Part shown: one piece after another, positions 1 to 64,000 of the stretch
Layout: each line of letters begins with the position of its first letter
Position numbering within the stretch: the stretch's first letter is position 1
Origin: Porphyra umbilicalis
Lineage: Eukaryota; Rhodophyta; Bangiophyceae; Bangiales; Bangiaceae
Length of the DNA stretch: 64,000 bases
Direction: 5' to 3'
Assembly: GCA_002049455.2 (NCBI GenBank)
Contig: KV918854.1
Coordinates: forward strand, 124,001 to 188,000
Translations under genes and position numbers: made by a program
Notes under the pieces: generated by a model
The model's input: only the letters and a program-made list of their open reading frames with translations
Databases searched by the model: none
Told to the model about the DNA's origin: nothing

Positions 1-1035
1 TTGCTCAGCACCTCGAGGCTGCTCAGCCAGAGAAGGCGGTCGCGCCGACGCGCTTCAATTCTCAGAGCGTACAAGGGCGTCGTGCCCATGCGGACGGGGG
101 GCCGTCGGGTGGGTCTCCGCCGTCAGCGCGCAACAAGCAAGCGCGGAGCGTCTCTCAGGAGTCGGGGGCCAGCGTTGGCTCTCGCCATCTTTGCTGTGGC
201 GACTCGCGTCGCAGCGATGAGGAGGAGGAGGATGAGGGCTCACTGCTGAGTGACTTGATCGACTGACCCTGGCGAAAGGGTGTGGTAATTTCGGGGGCTT
301 ACGCCTTTGCGGTGCTGATGTTTCTTCGTCTTGTTGTTGTTTGTCGTTTGACATGTTCGTATCCATTTCTCGGTTTTTATGTTAGTCATCATAGCGAGGA
401 AGGAAGTGGCATGCCAGCATCGTCGGCAGCCGCGCCCACCTGCATCTGGATGTCATTTTCTGCATCGCACCGCATCTCGAGCGCTGTGCACGACATCGGG
501 ACGGCTCTCGACGTGCTCCAAGGGATACATGTTTGCATCTCGTCGTCATTTTCCAGTCCGTATATTTCATTTCTCTTGTGCAATGTCCTCGGCCGAGACC
601 GGTCGATTCTCAGACTGAGAGCGAGAAGACTTGGCCGCCAACCTGACCTTAGGGCAATCCATAATGATACCAAAGGCAGGAAAATGCGTGCAACAATCCG
701 GCCATCCGAAACAACTGTGTCGGCTGGAGTTCTCCGATCCGGTTAGGACATCATTTCAACTGCATCTCAAGCGTTCGGGTGGGTCCTCAATTCTCTCCAG
801 TGCGTCCAGTGGCCCAAGTGGGAGTCGCCGTGCCTGGAAACAAACATGAGGAACGTTTTTTTACGACATGCTGGGGGGATACAGGAAGTAAACCGAGTCC
901 ATGCAGGACTGATTGCAGATGATTCGTGGGATTTGTGGTCTAACAATCGCCAGTTACGCAGGTGTGCCTTCTCGACGCCACCAGAGAGACCCACAGCGCG
1001 AACGGGCGTCTCTAATGCGACCACGATTCTGGGTT
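1..1035. other. No gene recognised
   Basis: Short overlapping open frames on both strands, none with a recognisable domain or consistent coding character. I see no RNA gene. Confidence 0.5.
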
Positions 1036-1392
1036 GAACAGCTCTCACGGCCAAGACACTCCCGAATGACTTAGCCTGTGCGTGAGCCTCCGGAAAAGGG
1101 CCTTTGAGGCCGTCTGAGGGCATTTTTATCACACGCTTGGCAGTGATTCAGGACTTTGGTGTGGCGAGGACCCGAAGAGCTTCCACTCGTGGAAGAGGTC
1201 TGACGGGTGAGATGTCATCCAATGTCATCCAACGCAGTAGAATGTCAGCAACAACATGTAGATGCTGACAGAGGTCTCACGGCCAAGAAACTCCCGAATG
1301 ACTCAAGCTGTGCGCGAGCCTCAGAAAAAGGGCCTTTGAGGCCGTCTGAGAGCATCTCTATCACACGTTTGGCAGTGATTCAGGCTCTGATT
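1036..1392. repeat. Pair of direct repeats, about 115 bp each
   Basis: Copy 1 is at about 1040-1155 and copy 2 at about 1275-1390. Both begin with CTCACGGCCAAGA, then CTCCCGAATGACT, and share AAAGGGCCTTTGAGGCCGTC and TTGGCAGTGATTCAGG. The copies differ by scattered substitutions, so this is an old duplication with a period of about 235 bp. No coding role is visible. Confidence 0.75.
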
Positions 1393-2745
1393 TCGGCGCC
1401 GTCAACGGCGTCGCTGTAGGGGTCCGCGTCGCCGTCGGCGGCGCCACCCCCCCCACCGGCGGCGGTGGAACCCCCCTCCAGCCGGAACCCCCCTCCAGCA
1501 CGTACGTGTGCACATGGGAATCCGCGTCTGCAGGGCGCACCAACAGCGGCACCCCCCCTCCCCCCGCCCCTTTCCCCCACCCGCCCACCCACCCGGGTCA
1601 ATTTCGTCCGCAATGTCGCCCACGCGCACGGCGGCGACGTGCGGCGCCAGGTCCGCTTTGGCGGCAGCCACGTCCAGCCGCCCCCTCCAGACAAGGGCGA
1701 ACTCCGCGGCGGCAACGGCTGCGACGCGGGCGGTCACCTACCCTGGGGGGGCGGCCCTGCGGCGGGCCAGCCGCACGTCGAGGTCAACGACGAACCGTGC
1801 GGGGGCGGGGCGGCGGCGGGGGGGGGGAGGCGCCGCCGACGGTGCCGCCGCCGCCACTCATGGTGAATTGGGGGGCCGGGGGGGAGGGGGGCTTGAGGGT
1901 AGCGCGCCGCCGAAACCAGAGGGATGCGGCGGGAGGAAAAGAGGCGTTGGGGAGGGAGGGGGCCGGCCAGAGCTGCGGCGCCTGTAGGGCAGCGGCGGGT
2001 TAGGAGGGCGCTTATTCGGGGGCGGAAAGGCGCGGCGGGGTGGGGCGGGTCGGAAAGGGGGGCGAAGGGGTGGCGTACTGTCGGGCGGGGGGATGGCGGA
2101 CAGTGGGGTGGACAGTCGCGACCGTCGCGATCACACGTGTGTCGTCTTGCCCACAAGAGCCGCCGTGCCTGACAAACTGTTTGCAACCGAGTCCGTTGCC
2201 GCCGCCACAGTCTAGGCGGCCGCCGCTGCAGCGGTCAAGCACGAGAGCGCCACAAAGAACTACCGGAGAGAATTCATAGAACTGATCTCAAGAATAGTCA
2301 GGTGCTCAAAAACTTTCTTGAGAATATTTCAATTATGGAGCATCCTTAAATAAGTCGTTTATCAGTATGTACTTCTTCGTGTAACTGTTCTTTATGAGCA
2401 TTGTGATTAGCCGCAGAATCCCACAATTGCACTACCGGAATATTTCTTCACATCTTTGGCGGCTATTTCTCGTTTTCGAATTCCGATTTCTTGTTCTTGA
2501 ATGGAAATCGTTCTTCATTGGTACATCACTGCTGGATGTTGCTTTCTAAATAGTCCCGTCAACTCCAGGGCGATCCGGAGATCGGGATGAGTCTTTATGT
2601 CGTGAGGGAGCTCGCGGGATCTCCCCCTCGATCACGGCGAGGAAATGGGGGGTTGAGCTCAGGCCGCCACCTCTTCTGGCCCTGCACGTGTCGTGGCAGC
2701 GCTGAGAGAACAGGGGCGGTGGCGGGCAACTCTGCAGACGGCGCC
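1393..2745. other. GC-rich low-complexity tract followed by AT-richer spacer
   Basis: Bases 1393-2280 are G/C-rich low-complexity sequence, open in many frames but without conserved motifs. Bases 2281-2580 are clearly AT-richer than the surroundings. I find no gene in either part. Confidence 0.5.
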
Positions 2746-3280
2746 GGCGGCGATCCGGTGTTCTTCATGGCAGGGGATGTGACCCGCGACTCGGTGGGCG
2801 GCGCCGACGGCGATCCGGTGGTGGCCGTGGCCGGGGAGGCCGCGAGCGACTCGACAGGCGGGGCCGGCGGCGATCCGGTGGTAGCCGTGGCCGGGGAGGC
2901 CACGAGCGACTCGACAAGCGGGGCCGGCGGCGATCCGGTGGTTGTCGTGGCGGGAAAGGCGGGTGACTCGGTGGCAGTCGGCGGGCGGCGCCGGTGACGA
3001 TCCGGCGGTTGCGGCGGCGGGGGAGGCGGCGGGTGACTCCGCGGGCGGCGCCGGCGGGGCCGGCGGCGATCCGGTGGTGGTCGCGCCGGAAAAGGCGGCA
3101 GGTGACTCGGCGGTCGGCGCCGGCTGGGCCGGCGGCGATCCGGTGCTGATCGCTGCGGCGGAGGCGGCGGGCGACTGACGGGCGTCGGCGGCCGGCGCCG
3201 GCGGAGACCCCGTGGTGGCCGCGGCGGGGGGGATGGCGGTCGCCTCCGCGGGCGGCGGCTGCGGCGATCCGGTGGTGGTC
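2746..3280. repeat. 60-bp minisatellite, degenerating rightwards
   Basis: The phrase GGCGATCCGGTG ends at 2760, 2820, 2880 and 2940, an exact 60-bp period. It recurs at less regular spacing to about 3275. Because 60 is divisible by three, both strands stay open: a Gly/Asp/Val/Ala repeat on plus and a Thr/Gly/Ser/Pro repeat on minus. It could be part of a repetitive low-complexity protein, but I see no conserved domain attached and treat it as a tandem DNA repeat. Confidence 0.8.
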
Positions 3281-5371
3281 ACGGCGATGGTGAAGAGGTG
3301 TCCAGCAGGGACTCGGTACGTTCGTGCGGCTGGTGTGGGCCAGTCTTATTGCACTACTGTGGCGACTGTAGCATTCTGGTGCCAACTCGACTGCATCTGA
3401 GTCTTGTGATGTCATATGGACCGCAACTCACATGCATTGGGGCTCCGTCATGACGCCCATATCAGTCCTCAATCCATGTGTCTCCCGACTTTACTTCCCC
3501 CTTGCTACCTGCTTGCAACCGCGCAGGGGGTTTCGAAATTGGACGTGTGTGCGGCCGCTGCCGCCGCTGCCGCCGCCGTCGCCGCCGCCGCCTGAACGTC
3601 GGTGTAAGGGGAGGTGGAGGCAGCCCGCGGGTGCGCGTGTAAATTTGGGGGCGGAAGGAGAGGCGGGGCGTGAGGCCACGGCCTGCCGAGGCGGGGGGGG
3701 GGGGATCACGACCTGCTCATACTCGTGATCGCACGAGCTGACGCCTCCCCTGCTCCCTTTTCTTTTCCTGCTTCTCTTGGCTGCCTGTGATGGTCCCGCT
3801 TGTGTGCACGCGATCGGGAAATGACGCCCGCGCCTGTGGCGGATGTGTTGACGGAGATGCAGTGCAGAGGCACTATAAATGCAGTTTGAACTATTCGACT
3901 TGGCCCGTTGCCGGCCCCAACTTGCCCGGAGCCCCAGCACCGCAGTTCAGAAGCAGAAACGGCTGCGCTCCCGGACACGACAGTGTCAGGGCGGTGGGCC
4001 CGGTGTCTGTGACGGTGTTTCTGACCACCCGATACGGGTGCCGGACAAAGCCGGCCGCTGATGTCATGCTGTCAAGTGGCCTGCCTGGAAGGCAACCCAA
4101 GTCAAGTGGCGATAACATTATGCAAGTGACAGTATGTGGCGGTAAGCTCCATCCGTGACGAGATATCCGGCGGATGGCAGAACACGAATAAGCCGACCGT
4201 CAAGGCTTAAATGAAGTAGAAAATAAATGAATCATATCATACATCCCCCCGCCGCAGCCGGGCAAACGGATGACATTGCTTTGCAAAGATTCCATGCATC
4301 TGGACTCACTTCGGCTGCATTTCGCAGACCATCGCATATTCTCGAGCTTCGCACGACAGGCCTGCAGATGTCGTCATATGTGCAGTGAGATGCGCCTGAG
4401 CTGAGGTGGGCGCGGCTGCCGACGATGGCCCATGGTGAGGGATTCATATCCTTCGCATCTGTTGATGAAAGAACCTCGTAATCGAAACATGCGCGCATGG
4501 CGGTTGCATACCAACTGGTGTGGGTCCATTGTGAGATGACCACAGTTGCTTCCTCAGAGGAGGTCACCAGGCGACGAAGGATTGAATCCAAAGGCTGTAC
4601 CGGTGGTATGGCGGTCGGGGGTCCCACAGTTGAAATGGGCGTGGCCCCTCAGCTGTGGACAGCACACCCCCGGGGGCCGTCCCGAAATATCCCGATCCGG
4701 GCCAGCAAGGGAATGGCCTGTCCAGATCTCGAGGAGATTGGATTCGGTCGGGGGCGGGGCTTTTCCCCAAAGGTTTTCCCAGCCCCTCTACAACTTGTTT
4801 GAAGTTTTCACTTTGAAGGGATTCATCTGTTTGGCGCATTTAGGGCGGCTACTTTGGCCGCCGGCGTTCGGGTTCGGGAGGGTTTTATTGAGAGCAGGGA
4901 CGCCATCCCCGGCGCCGTTTGATAAAAGCAACTGTGCTTTGGACTACAATTTCCCCGTGGGCTTTGCCGTGGTCCCCTGCTCCTGTTGGGGGAAGGCTGG
5001 GCAGCGGTTCGATTTCCGGGTCAGTTCCTTCGACGGACCGAGCTGATCAAGAGGTCACTTCAGCAAGACGACGAACCAACGTGGTGGTGCCTAGAACCGC
5101 TTCAGGTGGTCCGAGGAATCCGTCGGGGAGCACTGGTACCGAGAGATCGGCTCCGATCAGTGTCGCTTGCGCGGAGTTTGGCCACACGTAGGTGTACGGA
5201 CCGTACTTACGGTTCAGCCGAGGGAAGTGCCAAAAGGCAATTTCAGGGTCATACGCAAAGTTGCGCGTCATGAACGGCAAGGCTGACTTAAACCATGCTA
5301 CAGGAATAACTTCCTTGATTGCGGCGGCGGTGCTTCAATCTGTTCACGAGACATTGGCATGGATAACTCCG
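3281..5371. other. No gene recognised
   Basis: Mixed GC-rich and ordinary sequence with only short open frames. A tRNA T-loop-like string near 5000 lacks a matching cloverleaf. Nothing else stands out. Confidence 0.5.
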
Positions 5372-5798
5372 TCACCGGTAACATGGACATGTTGGATATT
5401 GGGTATCCATGTGGAGTCCATGAAGACCAACCATGTGCCCCACCCTACGACAAGCGGCCTCGCTTGTCGTAGGGTGGGGCACATGGTTGGTCGCGGGCGT
5501 CCGCTCAGAGACGGCGGCGGCAATGCGCGACAGCGCCCCGTCCATCAGCTCCTCCTTGGCAGGCCGGCCGTCACCAGCAGTGGCCGGTTTGTGCCGAAAG
5601 TCTGGCAGCGCCCCCTCTGTCCGCCGCAGCTCAGTAAAGGCTGCCTCGACGCGCACGTTCGCTTCAGCAATGTCCGCTGCAGCTGCAGCGTTCGCCGCCG
5701 CCAGCGCCTCGTCCAAGGCCTCGACTTGGCTCTTGGCGCGCGCCAGCCCAAAGCGCCAGTTGTGGATTTCCTGGGACAGGCTGCGACGGCCGCTCATG
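5372..5798 (-). CDS. Hypothetical alanine-rich helical protein fragment
   Basis: The frame opens with an ATG at 5798 and gives about 142 residues. Residues roughly 15-70 are Ala/Glu/Arg-rich with heptad-like spacing and would probably form a helix or short coiled coil. The last part reads straight into the perfect palindrome at 5425-5492, so the natural C-terminus may have been replaced when that hairpin arose. I do not recognise a family. It could be a fragment of a transposon gene or a chance open frame in GC-rich DNA. Confidence 0.3.
5425..5492. repeat. Perfect 32-bp palindrome with 4-nt loop
   Basis: The arm at 5425-5456 is the exact reverse complement of 5461-5492, with the loop GCCT at 5457-5460. 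Pairing stops on both sides at 5424/5493. It reads CATGTGCCCCACCCTACGAC in the left arm. A perfect 32/32 match implies recent origin or conversion. Confidence 0.95.
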
Positions 5799-5959
5799 GC
5801 CGACTGGCTGTGGTCGACTGCGGTCGCCCTCGTGCTCAGGCACCTGTGACTACACACGTACCCTTATCACTGTTCGTCCCTCCTCTCCGCTGCGGGCTCT
5901 CTGCCCACCGACGGTCCCTACTCCCCGCTCTGTGGGCGAGAATATCGCCACGCCACCAC

Positions 5960-6165
5960 GACTGAAAACCGCCTTCCCGGCGGAACCCCTCTCCCCCACC
6001 GTGCAGGTTCATCTTACCGCAGGTGGCCGCCCGCGGACAGGAACAGCCCCCCAGAAGAGGTGACACCGCCGCCTGCCCGGTGTAACCCCTCTATCCCGCC
6101 CTGCAGGTTCTCCTTGCCGTACGTGGCCGCCCGCCGATAGGAACAGCGCCCCAGAAGAGGGAACA
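5960..6165. repeat. Two tandem copies of a 101-bp unit
   Basis: GCAGGTTC-TCTT-CCGNA followed by GTGGCCGCCCGC and GGAACAGC-CCCCAGAAGAGG occurs at about 6003-6060 and again at about 6104-6160, a period of about 101 bp. The sequence upstream (AACCCCTCT...CCGCCCTGCAGG) is also shared. Confidence 0.7.
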
Positions 6166-7050
6166 CGTGCCCAAGACCTCTTTTGGTTCTAGGGACAGGA
6201 AGGAGCAGCACCGGGCAGGTTCGGTGTCACGGGGGCGGACCTCGCCTGGTCGGGGCGAGGGATGAAATAATCACGGTCCACTGTCTTCATTAGTCAGGTC
6301 TTTATAGATCTGAAGGCGGGTTCGCGAAAACACCCAGGCCTGGGACCTTCAAAATGACCACACTGCCCTTCGGCCGATCACAGCGCCGCACGGGTTCACG
6401 CGAGGCTGCCGCACCCCAACCAGCTACAGCGACCGCAGGGGACCGCGGTCGCGGCGCCGTCGGCTGCGCCCCAACCGGCCGCCGTCGCGGCCCCCCACAT
6501 TCCGAGCGTCCGGCGCCGTCGGCTGAGGGCGCTGCCGACGCGGCCAGCCTGCCGAGCGAGCCCCCCACGTCCGCCGCGCAGGCGGGTGCGGTCCACACCG
6601 GGCAGCCTGCGCGCCGAGGCCCCCTCGCCCACCGCCGCCCCCCCCGCAGGCGCGATGGACGATGGCGATCGGCGAAGTGGCGTGCACCCGGCGGTGCGGC
6701 TGGTGTCGCGCGGCGCGCAGGGACGGTCAACGGCCGGCACGACGCCCGGCGGGTGTGCGTTTCGGGACCGAGGACGGCATTGAAGGCAGGTGAGGGGGGG
6801 GAGGGGGGGGGTGGGGGGGGGCGGCGTGGCTGCGGGTGGGCGCGCTGGCCTGGGGGGGCGGGCGTTGAAAAAGCGTCGCCGCCGTTGGGGGCGCGCCGCA
6901 CGGGTCCACGGGCGTGGCGGTCGGCACAAGGGGCAGAGGGCGGTGGGGGGGGGGGGGGGGGCGGCCGTACCGGTCGGCGCTCGTGGCCTGGGTGGGGGGG
7001 GGGGGCGCGCGTGAGGCCGCCGCCAAGGGGGGCCCGCGCGGCCGCCGTGA
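6166..7050. other. GC-rich low-complexity stretch, no gene recognised
   Basis: Long poly-G tracts (for example about 6945-6961) and overlapping open frames on both strands. None carries a recognisable motif. Confidence 0.5.
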
Positions 7051-7145
7051 GACCTGAAAAATAAATAATGAGACCTGACTGAGTGAGCTGTGAAGTAAAT
7101 AATGAGACCTGACAAATAAATAATGAGACCTGACTGAGTGAGCTA
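7050..7145. repeat. Short tandem/direct repeats around GAGACCTGA
   Basis: AATAATGAGACCTGA(C/-) appears three times between 7060 and 7133, and GACTGAGTGAGCT appears twice. This is an AT-rich island inside GC-rich DNA. It resembles a small satellite or the end of a transposon, but no ends could be matched. Confidence 0.65.
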
Positions 7146-7776
7146 GGAAGAAAATAACGAGATGCTAGAAGTACAGTCGTTCCATCAAAAACCTAGCACA
7201 CCCGGGAGACCAATAGTTCCATCGGCATCTCACATGTGCCTCTTTTGCTCTCCAATGCTATCATTTTTAGACATGCGCTGTTGAAATTCCCTCGAACATG
7301 ACCAATCCACGATTACAGCGGAGGCCCGGCGGGCCTGAGGGACCTTCTCAAGAGGGACATGTGCTTTCTGAAACAATATTTCCGAGACAGCTGAAGCTGC
7401 ACCGGATTTCGGAACTCGTGGTAGGTCCATTGCACGCGTGGTGCGAGAATGTCGCCCACGTTCACACGTGTTGGGCACTATCACGCATGGCAGCAAATTG
7501 TTCCCTCGATAGATCCTCATGCCCTGCGCTCACATTGGCGCGGGGATCCACAAGGCACTGCCCACATTCCCGCTGATGTGGTGGACCAATGAGAGAGCCC
7601 CAGAGTGCCTCTATTGAGAACAGGACCTGCAATAGATGCCTCACTTGTTACCGGCTCACACGCAGCGGGAAGGCACGTTACGACTCACTGGGATTGTTCC
7701 GTTGGAAGCCGTCGCCTTTTATCGAAATGGGCTCATCACACGCAAGCTGGGCTGACACACGAGGCAGCAAAAAACA
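7146..7776. other. No gene recognised
   Basis: Unique sequence with short open frames. I see no motif or RNA structure I can name. Confidence 0.45.
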
Positions 7777-9392
7777 GCAAGGACTTCTCGAGGGCCTTCA
7801 CTGGCCCCCCACGTCGGGGTGCCATGCCCGTCGACCAGATTCGCTGTTCCGCCCGTGGCTCCCGTGCCAGGCGTCACACGTCCAGTGTCGATGATCAGAG
7901 CGCGGCCCCGGGCGTGTCGCCCACTTCAGCTGACAGCCTAGTGCGAGCAGGACTAAGACCAGTAGATCTCGTCCTCCGCGCCATTTCGAACCGCTGGCAA
8001 GTCCATTGCGAAATCATAGGAAATCGCAGCATCTTTTGACCCTATCTTGATCCCTGAACGATGGCCCGACGGTCCAGATCACAGGCCCGTTCTGGGTCGG
8101 TCGAGGTCACATGATCAAATTTGTGACGATCAGAACGCAAGTGTCGACCCGACGCCGGCGTCGTCGATTCGGACCACGTCGCCGCCGCGATCCGCAGCCC
8201 CCCCAGCCCCCTCCCCACCGCCGACGTCGCCGTCGCCGCGGCTGCGGCCGAGGCGTCCTCCCGATCCCCCCCCCTGCCGCCCCACGCTCCCCCCCGCCCC
8301 CCCCCCTCCACTCCTGATCCAATCACTTCTGTTTCTCGTCTCGTCTTGCATTCGTTTTTCTTGCTTTCTTCTTCGTGAGTCATCTGCCTTGTTCTTTGGT
8401 CTGTTTCTCTGTGTCGTAGATAAACACACACGCTGCTCCTGTTCTTTTTTGTCTTGGTCTTTCTTCTGCGCTGCGGTACTGAGCTTGCGTTCGCTGCAGT
8501 TTAATGCACTTCTTTACTGTCGGCATCAGTTCTTCTAGCCCGTCCACTGTGCTTAAAATGCTGTTCGAGTCGTGGAGGGAGAAGCCGCCTCGAACTCAGA
8601 ATGCACAAACCCACCTCCGAGACCTTCATTCCCCCTTCAAAAAAAAAAAACGCAAGAGAGCCACCGGCGGTGATCAGCACCAGCAAGGGAGATCGACGAG
8701 GGCGGCTGAGGTCAAAACGACAAGAAAAAAGAACAGCATGTGTTTATCTCAACGACACGAAGGGACCGCCCACATAACAAGGCAGATGACCCACGAAGAA
8801 GAAAGCAACAAAAACGAATGCAAGACGAGACGAGAAACAGAAGTGATTGGATCAGGAGTGGGGGGGGGGGGGCGGGGAGGAGCGTGGGGCGGCATGGGGG
8901 GGGGATCGGGGGGACGCCTCGGCCGCAGCCGCGGCGACGGCGACGTCGGCGGTGGGGGGGGGGCTGGGGGGGCTGCGGATCGCGGCGGCGACGTGGTCCG
9001 AATCGACGACGCCGGCGTCGGGTCGACACTTGCGTTCTGATCGTCACAAATTTGATCATGTGACCTCGACCGACCCAGAACGGGCCTGTGATCTGGACCG
9101 TCGGGCCATCGTTCAGGGATCAAGATAGGGTCAAAAGATGCTGCGATTTCCTATGATTTCGCAATGGACTTGCCAGCGGTTCGAAATGGCGCGGAGGACG
9201 AGATCTACTGGTCTCAGTCCTGCTCGCACTAGGCTGTCAGCTGAAGTGGGCGACACGCCCGGGGCCGCGCTCTGATCATCGACACTGGACGTGTGACGCC
9301 TGGCACGGGCGCCACGGGCGGAACAGCGAATTTGGTCGATGGGCCTGGCACCCCGACGTGGGGGGCCAGTGACGGCCCTGGAGAGCTCTTTG
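7777..9392. repeat. 0.68-kb inverted repeat (foldback-like), 264-bp spacer
   Basis: The left arm, about 7777-8454, pairs with the right arm, about 8719-9392. The arms share long identical blocks, such as ACTGGCCCCCCACGTCGGGG and TTGATCCCTGAACGATGGCC (with the complement on the right). Differences are concentrated near the inner ends and in C/G runs. The spacer holds an A-tract at 8640-8650. No transposase is encoded. A foldback transposon, or two elements inserted head to head, are both possible. Confidence 0.85.
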
Positions 9393-10168
9393 ATGTCATG
9401 CGTTGCCGTGTGTGTTGGAGCACCCAAAATCTTTTGAGCACAGAAGTGGGTTTGAAACTTTTTCTGGGACACGTCACTTAATTTTAGCCGCGCTTGCATG
9501 AAACCAGGAACCTCTGGGACGCACTTTTGATGTCGGCCGAGTGCTAGGTTTTTTGTGGAACGACTGTAAATAATGAGATGCTGATGCATAGTGCGCCGTC
9601 GTGGGTGGTGCCCCTCCTGTTGCGGCGGCTGTTGGAGGCGGCGTCGGCCGCGCTGGAGCTGCGGGAGGTGCGGTGGGCTGCGGAAGACGTGGGCATAAAA
9701 CGAGGACAAGTGTGCGGCCACGCACATGACAAGCCGCTTCCTCTCAATGCCAACACCCGTGGAGCCGTGGTGGTTGAGGGGCACCAAGTGACTGCCGTCG
9801 ACGGAGTGCGCAAAGCCAGGCGCCGACCACTTGTTCCCGAGCAGCACAAGCGGGTAGGCTCGCGCCCAGGAGAAGTGGGACGGCGACGCGCCGCGTCGTT
9901 GTGGGCATCGGTCCTGACGCAAGCGGTGTACAGCATCATTGTGGGTGTGGTGTTGTGTGGCAGGTCTTTGTGGTAATTGCCGCCCATGCACGGTATGTTT
10001 GGAAGTCGTACCTGGGAAGGGAGTTACGCGCAAGGGGGGCGCGCGCGCTGCCTGTCTTGAGCGTCACTTTGAATCGAGTCCTTACGCCTGTGATGCGTCT
10101 TATGCTGTGTTTTCATCCCCTCCTAACCTCCTTCCCCACCCACAGGGCGGGCCCACGTCTATATGTTT
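9393..10168. other. No confident gene
   Basis: A 300-codon minus-strand frame (10033-9131) crosses this stretch but has no recognisable domain and changes composition along its length. A pyrimidine run at about 10115-10143, purine-rich on minus, could be a retrotransposon polypurine tract. No long terminal repeat matching the 15.8-kb end follows it. Confidence 0.4.
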
Positions 10169-11429
10169 TTAACATGCGCAGCCTAAGGGTTTGTCAATCA
10201 CGTACTCGTCGGCGGTTGCCGGGGGTGGCTGGAGTTGGTCTAGACCATCTAGCAGGGGGTGCGGCACCGTGTCCGTTGTTGTTGGATGGGGATCTGGGGT
10301 GACATGGTCACTGCTGACGCGGTTTTCCTCCCCGTCAATGTCAATGACGAACGTGGATGCATCCGCATCCGCGTCAACGACGACGAAGGGTCCAATGGCC
10401 TTGCTTTGCAGCTTGCTCTGCCGATCGTGGTTGGTCGTATATACGTAGTCGCCGATCTTGAAGTCCGCATTGCGGGTTGCGACACGGTGGTCAAAGTTAC
10501 GTTTGTAACGTTGTTGCGTCTTACGCAAGGCCTCGACTACGACAGGGATCTGCCTGCGAAGGCGGGCCATTAACTCGCGTTTGCGAGCTAGGGGTGACCC
10601 ATCATTGAGCCAGCGGAGTGCCCGGGGGCAAGATGCGAACCGTGAGGTTGGGGATCCGTCTTGGGATAACAAGCTCAAATTGAGCGATACCTGTAGACCG
10701 GTGAGGTTGGCAATTAGACGCCATGGTGATTACCGGGAGTAGCTCGTCCAATCTTGATGGATCATCAGCGACGTAGTGTCGCAGCTGAGTAGCCATGGTA
10801 CCGTTGTACCGTTTTAACTTGCCCATTGGTTTGGGGGTCATACGCCGTGGTGCGAACCGTTTCAATGCCAAGCATTTTCATCACAGCGATGCAGAAGTTT
10901 GACGTGAACTGGGGCCCTTGGTCCGATAGGATCCGGTTCGGTGGCCCGTAGGCGGCCACCCACGCGTCGATGATAGCTGACGCTACGGAAATGGCCGTAA
11001 TTTGTCGTACGGCGACACACTTGGTAAGGTTGGCGAAGCGGTCGGTGATAACCAAGATGAAGCGACTGCCCTTCTTGGAGGCCGGGATGGGCCCAAAGAT
11101 GTCAACGGACAGTTCCGTAAGAGGCTCAGTAGCCGGGAACAGCGTCAAGGGCGTGGTGTGTCGCCGCAACGGGGAGGCGATTTTGAGCACAATTTGTGCA
11201 CTTCAAGATGGTTGTGTGGATGTCCGTTACCATCAAAGGCCAGTAATATGCCTTTCGAATGGTGTAATACATCCGGTTCATACCAGGATGGGCTGCCACT
11301 GTGGCGTGGTGCTCGAGCGTCAAGAGGCGTTCGCGTAATGATTTTGGTATGACCAATTGGTTGCCGGAAGGCGTCCGGCGATAAAGAGCGTGATGCATGT
11401 TGCGGAATAAGGCCTTGGCCGTTCCGCGT
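10169..11429 (-). pseudogene. Integrase core and truncated C-terminal domain
   Basis: The HHCC finger is followed by the catalytic core: first Asp in LSVDIFGPIP, second Asp in LSDQGPQFTSNF. The third acidic residue, expected in the TNGQVE block, is replaced: the sequence reads TNGQVK and the frame shifts at the same place (about 10830). Sequence after the shift (10871-10169) carries a GPY/F-like module (YVYTTNH...IGPFVVV) and SSDHVTPDP, then ends in EYVIDKPLGCAC and a stop. Loss of the catalytic Glu plus the shift make the integrase inactive. Confidence 0.85.
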
Positions 11430-12964
11430 TCTACGTGAGTGGACAGTTCGACACAGTAGTCATCTGTTTGTTGTGCTTCGACAACGTTGTCGAACTCCAC
11501 CGGTTCGGGAGTGTCGGTACCCGTGTACCTCCCCGTCCTGAAGTCGTTGGCCGTCTTGGCCAATGCCAGACAAGGTATATCGTCGTGGATATCCTCTGTC
11601 GGTGCCACCGTGGAGGCATGTGACAGGAAGTCGCGCAAGTGGTGCGATGCACCTGGTTTATAAACCATATCGAATGTGTATTCGGAAAGGCGAAATCGCC
11701 ATCGCATCAAGCGTCCGCTTGAGTCGGTCGTGCCGTAGATCCAGCTTATTGCTTGGTGATCCGTTCGGTTGAGGAACCGTTGCCCGTAGAGGAAGTGCCT
11801 CAACTTGAGGACAGCCCACACGACGCCGAGGCATTCGCGCTCTGTGGCGGAGGAGTTTTGCTCTGCAGCAGTGATTTCTTGGCTCCAATATCCGACAGGA
11901 TGAAGCAGTTGGCCCGGTTCCTCCTGGAGGAGGGTACACCCGACTTGGTCGGCATATGCGTGAACGTCGACGACGAGCTTCCGGTTGGCCTTTGGCAAGG
12001 CAAGTACCGGTGGGCACAACAGTGCTTTGCGAAAGTCTTCGAATGCGGCGATGGCCACGTCCGTGGGCGTTGGTAGATCCGGTAGGATCTCGGCCCTTGT
12101 CAGGGCGTTCAAGGGCTTGGCTCGTTTGCAAAAGTCCTTGACAAAAAGTCGATAGACGTTGCACATGCCCAAGAAGCTTTTCAGCTGTGTCTTTGTCGTT
12201 GGTAACTTGGCATGCTTCAGAGCATCAACGTTCTTGTTATGCACGTGCACTTGGCATGTGCGGACAATGTGTTCGAGGTACTTGACGTCGTCGGAGAACC
12301 ATGTGCACTTTTCCAAGTTCAGGGTACCCCCGGCTTCTCGGAGACGGTGCAGAACCGTATCGACGTCCTTGACGTGTTGTTCCGAGTTCGCGGAGAAGAT
12401 GATGACATCGTCTAAGTAGACGAGGCATATCTGCCACTTGAAGCCCGAGAGCATAATATCTCACGCACGCTGGAAGGTTGCAGGCGCGTTCTTCAAACTG
12501 AAAGACATTGATAACCAGTGGTATATACCACAATGCGCTGTGAACGCCGTCTTCTCTTGGTCGTCCTTGCGTAAGGGCACTTTCCAGTACCCCGCGGTAC
12601 AGTCGAGAGCCGTGAACACCTGGGCATCTCCCAAGGAGTCAAAACAGTCCTCCATTCGAGGCAAGGGATAAGCATCCTTCTTTGTGATGTTGTTTAACCG
12701 ACGATAGTCGACACAGAATCGGGCTTTGCCGTTCTTCTTTGGTACAATTATCACAGGGCTCGCCCAAGCACTATGGCTAGGGGCAATGACGTTGAGCTTC
12801 AACATCTTGTTGATCTGATCAGAGATGATCTGCCGTTTAAACGGCCCGGTCCGGTAGGGTTGAGCCCGTATGGGCTGAGCGTCGGGAGGAGTGACGATGG
12901 CGTGCTCCGTAGCACGGATGACGCAAAGGGTTCCATCCCACATAGACGAATGCGTCTTGAGCAT
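11430..12964 (-). pseudogene. pol: Reverse transcriptase and RNase H
   Basis: Reverse-transcriptase blocks appear in order: ASPVIIVPKKNGKARFCVDY, then FTALDCTAGYWKVPL, then KNAPATFQRA, then CLVYLDDVIIFS with the catalytic YLDD. One in-frame TGA at 12461-12463 falls just before YLDD and cuts the enzyme in two; the frame resumes two codons later. RNase H follows (VDVHAYADQVG, ERECL, TDHQAISW). The integrase zinc finger (HHATVAAHPG then CTNC, HHCC type) starts near 11320. The family assignment is secure; the element is not intact. Confidence 0.9.
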
Positions 12965-13015
12965 GTCAAGAATATGCTTGTGCAGGTACTCGAGAGCCTC
13001 ACTGAGGTCAAGGTC

Positions 13016-13771
13016 CTATAGTGGGTCACGAATCGTGTCGTCCGATGAAGTATCGGTTTCATCTTTTGGATTCTTGTCATCAAAGACGGCGGACAACATC
13101 GGCCCTTGGTAGGGCTCTGCAAACCCCAAGGTTAAGTTCTTGCGAACAATGACTTGGTCCTCGCCGAAGTTGCATAACTTGACTAAGAACGGTTCGTCGG
13201 GATTGACGATGGCAAGGCCGCGGGCGACTGCCATTGACGTATGTCGGCATAACCGAGCGTTCGGTGTGATGGTAACCATATTGGGGGTGGCACAAGTCGC
13301 CATGATCCACTCCTCTAGGTGTCCGTCGACACGTACCTGGTTACAGGCTCGCATCCTCGCGGGTTTATCTTGCCAATGGCGGTCCCAGGCACTGTCATTT
13401 ATACAAGCCAAGAGTGGCGTTGGCCGAGGCAGTTCGTCCGTGCAGCGCACGTGTTCCTGCCAGACGATCTCTCGCAAACGCGGCAAGATCGCCTTGATGT
13501 TTCTTTCAATAAACTCGGTGCCAAGGATGCACGGGACTGACAAGTTGTCGGAAACGAGGAAGCGGTCAAACAGACGTACACCTCCGGTGTCTACATCCAA
13601 ATGTATGGCATACTTCATCACTATACGGTTGTTGTCTGCATCCCGCATGCGCGGAAGCGTTGTCAACTTCTTGGCGTAAGCCACCCAGTATGCAGACAGA
13701 ACACCAGTTCGCACTATGTTCACCCCGGCGCCCCTGTCCAGTACAGGATGGCAGCTCCGCATCACACGCAT
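13016..13771 (-). pseudogene. Retrotransposon aspartic protease region
   Basis: A 251-residue frame between gag and RT. Near its start it has VLDRGAGVNIV, the position of the aspartic-protease motif that is normally D-T/S-G-A. Here an Arg sits between Asp and Gly, so the catalytic triad motif is altered. Further on is CILGTEFIERN, matching the ILG-D/E-F-L block of retroviral-type proteases. It lies in frame order directly upstream of the reverse transcriptase. The changed active site fits an inactive element. Confidence 0.75.
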
Positions 13772-13881
13772 TCACGGGCCAATCGTGGCAAAGATCTCGC
13801 AGTGCCGTAAGGCACGGCGCAACAATCTCGTCACCGTACGCTTTCACGTCCCGCCGGGCAACCCCAAGTCGGGCACGTGGC

Positions 13882-15605
13882 CTAGGCTTTTTTCGAGTCC
13901 TCGACGGCGTCGGCCGGATGCTCGATCTCGTCTTCCTCGGCGTCAACGTCTGCAATGGCATGAACCCCGACAGGCGGTTGGCGACGTTCGCGAGGGCGAT
14001 AAGGCTCGGCACACTTTGCAGCGAAGTGACCCGGCTCGTTACAGTTGTAACAGATGTCAGCCCGATTGGCTGGAGGGACGGCGGCCCGAGGGGGCGGCGG
14101 GGTGCAAACCGGTGCGAACGGTCGTTCCGTCCTCGTCCGCTGGTCCTGGGTCGCGTAAGCGACTTTGATCGCCGTTGGGCGGGTCATCTTGAGCTGCAAG
14201 CGCAGCTTGTTGGTGCCGTCCCAGTACAACTGGGCTGTCGCAACCGTCTCGAATAGAGTTCGGTCCGGGAATTGGTCATTCAAGACCCGAACGTGCGCTT
14301 GCACAAGGTCCGAAAGACCCTTTATTAAGATGTCGTTAACGTCTTGGATGTTAAACAAACCGTCGAGAAGATCGCATTATGTTTCCACGCGGTGACTAAA
14401 GGCCGTTGGCGCCTCGTTGTCTTGTTGCTTCATCGTAATGATGTCTTGATAGGCGTTAGCCATGGTTGCGTGAGTCGCGTACTTCGAGAGGAGTCAGTTG
14501 ACGGCATCTCCGTATGTACTGATGGCATATCGCTTACGTCCGAGAGTGCTTTTAAGCGCGTCGGAGATGGCCATCTTGGCGTTGTCGGCTAGTCGGAAGA
14601 CCATGAGCTAAGGGCTAGACCATGCGTCAGCCCAGCCGCGTCGCACGCGCGGCGGAAGGTCGTCAATAACGTGAAGGTGTCCAAGGGCAGGGCTCCCGTG
14701 AACGGCTGTTGCCCGTGGAACGCTCGGTCCAAACGTTTGTTGAGACGGTGCGACCGTTGTGCGTCTTTAGGCGTGTATGCCAGTTGACGTCGGATGAGGA
14801 AGTACGTTCTGTAGTCCAGCAGGGTCTTGAAGCGGCTATGAGCTGGGAGGATCACCTTGATCCTGTCTGCTTTCTGAAGTCGCTCCTTACGTTTGGTGAA
14901 GGTCGCTGAGCGCTTGCGCGCTGTTGCGTCCGACTCGCTCGAGCTGTCGCTCGGCGAGGAACCACTTGGGGGCGACGGCGGGCCTGGCGGCCAGTGGCCA
15001 TCGTCCGAAGAGGACGTGTCCGTCGCGTTGGAGTTGTCGTCGTCCAACGACGTCGGTTTTGACCCAGAGGCAGAATCATCGGAAGATGAGGAAAGCACGG
15101 CGTTAGCCGGACCGTCCTTGCGGACGGACTTGCCTTTCGTCACCTTGCTTGTCTTCTTGAAGTTCTTGGTCTTTTCGCCCGACTGACGGCGAGACTTAGC
15201 CACCCGGCGTTCCTCCTCGTGGGAGTCGACCTTGCGCAGGGCCTCGACGTTGTCGACCAAATTTTCATTGGCTTGTGCCAGAGACTCGTTAGTCTGTTCT
15301 TGGGCCATCAGGCGTCGTTGAAGTGCTTCAACAGCCGCCTTGAGGCTCTCCACCACCTGCATCTGCCCGGAGGCGGCTTGATCCGCAGGCATGGGAGGAG
15401 TAGGAGCACCGTCCGTTGGGGTGTCGGAGGCGGCAGAAGTGTCTTGTCCCCCGCCCGGCGGCCAGTAGCCAGCTGGCAGCTTGCCGTCTCTGGCTCGCCG
15501 AGTGCTGCCGGTTCCACCAGGAGACATACTGGGACCTGAACGAAGTGTTCCGACTTGGCTAACGCCCTGCGCGATAACGTCGAAGATCAAAACCGTGATG
15601 CCCAC
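13882..15605 (-). pseudogene. gag: Retrotransposon gag with CCHC zinc knuckle
   Basis: The first frame (15605-14589, likely ATG near 15528) gives a charged protein with a Gln/Glu-rich helical stretch and a Ser/Asp-rich low-complexity segment, typical of capsid precursors. A second frame (14358-13882) continues with nucleocapsid sequence and one clear knuckle, CYNCNEPGHFAAKC, at about 14055-14010. The knuckle is the diagnostic feature; the capsid assignment comes from position. The two frames are separated by about 230 bp of shifted reading, so the polyprotein is interrupted. Confidence 0.8.
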
Positions 15606-15758
15606 GGCATCACGCCCACAAGTCGATGGCTAACGCCCCGCGCGCCAAGCGACCGTATCGACACCGTCACAATGCCACGAGGCAGCGAGAAAGTTCTCTG
15701 GAACACCGTGCCGCGAGGCACGATGAAGGCGAGGATATCCCCTGCTGCTCCACCAAAT

Positions 15759-16636
15759 GTGGTATTAATAACGTTGGTTCAATTACCAGTGTATTGGGAC
15801 TGATCGTAACCAAGCGATAAAGCAAATTCTATCGCCGTCGTGGCGAGGAAGAAAGACCTTTTGCTAAAGGGCATCCGATGAGGAGCCGGGTGGTGCCCAC
15901 GACCGGCGACCCGGGACCCATGGCGATTTAATGTAAACGAGGGCACTGGTCGATCGACCGTCCGATCACAAGCGATTGTAATGAGTGCCGGCAGACAGAT
16001 ATGACAGGCAAGCAAGCGAACAATAAAAAATGAACAGTGCGGAAGTAACCCCCGAAAGGGCATGCCACAGGCCAATTCCCACAGTACGTGGGCTTTGGCC
16101 AGTCAAGGGGGCTACCTGTGGCAATTTGCCAATTGCGGGCGAAGATATGCTACAGGGTCGTCCACACCCATCTGGGAGGGCACGGTGTCTACGAGGTGAT
16201 TAATTGAAAAGCACAAAATCCAATCATGCCGCTGCCATGCCCCGCCCTGTCGACCTGTGAAGGCCTGCTGGATTGTCAAAGTGGCAGTCAAAGATGATGT
16301 GGCAGGGAGGAATTTGGACACTTGGCAAGCAGAGAGCGCTTAGCGCCGGATCGTGAGCGTCGTGGCTCGCAATCTTGCACAATATTCGGTCACATTCCAA
16401 TTGTTTGACCCCTTCCAAACGGAGGTTTCCCCCACACGCTGGACCAAACGTTGGGATGGTGCAGATGTGACACCACCATACCACCGGATTATGGTGTCGG
16501 ATCAACACCATCCCAACACTTGGTGCGGATCATGCACTATGAATCTGACCACTGGGCACCCTTCCGCACCATAGTTTGGTGTTGCACTATAGTTTGGTGC
16601 AGGATCCGCACCGCTGGGCTTGCTCTGAGGACACGA
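15759..16636. other. Flank of the retrotransposon, possible 5' LTR remnant
   Basis: Sequence immediately beyond the candidate primer-binding site should be the 5' LTR, but I could not pair it with a second copy. A patch at about 16440-16620 has several imperfect inverted copies of TTTGGTGCGGATC-like sequence. No gene is recognised. Confidence 0.35.
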
Positions 16637-16740
16637 ATGCACACTGCCACCTCTGAAACGGAGAGCAAGTCCTTTGATCTAAGTATATGTGTGCATCACT
16701 ACACTTTGAGAGCACCCTGTCCTAAAGGCCAGGAAATGGC
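16622..16740 (+). repeat. Fragment of the CCCTGGCC-ended dispersed element
   Basis: GGACACGAATGCA-ACTGCCAC through TTTGAGAGCACCCTGTCCTA and ending AAGGCCAGG matches the right-hand about 115 bp of the element at 56506-57187. It is truncated on its left side at about 16622. Confidence 0.85.
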
Positions 16741-18064
16741 GAGAAATGAGATCTGGTATGGTCACCGAGGCTGCGTGTTGGAGGAGACGTGACAATTTCT
16801 GTCGTTTTTATGATGGCGGTACACAGAGAGTTCCACATTGATGACGGCGTGATGCTCGACAGCCTACGCCCCATCCTGGCATCGTTTGGAAAAAAGACGC
16901 GGCGGACGAAAGGTAGAAAGCGGGATGCTTTCGTGACGCCTGATACGCGCAGAGAAGGTGAGTCTCTCGCATAGGAGCGCAGCCTATGATTAAAAAAAGG
17001 ATCTGGTGGAACTATACAGTCTTTCTCCATTCCTGTCCACCCCTTTTGTCGATCGTCCCGGGAGAACCAGGACGAGGACCCCAGCCCAATCGCGTTGCAT
17101 TCGACGCCAGATCTCAGTTTGATCGACAAGAATCGAAGGGTCGATTGCTGTTTCCCGAGTTGAGAGGCGATGATCGCAGGAGCTTCCCTGTAGTTGAATC
17201 CACGCATGCGAAGAATTTTGTGATTGGGCTCTTCCAATTGTCCACCCTTCGCGTCACGAGGTGCACGACTTCGCCATGTTCGTGGGGTCTTGGCCATAAC
17301 AGCCAGAGCAGTGGCATGACGCCGCTACACATTCCCTCCCTTGAGCTTGAGCACGACGCGCCCACGAGCGTGAGGCGTCGATGCCGCCCCCCCCCCCCCC
17401 CCTCTGCAGACGCTTTCTACATCGGTTGTGGTGTTTGGTAGTCCGTGACTGAGGATATCTTCCACCCCGCCTTCCCTTCTCCACCTCGAGCACCCGTGCA
17501 CGTATGCCGCCACCCCGCACCCTCGTTTCACGCCTCCGATAAGTTGTCTTGCATAGCTTTATGACTCTCTGGAACATCCTGATAGGACCCACCTGTGGAA
17601 ACCCTTACATTTACCCCGTGCCAGCGAGTAGAAAAGTACCCCAAACCACCCAGAGCACCCTCCTTCGAGAACGTCAACCGGAACAATAGAAACATCAAGC
17701 GCATAATGTAATCCCGAGACGACATGGGGTGATACAACTTCTGGCAATGGAGCAGCAGGAGGGATAAGGAGGTATGGGGGAGGAGGTAGCGAGCGGATAG
17801 GTCAGGATCGGACGTGGATCAGCAGGGGGTGGCCAGGGGTGCTAGCGTGGGGGTGGGGGGGGGATCAGCGGGGGATCGGAGGTGAAACAGCGGGGGGGTG
17901 AAAGGAAGAAGAGGTGGGGGGCGGGGGGGAGATCGGCAGGGGATCGGGGTAGATCGGCGGGGCGGGGGCGGGGCGTGGACGGCAGGTGCAACGACGAAGG
18001 CGACGACGATGGCTCGCGCGACGGCAGCGCGCTGTTGATAAACGCATCCCTTCGACTTGTCGTG
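16741..18064. other. No confident gene
   Basis: A 191-codon minus-strand frame (17297-16722) lies here but has no recognisable domain and overlaps the repeat at its end. The rest is short frames and a C/G-rich patch near 17390 and 17840-17990. Confidence 0.4.
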
Positions 18065-18065
18065 G

Positions 18066-18499
18066 TATTGCTGATCCCCCAATTTTGTTCTCATCGCCCG
18101 AGAACGGGAGTGCAACAGCGATGCAGGGACGCTTCTGATTGGCCAAGACGACCACCAGCAGTGCAAGTCGGGCCCGATCTTTACACAATGTGCCCCTACG
18201 GCTCGCCAACGCACAATCGCTGCACTCGTTTTTCTGAGATTATCTGAGAATCTCCCAAAAAATTCCGACATCGAACGGTTGCGGCCTACTTGACCATACG
18301 AGACGGAACAGAACGGAAGAAAATCTCAAGAAAAACGAGAATCTCGATTCTGCACTGACCTGGCGGTCGGAGAGCCAATGGATAGTCCCAAAATCGCACT
18401 CAGCAGCTGTTTGCGGCTGTTTTAGACCAATGGCTGGCCTGTTTTACAAAGCAGTCCCAGTCCTGGGCCGATGAGGACAAAATTGGGGGATCAGCAATA
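18066..18499. mobile_element. MITE with TA target duplication, family 1 copy a
   Basis: The 430-bp element (18068-18497) is flanked by TA on both sides. It has terminal inverted repeats starting TTGCTGATCCCCCAATTTTG; the 32-nt ends at 18065-18096 and 18469-18500 match at 31 of 32 positions. No transposase frame is inside. TA duplication with short inverted ends points to the Tc1/mariner group, a non-autonomous element. A second copy is at 40019-40418. Confidence 0.9.
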
Positions 18500-18624
18500 C
18501 TTTGAACTCACTGTCAATTGCAAACTCCGAGGCACTGAGGACGATCGTCGTCGTGGGCCACGCTTGTCGGTTGACCTGCGTCCGTTGCTATCCATCCCTG
18601 AATAAGAAGGGAACTTATTCCCTG

Positions 18625-18962
18625 GCCTTTAGGACAGGGTGCTCTCAAAGTGTAGTGATGCACACATATACTTAGATCACGGGACTTGCTCTCCGTTTCA
18701 GAGGTGGCAGTCTGCATTCGTGTCCTCAGGCATCTGAGGGCGTGTCGACGTTGGAAGGGTCGCGATGACGCTAAAAGCGAATAGAGTTACGTGGCTGAGA
18801 AGGACTGTCCTGCCACAAGGGTCACAGGGCCCGGACGGTGCCTGCCCCTCTACCACCCCCCACCGCCCCGAGTTGGGCGCGGCGACCACGTGCTGCGACT
18901 TCCGGGGTTCGAAGGGCCCGCGGGTCGTCGAACCCCGGAAGTCGCTGCACGTGGTCGCCGCG
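18625..18962 (-). mobile_element. Partial CCCTGGCC-ended element with inverted duplication
   Basis: On the minus strand this matches the right half of the element at 56506-57187: the GGCAGGACAGTCCTTCTCAG region, the GCGACCCTTCCAACG region, and the end GGCCAGGG at about 18627. Its inner part forms a 35-bp inverted repeat (18878-18912 with 18928-18962, one mismatch), so an internal piece has been duplicated head to head. Confidence 0.85.
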
Positions 18963-19133
18963 CGACTAGAGAAGGCATGATTTCGAGCCGACACTGTCCA
19001 GCCTGTCGTGTCGTGTCAAATGTCGGACTCCACGGAAAACTGGGGCTACCTTTCCGTCGGCAACAGGACAGCAGTTCGACGCGTTCTGAGCGTCGGGCCT
19101 CGACGAGAGCGCGCGCCCTGTGATGTGGATTCA

Positions 19134-19178
19134 GGTCACGGTCGGGTAACCCGACCGTCGGGTAACCCGACCGTGACC
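19134..19178. repeat. 45-bp near-palindrome built from GTCGGGTAACCCGAC
   Basis: GGTCACG, two copies of GTCGGGTAACCCGAC sharing flanks, and CGTGACC. Compared with its own reverse complement it mismatches only at the two TA centres and the midpoint. A third related copy (GGTCGGGTCACCCGACC) follows at about 19184-19198. It could be a protein-binding site cluster or a cruciform. Confidence 0.85.
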
Positions 19179-19198
19179 TCGGTCGGGTCACCCGACCC

Positions 19199-20430
19199 AC
19201 GCTATGGCACCTGTCGTCGCGCCCCCACCGCGCCACAAACCGGGACCGTCGCCATTGTCGTGCCCGCTGCCATTGGTGACTCCGCCGCCTACCCCCTCCC
19301 TCCCCCCCCGGCCCGCCACCGTGGTGATGTGTCCGCGTGCGTTACCGCCACCACGAGGGGACCTTGAGGTAGAGCGTCTCTCTTCCATTCTTCTCGATAT
19401 TCTGCGCCGGCTCTGCAGCCACACTACCATCGTTTAGGCTATATGACAATATGTTGGTCTGATTCTCTTCTGCTCTTCGTCTCGCTCTGCACCTTTTTGT
19501 GGCTGCCACATGCCTGTGTTCCACCGTCGACGCACCTGTCCTCCCCCCTCCCCGCCTCCCTTATGCTGCCATCCCCCAGCACTTCTCGTTTTGTTTGTGT
19601 TTTGTTCATGCCCTTCTCTCTCATGTGGTCGTCGCACCGGGTGCTCTGTCTTTCGGTGCTTTTCTGTTCCAGGTGCCGGGTCCTTCATCGCGTCCTCTTC
19701 TTGCCGTCTTTGTGCTCTTTTGTCTTGCGTATCTGCCTATGCTGCTTTGTGCGTGTGTGTGAGTGGCTTCCACCACCCCTCCCCCCCCCCTGACTCGCCC
19801 CGCCCGCTCTTCCATGCACGCGCCTTAGGGCACGTGTACAGGTGTACAGCGAGCCGCGTAATGTTCTTGTACCTGCTGAAGTGGCAATCTGGTGCCCCAC
19901 AACTCATCCTGTTGCCGTCCGTCGTCACGTACTTCCGCGCCTTGTCAGGGTCCAGCTTGACATTGGGGGGGGTGCCATCCCGAGAAATCCGAACGGGGGG
20001 TGGGGGAAAGGGGAGTCGTGCTGGCGGGGTGGAGTTAGGGGGGAGGAGCAAGGAGCACACGCGTACAATGGTATGACGGAGTGGGGACAGGAAGCAGAGC
20101 TACCACGAGTCGCGGTGAAGGCCGCCGCCGTCGAGACCTTGACGGGCAGCGCGTGCCTGCATCTGCCTGCAGAGGTCTCAACACTGAGCACACACTGTGC
20201 GGCTGATCCCCTGCTGGGCACTTCGGCGCTGATCGCCAACAGGCCCAGAGAGCCTTCCCTTGGTCGTGTTTTATGGACCATGTTTTAGGCACAGGATCGA
20301 GGGGGGCGCATGACACGTGGGGACATGTCCGGGACATTTCCATTTCCGGACATGCGGGAAATGAGGCCGTGAGGAACGACACGGAAATGTCCTGGAAATG
20401 TCACTACGTGGCTGGACATATGCCTTCCCT
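19199..20430. other. Pyrimidine-rich spacer, no gene recognised
   Basis: Bases 19440-19800 are strongly C/T-rich on plus. Bases 20315-20402 contain several direct and inverted copies of GGAAATGTCC/GGACATTTCC. No open frame carries a domain. Confidence 0.45.
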
Positions 20431-20770
20431 ACGCGCGACCCGCGGGTGATCGTGCCTGCGCGCCGGCTTCTGTTGCTGCGGCCCGTCGGCCTGCCATCTA
20501 CCGGCGCGGTTAGAGCTGCGCTGCGCGGCGGAGTGAAGGCCCCTCCCGTCGGCGTCGCGCGACGCCGGCGAGCCGCCGCCGCTGCGGTGCCGGCGGCGGC
20601 ACCCTTTTCCCCGCCCCACGTTTCCCCCGCCACGGCAACGTAGCTGTACGTGCCCCCGTGCGCGCACGCGGCTATGGAGTCGGCCGGCGTGCCCGGTGTC
20701 GATGCGTCGCCAAGCGCGCCACCGCCCTGAAGGCCAGGGTATTGCACGCACGTGCCTGAAATTAATACAA
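20431..20770 (-). mobile_element. Left half of the CCCTGGCC-ended element
   Basis: On the minus strand it begins with CAGGCACGTGCGTGCAATAC then CCTGGCCTTCAGGGCGG. It then follows 56490-56880 through GGGGGCACGTACAGCTAC-like sequence, GTCGCGCGACGCC, and GCGCAGGCACGATCACCCGC. It stops where the right half of the complete copy would begin. The right half lies separately at 18.6-18.96 kb in the same orientation, so an original copy may have been split. Confidence 0.8.
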
Positions 20771-21248
20771 GAATGGAGAAAGACTGTATTGCCACGCGAT
20801 CCAGATGCGCTGCTCGGAGCCTCCCTGCCCCATCTCGACGAAAAAGTTTTGGTCACTTATGAATTATGTCGGCGGATACGAGAAGGCTGTTTCGGATTTT
20901 CAATGCTCCCCGTTTCAGTGAATTCAAAAAATATCTCTGTGTGCATATTTGTGGGGCCGATCGTGACGGCCAGCACTCGCCATGGCTTGACAGCTCGTTA
21001 TTGCCGCCCGTGCACCACCGTGTGCTTTTTCTGAGAGACGGTGCCGCACCCCACACCACGTCACTCCTCACCCTGTCCGTTTGTTGCGCTTCTTCACGCC
21101 TTGCACGTCGTTTACCCGCCGGGGTCCGCGGTCCGGCGTTCTCCGACGCCTGCCCCGCCTCCCCCCGTGTTTTTTTCGCTACTGCTTGTCAGCTCCTACA
21201 CTCCCCCTCTCTGTTGCCGCTTATTTTTTTTTTCCTTCTTTTATCACG

Positions 21249-22247
21249 ATGGACCTTGTCAGCACGACGGCCCGCCGCTCTGGCAGCCGCGGCGGCCGTG
21301 ACCAGTTTTCCTGGGCGACGGTCGCCGCCGGCGACGCGGCCGACCGCTCCCACTACCTCGGCGCGTCGGTCAAGGCGCCACCGCGGCGGCGGGGCGACGC
21401 GCCCGACGCGGACCCGAACTGGTACACCCGCGCGCCGGCCGCGGCGGGCGCACCCGACGCGGGGGCAGCGGCGGCGGCGACGGCGGCGCCGGCCGCGGCG
21501 AGCGGGGGCGGCGACGTTGCTTGCGCGGTCGCGCCGGCGCCGGCGCCGGCGTCCGACGCCGGTGGTGGGCGTGCCGACGCGGACGCGGACGCGCATGCAA
21601 GGGCGGCGGCGGCAGCAGCAGCAGCGGCTGAGATGGTGGCGGTGCGGGTGGCCGAGGCGGCGATGCTCGCCGCCTCCCTGCGGGGGGAGTCCCCCGCCGA
21701 CGCGGCCGCCGAAGGGGTGCGGGCGGGGGAGCGCGCACGCGAGGCGGCGGCGACGGCCGCCGCGGCCGAGCAGCGTCGGCGGGCGGACAAGGGGCGGCGC
21801 GTGGCGGGACGGGCGGGGCCCGACGCGGCGGCGGCAACGGCGGCGGCGGCGGCGACGGCCGACGCGGCGGCGGCGGCAGGGGCGGCTGCCGAGCGGGAGC
21901 GGCAGCGGCGGGAGGAGAAGCGGCGGCGCAAGGAGGCACGCGCGGCGGTGCGGGCGGCGCGCGCCGAGCGGCGGCAGCGGGCGGGGCCGTCGGCTCGGGG
22001 CGTGGCGGCGGCGGGGGGGACGGCGGCGGGGGGAACGGCGGCCGGGGGGACGGCGGCGCGGGGGGGGGGGGTGGGGGAGGCGCGGCCCCGCCCGTGGCGC
22101 CGTCGCCGTTGCCGAGCCGCCGCAGCCGCTGGGACGAGCGCCCGCCCGCGTGAGGGCAACCTGCGGCTGGCCCCGACCGGCGCGCACGGAGACATTGTGG
22201 TGGTCAACCGTGGATGGCCGCCTGCCCGTGCGCTCCGCCGGGCTTGA
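21249..22247 (+). CDS. MMTAG2-family (multiple myeloma tumour-associated protein 2-like) protein
   Basis: 332 residues from the ATG at 21249. The first about 65 residues carry the Mmtag signature: SRGGRDQFSWATV, then D-R-SHYLGAS-KAP, then D-NWYTR. This matches the N-terminal RGG-QDQFNWEDV...NYLGNS...WY pattern of the animal and plant family. The family is nuclear/nucleolar and poorly characterised; its molecular role is not established. The rest is Ala/Gly-rich, with a basic Arg/Glu helical stretch at about residues 205-255, also seen in relatives as Lys/Arg-rich tails. Long G-runs near 22015-22075 make the last 60 residues uncertain. The upstream sequence is C/T-rich. Confidence 0.8.
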   Translation: MDLVSTTARRSGSRGGRDQFSWATVAAGDAADRSHYLGASVKAPPRRRGDAPDADPNWYTRAPAAAGAPDAGAAAAATAAPAAASGGGDVACAVAPAPAPASDAGGGRADADADAHARAAAAAAAAAEMVAVRVAEAAMLAASLRGESPADAAAEGVRAGERAREAAATAAAAEQRRRADKGRRVAGRAGPDAAAATAAAAATADAAAAAGAAAERERQRREEKRRRKEARAAVRAARAERRQRAGPSARGVAAAGGTAAGGTAAGGTAARGGGVGEARPRPWRRRRCRAAAAAGTSARPREGNLRLAPTGAHGDIVVVNRGWPPARALRRA

Positions 22248-24068
22248 CCGGCGTGCTTTTCCGTCTGTGGTGCAAGCGGCGACGGTGGGCGTGGCGGGGG
22301 GAGAGAGCCGGCTGCTCGGGGCCTCGTTTCTCTGAGTCGCAACACTCGGGGTCGTGGTGGGGCTGACTTGCTGCCGACGCCACCGCCCCTGCTGCCAGAT
22401 GCGCAGCTGCCACTGCCTGGGTTGCCGGCCGACGCGTCGCCGTCGCCCCACTCGGCAGTTGCAGTATCGGCGGTGGTGATGTATGAATGGTTGTCGAGGG
22501 TGGCCGGCCGTCGGCGGCAGCTACGGGGGGGAGGGGCGGCCTTTGCAGCAGCGGTAGCCCCGCTTATGGGCCCAGCGTTTGGGAGGTCGCGTGGGTGGAC
22601 ACATCTTGTGCGGAAAGTGTTTGTTCTGGCGATGAGGGTGCAGGCGGTGGGGTTACAGCGGCGGGACAGGTGGGGCTCTTGCGCGGGAGTTCACCGCTTC
22701 GTCCCGTCGACGGCGGCTTTGGCCGCCGCTGCCTATGATGCCGCCATCGGGGACGGGGAGCAGCAGCTGAAGTCGTGTACTCGACGGTCTCGCGCCCACC
22801 TGCCCCGCTGCCTCTCGCATGCTCCGACACATCGCGGAAAGTGCTCCACTTGCAGGAGCTAGTGGAGAAGTATGTACTGTACCTGCCTCGAGGCACGCGG
22901 TCCAAATGACATATTGGAAGGTGTTCGAGGTCGAATCACGTCACGACCTGTGGCCAATCATGTTCTACCGAACACGGGCGGACACTAGCTCCAAAATTTG
23001 ACGGCTCCACTGAGACCGTGCACTGGACAGGCTGCCGTTGCGGGGAGGACCGAAGCCGCCCCGCGGCCGCGCGATCTGAGCGCAGTCGCAACTGTCGGCA
23101 ACTTCCGCAGCGCCTTGGGTGGCTGCCCGTGCGACTTCTTCAGAGCCGCAGAGCCACGCAGCCGCTCCTGCACTTGCCCGAGGGAGCTTGCTCAGCCTGA
23201 CCAACGACACGTGCTGACAAGGGGCCCTCACGCGGCGGCGGCTGTGGAGTCGGACGCACCTGAGTCACTCGAATAATGGCGTTGTGCGTCATGCGCCGGT
23301 GGTACGGTCCGGATGACTCGGTGGCCGCCTTGCCGCAGAGACGCCGATCGTCGTGGCGGTAGCGACGGGGACGGGGGCGGGCGGGCCCATCCGCCGCGAC
23401 CCCTTTGTCGCTGCCAAACGTGGCCGGGATCCCAGCGTTTTGGTCGAGGAGGGCGGGGGGGGGGGGGGGGGGGCGGTTTGTCCGCACCCCCATTTGGTGC
23501 GGGAGGCTGCCTCGGCCTCTGTACGGGGCGGCGTCGGGCGGGACGCCTCGAGAGCCGTGAACTGGGGCTGGCGGTCGGGCGTCGGGGCGGGGCGGCTCAT
23601 CCGCTGCGTACTTTGTTGGGCCTTCCTTTCGGCGCGGGGGGCGTGGCGCTAGCGCGGCGTGCGCGGTACCGTCGTCGCGCGCGACCCCCTGCTGGGCGCG
23701 AGGCCACCACGCCCGTGGCTCTGCCATCGTCTTCTGGCATTCTCGCCGCCGTTGCTGCCTGCTGCTGTTGCACGCTGCTGGTGCTCGCTGCTGGTGCTCG
23801 GTGCGGCTGCCCGCTGCGGCTGCGTGCCGTTATTGCGCGCCGTTGTCGCGCACCGTTGCTGCGCGTCGTTCCTACGTACCGCAGCCGCTATTGTTGTGGT
23901 CACGACCGCCGCTGTTGCTGTCGCCGGCAGTGCTACTGCTGCCGTTGCTATTGGTGCTGCCGTTGAGGCTACTGCTGCTGTCTTTACAGCTACCACCGCC
24001 GCGGCCGTTCTTTCTTGCCTGGTCCCTTGTTTCTTGTTGTTACCTCCAACGTCGCTCCCCACCTTCCC
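22248..24068. other. Intergenic, no gene recognised
   Basis: GC-rich sequence with a poly-G run at about 23456-23472 and CTG/GCTGCTG-rich low-complexity sequence at 23750-24000, just upstream of the glycosyltransferase. Antisense frames here look like shadows. Confidence 0.45.
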
Positions 24069-25982
24069 ATGGTCAAGTCCGTACGACGGTTTTTCATGAC
24101 TCCCTCCCAATCCAAACCGTTGCTGCCCGGTTGCTCGACGCCCACCGGCGGCAAGGGACCTAAACCCGGCGGCCGCGGTGCACATTGGGCAGCGGGCGGC
24201 AGGCGGCGAGGGTTCGATCGCTCCCCGCCGAGGTGGTGGGTGCTGATTTCGTTGGTGGCAGCGGTGAGCGTCTTGGTCGGCGGGGCTTTTCTCAATGCCA
24301 CTTACTTGTCCTCGCTGCTTCACCATTCTGCGGCAGAGCGTGACGTCCACGATGCGGGCGGGGGGGAGGGCGGGCAGCTGTCGGGCGCGAGCGACGAGCA
24401 CGACTTCCACTCGCTGCCGCGGGAGGTCGAACAGGGGGGAGGAGGAGTGAATGGGGGCGCGAAAGACGAGGCCCATGTGGTGGCACCGACCAGTGCCTCG
24501 ACCGCGGAGGGCGTGCCGCCCCGCCGACGTCCCACCGGCCGCCACATGTACCTGACCACGGCGGGCGAGTCGGTGACAGTGATGGATGACCTGTGCGTGG
24601 CGGCCAACGGCAGCACCTACACCATTCCTCAGCCCACTGTTTGTGGGTGGACGTTTGGGGCGAGCGGTTCCCTGCGCATCCCCCTCAAGGCTGCCTGCGC
24701 CAAGAAGGACGACGATGCGTTCAAGTACCTTAAGATCTCACCACCGGTGGTCGTGCCGCACCTCAACGGCGCCGTCGCTCCACCGTTGAAGCATCGGGTG
24801 CATTTGGGCGGGGAAACTGTCTTCTTGACGCTCGCGCAAGCGTCGACCAATCTGGCCCACCTCACCGGCTCCATGACCCACCTGTTCCACGTGCTCCGCC
24901 ACGCAACCGACTATGGCCTGGCAGGCCGCCCGAACCGGGTGATAATTGTGGTGAACTACGTGGCGTCGCACTTGTATGAAGACCCAACCTCCTTTGCAGT
25001 CATTCTCCTGCGCGCCGCCGTCGGCGGCGGGCCTATCCACCTCGTCAAGCAGGGTCCGGCCTTTCCACTGCCCGTAGAGCCGCCGCTGGGGGATCTGGCG
25101 TTTGGGGGTACGCCGGGCGGCGGGCCTGTCGTGACTGTCGTGCTCAACAATCGGCCGGTTGTCGACGCGCTCATTGGCCCGGACGTCAATTCGCTGTGCA
25201 TGCAGCGGGCGGTTTTGACAAACTTCCCTCGCGGCCGCTGGTTCATCCCCTCTGGCCAGCGGGCGGTGCCGTCGGCGCTGCTGCCCAGACCGGGGGCTTC
25301 GTCGGCCGAAGTGCACCAGGCGGTGACCGACGCGACCGTCTGGCGTAACGAGCAGGTGGAGGCGGAGGGCAACGTGCCCGCTGACGCGACGCCATTCCGG
25401 GCAGCGGTGTTTGCGGCGCTCTCGCCGCCGCTCAAGAACACCTACCCGACGATTGCGCGTCGCCTCACCTACCTCATCCGCCACCGCCGCCGGGCTTTTG
25501 ACGAGCCGTCTGAGGAGCGCTTCCAGGCGGTGCTGGCGCTGGTCGCAGAGCGCCACGGACTGGTGTTGGATGTCGTCAACTTTGGGGAAATGTCCTTCAC
25601 CGAGCAGCTGAATGCGGTGCTCCACTCGGCGGTGCTTGTTGGCGTGCACGGCGCCAACTTGGTCAACACCATGTATGCGCCACCCGGGGCGGAGCTGATC
25701 GAGATCTTCCCCTACCACTTCAGCCACAACATGTATGAGCGAGGCGGGGAGTCGGGCCTCGGCTACTCGTCCGTGTCGCTGGAAGAGAAGGGCCAACGCG
25801 ATTTTGAGGGCATCAACAAGTACCCCACCGTCAAGGCGTGTATGGAGAAGAGCATCGATTGCAAGGTGTGGTACCGCGCGGACGAGCGGGCGCTGATGCT
25901 CAGCGACGGTGACGTCAAGGCGATAGAGGTCGCGCTGGAGGCGGCCATTGGACGAGTCAACTTGCGCTTGCCACAACCATAG
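24069..25982 (+). CDS. GT61-family glycosyltransferase (type II membrane protein)
   Basis: 637 residues from the first ATG of the frame at 24069. A basic N-terminal tail is followed by one hydrophobic anchor at about residues 56-75 (WWVLISLVAAVSVLVGG), then a Ser/Gly/His-rich stem and a globular domain, the layout of a Golgi type II transferase. The C-terminal third has the DUF563/GT61 core: FGEMSFTEQL, then LVGVHGANLVNTMYAPPGAE and LIEIFP (about residues 505-560). The family includes EOGT, POMGNT2 and plant xylan xylosyl/arabinosyltransferases, so the donor and acceptor cannot be told from sequence. It probably builds glycoprotein or cell-wall glycans. It is a single exon. XPD starts 372 bp downstream on the same strand. 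Confidence 0.88.
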   Translation: MVKSVRRFFMTPSQSKPLLPGCSTPTGGKGPKPGGRGAHWAAGGRRRGFDRSPPRWWVLISLVAAVSVLVGGAFLNATYLSSLLHHSAAERDVHDAGGGEGGQLSGASDEHDFHSLPREVEQGGGGVNGGAKDEAHVVAPTSASTAEGVPPRRRPTGRHMYLTTAGESVTVMDDLCVAANGSTYTIPQPTVCGWTFGASGSLRIPLKAACAKKDDDAFKYLKISPPVVVPHLNGAVAPPLKHRVHLGGETVFLTLAQASTNLAHLTGSMTHLFHVLRHATDYGLAGRPNRVIIVVNYVASHLYEDPTSFAVILLRAAVGGGPIHLVKQGPAFPLPVEPPLGDLAFGGTPGGGPVVTVVLNNRPVVDALIGPDVNSLCMQRAVLTNFPRGRWFIPSGQRAVPSALLPRPGASSAEVHQAVTDATVWRNEQVEAEGNVPADATPFRAAVFAALSPPLKNTYPTIARRLTYLIRHRRRAFDEPSEERFQAVLALVAERHGLVLDVVNFGEMSFTEQLNAVLHSAVLVGVHGANLVNTMYAPPGAELIEIFPYHFSHNMYERGGESGLGYSSVSLEEKGQRDFEGINKYPTVKACMEKSIDCKVWYRADERALMLSDGDVKAIEVALEAAIGRVNLRLPQP

Positions 25983-26354
25983 CCTCACGGGGCCTTTGTG
26001 TACAGTGTATTTACATACTGTTAATGCACTTTGCAGATGCTCTTGGATCAATTCCAGGAACCATCGACGACGCCAGAGTGACAGCTGGGTGCAGCCGAGC
26101 CTTCCCGCACTGACGCGCCATGCTCGGTCGTGCGGTGTCTCGCTGCTCGTTGCCAGCACGTCGACCCTGCCCGACAGCGACCGGAGACCGGATTTATGCC
26201 TTACCCGTTTGCTTCCTTTTCTTTGGAGCCTTTCTTGATTGGTGGCTCCACGCCTCCCTTGCCTACTCTGTGTTTCGCATTGAGCAACTCTTGCCAGGTT
26301 GACTGCTGCTAAGAAAGCGGTCTCGCCGGCCCATTGCCCCGGGCACTCCTGACT
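25983..26354. other. GT61-XPD intergenic region
   Basis: 372 bp between two same-strand genes. It must hold the GT61 3' end and the XPD promoter. No strong motif is visible. Confidence 0.5.
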
Positions 26355-29202
26355 ATGCGCATCGATGTGGACGGCATTATCGTCTACTTTCCCTACGAGT
26401 TTGTCTACCCTGAACAATATGCATACATGGTGGACCTCAAGCGGACGCTCGACGCCCGCGGCCACTCCATCCTCGAAATGCCGACTGGGACGGGGAAGAC
26501 GGTGACGCTCCTGTCGCTCATCCTCTCCTACCAGCTGTACCGGCCCGAACTCGCCAAACTCGTCTACTGTACCCGTACGGTAGGGGAGATGGACAAGGTC
26601 CTTCACGAGCTCCGACGGGTGCTCGCCCACCGAGACAAGTGCTTTGCAGAGGACGCCCCTGCACGCGCAGCGGCGTCGCGGCGCACCTTGGCAGTTGGCC
26701 TCACGACGCGGCGCAACTTGTGCCTCCACCCCGCCGTCTCGGCGGCCTCGTCACGCGAGGAAGCCGACGCGCTCTGCCGTTCCATGACCGCCTCGTGGGC
26801 CCGGGGGGACCCGGAGGATATCGAGGACGTTGGTGGGCGGGCTTCTCGTCGGGGGGGTGCGGGCAACGGCGCTGTTGTACGGATGACCGACCGGGAGGAC
26901 GAGGATGTAGAGGAGCCCCCCGTCGGCACAGCAGACGGCGGTTCGGCGGCCAAAAGCAACCTGTGCGAATTTTTTGAGGGCTACGACAAGGAAGGCACCG
27001 ACGCCATCCTCCCCGCCGGCGTTTATGGCGTGGATGATCTCACGGCTTTTGGAAAGCAGCGGGGTTGGTGTCCGTACTACACCGCTCGCCACGCGTTGTC
27101 GTTTGCCAACGTCATCGTCTACAACTACCAGTATCTGCTCGACCCCAAGATTGCGGGGCTCATCTCGCGCGACCTTGCTCGGGAATGTGTGGTGGTGTTT
27201 GACGAGGTGCGTTGGACCGCCTCTGTGGTGTCCTTGTTTCTGTTATCAATGTCGGGCGCCACTGTTAGGTTTATGTATGTTTCAGTTGCTGGCTTGGCGG
27301 CGCTTTCTGGCTCACTTCATGTCCTTGTTTTGAGTGTGCCTGCTGCGCTCCCTTGTTTTTCTCTTACCTTATCGCTCCCCGCCCGGCGGCATTTTGGTCG
27401 TGTTCCGGCACGTACAGGCTCACAATATCGACAACGTATGCATCGACGCGTTGTCGGTTGCCATTCGAGGAGATACCCTAACGCGGAGCCTCCGCAACCT
27501 CGCAACACTGAATGCCCGTGTCGGGTCCATCAAGACCACGAACGCGGATCGGCTGGCCGACGAGTACGCGCGGCTCGTGCAGGGCATCTCCATCCAAGGC
27601 ATTCTACCCGCCGCCCAAGACGACGCCGGTCGACGTCGTGCGACTGCTGACATCATCCAAGCAAGTCCGGTCATCCCTGCTGACGCCATCGAGGAGACCG
27701 TGCCTGGCAACATCCGCAAAGCTGAACACTTCCTCCGCTTCCTCCGCCGCGTCATCGACCACCTGGCCAAGCGGATGAAGCGGCCAGACGTTCTCCAAGA
27801 GTCCGCCCCAAAGTTCGTGCACGCGCTCCTGGTCGACGTGCAAAGCGATGCCAAGCCGCTCCGCTTTTGCTCGGAGCGGTTGAAGAGCCTGCTCACGACG
27901 CTGGAGGTGGCCGACGCGGCCGCCTTTGCGCCTCTGCAGCTCGTTGCAGATATGGCCACGCTCCTCGGTACCTACGGCAAGGGACAGTCGTTTGCACTCA
28001 TCTTTGAACCGTTTGACGAGCGTCTGCCGAGCATCCCTGACCCGGTCCTCCAACTGTGCTGCTTGGACGCGAGTCTGGCCATGAAGCCGGTCTTTGATCG
28101 CTTTCAGTCGGTGGTCCTCACATCTGGTACCATCTCCCCGCGCGACATGTACGCCAAGGTGCTGAGCTTCACGCCGGTTGTCTCCCGCTCCTACTCCATG
28201 TCCCTCCAGCGCAACTGTATCTGCCCGCTGATCGTGTCGCGGGGGCCCGACCAGGTGGCCATCTCGTCCAAGTTTGACTGTCGCGGTGACAAGGCGGTCG
28301 TCCGCAACTACGGGATGCTGCTGGTGCAGCTGGCCGAGGCCGTCCCCGACGGCATTGTCGCTTTCTTCACCTCGTACACGTACATGGAGAGCATCTTGGC
28401 CATGTGGGACGACATGGCCATCATCAGTCTGCTGCTCGAGCGGAAGCTCGTCTTCATCGAGACGCCCGACACCATTGAGTCGTCGCTCGCACTTGACAAT
28501 TACCGGCGGTCGTGCGACGCCGGGCGAGGCGCCATCTTCCTCTGCGTGGCGCGCGGCAAAGTCGCAGAGGGCATTGATTTTGACCGCCACTATGGGCGGG
28601 CGGTCGTCATGCTCGGTGTGCCCTTCCAATACACCGAGTCCCGCGTCCTCCGCGCCCGTCTCGAGTACATGCGCGACAACTGCGGCATCCGTGAGGGGGA
28701 CTTTCTGTCGTTTGACGCGCTGCGGCAGGCGTCCCAGTGCCTTGGCCGCGTCGTCCGCTCCAAGGCCGACTACGGCATCATGGTCCTCGCCGACAAGCGG
28801 TACGTGCGGGCGGACAAGCGCAACAAGCTGCCGCAGTGGATCCTCGAGCTTATGCCCGAGGCGAATGTGGACCTCGACACGGACGCGGCGGTCAGCGTCT
28901 CCAAGGCCTTCCTCCGCGCCATGGCGCAGCCGCTGGACGAGTCGGCGCAGCTCGGCACCGCGCTGCTGTCCGAAGCGGACGTGCGGCGGTTGGCGGAGAA
29001 AGACAAGGTACGGACGACAGAACTGGCGGCGCAGAAGGAGCATGCCAAGGCCGCGGCCGCGACGGCACCCGAGCCGGTGGCCATGCAGATGGACGAGGAC
29101 GACGACTTGGTCGACTACCTCGGCGCTGTTGGGGCCACCGACTTTGAGGACGAGGCGATGCAGGTATTAGAAGAGACTGAGGCACAGCTGCGGGCGCCAT
29201 GA
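26355..29202 (+). CDS. ERCC2: XPD/ERCC2 (Rad3) DNA helicase of TFIIH
   Basis: ATP-dependent 5'-3' helicase of TFIIH, needed for nucleotide excision repair and Pol II promoter opening. Exons are 26355-27206 and 27418-29202, together 878 residues (the human protein has 760). Walker A is EMPTGTGKT at residues 41-49. The four 4Fe-4S cysteines are present in NLCLHP, ALCRSM, LCEFF and GWCPYY. An extra acidic, low-complexity insert of about 55 residues lies within the iron-sulphur region. The DEAH box is formed across the splice junction (DE|AH). Helicase motifs V and VI are EGIDFDRHYGR and QCLGRVVRSKADYG. A C-terminal tail rich in Glu/Ala/Asp is longer than usual. The start matches family N-termini (MRIDVDGIIVYFPYEFVYPE). 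It ends 231 bp from the convergent DDB1 gene. Confidence 0.95.
27207..27417 (+). other. XPD intron, 211 bp
   Basis: Donor GAG|GTGCGT, acceptor CGTACAG|GCT, phase 0. Removing it joins the DE and AH of the DEAH box and restores the helicase frame. The unspliced frame loses homology at 27207 and regains it at 27418. Confidence 0.9.
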
Positions 29203-29433
29203 GGCGGCTCCTGCCACGCTGTGGCTGGTCAATGGTGGACGAGACCAGCTGATAAAGCTTGCAGGCGTGTGCGTGCGGCGAGGATGTGTAGCAGCGACAA
29301 CATGCTCGCAGCGCCAAGCGGCAGGTGACGACGTGCGCGTGTTGAACAGATTTACAGACGCTCACAAGACAACGACGCGGCCGGCCACGACGATTTCACC
29401 TACCACCATTCTCACTCACATGCCCCGCGCAGC

Positions 29434-32400
29434 TCAATGCAGCCGCGCAAGTTCCTCCACTCGCTTGGTCAGGTCCTCCACCGACAGGTCGACGGCCTCG
29501 GCAACGACCGCCGCCTTGTTGCGGTCCAAGTCGAGGTACCGCTCGATTAGGTCCCCGTCAATGTACCCCCGTGCGGAGGCGGCCGCCCCGCCCGCCCCCA
29601 GGGCAGTTGTCCCGAAACCGCTGCTCGGACCGGCCGCTTCCGTGGCAAACGCCCGCCACTCACCGTGACGGAACCCGCCAATGCCCTTGACAACGTCGTT
29701 GAGAGCAACCTCCACCCGTCGCAACAGCGCGAAGTCCTCTGGGCTGAGGCGGACCATGACGCCGACCGCGCCGCTGACGGCGCCGTAAAGCAACGTCTGC
29801 GCGGCAAGCGCCGCCGCCGACGTGGCGTCCGCGCCCGCGCCCGCCGGGCGGTCCTCCCGCATGACCAACGACCCGGGGAGCAGGCGGTTGATGAAGTCGC
29901 CCGTGTGGAAGGTGCCGACCAGATCCAACTGCGCTCGCTCGTCCTCATTGACCGCCCCACTGCGGCGGCGAAGGGTGATCATGTTGAAGCCATTCTCCCC
30001 GCCCGTGTACACCTCATCGTCGAGCGCCGCGACGGCCGTCATCCAGTGGCAACCGTAATCGCGGGCAACCTCCTCCAGCCGCTCGCTCCCGTCGCCGCTG
30101 GACAAGAAGCGGAGCACGGACACGGATTTGATCATGTCGCCGACAATGACGAAGTCGCCCCGCGTCGCGAGCAGCAGCGCCACGGTGCTGCCAACGCACG
30201 TGTCGCGGAGCACCAGTGCTCGGTTGGTGCCGCTGACGCCGCCGCGCACTGCCCACGCGAGCAGGAGCACCGTGTGGTTGACGCCGGCAACAAGCATTCC
30301 GCGGATGTGGTGGATGCAGTACACCGCACCTTGCACGGGCAGCTCCGCACGCAGCCGCAGTTGCCCGCCCTCCATGGTGAAGACCAGTATTCTGCCCTTG
30401 GACGGCTCGTCCTCGTCGGGCAGCGTGTAGGCGGTGCCCAGCACGAAGCACTCCTCCCCAGCCGACCCCGCGCTACCGCCGTCGACCTCGCCAACGGCCA
30501 TATCCAAGCCTCGTTCGGACGGCTCCATCGGCGACGACGTTGGGGGTAGCTTCGTCGGGAAGAGGGAGCAACCCATCTCGTTCATGTCAAGCTTGAACGA
30601 GTCTCGTGTCTCAAACGTCGTGTCGTCCAGGAGACGTAGGTAGTGGTCCTCTGTCTCGTCGCCAGCTTCATCCACCGCCAGGGCGGTGGTGAGCACCCCA
30701 AACATGTGGGCGGCCGGCGCATGCGCGATGCGGCGGGGGCCCTCGCCGAGGGGCACGGTGCGGATGTGAAGCTTTTGGATGTCGTCCACCGCCCCGAGGA
30801 GCAGGCTCGTCGGCGTTGCCACGGCCAGGCAGTCCGGGAAAGCCGCCGAATGGAAGCCGACGACCCGCGTCACGGCGCGCAAGTTGACGTGGGAGCACAG
30901 CAGCTTGCTGCCGCCCGCCGACGCGTGCACGACCGTCGGTCGGTCGCAGGCGGCAAAAACATGCGTCGCGCCACGCGTCGTGAAGGCGCTTAGCGACGCC
31001 GGCTGGGAGCCGACCGTCACCCGTTTGCAGTCACTGAGGAGCGCCTCCTTGGCGGCCGCGCTCAGCTGCGGCTGCACCTCAGACTGCATGCCGTCATCCA
31101 TGAGCGCCGAGCTGGGCACGACCGTCGCGTCGACGCGGAACGTGAACAGGTGGCCGTCGCCAAGGGCGACAAGGAGGTAGTCGACCTCCTCAAGCGTCGC
31201 TAACAACACGGATCGGGCAATGACCTGGCCGCCGAGCGGCTCGGTGCGCAGCGGCTGCAAGGAGGGCAACGACAGCAGTCGCACGCTGACTTCCGTCCAC
31301 ATGCCAACCGCGGCCAATGTCGGGCTCTCCAGCGCCGCCGCTGCCGGCGTCACGTCCACGTCTGTCATCGCATCGTCCACGCGGCTCGATGACGCGCCCG
31401 CCGGCCCCGTGAGCAACGAGCAATCCACACACGACACCTCGTTGGGGAGGGTTACCGACGCGGCGACTTTTAGCTCCTTGCGTTGCACATTGACGAGGAG
31501 GGACACCAGCTGCCCGCCAGTGACGGCCACGAGCACCTGGCAGCCGGCACTCGAGGCTGCCACCACGCGCGCGCCGGCGGGGGGCTCCCACTGGGCGACG
31601 CGCTTGAAGCCGTCGGCTACATTGAGCAGCGCCACCACCGACGGGCACGCTTGAATGGCCAGGTCGCCAGACAGGTTACCCGCGTGGAGCGTCGGCGCGG
31701 TTGCTTCGAGGCCTGCCGGCGCCGCCTCGGCCATCTCCTCCCCGTCGACGAGCTCGAGCACCCGCGTCTCGCCGGTAAACGACATGAGCAGGAGCGAGTG
31801 GTACTCGGTCGCCGTGGAGCTGCGAAGCGAAAACATGGCCTTGATGCCCGGCAGATTCTCCGACGCCTGCTCCGTAATGCCAATGCCGTTGCGGAGGACG
31901 CGCAGGGAGCCGTCCTTAAAGGCGCCCGAGCAGGTGACGACTTGCCCCTGGCCCTGGCGCTCCAAGTCGACGACGCAAAAGTCGACAATCGGCCCCAGGT
32001 TCTGAAAGTGCTCCACCACCTCCACGTACGCATTGTCCGCCGCTTGGGTCCGTAGCCGCACCAGCTGGGAATCCCCAAAGTGCGAGCCGACAAAGACAAA
32101 CCCATTGTCCAAATACGCGAGTGCCGACGGGATACTTGTCTCCCCAAGCGGCTCGAGCGACAGCCGCGTGACAATGCCCGGCGCCGCCGCGTTGGACTCG
32201 AGGATGAGCATGGACAGCTGGCCCTTGTGGTCGCCGAGCAGGTAGCGCGCGCCCGACGCGTCCATCCGCCCGACCGCCTTGATGATCGTTGCCGCGATGG
32301 GGATGCTGACGAGCGCCGCCACCGAGCCCGACCCACCGGCACGGCTGCCCCCGGATGGCACCGCCGTGATCTCATCGTCGGCCGCTGCCGACGCCGCCGC

Positions 32401-33443
32401 CGCTGCCGGCATGGCCGTCGGCGCTGCCGCCGCGCGCGCAGCAGACACGACTTCCCCGCTGGACGGCGGGAAGTAGGAGATGGTCTGCTCCCCAATGACC
32501 AGGCACCCGAAAAATGGGGGGGGCACCGCAATGAGCGTCGACGCGGTTTGCTCCAAGTTGGTCTGCCCGCCCGGCGCGTCGGTAAAGTCCTTGTCATCCA
32601 GCTTGACGCCGAGCATCTTCAAATGCACCGCGTCGTCGCCGTCCGAGTAGAGCACCGCCAGCACCGGGATGGCGGCGGCGCCGTGGAGAAACGCGATATC
32701 CCGCACCGTCTCCCCGAGCCGCACGTTAAACGCCTCGGCCGTCCAGCCGCGGGGGATGATCCGAAAGAGGTTTTCGTACAGGTGCATGCCGACGCACCGC
32801 CCGTGGGGGTCCGCCACGGACATGAGTGGCCGGTCCATGGCGCGGCCGAGGTTGTCCCGCGCATCCCCGCCGGCAATGGTGACGACCTCGCGGGTGGCGG
32901 GGTTCCACCGGAGCACTGCGAATTGGAGTTTGGAGGTGAGGACGAGGAGGTCCTCCGTGGCGGGCGCGCCCGGTGCCGCCGGGGGGTGGACCTGCCGCTT
33001 TTGCTGCGCCTTTGCGCTGAGCTCCCGCGCCGGGACGAGGCGCTCTGCGGCGGCGGCGGCGCCCACCGCGGGAGGCAGCAGCACCAGCGACACGATGCGG
33101 CCGTAGAGGGGGAGCTCCAAGAGCGGCACCAGGCCAGTGGGGGCGAGCGCGTAAATCTCAATGCGGGAGCCTTTGGCGAGGAGCAGGTTGCGCTCACCGG
33201 GGCGGCCCATAAAGTTGCCGACCTTTGGAGAGCCGCAGGGCAGCGCACGGCGCACGGCACAACCAACAAGCGTGGAGGGGCAAGGAACAGATGCAGTGTG
33301 AGGACAGGTGCCAAGGAGCAAATGGGTTCCATGCTGCAGATGATACCAAGACAAGAGGGAGCAGAGGAGGAAGAGCAATAACGTACAACCGTAGCAGTGA
33401 CGCTGGACGCCTTGTGGGCGGTGACGATGTAGTGATCCGACAT
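29434..33443 (-). CDS. DDB1: DDB1, damaged-DNA-binding protein 1
   Basis: Adaptor of CUL4 ubiquitin ligases and large subunit of UV-DDB, acting in the nucleus in damage recognition and protein turnover. Exon 1 is 33443-33387 (19 codons, MSDHYIVTAHKASSVTATV); exon 2 is 33222-29434. The total is 1281 residues against about 1140 in animals, the excess being Ala/Gly-rich loops. Family blocks run in order: LLLAKGSRIEIY, YLDNGFVFVGS-FGDSQLV, NLGPIVDFCVVDLERQGQGQ, IQKLHIRTVPL, FVLGTAYTLPDE, GDFVIVGDMIKSVSVL, and near the end YIDGDLIERYLDLDR and VEELARLH. These span the three beta-propellers and the C-terminal helical domain. It belongs with CPSF160/SF3B3-type proteins, but the match to DDB1 is far closer. 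No frame break is seen. Confidence 0.96.
33223..33386 (-). other. DDB1 intron, 164 bp
   Basis: On minus, donor GTT|GTACGT and acceptor CCAAAG|GTC, phase 0. Splicing joins SSVTATV to VGNFMGRPGERN, giving the conserved N-terminal strand of propeller A. Confidence 0.88.
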
Positions 33444-34593
33444 CGTGACGGGTTGGCGGGAACGCCGCGACGACGGCCACCGGGAGGGACGGCGGCGGCA
33501 CGTCAACGCGCTCAGACGGCCTATGGATAAATGGCTGTGTTTGCCAAACGCCGAGCCCACTCGTCAAGACGGCGTCGGCTAAAAAACCCCACCACCAGGA
33601 CCCTCCCGACCGCTGTGCGACGCACGGCGGCGCGGGGCAGCGGCACTCGACTGGTTGACCTGACCCGATCCACGCGTGGGGACGAGGGCTGGCCGGCGGA
33701 TGCCGCCACCCACGCGGACTTGCAGCCGCCCCTGGGCTCCCGTATTTGTGTGGCATTCCCGACCAGGTGGCGGGAGAGGCATTTCAGCCACGTGTCCCGC
33801 CGACGCTCTGCTCGGCGTGCGCCCGTCCTCGAGGCGGCGCGGCATCGCCGCTCGCCCGTGACGTGCGCCGGGCAGAAGCGCCGACGCGGGGTGGGGTTAG
33901 GGCGCGCAACGGGCGGGTGAGTGACTTTTGGAGGGGGGGGGGATGCTCACGGCTGGGGGTAGACGCAGTTGGTGCTGGTTGCCGCAGGGCGCGGTGGCTG
34001 CGGCGTGCCAGAGGCGACACCCACGCGCGCCGCCCGCAGACGCGGGTCGCTGGTAGAGGCAGCGCAGCAGTGGGTGCGGGTGGACTGGGACGGTCGGGGA
34101 AGCTGGTGGGGGTGGCAAGGCACGCGGTCGCCAACCGCCAGCGTCGGCCGGCGCCACCCGGGCGGGACGGCGGGCGCTGCCCACTTACCCCCCGGGGAGG
34201 CCCTGCAGGCCCGCGCCCTGTCACCGCCACGCGTTTGATCCATCCCAGTGTGCCCCGCGTGGCGGTGGCGCGCGCGCCGCCGCGTCGGCGCGCCCCGGTG
34301 CGGCGGTGCGCCCCGCTCCCCAACGCACCAAGCTGGTTGCCAAAAAAAAAAAAACGCAACACACGCGGTGTGTGCACCAAACGGGAAAGGCGGCACAGCC
34401 TGCTGACAACACACCCCACTAGGACACGCTAGAGTACAAGACCAAGGGCCCCCCGCGGGGACGGTGCGCGCGGCGCGGTGGCCGGCGCGCGCGCCCCCGC
34501 GCTGCGCCGACCGGCGCTGCGTCACCCGGCGCGGCGCCGACCGCCGCCGCGCCGGCCGCCGCCGCAACGGGCAGGGCGGCACGCCCGCCCGCC
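33444..34593. other. DDB1 upstream region / MIC10 downstream region
   Basis: 1.15 kb, GC-rich, between two minus-strand genes. It contains an A12 run at about 34340-34351. No additional gene is recognised. Confidence 0.5.
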
Positions 34594-35258
34594 TCACTCC
34601 TTGACAACCACGACCTTGTCCGCCGCCACGGTGGTCGCCGCCGCTCCTGGGTCGGCCGCCGCCGGCGACGCCGCTGCCGCCGCCGTCGCCGACGTGCCCG
34701 ACAGCTGCTCAAAGGCGCGCTTGGTGTCGGCGTACGTCGATCCAAAGCCGACGCCCGCGCCAAAGCCAATCGTCGTCGCCCTCGACGCCCCGCCGCCTGT
34801 CGTCCACCAAACGACACAGGCAGGGCGGCGGCCACAGCCGACGCCCAAAGTGGGAGACGGCGGGGACCGCACAACAAAAGAAAAAAGCGAGGCGTCATCG
34901 GTCAGCACTACGCCCACGCACGGCGATGAGAGGGAAAGCAGGGAAGAACAAAAATACGGGGGCAGGGGACCAGGTGGCATAGGACCCCCGACACACACCC
35001 CCGCTGGCACGGGCGGTGGCGCGGGACGGACGGGCCGAGACGACACGCGGGGTGCTCCCACAGACGGCAAGCACGACACGCCCCAAGCCAACCCACCCCC
35101 CGAGCAATGCCACCCCACAAAAGCGCGACCACCCGCCACGTACGGAAAAGCACGAGCGCGGCGACGGCGCCGCCGGCGAGGCCGTAGGCCATCCGCTTGA
35201 TCCCCGTCTCAATGGCCACGTCCCATTGCTCGCTAATCTTGTGCTCGCTCGCCACCAT
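34594..35258 (-). CDS. MIC10: MIC10 (MINOS1), MICOS complex subunit
   Basis: Small inner-mitochondrial-membrane protein that bends membranes at cristae junctions. Exon 1 is 35258-35144, exon 2 is 34796-34594; the product is 105 residues. Exon 1 has the conserved start S-E-x-x-W-D (SEQWDVAIETGIKR) and the first transmembrane segment with glycines (YGLAGGAVAALVLF). The splice joins LFR to GGASRATTIGFGAGVGFGST, a second membrane segment with the G-x-G-x-G-x-G pattern typical of the family, ending in Y-A-D where relatives have Y-S/x-N/D. A 35-residue Ala-rich tail ending VVVVKE is an extension. The small size and two glycine-rich membrane segments make other assignments unlikely. It starts 519 bp from the divergent HTATSF1-like gene. 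Confidence 0.85.
34797..35143 (-). other. MIC10 intron, 347 bp
   Basis: On minus, donor TTCC|GTACGT and acceptor GACGACAG|GCG, phase 1. Joining gives the codon CGC between the two membrane segments. It is the largest intron I can place in the window. Confidence 0.85.
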
Positions 35259-35777
35259 GATGGGCGCCGCGGCAGGGAGACGGACGGCCGCGGGGGGGGG
35301 GGCGTACAACAAAGGCGGTGGAGTGGGGCGACAGGGACGGTAAAGTGGGCGGCGCGGGGCGGGGGGGGGGGGGCGGCGGCGTGCACCGACAAAAGGGGGG
35401 ACGCTGCGGCCGGGCGGTGGCGGTAGGGACGCCCGGGCCACGTCGGTGCAAGCCGCGAAAGCGGGACTTGCAGCGACGATGAAACGTGGCATCGTGTGCC
35501 CGTGCGCCGCCCATCGTCGGCCATTTCCGCTGTCGGCGCAGCGGCGGGTGGCGGCGGCGCGCCTCGTCCCGCCGGGGCAATGCCGGCGGCCTCGGACGCG
35601 TGCCGAGCCGCCTGCCCCTCCCCCCCGGCGTTGTCGAGCACCACGCCCCGTCCCCCCCACCACTGCTCTGCGGCAGCTTTTGCCTCGCTCGTGGCTTCTG
35701 GTCGGTCCTTGTCTCTTGGTGGGGGCGGACGTCCCCACCAAGCCCCGTCGCCCCCCCCACCCCTCCCCGCGCTCCCC
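35259..35777. promoter_or_regulatory. Divergent promoter region, MIC10 / HTATSF1-like
   Basis: 519 bp between two start codons facing away from each other, GC-rich, with no clear TATA. It must contain both promoters. This is inferred from layout only. Confidence 0.55.
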
Positions 35778-36457
35778 ATGGCCGACGGCGGCGCGGCCGC
35801 CGCGGCGGCCGCGGACCGCGAGCCCCTCTGGCTGTACCGCTCCGAGGTGGACGGCACCACCGTCGGCCCCGTGCCGTTTTCGGCCCTCGCCGCCGCCTGG
35901 TCGGCCGGCGACATTGACGGCCTGACGCCCGTGGCGGCGGCGCCCGCGCGCGGCGGCGGCGCCCCGCCGCCACACCCGCCCCCGTTTGCGCCCCTTTCGT
36001 CTGTGCCGGCGCTGCGGGCCGCGCTCGCGGCGCTCCCGGTCTCTGGCGAGGGGGGGAAGAGGGGGACGAGGCCGCCGCGGGCGCGGCGGTCGGCGCGGAC
36101 GCGGCGGCCGGCGCCGCCGCGGGCGGCCCGCCGGTCGGCGTGGCGTGGCCGCCGCCGACCGCCAATGGCGCGGGGGGCCCCTCCCCCCCCACCCCCGCGC
36201 CGCCTGCACCAGCCGTCGCCGACGACGTGCTGGCCGACGAGCCGGCGTACGACGAGGAGGTGTACGCGCCGCCGCCGCCGCCGCCGCTCCCGGCGGGGAG
36301 CGCGTCGGCCATGGACGCAACGACCGCCGCGCTCGTCGGCATGGACGCGGCGGCGGGGGCCGCCGCCGCCGCCTCCACCCCCGGCGACGCAGACGCACCG
36401 CCCGCCGCCGCCGCCGCCGCCACCCCCACCGCGCCCGCCGATGGCGCCGACGCGGCG

Positions 36458-36495
<38 letters not shown>

Positions 36496-36877
36496 GGCGC
36501 GGGTGGCCAAGGCGCGCAAGCGCGCGCGCGCGCGCGCCAACCGCGCGTCACGCGCGGCGGCGGCGCACACGCTCTACTGGTGTGGGGCCCCCCCCGACGT
36601 GACGTGCGCCGAAGTCGCCACCTACTTTGCGGCGTGTGGGGTGCTGGCGGTCGCCCCCGACGGCGCGCCGCGCGTCAAGTGTTATGGGCGCGGCGGCGAC
36701 GGCGTCGTCACGTACGCGCTGGCGCCGTCGGTGGCGAATGCGCTCCGCGTGTTGGACGGGGGGGAGGTGCGGCCGGGGTGGCGGTTGCGCGTGGAGCGCG
36801 CGACCGTCAAGCCGGGGGGGGGGGGGGGGGGGGGGGGGAGGGTGCGGCGGCGGCGGCGGCCGGTGGGGGGGCGGCGC

Positions 36878-36908
<31 letters not shown>

Positions 36909-37518
36909 GGGTGCGTCTGCCGTGGCCCGCCCGGCCAAACGCCCGCGTGTCGACGGCGGTGGCGGCGGCGGCGGCGGCACGGGCGCGGGCGGGGTCGCCA
37001 GCGGCGCCCCCCCCCGGCGGCGCGGTCAAGTGCCGACGGCCGTCTCGTGGGCGGACGATGCGGAGGAAGGGGTGGTCGACGGCGGCGGCGGCGGCGGCGG
37101 TGGCAAGGCACAACGCCGCATCCTCCTCCTGACCAACGCCTTTGACGCGGCCGAGGCGGCGGCGGCGCCGTCCCCCCCCGCCTGGTACGCGGAGCTCCAC
37201 GGGGAGATGGCCGCCGGCGCGGCGGCGGTCGCGCCCGTCGAAAAAGTGACGGTCTTTGAGCGGAGCCCGGTCGGCGCGGTCGCCCTCAAGTTCCGGTCGG
37301 CCGCGGGCGCCGCCGCCGCGCTCGCTGTGATGGACGGGCGGTGGTTTGGGGGGCGCCGCCTCGGCGCCGCGTGGTGGGACGGCCGCGACTACCGGGTGGG
37401 GGAGGGCGCGGACGAGGTGGCGGCGCGGCGCGCGTCGTGGGGGGAGTGGTTGGAGGGGGGGGAGGAGGGGGGGAGGTGGGGGGGGGCGGGGGAGGGGGGG
37501 GGGGGGGGTCTGACGTGA
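35778..37518 (+). CDS. HTATSF1/Cus2/ELF9-like splicing factor (frame-broken in this assembly)
   Basis: Tat-SF1 family proteins assist U2 snRNP assembly and branch-site recognition. The ATG at 35778 leads into a GYF-like module (WLYRSEVDGTTVGPVPFSAL, ending FAPLSSVPALRAAL), as in plant ELF9-type members. The frame then moves at the G-run near 36046-36065. In the next frame an RRM runs from about 36569 (TLYWCGAPPDVT) to 36815 (RLRVERATVKP). After a 24-G run at about 36815-36838 the frame moves again into a C-terminal UHM-type RRM, 37114-37415, with ILLLTNAFD and DGRWFGGRRLGAAWWDG-DY, the family hallmark. Both shifts fall in G-runs, so assembly indels are the simplest explanation; a pseudogene or intron is possible. 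Between the domains are Ala/Pro- and Gly-rich linkers. Confidence 0.8.
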
Positions 37519-38659
37519 CGGCGGGCGCGGACGGGCGTGCCGTCGACGGGGCGGGCGTGTCCCGTCGGGGGGGTGCCGCCGCCGTGGAGCCGGTGGGGAC
37601 GGGGGGGGTGGGGCGGGCGCGCTCGGAGCACGGCAAGACGCTCCGCTGGGCGGCCCGTAGGGGCCGCCCACCCAACGGTCGGTCATTGCCAACAGCGAGC
37701 CGCTGCCGGGGATCGCTGGCGGTGGGCGGCGGGAGCAGCGGCTTGCCCGTGTCGGCCTCCCCCGAGCCGCTGCCCGTTTGGTGGGGTGGCACGGCTGCAC
37801 CGCGGGCGCGCACAGCGTGCCGAGACGCGAACGGGCGGTTGCTGCACCCCGTGCGGCGGTGCTGGCGACCCCGGGGGAAGGCGGGGGGTGGGACGGACAC
37901 GGGCGTGGCGCGGTCGGCGCGTGGGGCCTCGGGAGCGCCGGCGGTCGGGCGGCGGGCGCGTGGCCGCCCACCGATCGGCGGTGCGTGAAGCGACGAGGGC
38001 AGCGGGGCGCGCGAAAGGCGCTGCGGCGCGCGGTCGCAAGCACGGCACACGGCGGAACACCAGTATCATTGCCGGTCGCGGTGCCCACATACTTGCCGGT
38101 GGCCCCCGGGGCAAAGTGTGTAACAAACAACCATGGTAGGAAAAACTAGAGAGCAAAGACACCAGAGGAAAGTAGAAAACAACAAGAAGCACCCAGATGT
38201 GGTACACGCACGACGGGTACGACGCCCCCCTCAAAAAAGGGATTGCAAAGCAAGCCACGGTGCACCACACACGATCCCCGCAGCCGCACCGTTGGCAGAC
38301 GCACCGCCGGCTGCTGCATCCCCACCGCACCACCCCGTGCGGGTGTCCACCCGCGCTCACCCCCCACAGGCGCGACGCCGCCCGCCGTCCCGGCCGCCGC
38401 GCACCCGCCCGCAACCCCACTACGATTGACCCCGTGCGTGGCACGCGGCGCTCCCGCGCAACAGCGTCCGCGCGTCGGCGTCCCGTCCACCCCACCCGTT
38501 CCCGTCCCCGCCATAGGGGGCGCCAACCCCCACCCCATCCATGCACACCCGCGCAACCGCCACCACTCTCCGACGCCGACCAACAACCGCCACCCGGCGA
38601 CACCACCGGCCACATGCCATCGCCGCCACCCCCCCGCCACCACGCGGACGGCCACCGCC
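37519..38659. other. Intergenic, no gene recognised
   Basis: GC-rich to about 38060, then mixed sequence. Open frames on both strands lack domains. It holds the 3' ends of the two convergent neighbours. Confidence 0.45.
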
Positions 38660-39142
38660 CTACGGGGAATAGCTCTGGTTGCCAAAGCCCCCCTGCGCGC
38701 TCGGCTGCGGCCGCACCGACTTGGCATAATCCCCCGTCCCGTAATCCGAGCGCGACGGCACCTTGGCGAGGATGTCGTCGAGCACCCCCTGCGACGACGT
38801 GGCATTGTTCTTCCCTTCGGGCGCCTCATAGTTTTTGCGGATATCCCCCGCCACGCCGACGCGCTTGGGCACTTTGCCGAGGTAGCCTGGCTCGTCCGCG
38901 TCCGCCTCGTTGGCCGACCCAATGCCCCCCGCCCGTTGGCGCTGCCGCCGCGCCTCGTCGCCGGGTGCCGACGGCACCGAGTTGCCCTGCCGCGCGAGCA
39001 CATTGTTCTTGTTGGCGGCAAGGGGGCGGGCGGGGGACAGTGCCTGCTCGACCGATGAGAGGGCCTTCAGGGAGACCATCACCGCGGGGGCGGCGAGCGT
39101 CGCGGCGGCGCCAGACAGCATGGGGATGGCGGCGGCAAACAT
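38660..39142 (-). CDS. Hypothetical small protein with N-terminal hydrophobic segment
   Basis: 160 residues from the ATG at 39142. Residues 1-30 are hydrophobic and small (MFAAAIPMLSGAAATLAAPA), suggesting a membrane anchor or targeting sequence. The remainder is polar with distinct, non-repetitive composition (YLGKVPKRVGVAGDIRKNYE and SQGVLDDILAKVPSRSDYG), unlike the surrounding low-complexity frames, so I think it is real. Codon use is GC-biased at third positions, as in its neighbours. No family is recognised. A pyrimidine-rich tract just before the ATG could mark a splice acceptor, so an upstream exon is possible. Confidence 0.6.
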   Translation of the reverse strand: MFAAAIPMLSGAAATLAAPAVMVSLKALSSVEQALSPARPLAANKNNVLARQGNSVPSAPGDEARRQRQRAGGIGSANEADADEPGYLGKVPKRVGVAGDIRKNYEAPEGKNNATSSQGVLDDILAKVPSRSDYGTGDYAKSVRPQPSAQGGFGNQSYSP

Positions 39143-39616
39143 GGTGCCGGGGATGCAAAAAGACAAGGGGGAGCGGGTCGGGGACGGCGCACACGCCCGA
39201 AGCGCGGGCGACGGTCGGGGCGGACGGGGTGCGGTACCGCAGGGCGACGGGTCGGTTGATGGTGGTTGAGGAGGAAGCAGGCGTGAGGAGGGAGGGAATC
39301 AAGGCGCTGTCGGCGGCACGACGGTGGGCCGGTGGAGGACATACACGGTCCCCGTCAGAGAGGCCAATGTGTGACGGGGGTCTGGAGGGCGGAAAGGGCA
39401 CCACCGGAGGCGCAGCGGGGGATCGGTGGGGGTGTCGTCGAGGTCCGCTGCTGCATGCCGAGATCATAGGGGGGTCGGTCGTCCGCACAGTTTTTAGACA
39501 CGAGTTGCTCGTTTTGTGACGGAGGCCTCTTTTTCACAGCATCAAGTACAAGGGGGGCTACAGTGACTGGGAAAAAGCGAAGCGACTTTGGAGCGGTTCG
39601 AGATTTACTCTATTTA
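39143..39616. other. Upstream region, no gene recognised
   Basis: No domain-bearing frame. Composition drops to AT-rich after about 39540 where mobile elements begin. Confidence 0.45.
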
Positions 39617-39749
39617 CAGTGCGTTCTCGTTATAAGAGAATCGTTTACAAAAGAATATGGGTCGCGAGTCTTCCATTCCAGTCCGTGTGGGCCACTTTTT
39701 GTTCATATTGAGCCGAATCAGCTGTCTCTTATCACGAGAACGCACCGTA
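39615..39749. mobile_element. 131-bp MITE with TA target duplication, pogo/Tigger-like ends
   Basis: Element 39617-39747 is flanked by TA. The left end CAGTGCGTTCTCGTTATAAG and the complement of the right end CGGTGCGTTCTCGTGATAAG match at all but two of the first 22 positions. CAGTG-N-TTCTCGTTATAA resembles pogo/Tigger termini. It is too short to encode anything. Confidence 0.85.
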
Positions 39750-40016
39750 TTAGCGAAGCTTCTAGTAGGGATCCATTCGTGTTCTCAACGCTCAGGCAGC
39801 CACGTTGCATAGAATGGATGGCCCTAGTCGATTTGATGGTCACCCTGTAGGCCATTTGATTGGATGGTCCCATCTGCACGCCCAATCAAGAATATCCACG
39901 TTTCAGCATTAGACGGCTCACGATCGCTCTGGTCCAGATGGATTACACACGCAAGCGATTACAGATTCCGCCAAAAGCGTTTACAGATGCCTTCGGGGAA
40001 CCCCCACTGTACAGTA

Positions 40017-40420
40017 TATTGCTGATCCCCGAATTTTGTCCTGGGGGACAGAGACAGAGACTGACTGTGAATAACAGCATTCTGTTGGTCGAAAACGACA
40101 GTAAAAAGGCGTCAAAGCCAATAGAAAGCCCGCATTCGATGCCAGGACCTTGCATCCAGCAGAACTCACTGTTTGTTGCCCCTTGATCCGATTTTCTTGG
40201 CACGGAGCAAGCTGCCCATGCGAGATCTTGAGATTTTCAACTGTCTCCTTGCCAGAAGTGCAGAAAAAAAAGAGGAGCTGATGTCGATTTCCAGACTGGA
40301 TGGGCACATGTAAGCAATCAGGCGCACCAAGTCAGTCCCAGGGGCGTATCTGATTGGCGGAGAGAGTCGGTCCGCAAGTCAGTCTCTGTCCACCAGGACA
40401 AAATTCGGGGATCAGCAATA
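40017..40420. mobile_element. MITE with TA target duplication, family 1 copy b
   Basis: Element 40019-40418, 400 bp, is flanked by TA. Its ends start TTGCTGATCCCCGAATTTTG and continue into GACAGAGACTGACT on both sides, the left side having an extra CAGAGA. It is the same family as 18068-18497. No internal coding sequence. Confidence 0.9.
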
Positions 40421-42900
40421 CACTCCACACCAAGGCCCAGAAATGGTCAGCAGCGCGCCTGCACTGCCTCTCCGCTCTCTTCCGTCATTTCGCCTTCTTG
40501 TCATCTGGCCCCTCCGTCGGGCCTTTCACACCACCACTCCATCGTCGTCACCGCACCGCCATGCTCTCTCTTCGACGAGCGCGCCGCATCCGCTCCTTCT
40601 TTGGGCCCGCGCTCCGCATCCGCCCCTTTTTTTGCCCCCCCCCTCCCCCTTTCTTTGCGCCCGCGCGCCGCATCTGGTCGCTACGATGCGTGCCGGTAAA
40701 TTGATCAGATATTTTCGGCACGCAACAGTTGGAGTGTTGGAATTTGGAGAGAACGGCCGTAGAAGGTCATTTCGACAGCAAGACCGGCACTTTAACTCGG
40801 TGAGCGACACTTTAACCCAGTGACCGACACTTTAACCCATGGTACCGAGCTTAAAGCGGATTGCAGACCGCTTTGAAGGTGTATTTAAGACTTGACGGGC
40901 GGCTGCTGCTCAATTGACACGACTCGACGCAGCTACCGATCCGACGGCAGCGACATTCAGAAACGGGAAGCCCAACAGCCCGGCGGGAATTTGATCCTCG
41001 TTGTCCAGGTCACAGGCTTTTTGTCTGTGTCGGGTGCTGGGCATCGTCTTGCTTGGCGGATGGTTGCGGTGTGTTGGTCTGTCCCCTCGGCGCGCGCGGC
41101 GGGCAGCCTGGCTGTGCGTTCACGCCGACCCCCGCTCGACCCCCTTGACGCGTGCGCCCGGTCGAGGGGCGGTTTTCTGGGCGCCCGCCCCCGGTCTGTG
41201 GACCCCCTTGGCGCGTGCGCCCAACCCCCCCCCCCCCCCACTCCTCTCTACACCTCTTGTCCTCCACCCCCGTCGTCGCCGCACGGCATGGAGGCCCGGC
41301 GTCTGGCGGCGCATGTCGTTCGCTTCCCTGGCCGGCCTGCAGCGGCTGCTGCCGAAGCCGCGGACGCCTTCCTGGACTTTCTACACCGCGAGTACCCTGA
41401 CGGCGTGCCATCCGCTGGCATCGGAGCGCACGCGGGTGGGGATGATGGACCATCTGATGGCAATGGACGTTGTCATTACCATGATCTTTGACCCTGACGA
41501 GCTGGGTAGGGAGCTTGCCCCCTTTTACGACGGCGTCTTGGACGCGGCCGGTATACGTTCGGCTGTAAGTAGCTGGGTGCTGCACGAGCAGATTGAGAGT
41601 GGGCACCGTGTTGGGTGGGTGCCGCGCGCCGTTGGGCTGATGTAAAGAACTGTGTGTGTGCCCCCATCCTGTCTGGGCTCTGATCTGGTCTCTTATCGTG
41701 TGCTCCTGTACGTCCACCCACATGGAGGGCGTCCAGGTCGTCAGTTGCATTCGCAACAAAGGCTACTGAGCCCATCCGCCCGTCGAGCAGCAGCTGACGA
41801 CGAGATTGGCGGCCCAAAGCAGCTCCCTGGCGGTGTTGTCGTCGATGGCGCGGTGGACTGGTTGTTGAAAACAAAGCGCGGCAGGGGAAAACCGATCCAG
41901 AGAACACGAAGAAGGGTTGCCGTTCAGTGGCAGGTGCCGAGCCTCCTGACAAAGGCAAAACCCCGCACTCCATACGAGCCCCACTCGTCGCCGTGCCCCG
42001 TCCACCCGTCTGGCGCACAACGAGCACACACCAGCAAGATCAAGCTACATGGGCTCGAAGAAAAAATCGGCCCTGGTGACCACACACAGGCCGATTTCAG
42101 ATTCCAATGTGGGTCCCCATTGCCAGCAATGACATTTGCGTCCCACCCCCAGTGAAGCGCCACTGCGCCGGGGAAAGGGCAGGGTCAGCCCGAGGTCTCT
42201 GTGAGAAGCTTGTAGCCCGCCTCTCGTATGTAGTGCTCGTGTGGTGTGTCCGCATCGGCCGCACGGGGTTGCTCCCGTAATCATTTGGACGGCACAGGGC
42301 GAAGCGAATCACGGCTGACAAGGGGGTCTCACCCGTGCGCGCCCGCACGCCACGCACGTGCGGATGGGCGCGTTGGCGCGGCAGCCGACGCGATGGAGCG
42401 GCGACGCCTGTGCACACCCCCTGGCGCGGGCCCAGACGCGTGCAGCCAAGCGGGACAGACCACGCGACCGTTGGCAGCGGCGTGTGTCGCCACACCGGGC
42501 GAGGCGTTGCCGGATTGTAGACATCTCGTTTGACAGTTGTTGCAAAAGAGGGATTACAAACACCCAAGACGTGGAAAATCTCCCTTCACAGACGGTATAC
42601 CGTGGTGTAAACATACGCGGGGATCCGTACAGTACCGGCAAACTGTCACGTGACGACCTCGGCCAATCGCATCCACGCTACGTCGGCACACCGTGCCACG
42701 CGCACAGACCACCCCACTCGCAGGAACAATGGACGGTCGACGCACGCCGCTCGGCTGCGGCGGTTTGTGGCTGCCACACCCCCCCCCCACCCTACAGCAT
42801 GATGTGGCAGCGGCGAACGGGACGGGTGTTGCGCTGGCCCCGCTCCGCTCGGGGTGGCGGCGCGGTCGACGCCTCGTCCGACGGTGGGACAGGCGTCGCG
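40421..42900. other. Mostly non-coding; possible degenerate frame at 41289-41645
   Basis: An ATG at 41289 opens a protein-like plus-strand frame (MEARRLAAHVVRFPG) that continues in a second frame to 41645 (DPDELGRELAPFYDGVLDAA). The switch implies one indel. I recognise no family. The remainder, including the AAA gene's downstream region, has only short frames. Confidence 0.35.
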
Positions 42901-45050
42901 TCAGTCGCTTGTGTCGCGGCTACCGGCGCGGTGCCCCACAGATGCGGCAGCAGCCACACCGTCCGGTGCGTGCGAGGCCGACAGAGCGGCACGTGCGCCA
43001 CCGAGGGACGTGCGGCCGCCGCTGCCAGACAGCTGGTCGATGGCCGCCAACACCGTCACCACCCACGTGTCGATCCCGTGCGGCACAGGTGCTGCTGCCT
43101 CGTGTACGCTCGCGAGGGCGTCGAGGAGCTGCTGAAAAACGCGCTCCATCTCGTCCACGGGTGCGTGCGTGAGGTGCACGCCGTCCAACGCAACGTGCAA
43201 CTCGGTGACGCGGGCACGCGCGACGCCGGTCTTACGCTTGCGCACGACCGCTTTGAGCGCGTCGACGACCGGGCACCAGTACTGCCGCCGCTGCTGCTCC
43301 GACGCCCCGTCCATGCGCACGACCGTCGACCACGTCGGCGCCCACGCGTTTGTCACGTCCTCGGTCGCGTTGGCAACGCCGAGCACCAACACGGGAGTGT
43401 CGACGGGGATGCGGGCCAGCACGCTGCGCAGCAGCGCGGTGGGCGACCCGTCGGCGGCGGCTGCAGACTCGGCCATCCACATCTCGGCGTCGGGCATGTA
43501 CAGGACCGACGGCGCGACGCGGACGGCCGCCGCCACCGTGGACAGCAGCAGCGGCAGCTGCCCGTCGGTGCCACTCGCAGTGAGGGAGAGGAAGCCGACG
43601 TCAAACACGGGCAGGGACTGCAGGTGGCACAGCACCGCAGCCCCAACCAGCGACTGCCCCATGCCCGCACGCCCCGCAATGCAGAGGCGGTGCGGGAGGA
43701 CCGGCCACGCGGCGAGCATGGCGGCGGCAGACGCACTCGACGTCGGCCCGCCCACGGCCTGGGTGGCCCACTCGGCGCCGGGGGTGGTCAGCTTGTCCAG
43801 CGGAAAGCGCGTGTTGAGGACCCCCACCACCCCCGACACGGTCGGCTCGAGGAGCGCGCTCAGGCGCAACGGCAGCGGCCGAGGCAGCGCCGGGGATACC
43901 CCCGCCCGGGCGGTCTGCGCTCGGGAGGCTAGCGCCACGTCCCAGTCCGCGTGCGTCACGTCTGGAAGCGGCGGCGGCGGCGCGCCCCCCCCCCCCCCCC
44001 CCCCCCCCCCCGCACCACCCCCGACTGTCGCCGGGTCTGTGGCGGCGGTCGCCACCGCCTCGAGCCACTGCGGGTCGGTCCGGCGCCACGCGCAGCACAC
44101 GGCTTCGGTGGCGAGGCCCCGGATTTCCGCTCCCGACCAGCCGTCTGTGCGTCGGACGACGTACGAGACCGCCGTCTCGTCTGCCGACGTGCCTGCGTGC
44201 AACGCCATCAGCCGCCGGCGGTCGGACGCGTCGGGCAGCTGAAAGTCGAGCTCCAAGTCAAACCGGCCCGGACGCCGAAACGCCGAGTCCAACAGGTCCG
44301 CCCGGTTGGTCGCGGCGAGGACCAACACGCGACCGCGCGAGCGAAAGCCGTCGAGCAAGGCGAGAAAGGTGTTGACGACCCGCGAGTGGTCGCGGTTGTC
44401 GTCCCGCGTCGCCGCGAGGGCGTCGACTTCGTCGAAAAACAAGATGGACGGGGCCGCCGCGGTCGCAGTGTCAAACAGGCGGCGCAGGCGGCGCTCGCCC
44501 TCGCCGACGTACTTGGAGAGGATTTCGCCGCCGCGGATGAGGTACAGAGGCACGGGGACGCCACCATTGGCCGCCCGCGCGTGCGAGGCGAGCACCCGCA
44601 CGCTCAGTGTCTTGCCCGTCCCGGGCGGACCGGTCAGCAGCACACCCCGGGGAAAGGGCAGGGGCCGCCCGACACCTCCCCCGCGCGGCGTGGTGGTGAG
44701 CAGCGCCAGCACCTCGCGCAGCCGCGACAAGTGCGCGTCGTGGCCCGCCACCGTTTCCCACGGGAGCGAGGCGGGGGGCTCGGGCTCGGGCACAATGTCG
44801 CCGGTCTCGCCCCGCCGGCGGCGCTTGGTCGCCCCGCCCGACACTGACCGGTCGGTGCGGGCGCGCTTGGCCCCGACGGGGCGCACCGGCGAGCCGCCTG
44901 CGTCGACGGGCGGGGGGGGGGCACGCGGTTGGCGGCGCTCGCGGCACTCGCCGGCGGCAGGGTGTGGAGGCGCCCGTCCAAGCGCGACGCCACGTCTCGC
45001 ACGGCGGCAAGCGCCGCGCGGTCCCGTGCGGAACGACCACCCCGAGGCAT
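42901..45050 (-). CDS. ATAD2/Yta7-like AAA ATPase, copy 1
   Basis: ATAD2/Yta7/Abo1 proteins are chromatin-bound hexameric AAA ATPases that act on histones H3-H4. This copy has a full first AAA module: Walker A LLTGPPGTGKT, Walker B ILFFDEVDALA, sensor AATNRADLLD and arginine-finger region FRRPGRFDLELDF. The second module is degenerate in the same way as the family's AAA2: GRAGMGQS replaces Walker A, followed by HLQSLPVFDVGFLSL and APSVLYMPDAEMW. No bromodomain is visible. The main frame opens at 44886 with GTG. An ATG at 45050 (MPRGGRSARDRAALAAVRDV) in another frame, joined at a G/C-run near 44915, is the likelier true start. A 27-nt C-run at about 43985-44011 encodes a Gly tract. Confidence 0.85.
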
Positions 45051-45230
45051 GCCGCGCGGCGAGGGCGACGGCGGGGACATGGTGCTGCAGACGGGGGGAA
45101 AACGACAGGGCGGCGGCACCGCGCGCACCCCGCGCGCCGCCGAGCGAGCCGCGCGGTCTCGCACGAGGGCCCCTCGGTGTGACGGCGACGCCCGTCGGCG
45201 GCGGTCGCAGTAGTCACATCGACCGGACCG

Positions 45231-45238
45231 TATTTATA
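45231..45238 (-). promoter_or_regulatory. TATA-like box upstream of AAA copy 1
   Basis: TATAAATA on minus, 181-188 bp before the candidate ATG at 45050. The sister gene has a TATAAAAG at nearly the same distance, which supports both. Confidence 0.5.
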
Positions 45239-45675
45239 CCCGCTGTCGACAGGGGGGGCAGCGGCTAATTTTAACCACGGAGGTTTGTATTCATACGGTA
45301 GCCTGCGAATCTGGCAGTGGCACGTGTGGTGGCAGATGCTGGTTGCAGACGGTCCCGTCCCAACATCCGCTTTGGCATCATGACCCGCCCCCTGAGCCCC
45401 GAGCCATGAAACAGTGAGTTTGCTGACGCACCTAGGTCCGAGTTTTGTGAGAAGCACAGTAACACACCCGCCCCCATGCCCGTCCGCCCGCCCCCCCTGC
45501 CTCCCCCACCCGTGCGCCCCCGTCCCCACGTCTCTGTCCTTTGCTGCAGCCTTCCCCACGTCTCTGTCCTTGGCTGCAGCCTTCCCCGCCCGCCTCCCCC
45601 CCTCCCTCCCCCCTGCTCCACCCTCGACGCCCGCCCAATGTCTTTTGTTTAGCAACCCCCCGTGTCTCATATCCC

Positions 45676-45977
45676 TAGTGTCTATTCTACCGCAATCGGG
45701 CATCAAATGATGCCCGTTTGGACATCAAATGATGCACCCTCTCCCAGGGCCAGAAAACGACGGTTCTACCCCCCCTGTTGAGGCAACTGGAGCACCCCCC
45801 GTTTGTATCTACAGCATATTGGCTGGGATCTCCCCCAAGAATAACAAGGCATCGCTGAGTCCGTTTCTGCAGTCGAAAAGAGCGTCAGAGGTCGGGAAGT
45901 ACGAAAACGAGCGCTCCGAAAATGGGCATCATTTGATGCGATTCGCATCAAATGATGCTGCGGTAGAATAGACACTA
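45676..45977. mobile_element. 298-bp MITE with TA target duplication, family 2
   Basis: Ends 45675-45694 and 45959-45978 are perfect complements (CTAGTGTCTATTCTACCGCA). If TA is the duplication, the element is 45678-45975. Just inside each end are palindromic GCATCAAATGATGC copies. Tc1/mariner-like by its TA flanks, non-coding. Confidence 0.9.
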
Positions 45978-46052
45978 GAGGTTCCTCATCACCGCACGTG
46001 TCATAGGCCTCCTCTGCGAAGCGTCCCCAGCTCACGCGCACCCTTGGCTGTG

Positions 46053-46746
46053 TAACCCCACCAGGGATTGGTGGAATCTGATATTTCGTCAGTACTCCGA
46101 TGCAATCCATGGAAATACATAATGATTGCATACCGGGCTCATGACAATAGCGAAAACTCAATTACGGAATAGATGAGAATTTTTGGAGAAGATCACGAGT
46201 CATATCGGATTGAGCATTAGCAACGATCTGGGATAAAATCCGATCGCGACATTCGATAAGATTGCAACTCTCCTGGCATCGCGATCGGGACGGGGAACAA
46301 AGAAAGATCGGCCGGAGAGGCGACTGCCCTGGTTCTGTCGCCATCCGGTGCCCTCGGCAGGACTGTCAGAAACGCCTGTGCTGGAGGCTGGAACCAGTTC
46401 TCGCTGGCCCCATTTCAGAGCCGCGCATCTGCAGTCGTACTACGTATTGCAATCTTGTCAATTCTGGACCATGGGAGCAAGAGCAACCTGCAGTCCGCCC
46501 AACTGCTGATTGGCCGAGAGCTCGTATCCGGCCCAATGCATGACTGCCGTACATCAGTTCAGCACAGTTCTTCTCGTCGGGATCGGCCAAAGTTCGGGAG
46601 ACTGCACTAACTGTGCTAGCACGAATAGGACAGGTGGCTTGTTTGACGATTCGATTGCACGCCTGCATATGAATCTCAAGGCGCCACTGCCGCTATCGCT
46701 TTTACAGATATTCTTACCGGATAAAGCGGAGTGTCCCAAGTCCGAT
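46053..46746. mobile_element. Dispersed repeat, copy A (about 690 bp)
   Basis: Matches copy B at 52832-53502. The central about 480 bp (from GATAAGATTGCAACTCTCCT to GCCACTGCCGCTATCGC) look identical by eye. The left about 170 bp differ by many one-base gaps, with copy A longer. The shared edges are TAAC near the start and GTCC-AAGTCCGATC at the end. It has no coding capacity and no obvious terminal inverted repeats. Confidence 0.92.
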
Positions 46747-46917
46747 CTGAGTACTGTCTATTCTGGCACAAGGGCTCCGATAAGGACGGCTCTACTCTTT
46801 TCCCTCCGAGTTGAGTACATTACGAGCTTCCAGCCTCAGCGCATATCCCGGATGGATACGAGTATCCGGTGCGGATATATCCTCCAAGGATTTATCCTCA
46901 CCAACCCCTGAACCCCA

Positions 46918-47740
46918 CAGGCGTCCTGGGGGGTGGGCTTGGGTGCCCAGCGACGCGCCGGGGTGCCCCCGAGCCGCACCCCGGTAGGTGGTTGATTTTG
47001 CAAAATATGGTTTATGTAGCCCACCAGGCTACCATAAAACCAACGGTATTGCTAGAGTCAACTCTCGTAGGTTTTCCATTGGATTGTGGTACATCACCCA
47101 TCTGGGGGGGGTGTCCTGGGGGTGCCCTGGGGGTACCCCGCAGGCGTCGTGGGGTGGGCTTGGGTGCCCAGCGACGCGCCGGGGTCCCCCCGAGCCGCAC
47201 CCCGGTAGGTGGTTGATTTTGCAAAATATTTTTATGTAGCCCCCAGGCTACCATAAAACCAACGGTATTGCTAGAGTCAACTCTTGTAGGTTTTCCATTG
47301 GATTGTGGTACTCACCCATCTGGGGGGGGTGTCCTGGGGGTGCCCTGGGGTACCCCGCAGGCGTCGTGGGGGGGGCTGGGTGCCCAGCGACGCGCCGGGG
47401 TCCCCCGACCCGCACCCCGGTAGGTGGTTGATTTTGCAAAATATTTTTATGTAGCCCACCAGGCTACCATACAACCAACGGTATTGCTAGAGTCAACTCT
47501 CGTAGGTTTTCCATTGGATTGTGGTACATCACCCCATCTGGGGGGGGTGTCATGGGGGTGCCCTGGGCGTGCCCGACAGGCGTCGTCGGGGGGGGCTTGG
47601 GTGCCCAGCGACGCGAAGGGGTCCCGCCGGGCCGCACCGCGGTAGCCGCGACGGGGTGGTTGTTTTTGCAAAATATTTTTTTGTAGCCCACCAGGCTACC
47701 ATAAAACCAACGGTACATCACCCCATCCGGGGTGGGGTGC
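46918..47740. repeat. Tandem array, about four units of 215-231 bp
   Basis: GTGGTTGATTTTGCAAAATA recurs from about 46989, 47210 and 47425 and, as a variant, about 47656, giving periods of about 221, 215 and 231 bp. Each unit continues TGTAGCCC, AACCAACGGTA, TTTTCCATTGGATTGTGGTA and a G-rich half ending CCAGCGACGCG. The last unit is truncated inside the AAA copy 2 downstream region. Confidence 0.93.
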
Positions 47741-47801
47741 CCTGGGGGTGCCCACTCGCGTCCACCTGCGCAAAGCCCCCCCCGCCGGTCGGTGCTTGCG
47801 T

Positions 47802-50060
47802 CTAGACACATCGCGTGCGCTTTGCCGCCCGTCCACGAGAGCCGTCAGCGGCGCCGTCACCGCCGCCACCATCGTACGTGTCGTCATTGGCGACACCGTC
47901 TGCTGTGTTCGCGCCGACACTCGGCATTTCGCCGTCGAGCGCGACGGTGGCCCCCAAAAAGCTCCCCCACAGGTCCACCCCCGTCCGGACCTCGATGGAC
48001 AGGAGGGCGCGGAGGCCCTCAAACACCTGCTCCATCGCGTCGACGCTCCAATCCGCCGACTGTGTCTGCAACGCCTCCAGCCGTGCGCGTACGGCCGTCA
48101 TGGCGACTGGTAGGCGTACACCTTGCTCGAGCTGCACGGCAAACGTGTCCTGCCACGCCCCGACGATGTGGGCCCAGTAGTCGGTGCGCTGCGCATCTGT
48201 GGCGCATTCGACAGAAAATGTGGAGGGGAAACTGGCCAGCAACGCAGGGCGGGCGCGCCCATCCGTTGTGGCCAAAACCAGGAGCGGCGTTCCGACGGGT
48301 ACGTCCCGGAGCGCTGCCTCAAAAAAGCGCAGGCCCGTCGAGTCCCCCGCCGACGGGTCGTCCAGCCCCGCGTGTCAGCGACACAAAGCCCGCGTCATAG
48401 ATCGGCATTGGTGTCAGCGCATGCAGAACCGCAGCTGCGACGGTGCCTTGTTGCATCCCCTCGTCCCCGTCAATGAGCAGTTGCTCGGGCAAAATGGGGA
48501 GGCCCGCGGCCAAGCCTCTGAACCCAGTGTCCGCGCCGCACCCAACCGCCGCTGCGGCGGCGCACCGCCCAGGCACCGACCCGAGCCGTTGGACGGGAAA
48601 GTGGCGAGTGAGAAACCCCCGCACGTCGGCCAGCGTCGGTGCCAGCAGCGGCGCCACGCGTTCGGGGAGCGGCCGCCGCAGGGGCGGCGGCGTCCCGATC
48701 CGCGTGAACTGTTCGCGCCGGTAGAGGGTACCCTGCCAGTCGACACGCACGTCGGCAGGATCGTCGGCAACCTCCTTAATCGAGTCGAGCCACCCCGGAA
48801 ACCGCCGCGCGAAGACGGTCGTGGCAGCGTCGTCACAGAGGCCCGCAAGCTCGGCCCCCGACCAGTCGTCGGTGTGGGCGGCGATCCAGGCCGTGTCCGC
48901 CGCGTCCACGGGCACGCCGACCGCGGCGGCCGACACGCGCATGATGGCCGCGCGGCCGGCCGCGTCGGGGAGCCCAAAGCGCAGCTCCGTACCAAACCGG
49001 CCGGGCCGACGAAGCGCGGGATCGATCAGGTCGACACGGGACGTCGCCGCAACAACCAACACCCGGTCCCGCCGCCCCAGCCCGTCCAAGAACGCCAACA
49101 GCGTGGCCATCACGGGCATCGAATCTTGGCGCCCGCCGGTGCGCGTGGCCACGAGCGCCTCAAACGCGTCGAAAAAAATGATGGACGGCTGCGCGGCGGT
49201 GGCGGCGTCCATCACACGCCGGACGCACTGTTTGCCGTGGCCGACGCACTTGGAGAGGAGCTCGCCGCCATTGAGGACCCACAGGGGCACCACGGTGCCC
49301 CCATTGAGCGCCTTGGCACGGCCCGCCAGCATGCGGACGGCCAGCGTCTTGCCCGTCCCGGGGGGGCCCGTCAACAAAACCCCACTCTTGGTCGCGGCCC
49401 CCGCCGCCCGTCGCGCGTCGGGCATCAGGAGGACGGCGAGGGCGACTTTGACGGCGTCCACGTTGGCCGCTTGGCCGGCAAGAGCGTCCCATCCCGGCGT
49501 GTCGTCGGGCAGTTGAAGCGGCTCGGGCGGTGGCGTCGACGACCGCGGTGAGTCGGCCGTGCGGGTGCGGTGGCGCTGCAGTCGCTGCTGCGGTGGCTGC
49601 TCCTCCTCCTGGTGCTGTGGACGCGGAGGGGGCGGGCCAGCCAACAACGAACAAAAGGAACCATAATACATCGCCGAGAGGTTCTGGGCGCCGCCCGTGG
49701 CAGGTGATCGGGGGGGGGCGGGGTGGTGGGCGGGGCCTCGGGCGGGGCCTCGGGCGGGGCCTCGGGCGGGGCCTCGGGGGGGCCTCGGGGGGGCCTCGGG
49801 CGGGGCCTTGGTGCGCCTGCCACCCCGAGCGCCGGCACCTCGGCCGGCAGCGGGGGGGGTGCACGCGGACGCGCCCCGGCAGACGACAGCGGGGGGCGCC
49901 AAAGGCCGGCGGGGGCGGCCCGCCGGCTCCGCCTGCCCCGAGCGGGCGCGGCCGCGCCACCCACGCCGCGCCGACCAGCGTCCGGGGGGGGGGGCACCCC
50001 ATCGCCCGCGCGGTCGCCACCGGCACCGTCATCTCGCGTGGCACGCGGCTTGCCGTCCAT
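47802..50060 (-). CDS. ATAD2/Yta7-like AAA ATPase, copy 2, Walker B altered
   Basis: Paralogue of copy 1 in the same orientation, 2.75 kb away. Walker A is intact (LLTGPPGTGKT) but Walker B reads IIFFDAFEALV, with Ala where the catalytic Glu should be. Sensor and arginine-finger regions remain (AATSRVDLID, LRRPGRFGTEL). AAA2 is degenerate: DGDEGMQQGT, then LTPMPIYDAGFVSLT. The frame breaks near 48360 and continues in the next frame (FFEAALRDVPVGTPLLVLAT to 47802), so at least one indel is present. The N-terminus is unsettled: in-frame ATG at 49671, or ATG at 50060 (MDGKPRATRDD) followed by a shift. It may bind ATP without hydrolysing it, or be decaying. Confidence 0.78.
49723..49805. repeat. 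12-bp tandem repeat inside AAA copy 2 N-terminal region
   Basis: About six copies of GGCGGGGCCTCG, some with an altered base. Being a multiple of three, it gives Pro/Glu/Ala or Arg/Gly/Pro repeats depending on frame. This is one place where the gene's N-terminal frame becomes ambiguous. Confidence 0.8.
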
Positions 50061-50238
50061 GTTGACAAGCAAGGGAGCCGCCGCCACACACGAAGGGGGG
50101 GGGGGCGGGGGGGGGGGGCGCCCGACCGACGCGGCCACGGGGGCAGTTGGTGTGTGTGGGGTGGGAGAGGAGGGTGTCTTTATCTGGACCACCGCGCTGC
50201 CCGTCCCGTCTCTGCCCCGAGCCGCGGCGCCCACCAAC

Positions 50239-50246
50239 CTTTTATA
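50239..50246 (-). promoter_or_regulatory. TATA box upstream of AAA copy 2
   Basis: TATAAAAG on minus, 179-186 bp before the candidate ATG at 50060. The spacing is almost the same as for AAA copy 1. Confidence 0.55.
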
Positions 50247-50249
50247 GGG

Positions 50250-51147
50250 GCTGGCGCCGGCGGGACGACCAATCACGATGGGCTGACAGCCACCTCTCAG
50301 CAACAGCAATGCAGCCGTCCCCACCGCGGAAACCACAACCGCCCATCTCGTGGGCCCTGTGGCAGACCCGTCCAGTGCACTGTCGCAGTCGGTGTTGTAC
50401 CCCCCATACCGTACGCGCTGGGCGTCACGTGACCACCGGTGCCGCGACGGTGGGGGATGGACGATCTGCCACTGTATTTATTGCTAGTCCGTAAAAAATA
50501 GAATCGGGTTGGGCGTCAGTGCATCCACCAATCAGCGTTTTTCTCACGCTTGTGGGCTGTTGACTCGGGCTTGGACACGACCTCAAGGAACAGACCGGTG
50601 CTTTGTCGTGAGATTGGCCCACTTTTGCAGACTCCTTGACACCCAGGCGTGCGGTTCCAGGATGTATGTAGAGTTGCATCGGGCGAATGTGTAAGCACGT
50701 CAGACGCTGCCTACCCATTCCACTGGTCCACATCGGCTGTTCAGGGCGACCTTGGATGGTTTTTGGAGGTTGTCGAGAGGACAAATTCGCAATTACGCGC
50801 ACACGTTTCCAGGTCAGCACATCGCGAGCCCCCAAGCGCCGCACGCTCGCCGTTGCAACAGGCGAGTCAGTGTTGTGGTCCCTCGCGCAGCACGATGGCT
50901 CACCCACACCTGTGACGGCGTCTGTCAATGGGCGACGCGCTCCGAGTCGCACCGTGGCGCGCTGGCGTGTCGCCTGTGGTCGACTCATTGGGATTGGGCA
51001 CACATCGTAATGATACAATGTACCAAACCTCTACTGACTGTCCTACAAAAAAGAAGATGCATCTCGCGTGTCGATCGTTCCTACCCCCCGCCCACCCAAA
51101 ACGCACGACCGGTCGACCGAGGTGGGGCCGCGCCGGGACCGCCCGAC
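50250..51147. other. Spacer between AAA copy 2 and the methyltransferase-SET gene
   Basis: About 900 bp with no domain-bearing frame. A 197-codon minus frame at 51018-50425 looks like chance. Confidence 0.45.
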
Positions 51148-52831
51148 CTATCGGTCAAACGCCTGCGGGGAGCTCCGTCCCGTGCCGGCGCGCGCCTTTT
51201 GCACAAACTTCCACTCAAAGTCGGCCCCATAGTCGACCAGCAGCTCCTCCCCAAACGCAACCGCCCGCGTCGTCCCGAGGGTGAGGGTGTCGTCCCGGGA
51301 CAGGTCCTCCACCGAACGGATGTCCGTGTACCACTTCAACACCGCGTTGGGCCCTTCGGCCGCGGGCGATGGGGACCGCGTGGGACCCGGCGCGGGCGCG
51401 ACCGGTGCCAGAGCACCCGCAGCACTCGCATCACGCGCATCATGCGCTGGCGCGGCCGCCCCGCCCCCCCCCCCCCCCCCCCCCCCCCTCCCCCCCCCAC
51501 ACGCGCCGGCCGCCGCGTCGGCGGCGACACGCGCCGCGCCGATGACCGGTCCCCAGTGGTTGACAAACCCGAGCGCCGACCCGCCGAGGGGCACAACCCA
51601 AAACGGCTTGGCCCAGTGAGACATCTTGTGCCCGTTCAAGCGGCAGAGCTGGGGCGTCACACGCGCGTTTCCGCGCATCGGCCCGTAGAAGCTGTTCTTG
51701 ACTTGCTCGTACTGCGCCATCTGACAGTTGTGCCACACGACCGGACCCCACAAGGACCCGACCGTGTGTTGGGCGCCAAAGCCATCCGGCCGGCTGACAA
51801 AGCAGCCAAGGCCCGCATCCGGCACGGTCGAGACGCCAAGGCGGACGCCACAGGCAGACGCGTCGGCGGCGCGGAGGGACGCGAGCGGAAAATCCTCAAA
51901 AAGAAACCGAAGGGCACGCCGCCACTTTCGCGGATGCGTGGCGTACATCGCCCCAATCTCAACGGGTGTCACCACGTCCGCGGCAGCAAGCGGGACGTAC
52001 GCGGCCACGACGTGGTCCACAATGTGCCTCGGCAGCACCGTGTGTGGCACCATCTCCGTCGCGGGCGGCTGCAAAATGCTGCGCCGCGCAGGCCGCATCG
52101 CCGGCGGGCGATCGTCAGAGAACACGTTGCGGTCGAGCGCACCGACGGTGGTCGTGACAGCCGATGCCAGCTCCGCATCTCGCTCGCAAATGGCTCGACC
52201 GTCGTGCATCGAGGACAAAAAGCGGACAAAAGACGAAAAGACGCGTCGCTTGCCAAACCGCACCGACACGGGGTCCTTGTCACAGCTCCAACTGTGGCGC
52301 CGCGTCTGGATGCACGCGTCCGCCGTTGAAAAGGAGCCCGCAAACAGGTCCAACACGACGTCGCTCGGTTTGGTGAAGCGTCGAATGAGCTCGCGCAAGA
52401 GGCTGACCGGCTTCTTCTCGGGGCGCAGGATGCCGTCGCCCGCATAGACGACCTCGCGACCCGTCGGCTGCGTCACATGGTTGTACACGTTGCTGTTGCC
52501 GGGCATACTCGACACGTCACTGTCAAACACGCGGTAGTTGACCATGCGGTGGCCGGCCAACCCCGCGCCGCGCCGCGTCGCGTGTACGGCCACAAACATG
52601 TGGTTGGCGAGGGTGGTGGTGCTTCGCGGCGCGCCCGTCGGCGTCGAACAAATAAAGGCCATGGGGCCCGCGTCCACCGCCCACAGCGACTCGTTCGTCG
52701 TCGGGGCCTTGTACGATTCGAGCGTCTTGGACAGGTCCGAAAACTGGGAGAAGGAACACATGATGATGGCGTGGCCCCCCTGCCGAACGCTGGACGTCGC
52801 AAAGTCACACAGCACCCCCGGTCCGCGTCGT
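51148..52831 (-). pseudogene. C-terminal part: DNA N-methyltransferase motif I region plus SET domain
   Basis: About 560 residues. It begins with FATSSVRQGGHAIIMCSFSQ and continues to YAGDGILRPEKKPVSLLREL, then SDVVLDLFAGSFSTADAC at about 52365-52315. This is the AdoMet-binding motif I of beta-class DNA N4/N6 methyltransferases, normally DLFAGSGST. The downstream half is a SET domain: VPDAGLGCFVSR near 51830, LGFVNHWGP, then after about 60 residues of Gly/Ala filler GPNAVLKWY, and finally FGEELLVDYGADFEW. The SET core asparagine-histidine and the GEEL-DYG motif are present, so lysine methylation is plausible. The frame is open throughout. The upstream edge is an insertion at 52832-53502. Confidence 0.75.
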
Positions 52832-53502
52832 TAACAGGATTGGTGGATCTGATATTCGTCAGTACTCCGATGCAATCCATGGAAAACATAATGATGCATA
52901 CGGCTCATGACAATAGCGAAACTCAATACGGAAAGATGAGAATTTTGGAAGATCACGACATACAGAGCATAGCACGATCTGGATAATCCGATCGCGACAT
53001 TCGATAAGATTGCAACTCTCCTGGCATCGCGATCGGGACGGGGAACAAAGAAAGATCGGCCGGAGAGGCGACTGCCCTGGTTCTGTCGCCATCCGGTGCC
53101 CTCGGCAGGACTGTCAGAAACGCCTGTGCTGGAGGCTGGAACCAGTTCTCGCTGGCCCCATTTCAGAGCCGCGCATCTGCAGTCGTACTACGTATTGCAA
53201 TCTTGTCAATTCTGGACCATGGGAGCAAGAGCAACCTGCAGTCCGCCCAACTGCTGATTGGCCGAGAGCTCGTATCCGGCCCAATGCATGACTGCCGTAC
53301 ATCAGTTCAGCACAGTTCTTCTCGTCGGGATCGGCCAAAGTTCGGGAGACTGCACTAACTGTGCTAGCACGAATAGGACAGGTGGCTTGTTTGACGATTC
53401 GATTGCACGCCTGCATATGAATCTCAAGGCGCCACTGCCGCTATCGCTTTTACAGATATTCTTACGGATAAAGCGGAGTGTCCAAGTCCGATCGTCTAAA
53501 GA
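52832..53502. mobile_element. Dispersed repeat, copy B, inserted in the methyltransferase gene
   Basis: 671 bp flanked by a 6-bp duplication CGTCGT (52826-52831 and 53503-53508). It is AT-richer than the host gene and homologous to copy A at 46053-46746. It lies between the catalytic motif IV part and the motif I part of the same gene. Confidence 0.88.
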
Positions 53503-53508
53503 CGTCGT

Positions 53509-54296
53509 GGTCAGAGTTGTCATTGCCAGCGACCACGCCGCGTATTCCACGGAATGTCCGTCAGCAGCAGCTGGACGCGCAGCTGGAGGCGGGATACGGG
53601 GAACTTCCAACAGTCGAGCTCGTACGTGCGACACTCCTCTGCCAGAGCGCGGTCGACCACCTGGAAGGCGTCACGCTGCGCGTCGGTCAAGCCGGCCACC
53701 AGCCCGACAGAGGTGTCTGTCGGTAGGGCCCCTTCCGGCGCGACGGGGGCACGCACAGCGTCGGCGGGGTCCGCCTCGACCGGCAAACGCAGCTGCTTCA
53801 GGTAGCTCGACAAGACGGGCGCCAGCCCATCCACCAGCGTGCGCCGGGGTCGAAGGAAGGACGCGCCGCTCAAACTCCTAATGTCGGCGCGCATGGACAG
53901 CGGGTTGTAGGTGTTTGACCAAACGTCCTTGCCGTTGGAAACGGCAACGACGTGCTCGACAAAGCGAACGGCCGCTGTCCGCAACGCCCGATCCGCCAGC
54001 GGCAAAGCGTCCAGCCGCCGCAACGCAGCGGCGTCGACCACGGCAGGGTCCACCGAGGGCCGTTGCCCATGCCACAGGCGATGGCGACTCGCCAGGGGGG
54101 CGAACCCCAACCGGGCGTCGGTGATCGGCTCAAAACACACATTCGTGGCGGACCACAACAGGTAGGGCGACAGCATTGTTTCACTGTCGGGGAAGCCACA
54201 CAAGATGGCAAGCACGTCCCACGATCGCACGCAGGCCATGATCTGCGCCTTGACGCGAAAGCCCCGCAGCTCGCGGTCGACGGCAGGGGTTGTCAT
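53509..54296 (-). pseudogene. Middle part: methyltransferase motif IV region
   Basis: About 262 residues from 54296, which reads ATG but may be mid-gene. Mostly helical, not low-complexity: AQIMACVRSWDVLAILCGF, then FVEHVVAVSNGKDVW. It ends LQLRVQLLLTDIPWNTRRG. TDIPW occupies the place of the catalytic DPPY/DPPW motif IV, with Ile replacing the first Pro. In beta-class enzymes motif IV precedes motif I, which is the order here once the 52.8-53.5 kb insertion is ignored. Two TGA codons lie between this part and the junction (about 53509-53527), so a small indel or real decay separates it from the C-terminal part. Confidence 0.6.
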
Positions 54297-55024
54297 GGAT
54301 AGATCCCTGAGGAGTATATCCATGCATTATATCCGTATCCACTTCGGATACGCGCCGGGCACGCATATTCTAAATGCATTATGAGAAAGAGAGGAGAGGA
54401 TATATCTATCCTGTCCGACAAAAACTGCAAGATTATATCAGATCCGTATTCCAGATATGAGAGGCAGGATACAGGGATATACAAGATTATAAAACTTCTC
54501 GGGCCGACAGAATTCCGGTACAACGCAGTCCACCTCTCTTTTCCCAATCCGACCATCGGGAGATTCATGTGCAAGCATGTTGCAGCGACAAGCGGCAATC
54601 CCGCCAGACCCGGAAGAAACCGTTCAAGCACGCGACTCGGCCCGCTTGCGATATCTGCAAAGTGTGACACGAGTTTCAGAACAGTCTATCTGACGACCGT
54701 TTACAAGAACGGCGGGGAACTGCCTGGACCGCGCCCGTTGGGGCGCACACATCAAATGCGAATATCATATCATAATTGACGCCCATTTAGCACTCAACAA
54801 GTGTCTGAATGGCGTCTTTCTCTGGCCCTAATTGTACGTCCTGACGGACTTGTAGGAATATAATCGGATACGATAATCGTACTCGGATACGGATATAATC
54901 TACGTAATAATCCGGTTTCAGAGGCAGATATCCGCATCCGGATCTTAGTTAAGCGATTTATCCGTAATCAGATACACCGCATCGGCGTGTATCCGTATCC
55001 TATTTCGCCTTGAAATGCGTATCC
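54296..55024. mobile_element. 729-bp AT-rich insertion with inverted ends
   Basis: Distinctly AT-rich, full of GGATA/TATCC words (GTATCCACTTCGGATACG, CGGATACGGATATAATC). Flanking sequences 54275-54295 and 55025-55042 are near-complements: GTCGAC-CAGGGGTTGTCA followed by GGATA on each side, allowing a 2-base gap. No transposase. It separates two gene parts that read in the same direction, so I take it as an insertion. Confidence 0.65.
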
Positions 55025-56327
55025 TGACAACCCCTGGTCGACGGTGCCGACCGGGTCGGGCGTCCGTCGCGGACGCCGTGTCGCACCGGCGACGATCGCC
55101 TTGGCCGCCCTGGTCTTTAGGGTGCCCCCCTGTCGAGCGACGCGGGAAGCACGACCGGGGGTGTTGCGCGCCGCCGGCGCCCCGTCCGCCGCACCCGCGC
55201 GCTTGGACGGGGCCTTGCCCGCACGCTTGGGCGTCGGCAGTGAGGGCCTCGTGTCGTTGACGTCTTCGAGAAACGGGTGCGCCGCCGTCACGTCGCGCGC
55301 GAGTTGGGTAAACCACCAGAGCCGCTCCCACGGGGTCGCGTAGGGACCACACGGTGCCACACGGCGCGCCGTGGTGGTCTTGTCGATCACACAATACGCG
55401 GCAGTCTCGCACAGCGCCTGGGAGCGATCCACCGCCGCAGCAGCGGAGAGCTTTGACGGGGCACCCGCAGCTGGAGCGGTCATCGCCGCGGCGCCGGCCG
55501 ATGCAGCACGTCCCTCGTCTGCAACGTCTCGGGGCGCACTCGATGCCGCGCCGGCGGCCGCCTTGTCCGTACCCGTGGCAACGCTGTCGACACCGCGCGC
55601 GGCCGCGGCACCGCGACTGACGCGGCGCACCTTTGTTGGCGGCGCGCCGTCGCCACCGTCGGGCGCACTGTCCACGGCGACCGACGCCACCCCGTCTCGG
55701 TCGACGTCCATGGGCGCGTCAGAGCTGCCCTCGGCGGCGTCTGCGTCCTCCTCCTCGTCGGACGGGGATGGGGATGGCCCCGCACCCGAGCGCCGCCCTC
55801 GTTTGGTGCGCTTGGGTGGTCCTTTCGCGAGCTTTGGGAGAGAGGGGCCCCCAAAGTTGCGCCACTGATGGGACACCAGCACAGGGCAGCGGAGCATGCT
55901 CCATGCAACCCGGGGCAGGCGGTCCGCCGGGCGGTCCGTAAACCCGACCCGGGAGCGCCCCCCTGCACTGGCGCCACCGCCACTACTGGCACGTGTGCCA
56001 GCCGTGGCCGGTGCCCCATCCGTTTCGGCGGGCCCGTCTGCGTCGACGAGCACGTCGGCCAGATCATCGACGCGGCGGCCCAGGAACAGGAACAGCTCCC
56101 AGCACCGCGTGTCGACAGGCGCAGCGCGCGCTTGCCGCGCCGCAGTCAGGTGGTCAGAAGTCCACGGCTTGATCGCCTGCAGGAGGCGGTACCACGTGTA
56201 CGTGCGGTTCTCCGATATCCACTTGACGAGCCCCTCCTCCGTCGAGGCCCCGTCAGCTCTGCCCGCGCTGCGCAGAACCTGTGCAAGATGGTGGACTTCA
56301 TCATCAACTAATGATGTTAAGTACGGT
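55025..56327 (-). pseudogene. N-terminal part of the methyltransferase-SET gene, or separate fragment
   Basis: Open frame of about 434 codons without an ATG before a TAA at 56328-56330. It begins with a helical segment (WISENRTYTWYRLLQAIKPW, CWELFLFLGRRVDDLADV). A Ser/Asp/Glu- and Lys/Arg-rich nuclear-protein-like linker follows, then a second ordered piece (ALCETAAYCVIDKTTTARRV, WERLWWFTQLARDVTAAHPF) and a basic Lys/Pro tail. I recognise no domain. Its strand, spacing and the insertion between it and the motif IV part suggest one original gene of about 1,250 residues, but it could be an unrelated neighbour. The missing start means a lost exon or truncation. Confidence 0.5.
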
Positions 56328-56505
56328 TACCACATCCGAATCTCATGTCACATCTCTGTTCCCGCGTATCCACCGGACCTAAAAGAGTGAGCGCAAGAGG
56401 TGGCTTGACTGTTCCGGAAGCTCAATACTTACCGGAGCTGGCGCGCGAGCAGCACACCACGAGACAGTTTGCTGGTCGGCAAATTCCAGGCACGTGCGTG
56501 CAATA

Positions 56506-57187
56506 CCCTGGCCTTCAGGGCGGTGGCGCGCTCGGCGACGCATCGACACGGGGCCCGCCGGCCCGCCCCATGGCCGCGAGCGCGCACGGGGGCACGTACA
56601 GCCACATTGCCGTGGCGGGGGGCGCGCGGGGCGAGGAAAGGGGAGCCGCCGCCGCCACGACAGCGACGGCGGCCCGCCGGCGTCGCGCGACGCCCACCAG
56701 AGGGGCCGTCACTCCGCCGCGCAGCGCACCTGCGCACGGCGGGCGGGCCGGCCGACACGGCGCACGGGCGGGCGGGTGGGACCGATCGCTGCGTGATGGG
56801 GCGCCTCAAACCGCGCCGCTCGATGGCGTCAGAAAATGCCGACGAGGCGCCGCTACAGAAGCTGGCGCGCAGGCACGATCACCCGCGGGTCATCGTGGGC
56901 GGGTCGAACCCCGGAAGTCGCCGCGCGCTGTCGCCGCGCGCAACTCGGGGCGGTGGGGGGGGGCAGGGGGGCAGGCGCCCTGTGACCCCTGTGGCAGGAC
57001 AGTCCTTCTCAGCCACTTAACTCTATTAGCTTTTAGCGTCATCGCGACCCTTCCAACGCTGACACGCTCTCAGATCCCGAAGGACACGAATGCAGACTGC
57101 CACCTCTGAAACGGAGAGCAAGTCCCGTGATCTAAGTATATGTGTGCATCACTACACTTTGAGAGCGCCCTGTCCTAATGGCCAGGG
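56506..57187 (+). mobile_element. Complete CCCTGGCC-ended dispersed element (682 bp)
   Basis: The ends CCCTGGCCTTCAGGGCGG and, complemented, CCCTGGCCATTAGGACAGGG form imperfect inverted repeats. The left half matches 20770-20431 (minus). The right half matches 18962-18625 (minus), and its last about 115 bp also match 16622-16740. There is no conserved open frame among copies, so it is non-autonomous. Confidence 0.82.
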
Positions 57188-57194
57188 AACATTG

Positions 57195-57410
57195 CAGTCT
57201 GTATTCAGTTTTATCACGCGCAATGGCAGTGGTGTAAGACGGCTGATAAAACGTCAAACGGCACTTTCATAGCAGCCTTGGGGACGATTGCTGTTCCCAT
57301 GCCCATTGATCGCATGTGTAATGCACTCATTTTATGATCGCCGATCGATTCTGACTCAGTCTTGTCACGGGCGTGACAAGACTGAGTCAGGCAAGACTGA
57401 ATACGGACTG
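57195..57410. mobile_element. Possible small inverted-repeat element containing an 18-bp perfect hairpin
   Basis: Ends CAGTCTGTATTCAGTTTT and the complement CAGTCCGTATTCAGTCTT match at 16 of 18 positions. Inside, 57351-57368 and 57373-57390 are perfect complements (CTGACTCAGTCTTGTCAC, loop GGGC). No clear target duplication. Confidence 0.6.
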
Positions 57411-57906
57411 TAACCAACGAGACAATCCTGTGTTACCGAAAGCTTCGGCATGTGTGGGGCAAGCGAGCGCGAAAGAACTTGTGGCAGAAAGAAGACGGGC
57501 CATCCCGGCTCATGACGTTTGAAACGAACAGTCGGCATACAGTACTCGGTTGGTTCCGCACTACTGCCTCAGACAGGTGTGCAATACGGGAAGCTGATGC
57601 CGCAACGGGTACAGGGACAACTGCGGCAGCAGCTCGATCCACGGAGCACGTAGATATCAACAAAGAAAGAAAGGAGACTGACTGGCGTGTCTTTGAACAA
57701 GCTGGCAACAGCTTCTTAGCTCAAGATCGTCTTATTCCTCAGGGGGCGGCTCTGCAGATCGCACCCCCACCTACAAGACGATAGCCGCGTGGCAACCCAA
57801 ACGCGCGCGTCCGCTGCGCCCACCGCCGACCGTCGTTTGCAAACCACCCGCGGCTCGCAGTCGTGACGGCATTGACCACCGACGCCGCCGTCACCCCGTC
57901 GGACGC
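57411..57906. other. No gene recognised
   Basis: A 110-codon plus frame (57452-57784) has no known motif. The region lies downstream of the membrane-protein gene. Confidence 0.4.
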
Positions 57907-59673
57907 TCACCAACAAAACGAGGTCGCCCCACACTCGGCCGCCCCGAGCAGTCGCGTCTGACAACACATGTAGATGCACAGGTCACCCGAGTCGATGGCG
58001 CCCTGGCAAAGTGCCGTGTCAAACGGCTCGGTGAGCCCCGCCGCCCCGTACTGGCTTTCGAAGAAAGCGTCGCCGCCAAAAGCACCGAGATCCATGCTCT
58101 CCTCATTCGCATCAGTGCGAGCCGCCACGGGTACCACCATCGCCGCCGTCGCCGCCGCCGCGGTGCCGACCGTCGTCCCGCTTGACATCGGCAGGTATGC
58201 CATGGCGACTGCTGCTCGCTCAATGGCCGCCACTGCCAAGTCCATCGCCACCCGTGCGTCGGCTTCAATGGCCAGGGCGGCGGTGTAGGCCGCCTCGCGG
58301 CCGGCGTTGGCCACCTCCAACGCGGCGGCCAGGGACGCTTTCCGCTCGGCCGCCACCGACGCGACGACAGCGTCGTGCGCGGCGATCGCCGGGGCGACCA
58401 AATTGGCCGCCCGGACGGCCGCTCGCGCAATGACTGCTTCGGCGACGGCCTCCCGTTTAGCGCGCTTGGCCGGCGTCGCGTGCTTGGCGGCGTCCCGGAT
58501 GTCTTTCGCGCGCTCGTCGGCCGCCTCGATCCACTTATTGGCCTGCTCTTTGGCTTCCTCGACGCACTTCATCGACTCTTTGAGCGTCTTGGACCACTCG
58601 TCCTCGGCTTTTTCGCTCAGTTTGACGGCCGCGACCGCCTTGTCCGCGGCCTTGCGCATCGCCTGAGCTGCTTGCACGGCCATGGCAAACTTCTTGGCGA
58701 CCTTACGGCGCGCCTTCGCGAGTTTCTTGGCCGCCTTGTCAGCCGCCTTGTCCGCCACCTTGCGCGCCGCCTTGGCCGACTTGATTGCAATCGCCTCGTC
58801 GACCGGCAGGACCATCGCCCCCCCACCCAAGGAGTGGCCCCGACCGGCCAGCGGCAGCGGCCTGAGCGTGACATAGTCCCACCGCGCGTCCGCGGTCCGT
58901 GCTGGCTCGGGCCATCCCAGCAGTACGTGCGGCACGACAAACGACGCCGCATCGCTGTATGTTTTGAGCGGTCCAGACCAGCAGGCGACGACCCACTGGG
59001 ACGCGTCGGGCACGTTGTGGTAAAAGGTCGAGCAGACACCGCTCACGGAGAGCAGGGTCATCAACTGTTCGACCGCGAAGATCGTGTCTTGGTAGTTGGC
59101 GACCGTCCAGCCGCGCCGACCCAGTGCCCTGCGCACGTCGATGACGGCCGCGCGGCGGGAGGGGGACGTCTTGAAGCGTCGCAGCGTCGGCTCCATGCCG
59201 CCGAGCGCGCGGACGACCAGTCGGTGGGACGAGTGGAAGGCGTCCACGGCCTCCGCCGCGGCCGCCTCTGCTTCTGCGAGAGCATCCATCCGTGTACTCC
59301 TGCTCACGGTGGGAAGGCGGTCGGCCAGAGCGCCGTCGTCGTCTTTGTCCTTGGCGGTCCAATCGACAGCGTCGACGTCGTCAGACAAGTCGTCGGCCGC
59401 GCCAGCATCGACCTCGTTGGCCGACTCGCGCGTGGCGGGCGGAGAATGCAGCTCGCCAGCTGCTACGACCTTGTCGACAGCGCCGACGGGGGCGGTGGGA
59501 GCCGCTGCCGCACGCACGTACGCGGCGGTCGTGACATGAGCGACCAGTGCTATGCAGATGGCGGCGAGCAGCGCAATGGGGCACAACCAGCGGCATCGGG
59601 CAACACCCAAGGGCGGCCAACCGCCACTGCCGGGGCGGTCCGCCGGCCGCCGTCCGCTGCGTAGAGAGGCCAT
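57907..59673 (-). CDS. Unknown membrane-anchored protein with long Ala/Lys helical domain
   Basis: 588 residues from the ATG at 59673. A short basic N-terminus is followed by one hydrophobic segment at about residues 30-53 (CPIALLAAICIALVAHVTTA), an acidic linker, and a globular domain (RRAAVIDVRRALGRRGWTVA, TIFAVEQLMTLLSVSGVCST) of about 170 residues. A long Ala/Lys/Glu-rich stretch at about 270-460 (KAARKVADKAADKAAKKLAK) probably forms a coiled coil or rod. The C-terminus has six cysteines (LCQGAIDSGDLCIYMCC, AECGATSFCW), which suggests a disulphide-bonded extracytoplasmic tail. I know no family with this arrangement. It is a single uninterrupted frame with codon use like its neighbours. 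It could be a cell-surface or organelle-membrane protein. Confidence 0.7.
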   Translation of the reverse strand: MASLRSGRRPADRPGSGGWPPLGVARCRWLCPIALLAAICIALVAHVTTAAYVRAAAAPTAPVGAVDKVVAAGELHSPPATRESANEVDAGAADDLSDDVDAVDWTAKDKDDDGALADRLPTVSRSTRMDALAEAEAAAAEAVDAFHSSHRLVVRALGGMEPTLRRFKTSPSRRAAVIDVRRALGRRGWTVANYQDTIFAVEQLMTLLSVSGVCSTFYHNVPDASQWVVACWSGPLKTYSDAASFVVPHVLLGWPEPARTADARWDYVTLRPLPLAGRGHSLGGGAMVLPVDEAIAIKSAKAARKVADKAADKAAKKLAKARRKVAKKFAMAVQAAQAMRKAADKAVAAVKLSEKAEDEWSKTLKESMKCVEEAKEQANKWIEAADERAKDIRDAAKHATPAKRAKREAVAEAVIARAAVRAANLVAPAIAAHDAVVASVAAERKASLAAALEVANAGREAAYTAALAIEADARVAMDLAVAAIERAAVAMAYLPMSSGTTVGTAAAATAAMVVPVAARTDANEESMDLGAFGGDAFFESQYGAAGLTEPFDTALCQGAIDSGDLCIYMCCQTRLLGAAECGATSFCW

Positions 59674-59930
59674 CGTGCCCCTCTGGTCCGGTAGCAGAGC
59701 CGCTAACAGCAGCGCGCGTGGATGTCGCCGGTGGCGCGCTCCGCCGGGCACGACGCGGGCCGAACCGTCACTACCCTGCCGCGCGGTGCCGCATGCGCGG
59801 CACAGGCGGTCGGTTCCGAGTGGGAGCCAACGTCGGACGCCGGAACAACCTGAGAGACGCGTCGCCGCTTAACAGCGGCGCGCACTCGGCCATATGTGCG
59901 GCAGTGGTCCGCGGGGCCCGCCCCCCCGCC
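59674..59930. other. Upstream region of the membrane-protein gene
   Basis: GC-rich, with no TATA-like box seen. Confidence 0.4.
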
Positions 59931-60050
59931 CGCCCAACCCTGCTCCCGCCCGCCCAACCCTTCTCCCGCCCGCCCAACCCTGCTCCCGCCCGCCCAACCC
60001 TGCTCCCGCCCGCCCAACCCTGCTCCCGCCCGCCCAACCCTGCTCCCGCC
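59931..60050. repeat. 20-bp tandem repeat, six copies
   Basis: CGCCCAACCCTGCTCCCGCC repeated with an exact 20-bp period. One unit has TTCT for TGCT. The flanks carry degenerate copies. Confidence 0.95.
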
Positions 60051-60592
60051 CAAGCCTACGCCCGCTGGCCAGCCGGCGCGTGTCATGGCAGCGACAATGC
60101 CCTCAGAGCAGCCACGACAGGCCACGGGGAGACGGGGTGCGCGGCGAGAGAGGTGGTCGGGTGCCCGCCGCTATGGCGCAGGCGTGACGCACGACCGCGC
60201 CGCGTCGGGTGCGGCCCGCGCCCACGGCGCTGTGGTGGTTTAGGTCGATTCTCAGGTCCGCAGCGACTGCGGGAGCATCCGCAAGCAAGTCCGTTTCGCA
60301 GGAATAGGATATGCGGTTGCAAGCAGCAATGCGGCCGTGTTCGACCAAAGTGGATGGAGCCACGACATGAAAGAAAATGATCTCTCCCAATAGAGCCGAT
60401 GCTGATAGTAGCAGTCAGCCAATGAAAGAGTACCGACACAGGGTCTATCCACCAATGAAGAGCTCCAATTCAGACAAATCTGCGGTGACGAGTTTTGACA
60501 TCCGACCGTTTTCGCTTGGTCTGCCAAGAGGCAGCACGAGCGCGTCCGTCATTGACAACTAACAGCTCCACAGCAGCTGCCAAGAAATATGG
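60051..60592. other. No gene recognised
   Basis: Short frames only, with AT-richer sequence after about 60290. Confidence 0.4.
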
Positions 60593-61587
60593 ATGATTCA
60601 GCTCATGCGTGTGCCGCCCGGTTCCAGGCGTTACAGTACGGCCCCGAAGTTGGGCGCCCTCGAAGATGGTCTTCGAGACCATCTTCGAGTGGGTCCAGAC
60701 CCGGTAGCCCCTCTGTCAGTGAGGCAACACTGGTTGAGTCAGATTTGGTTTCAGTTCGGAGAAGCAAAGAAATTGCAAGTGGCATGGCGGCGCCTCCACC
60801 GCGGGCTGGTGGCCCGTGCCGGTGCCGGACGCGGCGCTGATGCCGCTGCCGCCACATTCCCCCGGGGCTACTCGGTGGGCGACAGCACCGGCGCCTACTG
60901 GGCTTCCTTCTCCCGCTACTGCCTGCGGCGGGGGCGGTGTGCCCTGCCCGCCACGACCACCACCGTGACTGAGTTCATTGGGTGGCAGTGGCGGCCGGCG
61001 TCGGTCAAGGCAGTGAGCCTGAAGCCGATGCTGGCGGCCGTGCGGAAGGCGCACCTCGCCGCCGGCCTCCCCAACCCATGCGACGACTCGCGGGTGCGGG
61101 AGGCCAAGGCCGGCTTCCGTCGGGCGGATTTGGAGATCCGCCCGTCCCGGGACCTCGTGCGCGTGCCGCTCCCGGCCAAGGTGGTGTGGTCCCTTGCGCG
61201 CCGCGCGCTTGACGCCGCCCCCACGCGGCGCCGGCGCCTGACGGCGTTGGTGTGCCAGTTTTGGTGGCTTAGGCGGGCCAGTGACGTGGCCCGCCTGAAT
61301 GTGGGCGAGGTGGAGGCGCGGGCGGACGGCACCACGCACTATGTCGTTCCGCGGCACAAGACCGAGGCGGTGCGCGGGCTTCTCGCCAGATCGGTCCCGC
61401 CGCCAGGTCGCAGGACGGCCGCCCCTGCGGCGAGCCAGACCTCCCCCGCGCCCTCATCCGCCGGCTGCTTCTCGACTTCTCCGGCCGGCCGCCCGCCACC
61501 CGGCTGTTCACGGCCTGTGCGTCGGCGCATGCCGCGGCGTTGTTTACTGGGTGGCTGCTGACGGAGCTGCGGCAGATGGGCGTGTGA
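60593..61587 (+). pseudogene. Tyrosine recombinase remnant
   Basis: The ATG at 60593 opens a 322-codon frame. Residues about 90-180 look like the N-terminal SAM-like domain of XerD-type recombinases (STGAYWASFSRYCLRRGRCA, VTEFIGW). The catalytic domain begins LVCQFWWLRRASDVARLNVG, where the Arg matches the first catalytic Arg (LR-S-x-L/V), then HYVVPRHKTEAVRG, the beta-hairpin Lys region. At about 61400 the natural reading moves to another frame (DLPRALIRRLLLDFSGRPPA then WLLTELRQMGV) ending at 61585-61587. No H-x-x-R or tyrosine nucleophile follows. It is therefore frameshifted and truncated. Crypton, Ngaro/DIRS or other recombinase-bearing transposons are possible sources. Confidence 0.75.
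60659..60689. repeat. 14-bp perfect hairpin
   Basis: CTCGAAGATGGTCT, loop TCG, AGACCATCTTCGAG. It lies inside the N-terminal coding part of the recombinase remnant. Confidence 0.9.
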
Positions 61588-61615
61588 TACTCCCATGGTT
61601 TATTACTCTCTTGGC

Positions 61616-61649
61616 GAAATGTATTCTTGTGGCTCAATGAATACATTTC
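61616..61649. repeat. 11-bp perfect hairpin just downstream of the recombinase remnant
   Basis: GAAATGTATTC, 12-nt loop, GAATACATTTC, 29 bp after the remnant's stop, in an AT-rich island. It could be part of a transposon end. Confidence 0.85.
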
Positions 61650-61978
61650 TCTCGTCTTCTTGGCACAAGCGGTCTCTCTCTTTTGTAACCGTCCAGTATG
61701 GTGTCGTGCTGAGGGGGTCCGCAACATCTTGCGGTAAAATTTCGACGAATCAGCCGGTTGCGAGCGACCCCCCTTTAAGCACCGCAGCGCGGGGGGGGGT
61801 GCCCCAAAGTGGCCCTCCCGCCGGCGCCGAAATCATCACCCCGATGACGCATTTGAGGAATTTATACTAGTCACGGGCGACGACCAACGGGGACGCGCCG
61901 CGGGGGTGGACTCCCGACAGCCACGTGGCCAAGATAGCACCCCGCCCGACCCACCCCCACCCCCCCCTCACCCCCCCC
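61650..61978. other. Recombinase remnant to HAD gene spacer
   Basis: No gene. The sequence turns C-rich after 61930 (CCCCCCCTCA repeats) toward the HAD 3' end. Confidence 0.45.
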
Positions 61979-63279
61979 TCACATGCCGTTGCCGACCTTG
62001 CCGCCCGCCCCGGCCTCTGCCAAGTACGCCGCACACTCCCCCGCACGGCGGCGGAGTGCGGCCAAAAGGTCTGCCGCCCCCGCCCGCCCCTCATCCACCC
62101 CATACACACAATACTCTTGGGGCAGCACCGTCTGCGCGCGCACGGCGGCTTCGGTAAACACGGTCGGGACGGCAACGACCTTGGCGTCCGCCGCCACGCC
62201 CGACTTCAACCCGTTGAGCGAGTCTTCCAACACGACACACCCGCGCACGTCGACGCCGAGGCGGCGCGCGGCGGCCTCGTACGCCTCGGGCGCGGGTTTA
62301 GGGCGCTCCACAAGGTCCCGACCAACGACCACGCGGATGGCGTCTGACAGGCCGAGGGCGCCGAGCACCCGCTGCGCGTCGGCCGTTGAGGAGCTGGTCG
62401 CGACCGCCACGGGCAGCGGCGGGTCGCCCCCCCCCCCGCCGCCCCCTGCCACCGCCCGCACGACCGCCAAGGTGCGTTCATAGGCGCACGCGCGGAGGTT
62501 GGCGGGCGACGCAAAGTGCTCATAGTACTGCTCCTTGCGGAGCAGGTAAAGCACCCGCCAGTCGTCGGCAATGCCGCCCTCCGTTTGGGCCGACAGCCGC
62601 GCTTTCGCGGCCGCAAACTTGGCATTGCCCGCCGCCGACACGTGGAGCGCGTCGAGGAGCGCCACGCAGACGGTGCGGCTCGTTGCGCCGACGTTGGCGA
62701 GGAAGACGGCCAGCGCCGCGTCGACGACCTTTTGGGCGCTGCACGCGTGCACCGGGGGGGGGGGGTGCCGTCGGCCGACGGGGGGGGGGACTGCTCGGGC
62801 GGGGAGGGCAGCGCGAGCTTCCGCTCCGCCGACGTGACGGCGGTGCGGACGCGCTTGCTGAGCGCGGGGATGTCCCGGTCCTCACACGACAGAATGCGGA
62901 GGGCGTCGGGCTGGTGGCAGTCGAAGAAATGGGCCATGACCCGAGCGTAGGACATTGCCTTGAGCAGCTCCGTCTCTGTCAACTGGGGAGCCGTCCGCAC
63001 AGACCAGAGCGCCAAGGAAGGAACAGTGGAGCCACAAGCACATCAAAGCCAACCACTAGTGTGTTAGCTCCCCGCGGTGGGAGTGGAACAGGGAACGTGG
63101 CGGACCAGCAGTTGAGACGAGAAGCGGCCAAGGACACTGTGCCGCCACTCACGCTGGAGACTGGGGAGGGCGCGACGTGCAAACGTGTGCCCGATAGCTC
63201 AACGTACCGTGCCATCCAGATCCGTGATGAGCGCCGCAGCGCCCTGCAGCAGGTCCCCCGACTCCTCCGTCAAGCCCAT
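61979..63279 (-). CDS. HAD-superfamily phosphatase (phosphoglycolate phosphatase / phosphoglucomutase-like)
   Basis: Exon 1 is 63279-63208 (24 codons); exon 2 is 62982-61979. The splice creates the nucleophile motif I: exon 1 ends ITDLDGT and exon 2 begins LTETELLKA, giving D-x-D-G-T-L-T. A helical cap follows (YARVMAHFFDCHQP, ALSKRVRTAVTSA). Motif II is VAVATSSSTADA, the motif III lysine is in RPKPAPEAYEAAARRLGV, and motif IV is VVLEDSLNGLKSGVAA, so all catalytic elements exist. At the C-run on minus (about 62754-62766) the cap sequence changes frame, implying a homopolymer indel. The substrate is not predictable; the motif IV form resembles the Gph/beta-phosphoglucomutase branch. Confidence 0.85.
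62983..63207 (-). other. HAD gene intron, 225 bp
   Basis: On minus, donor ACG|GTACGT and acceptor CCCCAG|TTG, phase 0, between T and L of the DxDGTLT motif. Confidence 0.88.
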
Positions 63280-64000
63280 GGTGCGTTGACCAGGCGACGT
63301 CGGCCAACCACCGAGTGGTGCGGCGGGCCGGTCGGGCGCGCACGGGTGTGCAGTGGGGCGAAAGGCAGACCGCAACGGCGGGGGTGCCGACGGAGGTGAC
63401 AAAGGTGGGGATGCGTCAGTGGTTCCGGCTCAGTGACGGGGACTGACGTAGGGGGGCAGCGGGGGCGAGCGCAGCTGACGGGAACGGCAGGCGACGATGC
63501 GGTGCGCGGGGCCTGGGACTTTGCCACACGGGCATGGCGCGGGCGCCCGGGCCCAGACTTGTAGGGCACACTGGACGCCCGCACACGCGACCGCGCGCGG
63601 GGTTGGAGCTGCACAGAACAGGGTTTCGTCGCTCAACGGCAGCCGGGGCGGCAGCCAGAGCAGGCCACACCCCACGCTGGTGGCCACCAGCCAAACCCCA
63701 CCCACCAGAACGCGTCGGTCCGAAGCGGCAGAGGAATGCATGCGAGAAACACCACCATTCAACGGGGATCAACGGGCGGCGGAGATGCAAGTCGAGACCA
63801 AGTGGCACCCCCATTATGGCTGACGTCATCGTTGTCTGGGCTGTGGTGTGTGGCTGCAGCACCGTAGGTGAGGTGGAGAGGACGCGCCAGTGCCTCGTGG
63901 TATCCATATCCCATACAGTATGGGGATAGAGCGTGCGGACGCGGCATCCCAACCAGAGGGGGAGCTTGGCGCCGCCCCGGGCGTGCAGCGCCACACACCA
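63280..64000. other. Window end, no gene recognised
   Basis: Upstream of the HAD gene. Frames on minus (for example 63994-63416) have no domain. A gene could start beyond the window edge. Confidence 0.45.

What the first reader, a model, noticed from the sequence alone, without database searches (positions are those of the whole stretch)
51148..56327. DNA N-methyltransferase fused to a SET domain
Beta-order DNA methyltransferase parts (TDIPW as motif IV, later DLFAGSFST as motif I) are followed in one open frame by a SET domain (VPDAGLGCF, FVNHWGP, GPNAVLKWY, FGEELLVDYG). The motif I and SET linkage is direct, in one uninterrupted frame. A single polypeptide writing both DNA and histone (or other protein) methyl marks would be unusual; I know of no well-described family of this kind. 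Inclusion of the motif IV part and the N-terminal part needs two insertions to be ignored.
Basis: partly seen in the sequence, partly recalled or inferred. Interest (0 to 1): 0.88.

Follow-up and report, generated by a model that had tools for sequence, protein, structure and literature searches.

The report
Transposon-borne DNA methyltransferase–SET fusion gene
In a red seaweed genome, a repeated mobile-element-like gene cluster carries a protein that joins a bacterial-type DNA methyltransferase to a divergent SET (protein-methyltransferase-like) domain, so one molecule might mark both DNA and chromatin protein; the copy in this window is broken, but uninterrupted copies exist elsewhere in the same genome.

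Summary
The minus-strand frame 51148-52830 encodes the C-terminal half of a beta-class DNA amino-methyltransferase (PF01555, E 5.5e-12) running without a stop into a divergent SET domain. SET stays below Pfam's cut-off, but profile comparison supports it (score 53.3; best of 200 column shuffles 25.2). The genome is Porphyra umbilicalis. The gene is a repeated family: all 21 PF01555 matches found in the genome belong to it. Two subfamilies, 33% identical over a 1,400-column alignment, share the order N-domain, linker, MTase, SET. Uninterrupted MTase-SET frames exist at C60 (1,051 aa) and C82 (1,495 aa). The window copy is a relic: two insertions absent elsewhere and a lost 5' end. An AAA+ ATPase gene lies within 6 kb downstream at 17 of 21 loci. 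Best reading: an accessory protein of a giant algal transposon-like element, akin in kind to published algal ParB-MTase transposon proteins (PMC12477816, passages seen), with a SET domain added. Catalysis, expression, transposase, element ends and ParB identity are unproven, and two AlphaFold2 runs failed.

The parts
51151..52830 (-). Open frame: MTase C-terminal half (motifs X and I) followed directly by the SET-like domain
   Evidence: frame; PF01555 on residues 137-188; alignment
52267..52422 (-). PF01555 N6_N4_Mtase match (motif X RPEKKP, motif I DLFAGSFST)
   Evidence: residues 137-188, E 5.5e-12; coordinates converted from residues
51151..51858 (-). SET-like domain (GLGCF, FVNHWG, Gly-rich insert, FGEELLVDYG); limits approximate
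53486..54283 (-). Middle part of the same gene with motif IV (TDIPW)
   Evidence: 94-99% nt identity to other copies; frame 53520-54326
55036..56280 (-). Remaining 5' part of the gene; roughly the first 220-245 codons of the relatives are missing here
52835..53485 (.). Insertion 1 inside the gene, absent from the other copies compared; not classified
54284..55035 (.). Insertion 2, hAT-like MITE: inverted termini CAGGGGTTGTC/GACAACCCCTG, 8-bp duplication CCGTCGAC; a 96% related sequence in L035 (C5, about 485-486 kb)
   Evidence: the label hAT-like is from recalled knowledge of termini and duplication length
48322..50028 (-). AAA1: AAA+ ATPase gene downstream, conserved neighbour of MTase-SET
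   Evidence: PF00004 E 1.8e-29; 17 of 21 loci
46912..47715 (.). 221-bp tandem array (3.6 copies) with three AGAGTCAACTCT motifs
   Evidence: related arrays at other copies
42904..45213 (-). AAA2: second AAA+ ATPase gene of the cluster
   Evidence: (PF00004 E 2.6e-41)
39748..42903 (.). Multicopy left part of the element; several copies start sharply at about 39748, a possible but unproven terminus

Best explanation
A multicopy, mobile-element-like gene cluster of Porphyra umbilicalis encodes a large accessory protein: an N-terminal domain with a ParB-like GxHR motif, a long linker, a beta-class amino-MTase of phage/bacterial type, and a C-terminal divergent SET domain. Proposed mechanism: the N-domain brings the protein to the element's own DNA (in subfamily A perhaps to the tandem arrays in front of its genes), the MTase methylates adenine (or N4-cytosine) there, and the SET domain methylates a nearby histone or other protein, setting a chromatin state that helps the element persist. 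Shown: the in-frame fusion, its conservation in two subfamilies, its multicopy state, its conserved neighbours. Inferred: ParB identity, DNA and protein targets, transposon class, function. The window copy is a decayed member.
For: PF01555 in the window copy and in relatives; all 21 PF01555 matches of the genome fall in this family; A and B collinear at 33%; uninterrupted frames with MTase and SET motifs at C60 and C82; SET supported by hhalign with shuffles, sub-threshold Pfam hits and PDB profile hits; motif order IV-X-I and similarity to phage MTases (phrog_67 E 1.6e-18; 473 of 50,697 phage records at E<=0.01, none covering 80% of the query); AAA1 within 6 kb downstream on the same strand at 17 of 21 loci and a GxHR-motif gene within 25 kb upstream at 15 of 21, one such gene being counted for two loci of C5; repeat arrays whose listed matches all lie on contigs with other genes of the cluster; MTase and SET in one protein in sequences from other contigs, P0001-P0003; published ParB-MTase genes in algal giant transposons.
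Against: SET never reaches Pfam's cut-off; two AlphaFold2 models failed (mean pLDDT 30.6 and 30.5), so no structural support. The ParB reading is weak: no Pfam hit, PHROG ParB E 0.18 for subfamily A only, no PDB hit, hhalign probability 0.5% against the other GxHR gene, no useful phage match. No CACTA transposase consistently near the copies and no proven element ends. Subfamily A, the window's, has altered motifs IV and I. The B locus examined has no 190-220 bp array and no array motif. dN/dS is only moderately below 1 (0.33-0.72 in 28 pairs of 8 sequences), and most copies examined carry stops, frameshifts or insertions.
Confidence: 0.68

Rival explanations
1. The fusion is real but is no longer an active double writer: the MTase (in subfamily A at least) or the SET domain serves as a binding or scaffolding module, and the protein only recognises DNA or chromatin.
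For: Subfamily A copies in which my patterns found the motifs have DIPW and LFAGSFS(T/M); SET is divergent and has NHY/NHW; weak purifying signal.
Against: Subfamily B (C82) keeps DPPY and DLFMGTGTT, and GLGVF, NH and EELFLDYG of SET.
Confidence: 0.3
2. The clusters are duplicated host gene blocks (segmental duplications), not a transposon, and the protein is a host chromatin factor.
For: No transposase and no complete ends identified; two copies on C25 and several on C5.
Against: Copies on many contigs, nested insertions, decay of most copies examined, arrays found (as far as listed) only on contigs with other cluster genes, AAA1 at 85% amino-acid identity between clusters whose MTase-SET proteins are 33% identical, and published algal transposon proteins of the same kind.
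Confidence: 0.2
3. The SET similarity is spurious and the C-terminal ~230 residues are another domain.
For: No Pfam hit above cut-off; AlphaFold2 failed.
Against: 200 shuffles gave at most 25.2 against 53.3 and the reversed profile 15.0; 14 of 15 PDB profile matches are SETD8/KMT5A; three SET motifs in the right order in A and B.
Confidence: 0.07
4. Assembly or contamination artefact joining two unrelated genes.
For: Draft assembly only; no reads could be examined.
Against: The same join recurs at many loci in two diverged subfamilies and in proteins from other contigs; the NCBI P. umbilicalis model P0008 has PF01555 and a sub-threshold SET hit.
Confidence: 0.02

Closest known systems
ParB-like + DNA amino-MTase accessory proteins of algal giant transposons (Ectocarpus Sola1-1_Ec32, 1,104 aa; PMC12477816, passages seen)
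   Same: Large single protein with an amino-MTase of the N4C/N6A type, carried by a multicopy element with several genes in an alga
   Different: Here a SET-like domain follows the MTase; the ParB-like part is only a weak motif match; no transposase found; no SET mentioned in the passages seen; the red-algal source paper is not held
Bdelloid rotifer N4CMT, amino-MTase + chromodomain (PMC8885841, 12 of 42 passages seen)
   Same: Bacterial-type amino-MTase joined to a chromatin-related domain in a eukaryote
   Different: N4CMT has a chromodomain (reader) and shown 4mC activity in E. coli; here the partner is a putative protein-methyl writer in a repeated element, activity untested
Phage beta-class DNA methyltransferases (PHROG phrog_67, phrog_498)
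   Same: Best profile similarity of the MTase part, spanning motif IV to motif I
   Different: In the two phage records opened the MTase is a short gene of 741 or 789 bases, without SET or long N-terminal extension
SETD8/KMT5A-type SET domains
   Same: GxG, NH and EEL.DYG motifs; best PDB profile matches, though weak
   Different: NH is followed by Y/W, subfamily A has a long Gly-rich insert, and the domain is fused to a DNA MTase

Membership tests
Beta-class DNA N6/N4 amino-methyltransferase (PF01555) | PF01555 score above curated cut-off | tested here: met
   46.5 bits vs 26.7 for the window frame; 51.1 and 48.0 bits for C82 and C88
Beta-class DNA N6/N4 amino-methyltransferase (PF01555) | Motif IV N-terminal of motif I in one frame | tested here: met
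   B (C82): DPPY at 960, DLFMGTGTT at 1146; A (C88): TDIPW at 900, DLFAGSFST at 1082. In the window itself insertion 1 separates motif IV from the rest
Beta-class DNA N6/N4 amino-methyltransferase (PF01555) | Intact catalytic motif (D/S/N)PP(Y/F/W) and FxGxG (motif definitions recalled) | tested here: inconclusive
   Met in subfamily B (C82); subfamily A, the window's, has DIPW and FAGSF
Beta-class DNA N6/N4 amino-methyltransferase (PF01555) | DNA methylation activity | not testable with these tools
   no biochemical or native-read data
SET domain | Pfam SET gathering score | tested here: not met
   13.8 bits vs 22.4 for the C82 piece; 8 of 14 members or pieces hit SET, best E 0.053. Hence called SET-like or divergent SET
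SET domain | Profile-level homology from GxG to DYG | tested here: met
   hhalign 94.7% probability, score 53.3 vs maximum 25.2 in 200 shuffles
SET domain | Motifs GxG, NH and (E)ELxxDYG | tested here: met
   alignment; NH followed by Y/W
SET domain | SET fold | tested here: inconclusive
   AlphaFold2 mean pLDDT 30.5; no fold search run on such a model
SET domain | Lysine methylation activity | not testable with these tools
   no assay possible
Algal transposon ParB-MTase accessory protein | N-terminal ParB-like domain | tested here: inconclusive
   GHHR/GHAR motif in A and B; phrog_620 E 0.18; no Pfam or PDB hit
Algal transposon ParB-MTase accessory protein | Gene lies in a large multicopy gene cluster | tested here: met
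   at C88 the parts found span about 62.5-104 kb
Algal transposon ParB-MTase accessory protein | Transposase and termini of a known superfamily | tested here: inconclusive
   No consistent Transposase_21 nearby (150 of 176 candidates scored); other transposase families were not searched

The most novel reading that the evidence does not exclude
A mobile element encodes one polypeptide that is targeted to the element's own DNA and writes two epigenetic marks there, a DNA amino-methyl mark and a lysine-methyl mark on chromatin protein: a self-marking 'double writer' carried by a transposon.
Probability: 0.25. Interest if true: 0.88.

Novelty: new variant of a known kind. Interest (0 to 1): 0.64.

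Why it matters
Coupling of DNA and histone methylation in eukaryotes is normally understood as separate enzymes linked by reader domains (recalled; the rotifer N4CMT/SETDB1 case in PMC8885841 is of that sort). A natural fusion of a DNA amino-MTase with a SET-like domain, spread by an element, would be a directly testable one-protein link between the two layers, and would extend the published ParB-MTase proteins of algal transposons.

Tried and rejected
Assembly artefact: held unlikely, since the join recurs in two diverged subfamilies and in proteins from other contigs. Introns instead of insertions: not favoured, because the other copies compared lack both stretches and insertion 2 has inverted termini and an 8-bp duplication; not tested with RNA. 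AlphaFold2 twice: mean pLDDT about 30, so no fold search was run. ParB test of the N-domain by Pfam, PHROGs, PDB, hhalign and phage tblastn: inconclusive. Viral contigs: 16 stretches matched a pattern, none confirmed as a relative. CACTA transposase: 136 matches listed in the genome, none consistently beside the clusters by my reading. The left end at 41718 was first taken as a terminus; later data suggest that the multicopy part runs to about 39748. Whether the TnpB/Fanzor-like and LRR frames belong to the element was not settled. The array search scored 38 of 55 candidates, cut its list, and did not list the array it was taken from, so absence elsewhere is not shown. Literature: ten searches of the held open library. 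I saw listings with the starts of abstracts, and passages of two papers only; none of what I saw describes a DNA MTase-SET fusion. The red-algal paper cited for similar transposon proteins is not held, so an earlier description cannot be excluded.
Full report
What is there. The minus-strand frame 51148-52830 (560 aa) has a significant N6_N4_Mtase hit on residues 137-188, which covers motif X (RPEKKP) and motif I (DLFAGSFST). The same frame runs on without a stop into GLGCF, FVNHWG and FGEELLVDYG. Pfam does not call SET in the window frame at E<=1.

Which genome. The window lies in an 83.8-Mb, 665-contig assembly. An NCBI protein of Porphyra umbilicalis of this family (P0008) comes from a contig of 448,974 bases, the exact length of C25 in this assembly.

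A repeated family. Searching the genome with the frame gave 41 matches: close copies at about 91-99% over long stretches, more distant ones at 34-39%, and fragments between (up to 69%). PF01555 has 21 matches in the genome (23 of 23 candidates scored), and all 21 coincide with places found with this frame. Subfamily A (window, C60, C88 and others) and subfamily B (C82, C5 and others) align at 33% identity (466 of 1,400 columns) in the same order. C82 carries an uninterrupted 1,495-aa frame with DPPY at residue 960, DLFMGTGTT at 1146, GLGVFV at 1317, NHYG at 1408 and EELFLDYG at 1465. C265 has the same MTase-SET stretch at 100% and may be the same locus assembled twice. C60 carries an uninterrupted 1,051-aa frame with all five motifs, but not the N-domain. 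C88 (1,419 aa) and C5 (1,463 aa) shift frame inside the SET region. In other contigs of the protein collection, P0001 (1,186 aa, 99% identical) has motifs IV and I and the whole SET region, P0002 motif I and SET, and P0003 motifs IV and I and most of SET. The NCBI model P0008 carries motifs IV and I and both ends of the SET region, with an altered middle.

Is it SET? Of 14 family members or pieces, 8 hit Pfam SET, none near the cut-off. A family profile against the PDB gave 15 matches, 14 of them SETD8/KMT5A, E 0.035-0.22; the 15th is an unrelated kinase at E 0.7. hhalign against six SET proteins of the same genome gave probability 93.0% and, with trimmed columns, 94.7% and score 53.3; 200 column shuffles reached at most 25.2, and the reversed profile 15.0. 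I conclude that it is a divergent SET domain, with the reservation that two AlphaFold2 runs failed.

MTase type. The order is IV, X, I, as in beta-class enzymes (recalled rule). The best solved relatives include RsrI, DpnA, MboIIA and CcrM, named there as modification or adenine-specific methylases; the best PHROG is phrog_67 at 1.6e-18; 473 of 50,697 phage records match at E<=0.01, none covering 80% of the query. Subfamily B's DPPY suggests N6-adenine (recalled rule). Subfamily A has DIPW and a changed motif I, so its activity is uncertain.

N-domain. Both subfamilies have a conserved region with GHHRL or GHARF, resembling the ParB GxHR motif (recalled). Statistical support is weak. I keep 'ParB-like' as a hypothesis, helped by the published ParB-MTase proteins.

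Surroundings. Downstream on the same strand an AAA+ ATPase gene (AAA1) lies within 6 kb at 17 of 21 loci; at the other four it is 9.9, 14.5 and 23.9 kb away or not found (from coordinates typed by hand). A second AAA+ gene (AAA2) follows in the window. Upstream on the opposite strand a gene with a GxHR motif (weak DndB and ParB hits) lies within 25 kb at 15 of 21 loci, one gene on C5 serving two loci; of the other six, one has it 27 kb away and five have none. At the C272 copy a C48/Ulp1-type protease frame (E 1.5e-4), an LRR frame and a TnpB/Fanzor-like frame (Cas12f1-like TNB E 9.8e-6, 26.1 bits against 26.3) lie further on; none of these three was looked for at other copies. In subfamily A, tandem arrays of about 193-223 bp lie in front of several of these genes and exceed 8 kb in front of MTase-SET at C88 and C25. 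A 442-base array query matched, among the listed places, only contigs that also hold genes of the cluster, but that search scored 38 of 55 candidates, cut its list, and did not list its own source. A palindromic AGAGTYRACTCT recurs in the arrays; the window has three, all in its array. The B locus examined (C5, L062) has neither the motif nor a 190-220 bp array.

State of the window copy. Two insertions (52835-53485 and 54284-55035) are missing from the other copies compared. The second has inverted termini and an 8-bp duplication. The 5' part beyond about 56280 is lost. The window copy cannot make the full protein as one frame.

Selection. Pairwise dN/dS in 28 pairs of eight sequences is 0.33-0.72, below 1 but weak, as expected for an element family in which most copies decay. 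Decayed copies were included, with stop codons skipped.

Prior work. [quoted passage not shown] PMC8885841 (12 of 42 passages seen) describes rotifer N4CMT with a chromodomain. Neither set of passages describes a MTase-SET fusion. Ten searches of the held library showed none in their listings, but the two sources cited for the algal proteins were not seen (one search failed for one; the other was not asked for).

Verdict. A real and unusual fusion, a new variant of a known kind (algal transposon DNA-MTase accessory proteins), with a testable but unproven double-writer function.

Noticed in passing
L002-L008 and 77 further places listed: 85 SET matches in the genome, many in long frames (up to 1,420 aa). 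Two tested (L002, L005) have a CXC-like stretch before SET (one over, one under the Pfam cut-off), an E(z)-like architecture; such numbers suggest a second repeated or mobile SET family.
   Followed up: partly
L040:1-2152, L043, L044, L059:1-1186 and 7913-8677, window:46912-47715: 193-223 bp tandem arrays in front of several genes of the A element share the palindrome AGAGTYRACTCT, which contains a GANTC site; possibly a common control or binding site.
   Followed up: partly
L060:1-2061(-): Frame with a TnpB/Fanzor-like zinc ribbon and RDTNAARN motif (Cas12f1-like TNB E 9.8e-6) near the C272 copy.
   Followed up: partly
window:54284-55035: hAT-like MITE with 8-bp duplication inside the gene; a 96% related sequence lies in L035 (C5, about 485-486 kb).
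   Followed up: partly
L039:9-1867 against window:48454-50371: AAA1 and its upstream DNA are 86-91% identical between A and B elements although their MTase-SET proteins are 33% identical, suggesting module exchange.
   Followed up: no
window:56481-57192: A ~710-bp sequence with matches on 28 other contigs lies next to the broken 5' end of the gene.
   Followed up: no
window:11129-12460(-): Retrotransposon fragment (reverse transcriptase, RNase H and integrase zinc-binding hits).
   Followed up: no
window:26313-33783: Ordinary-looking host genes: Rad3/XPD-type helicase pieces and an RSE1/DDB1/CPSF1-type gene.
   Followed up: no
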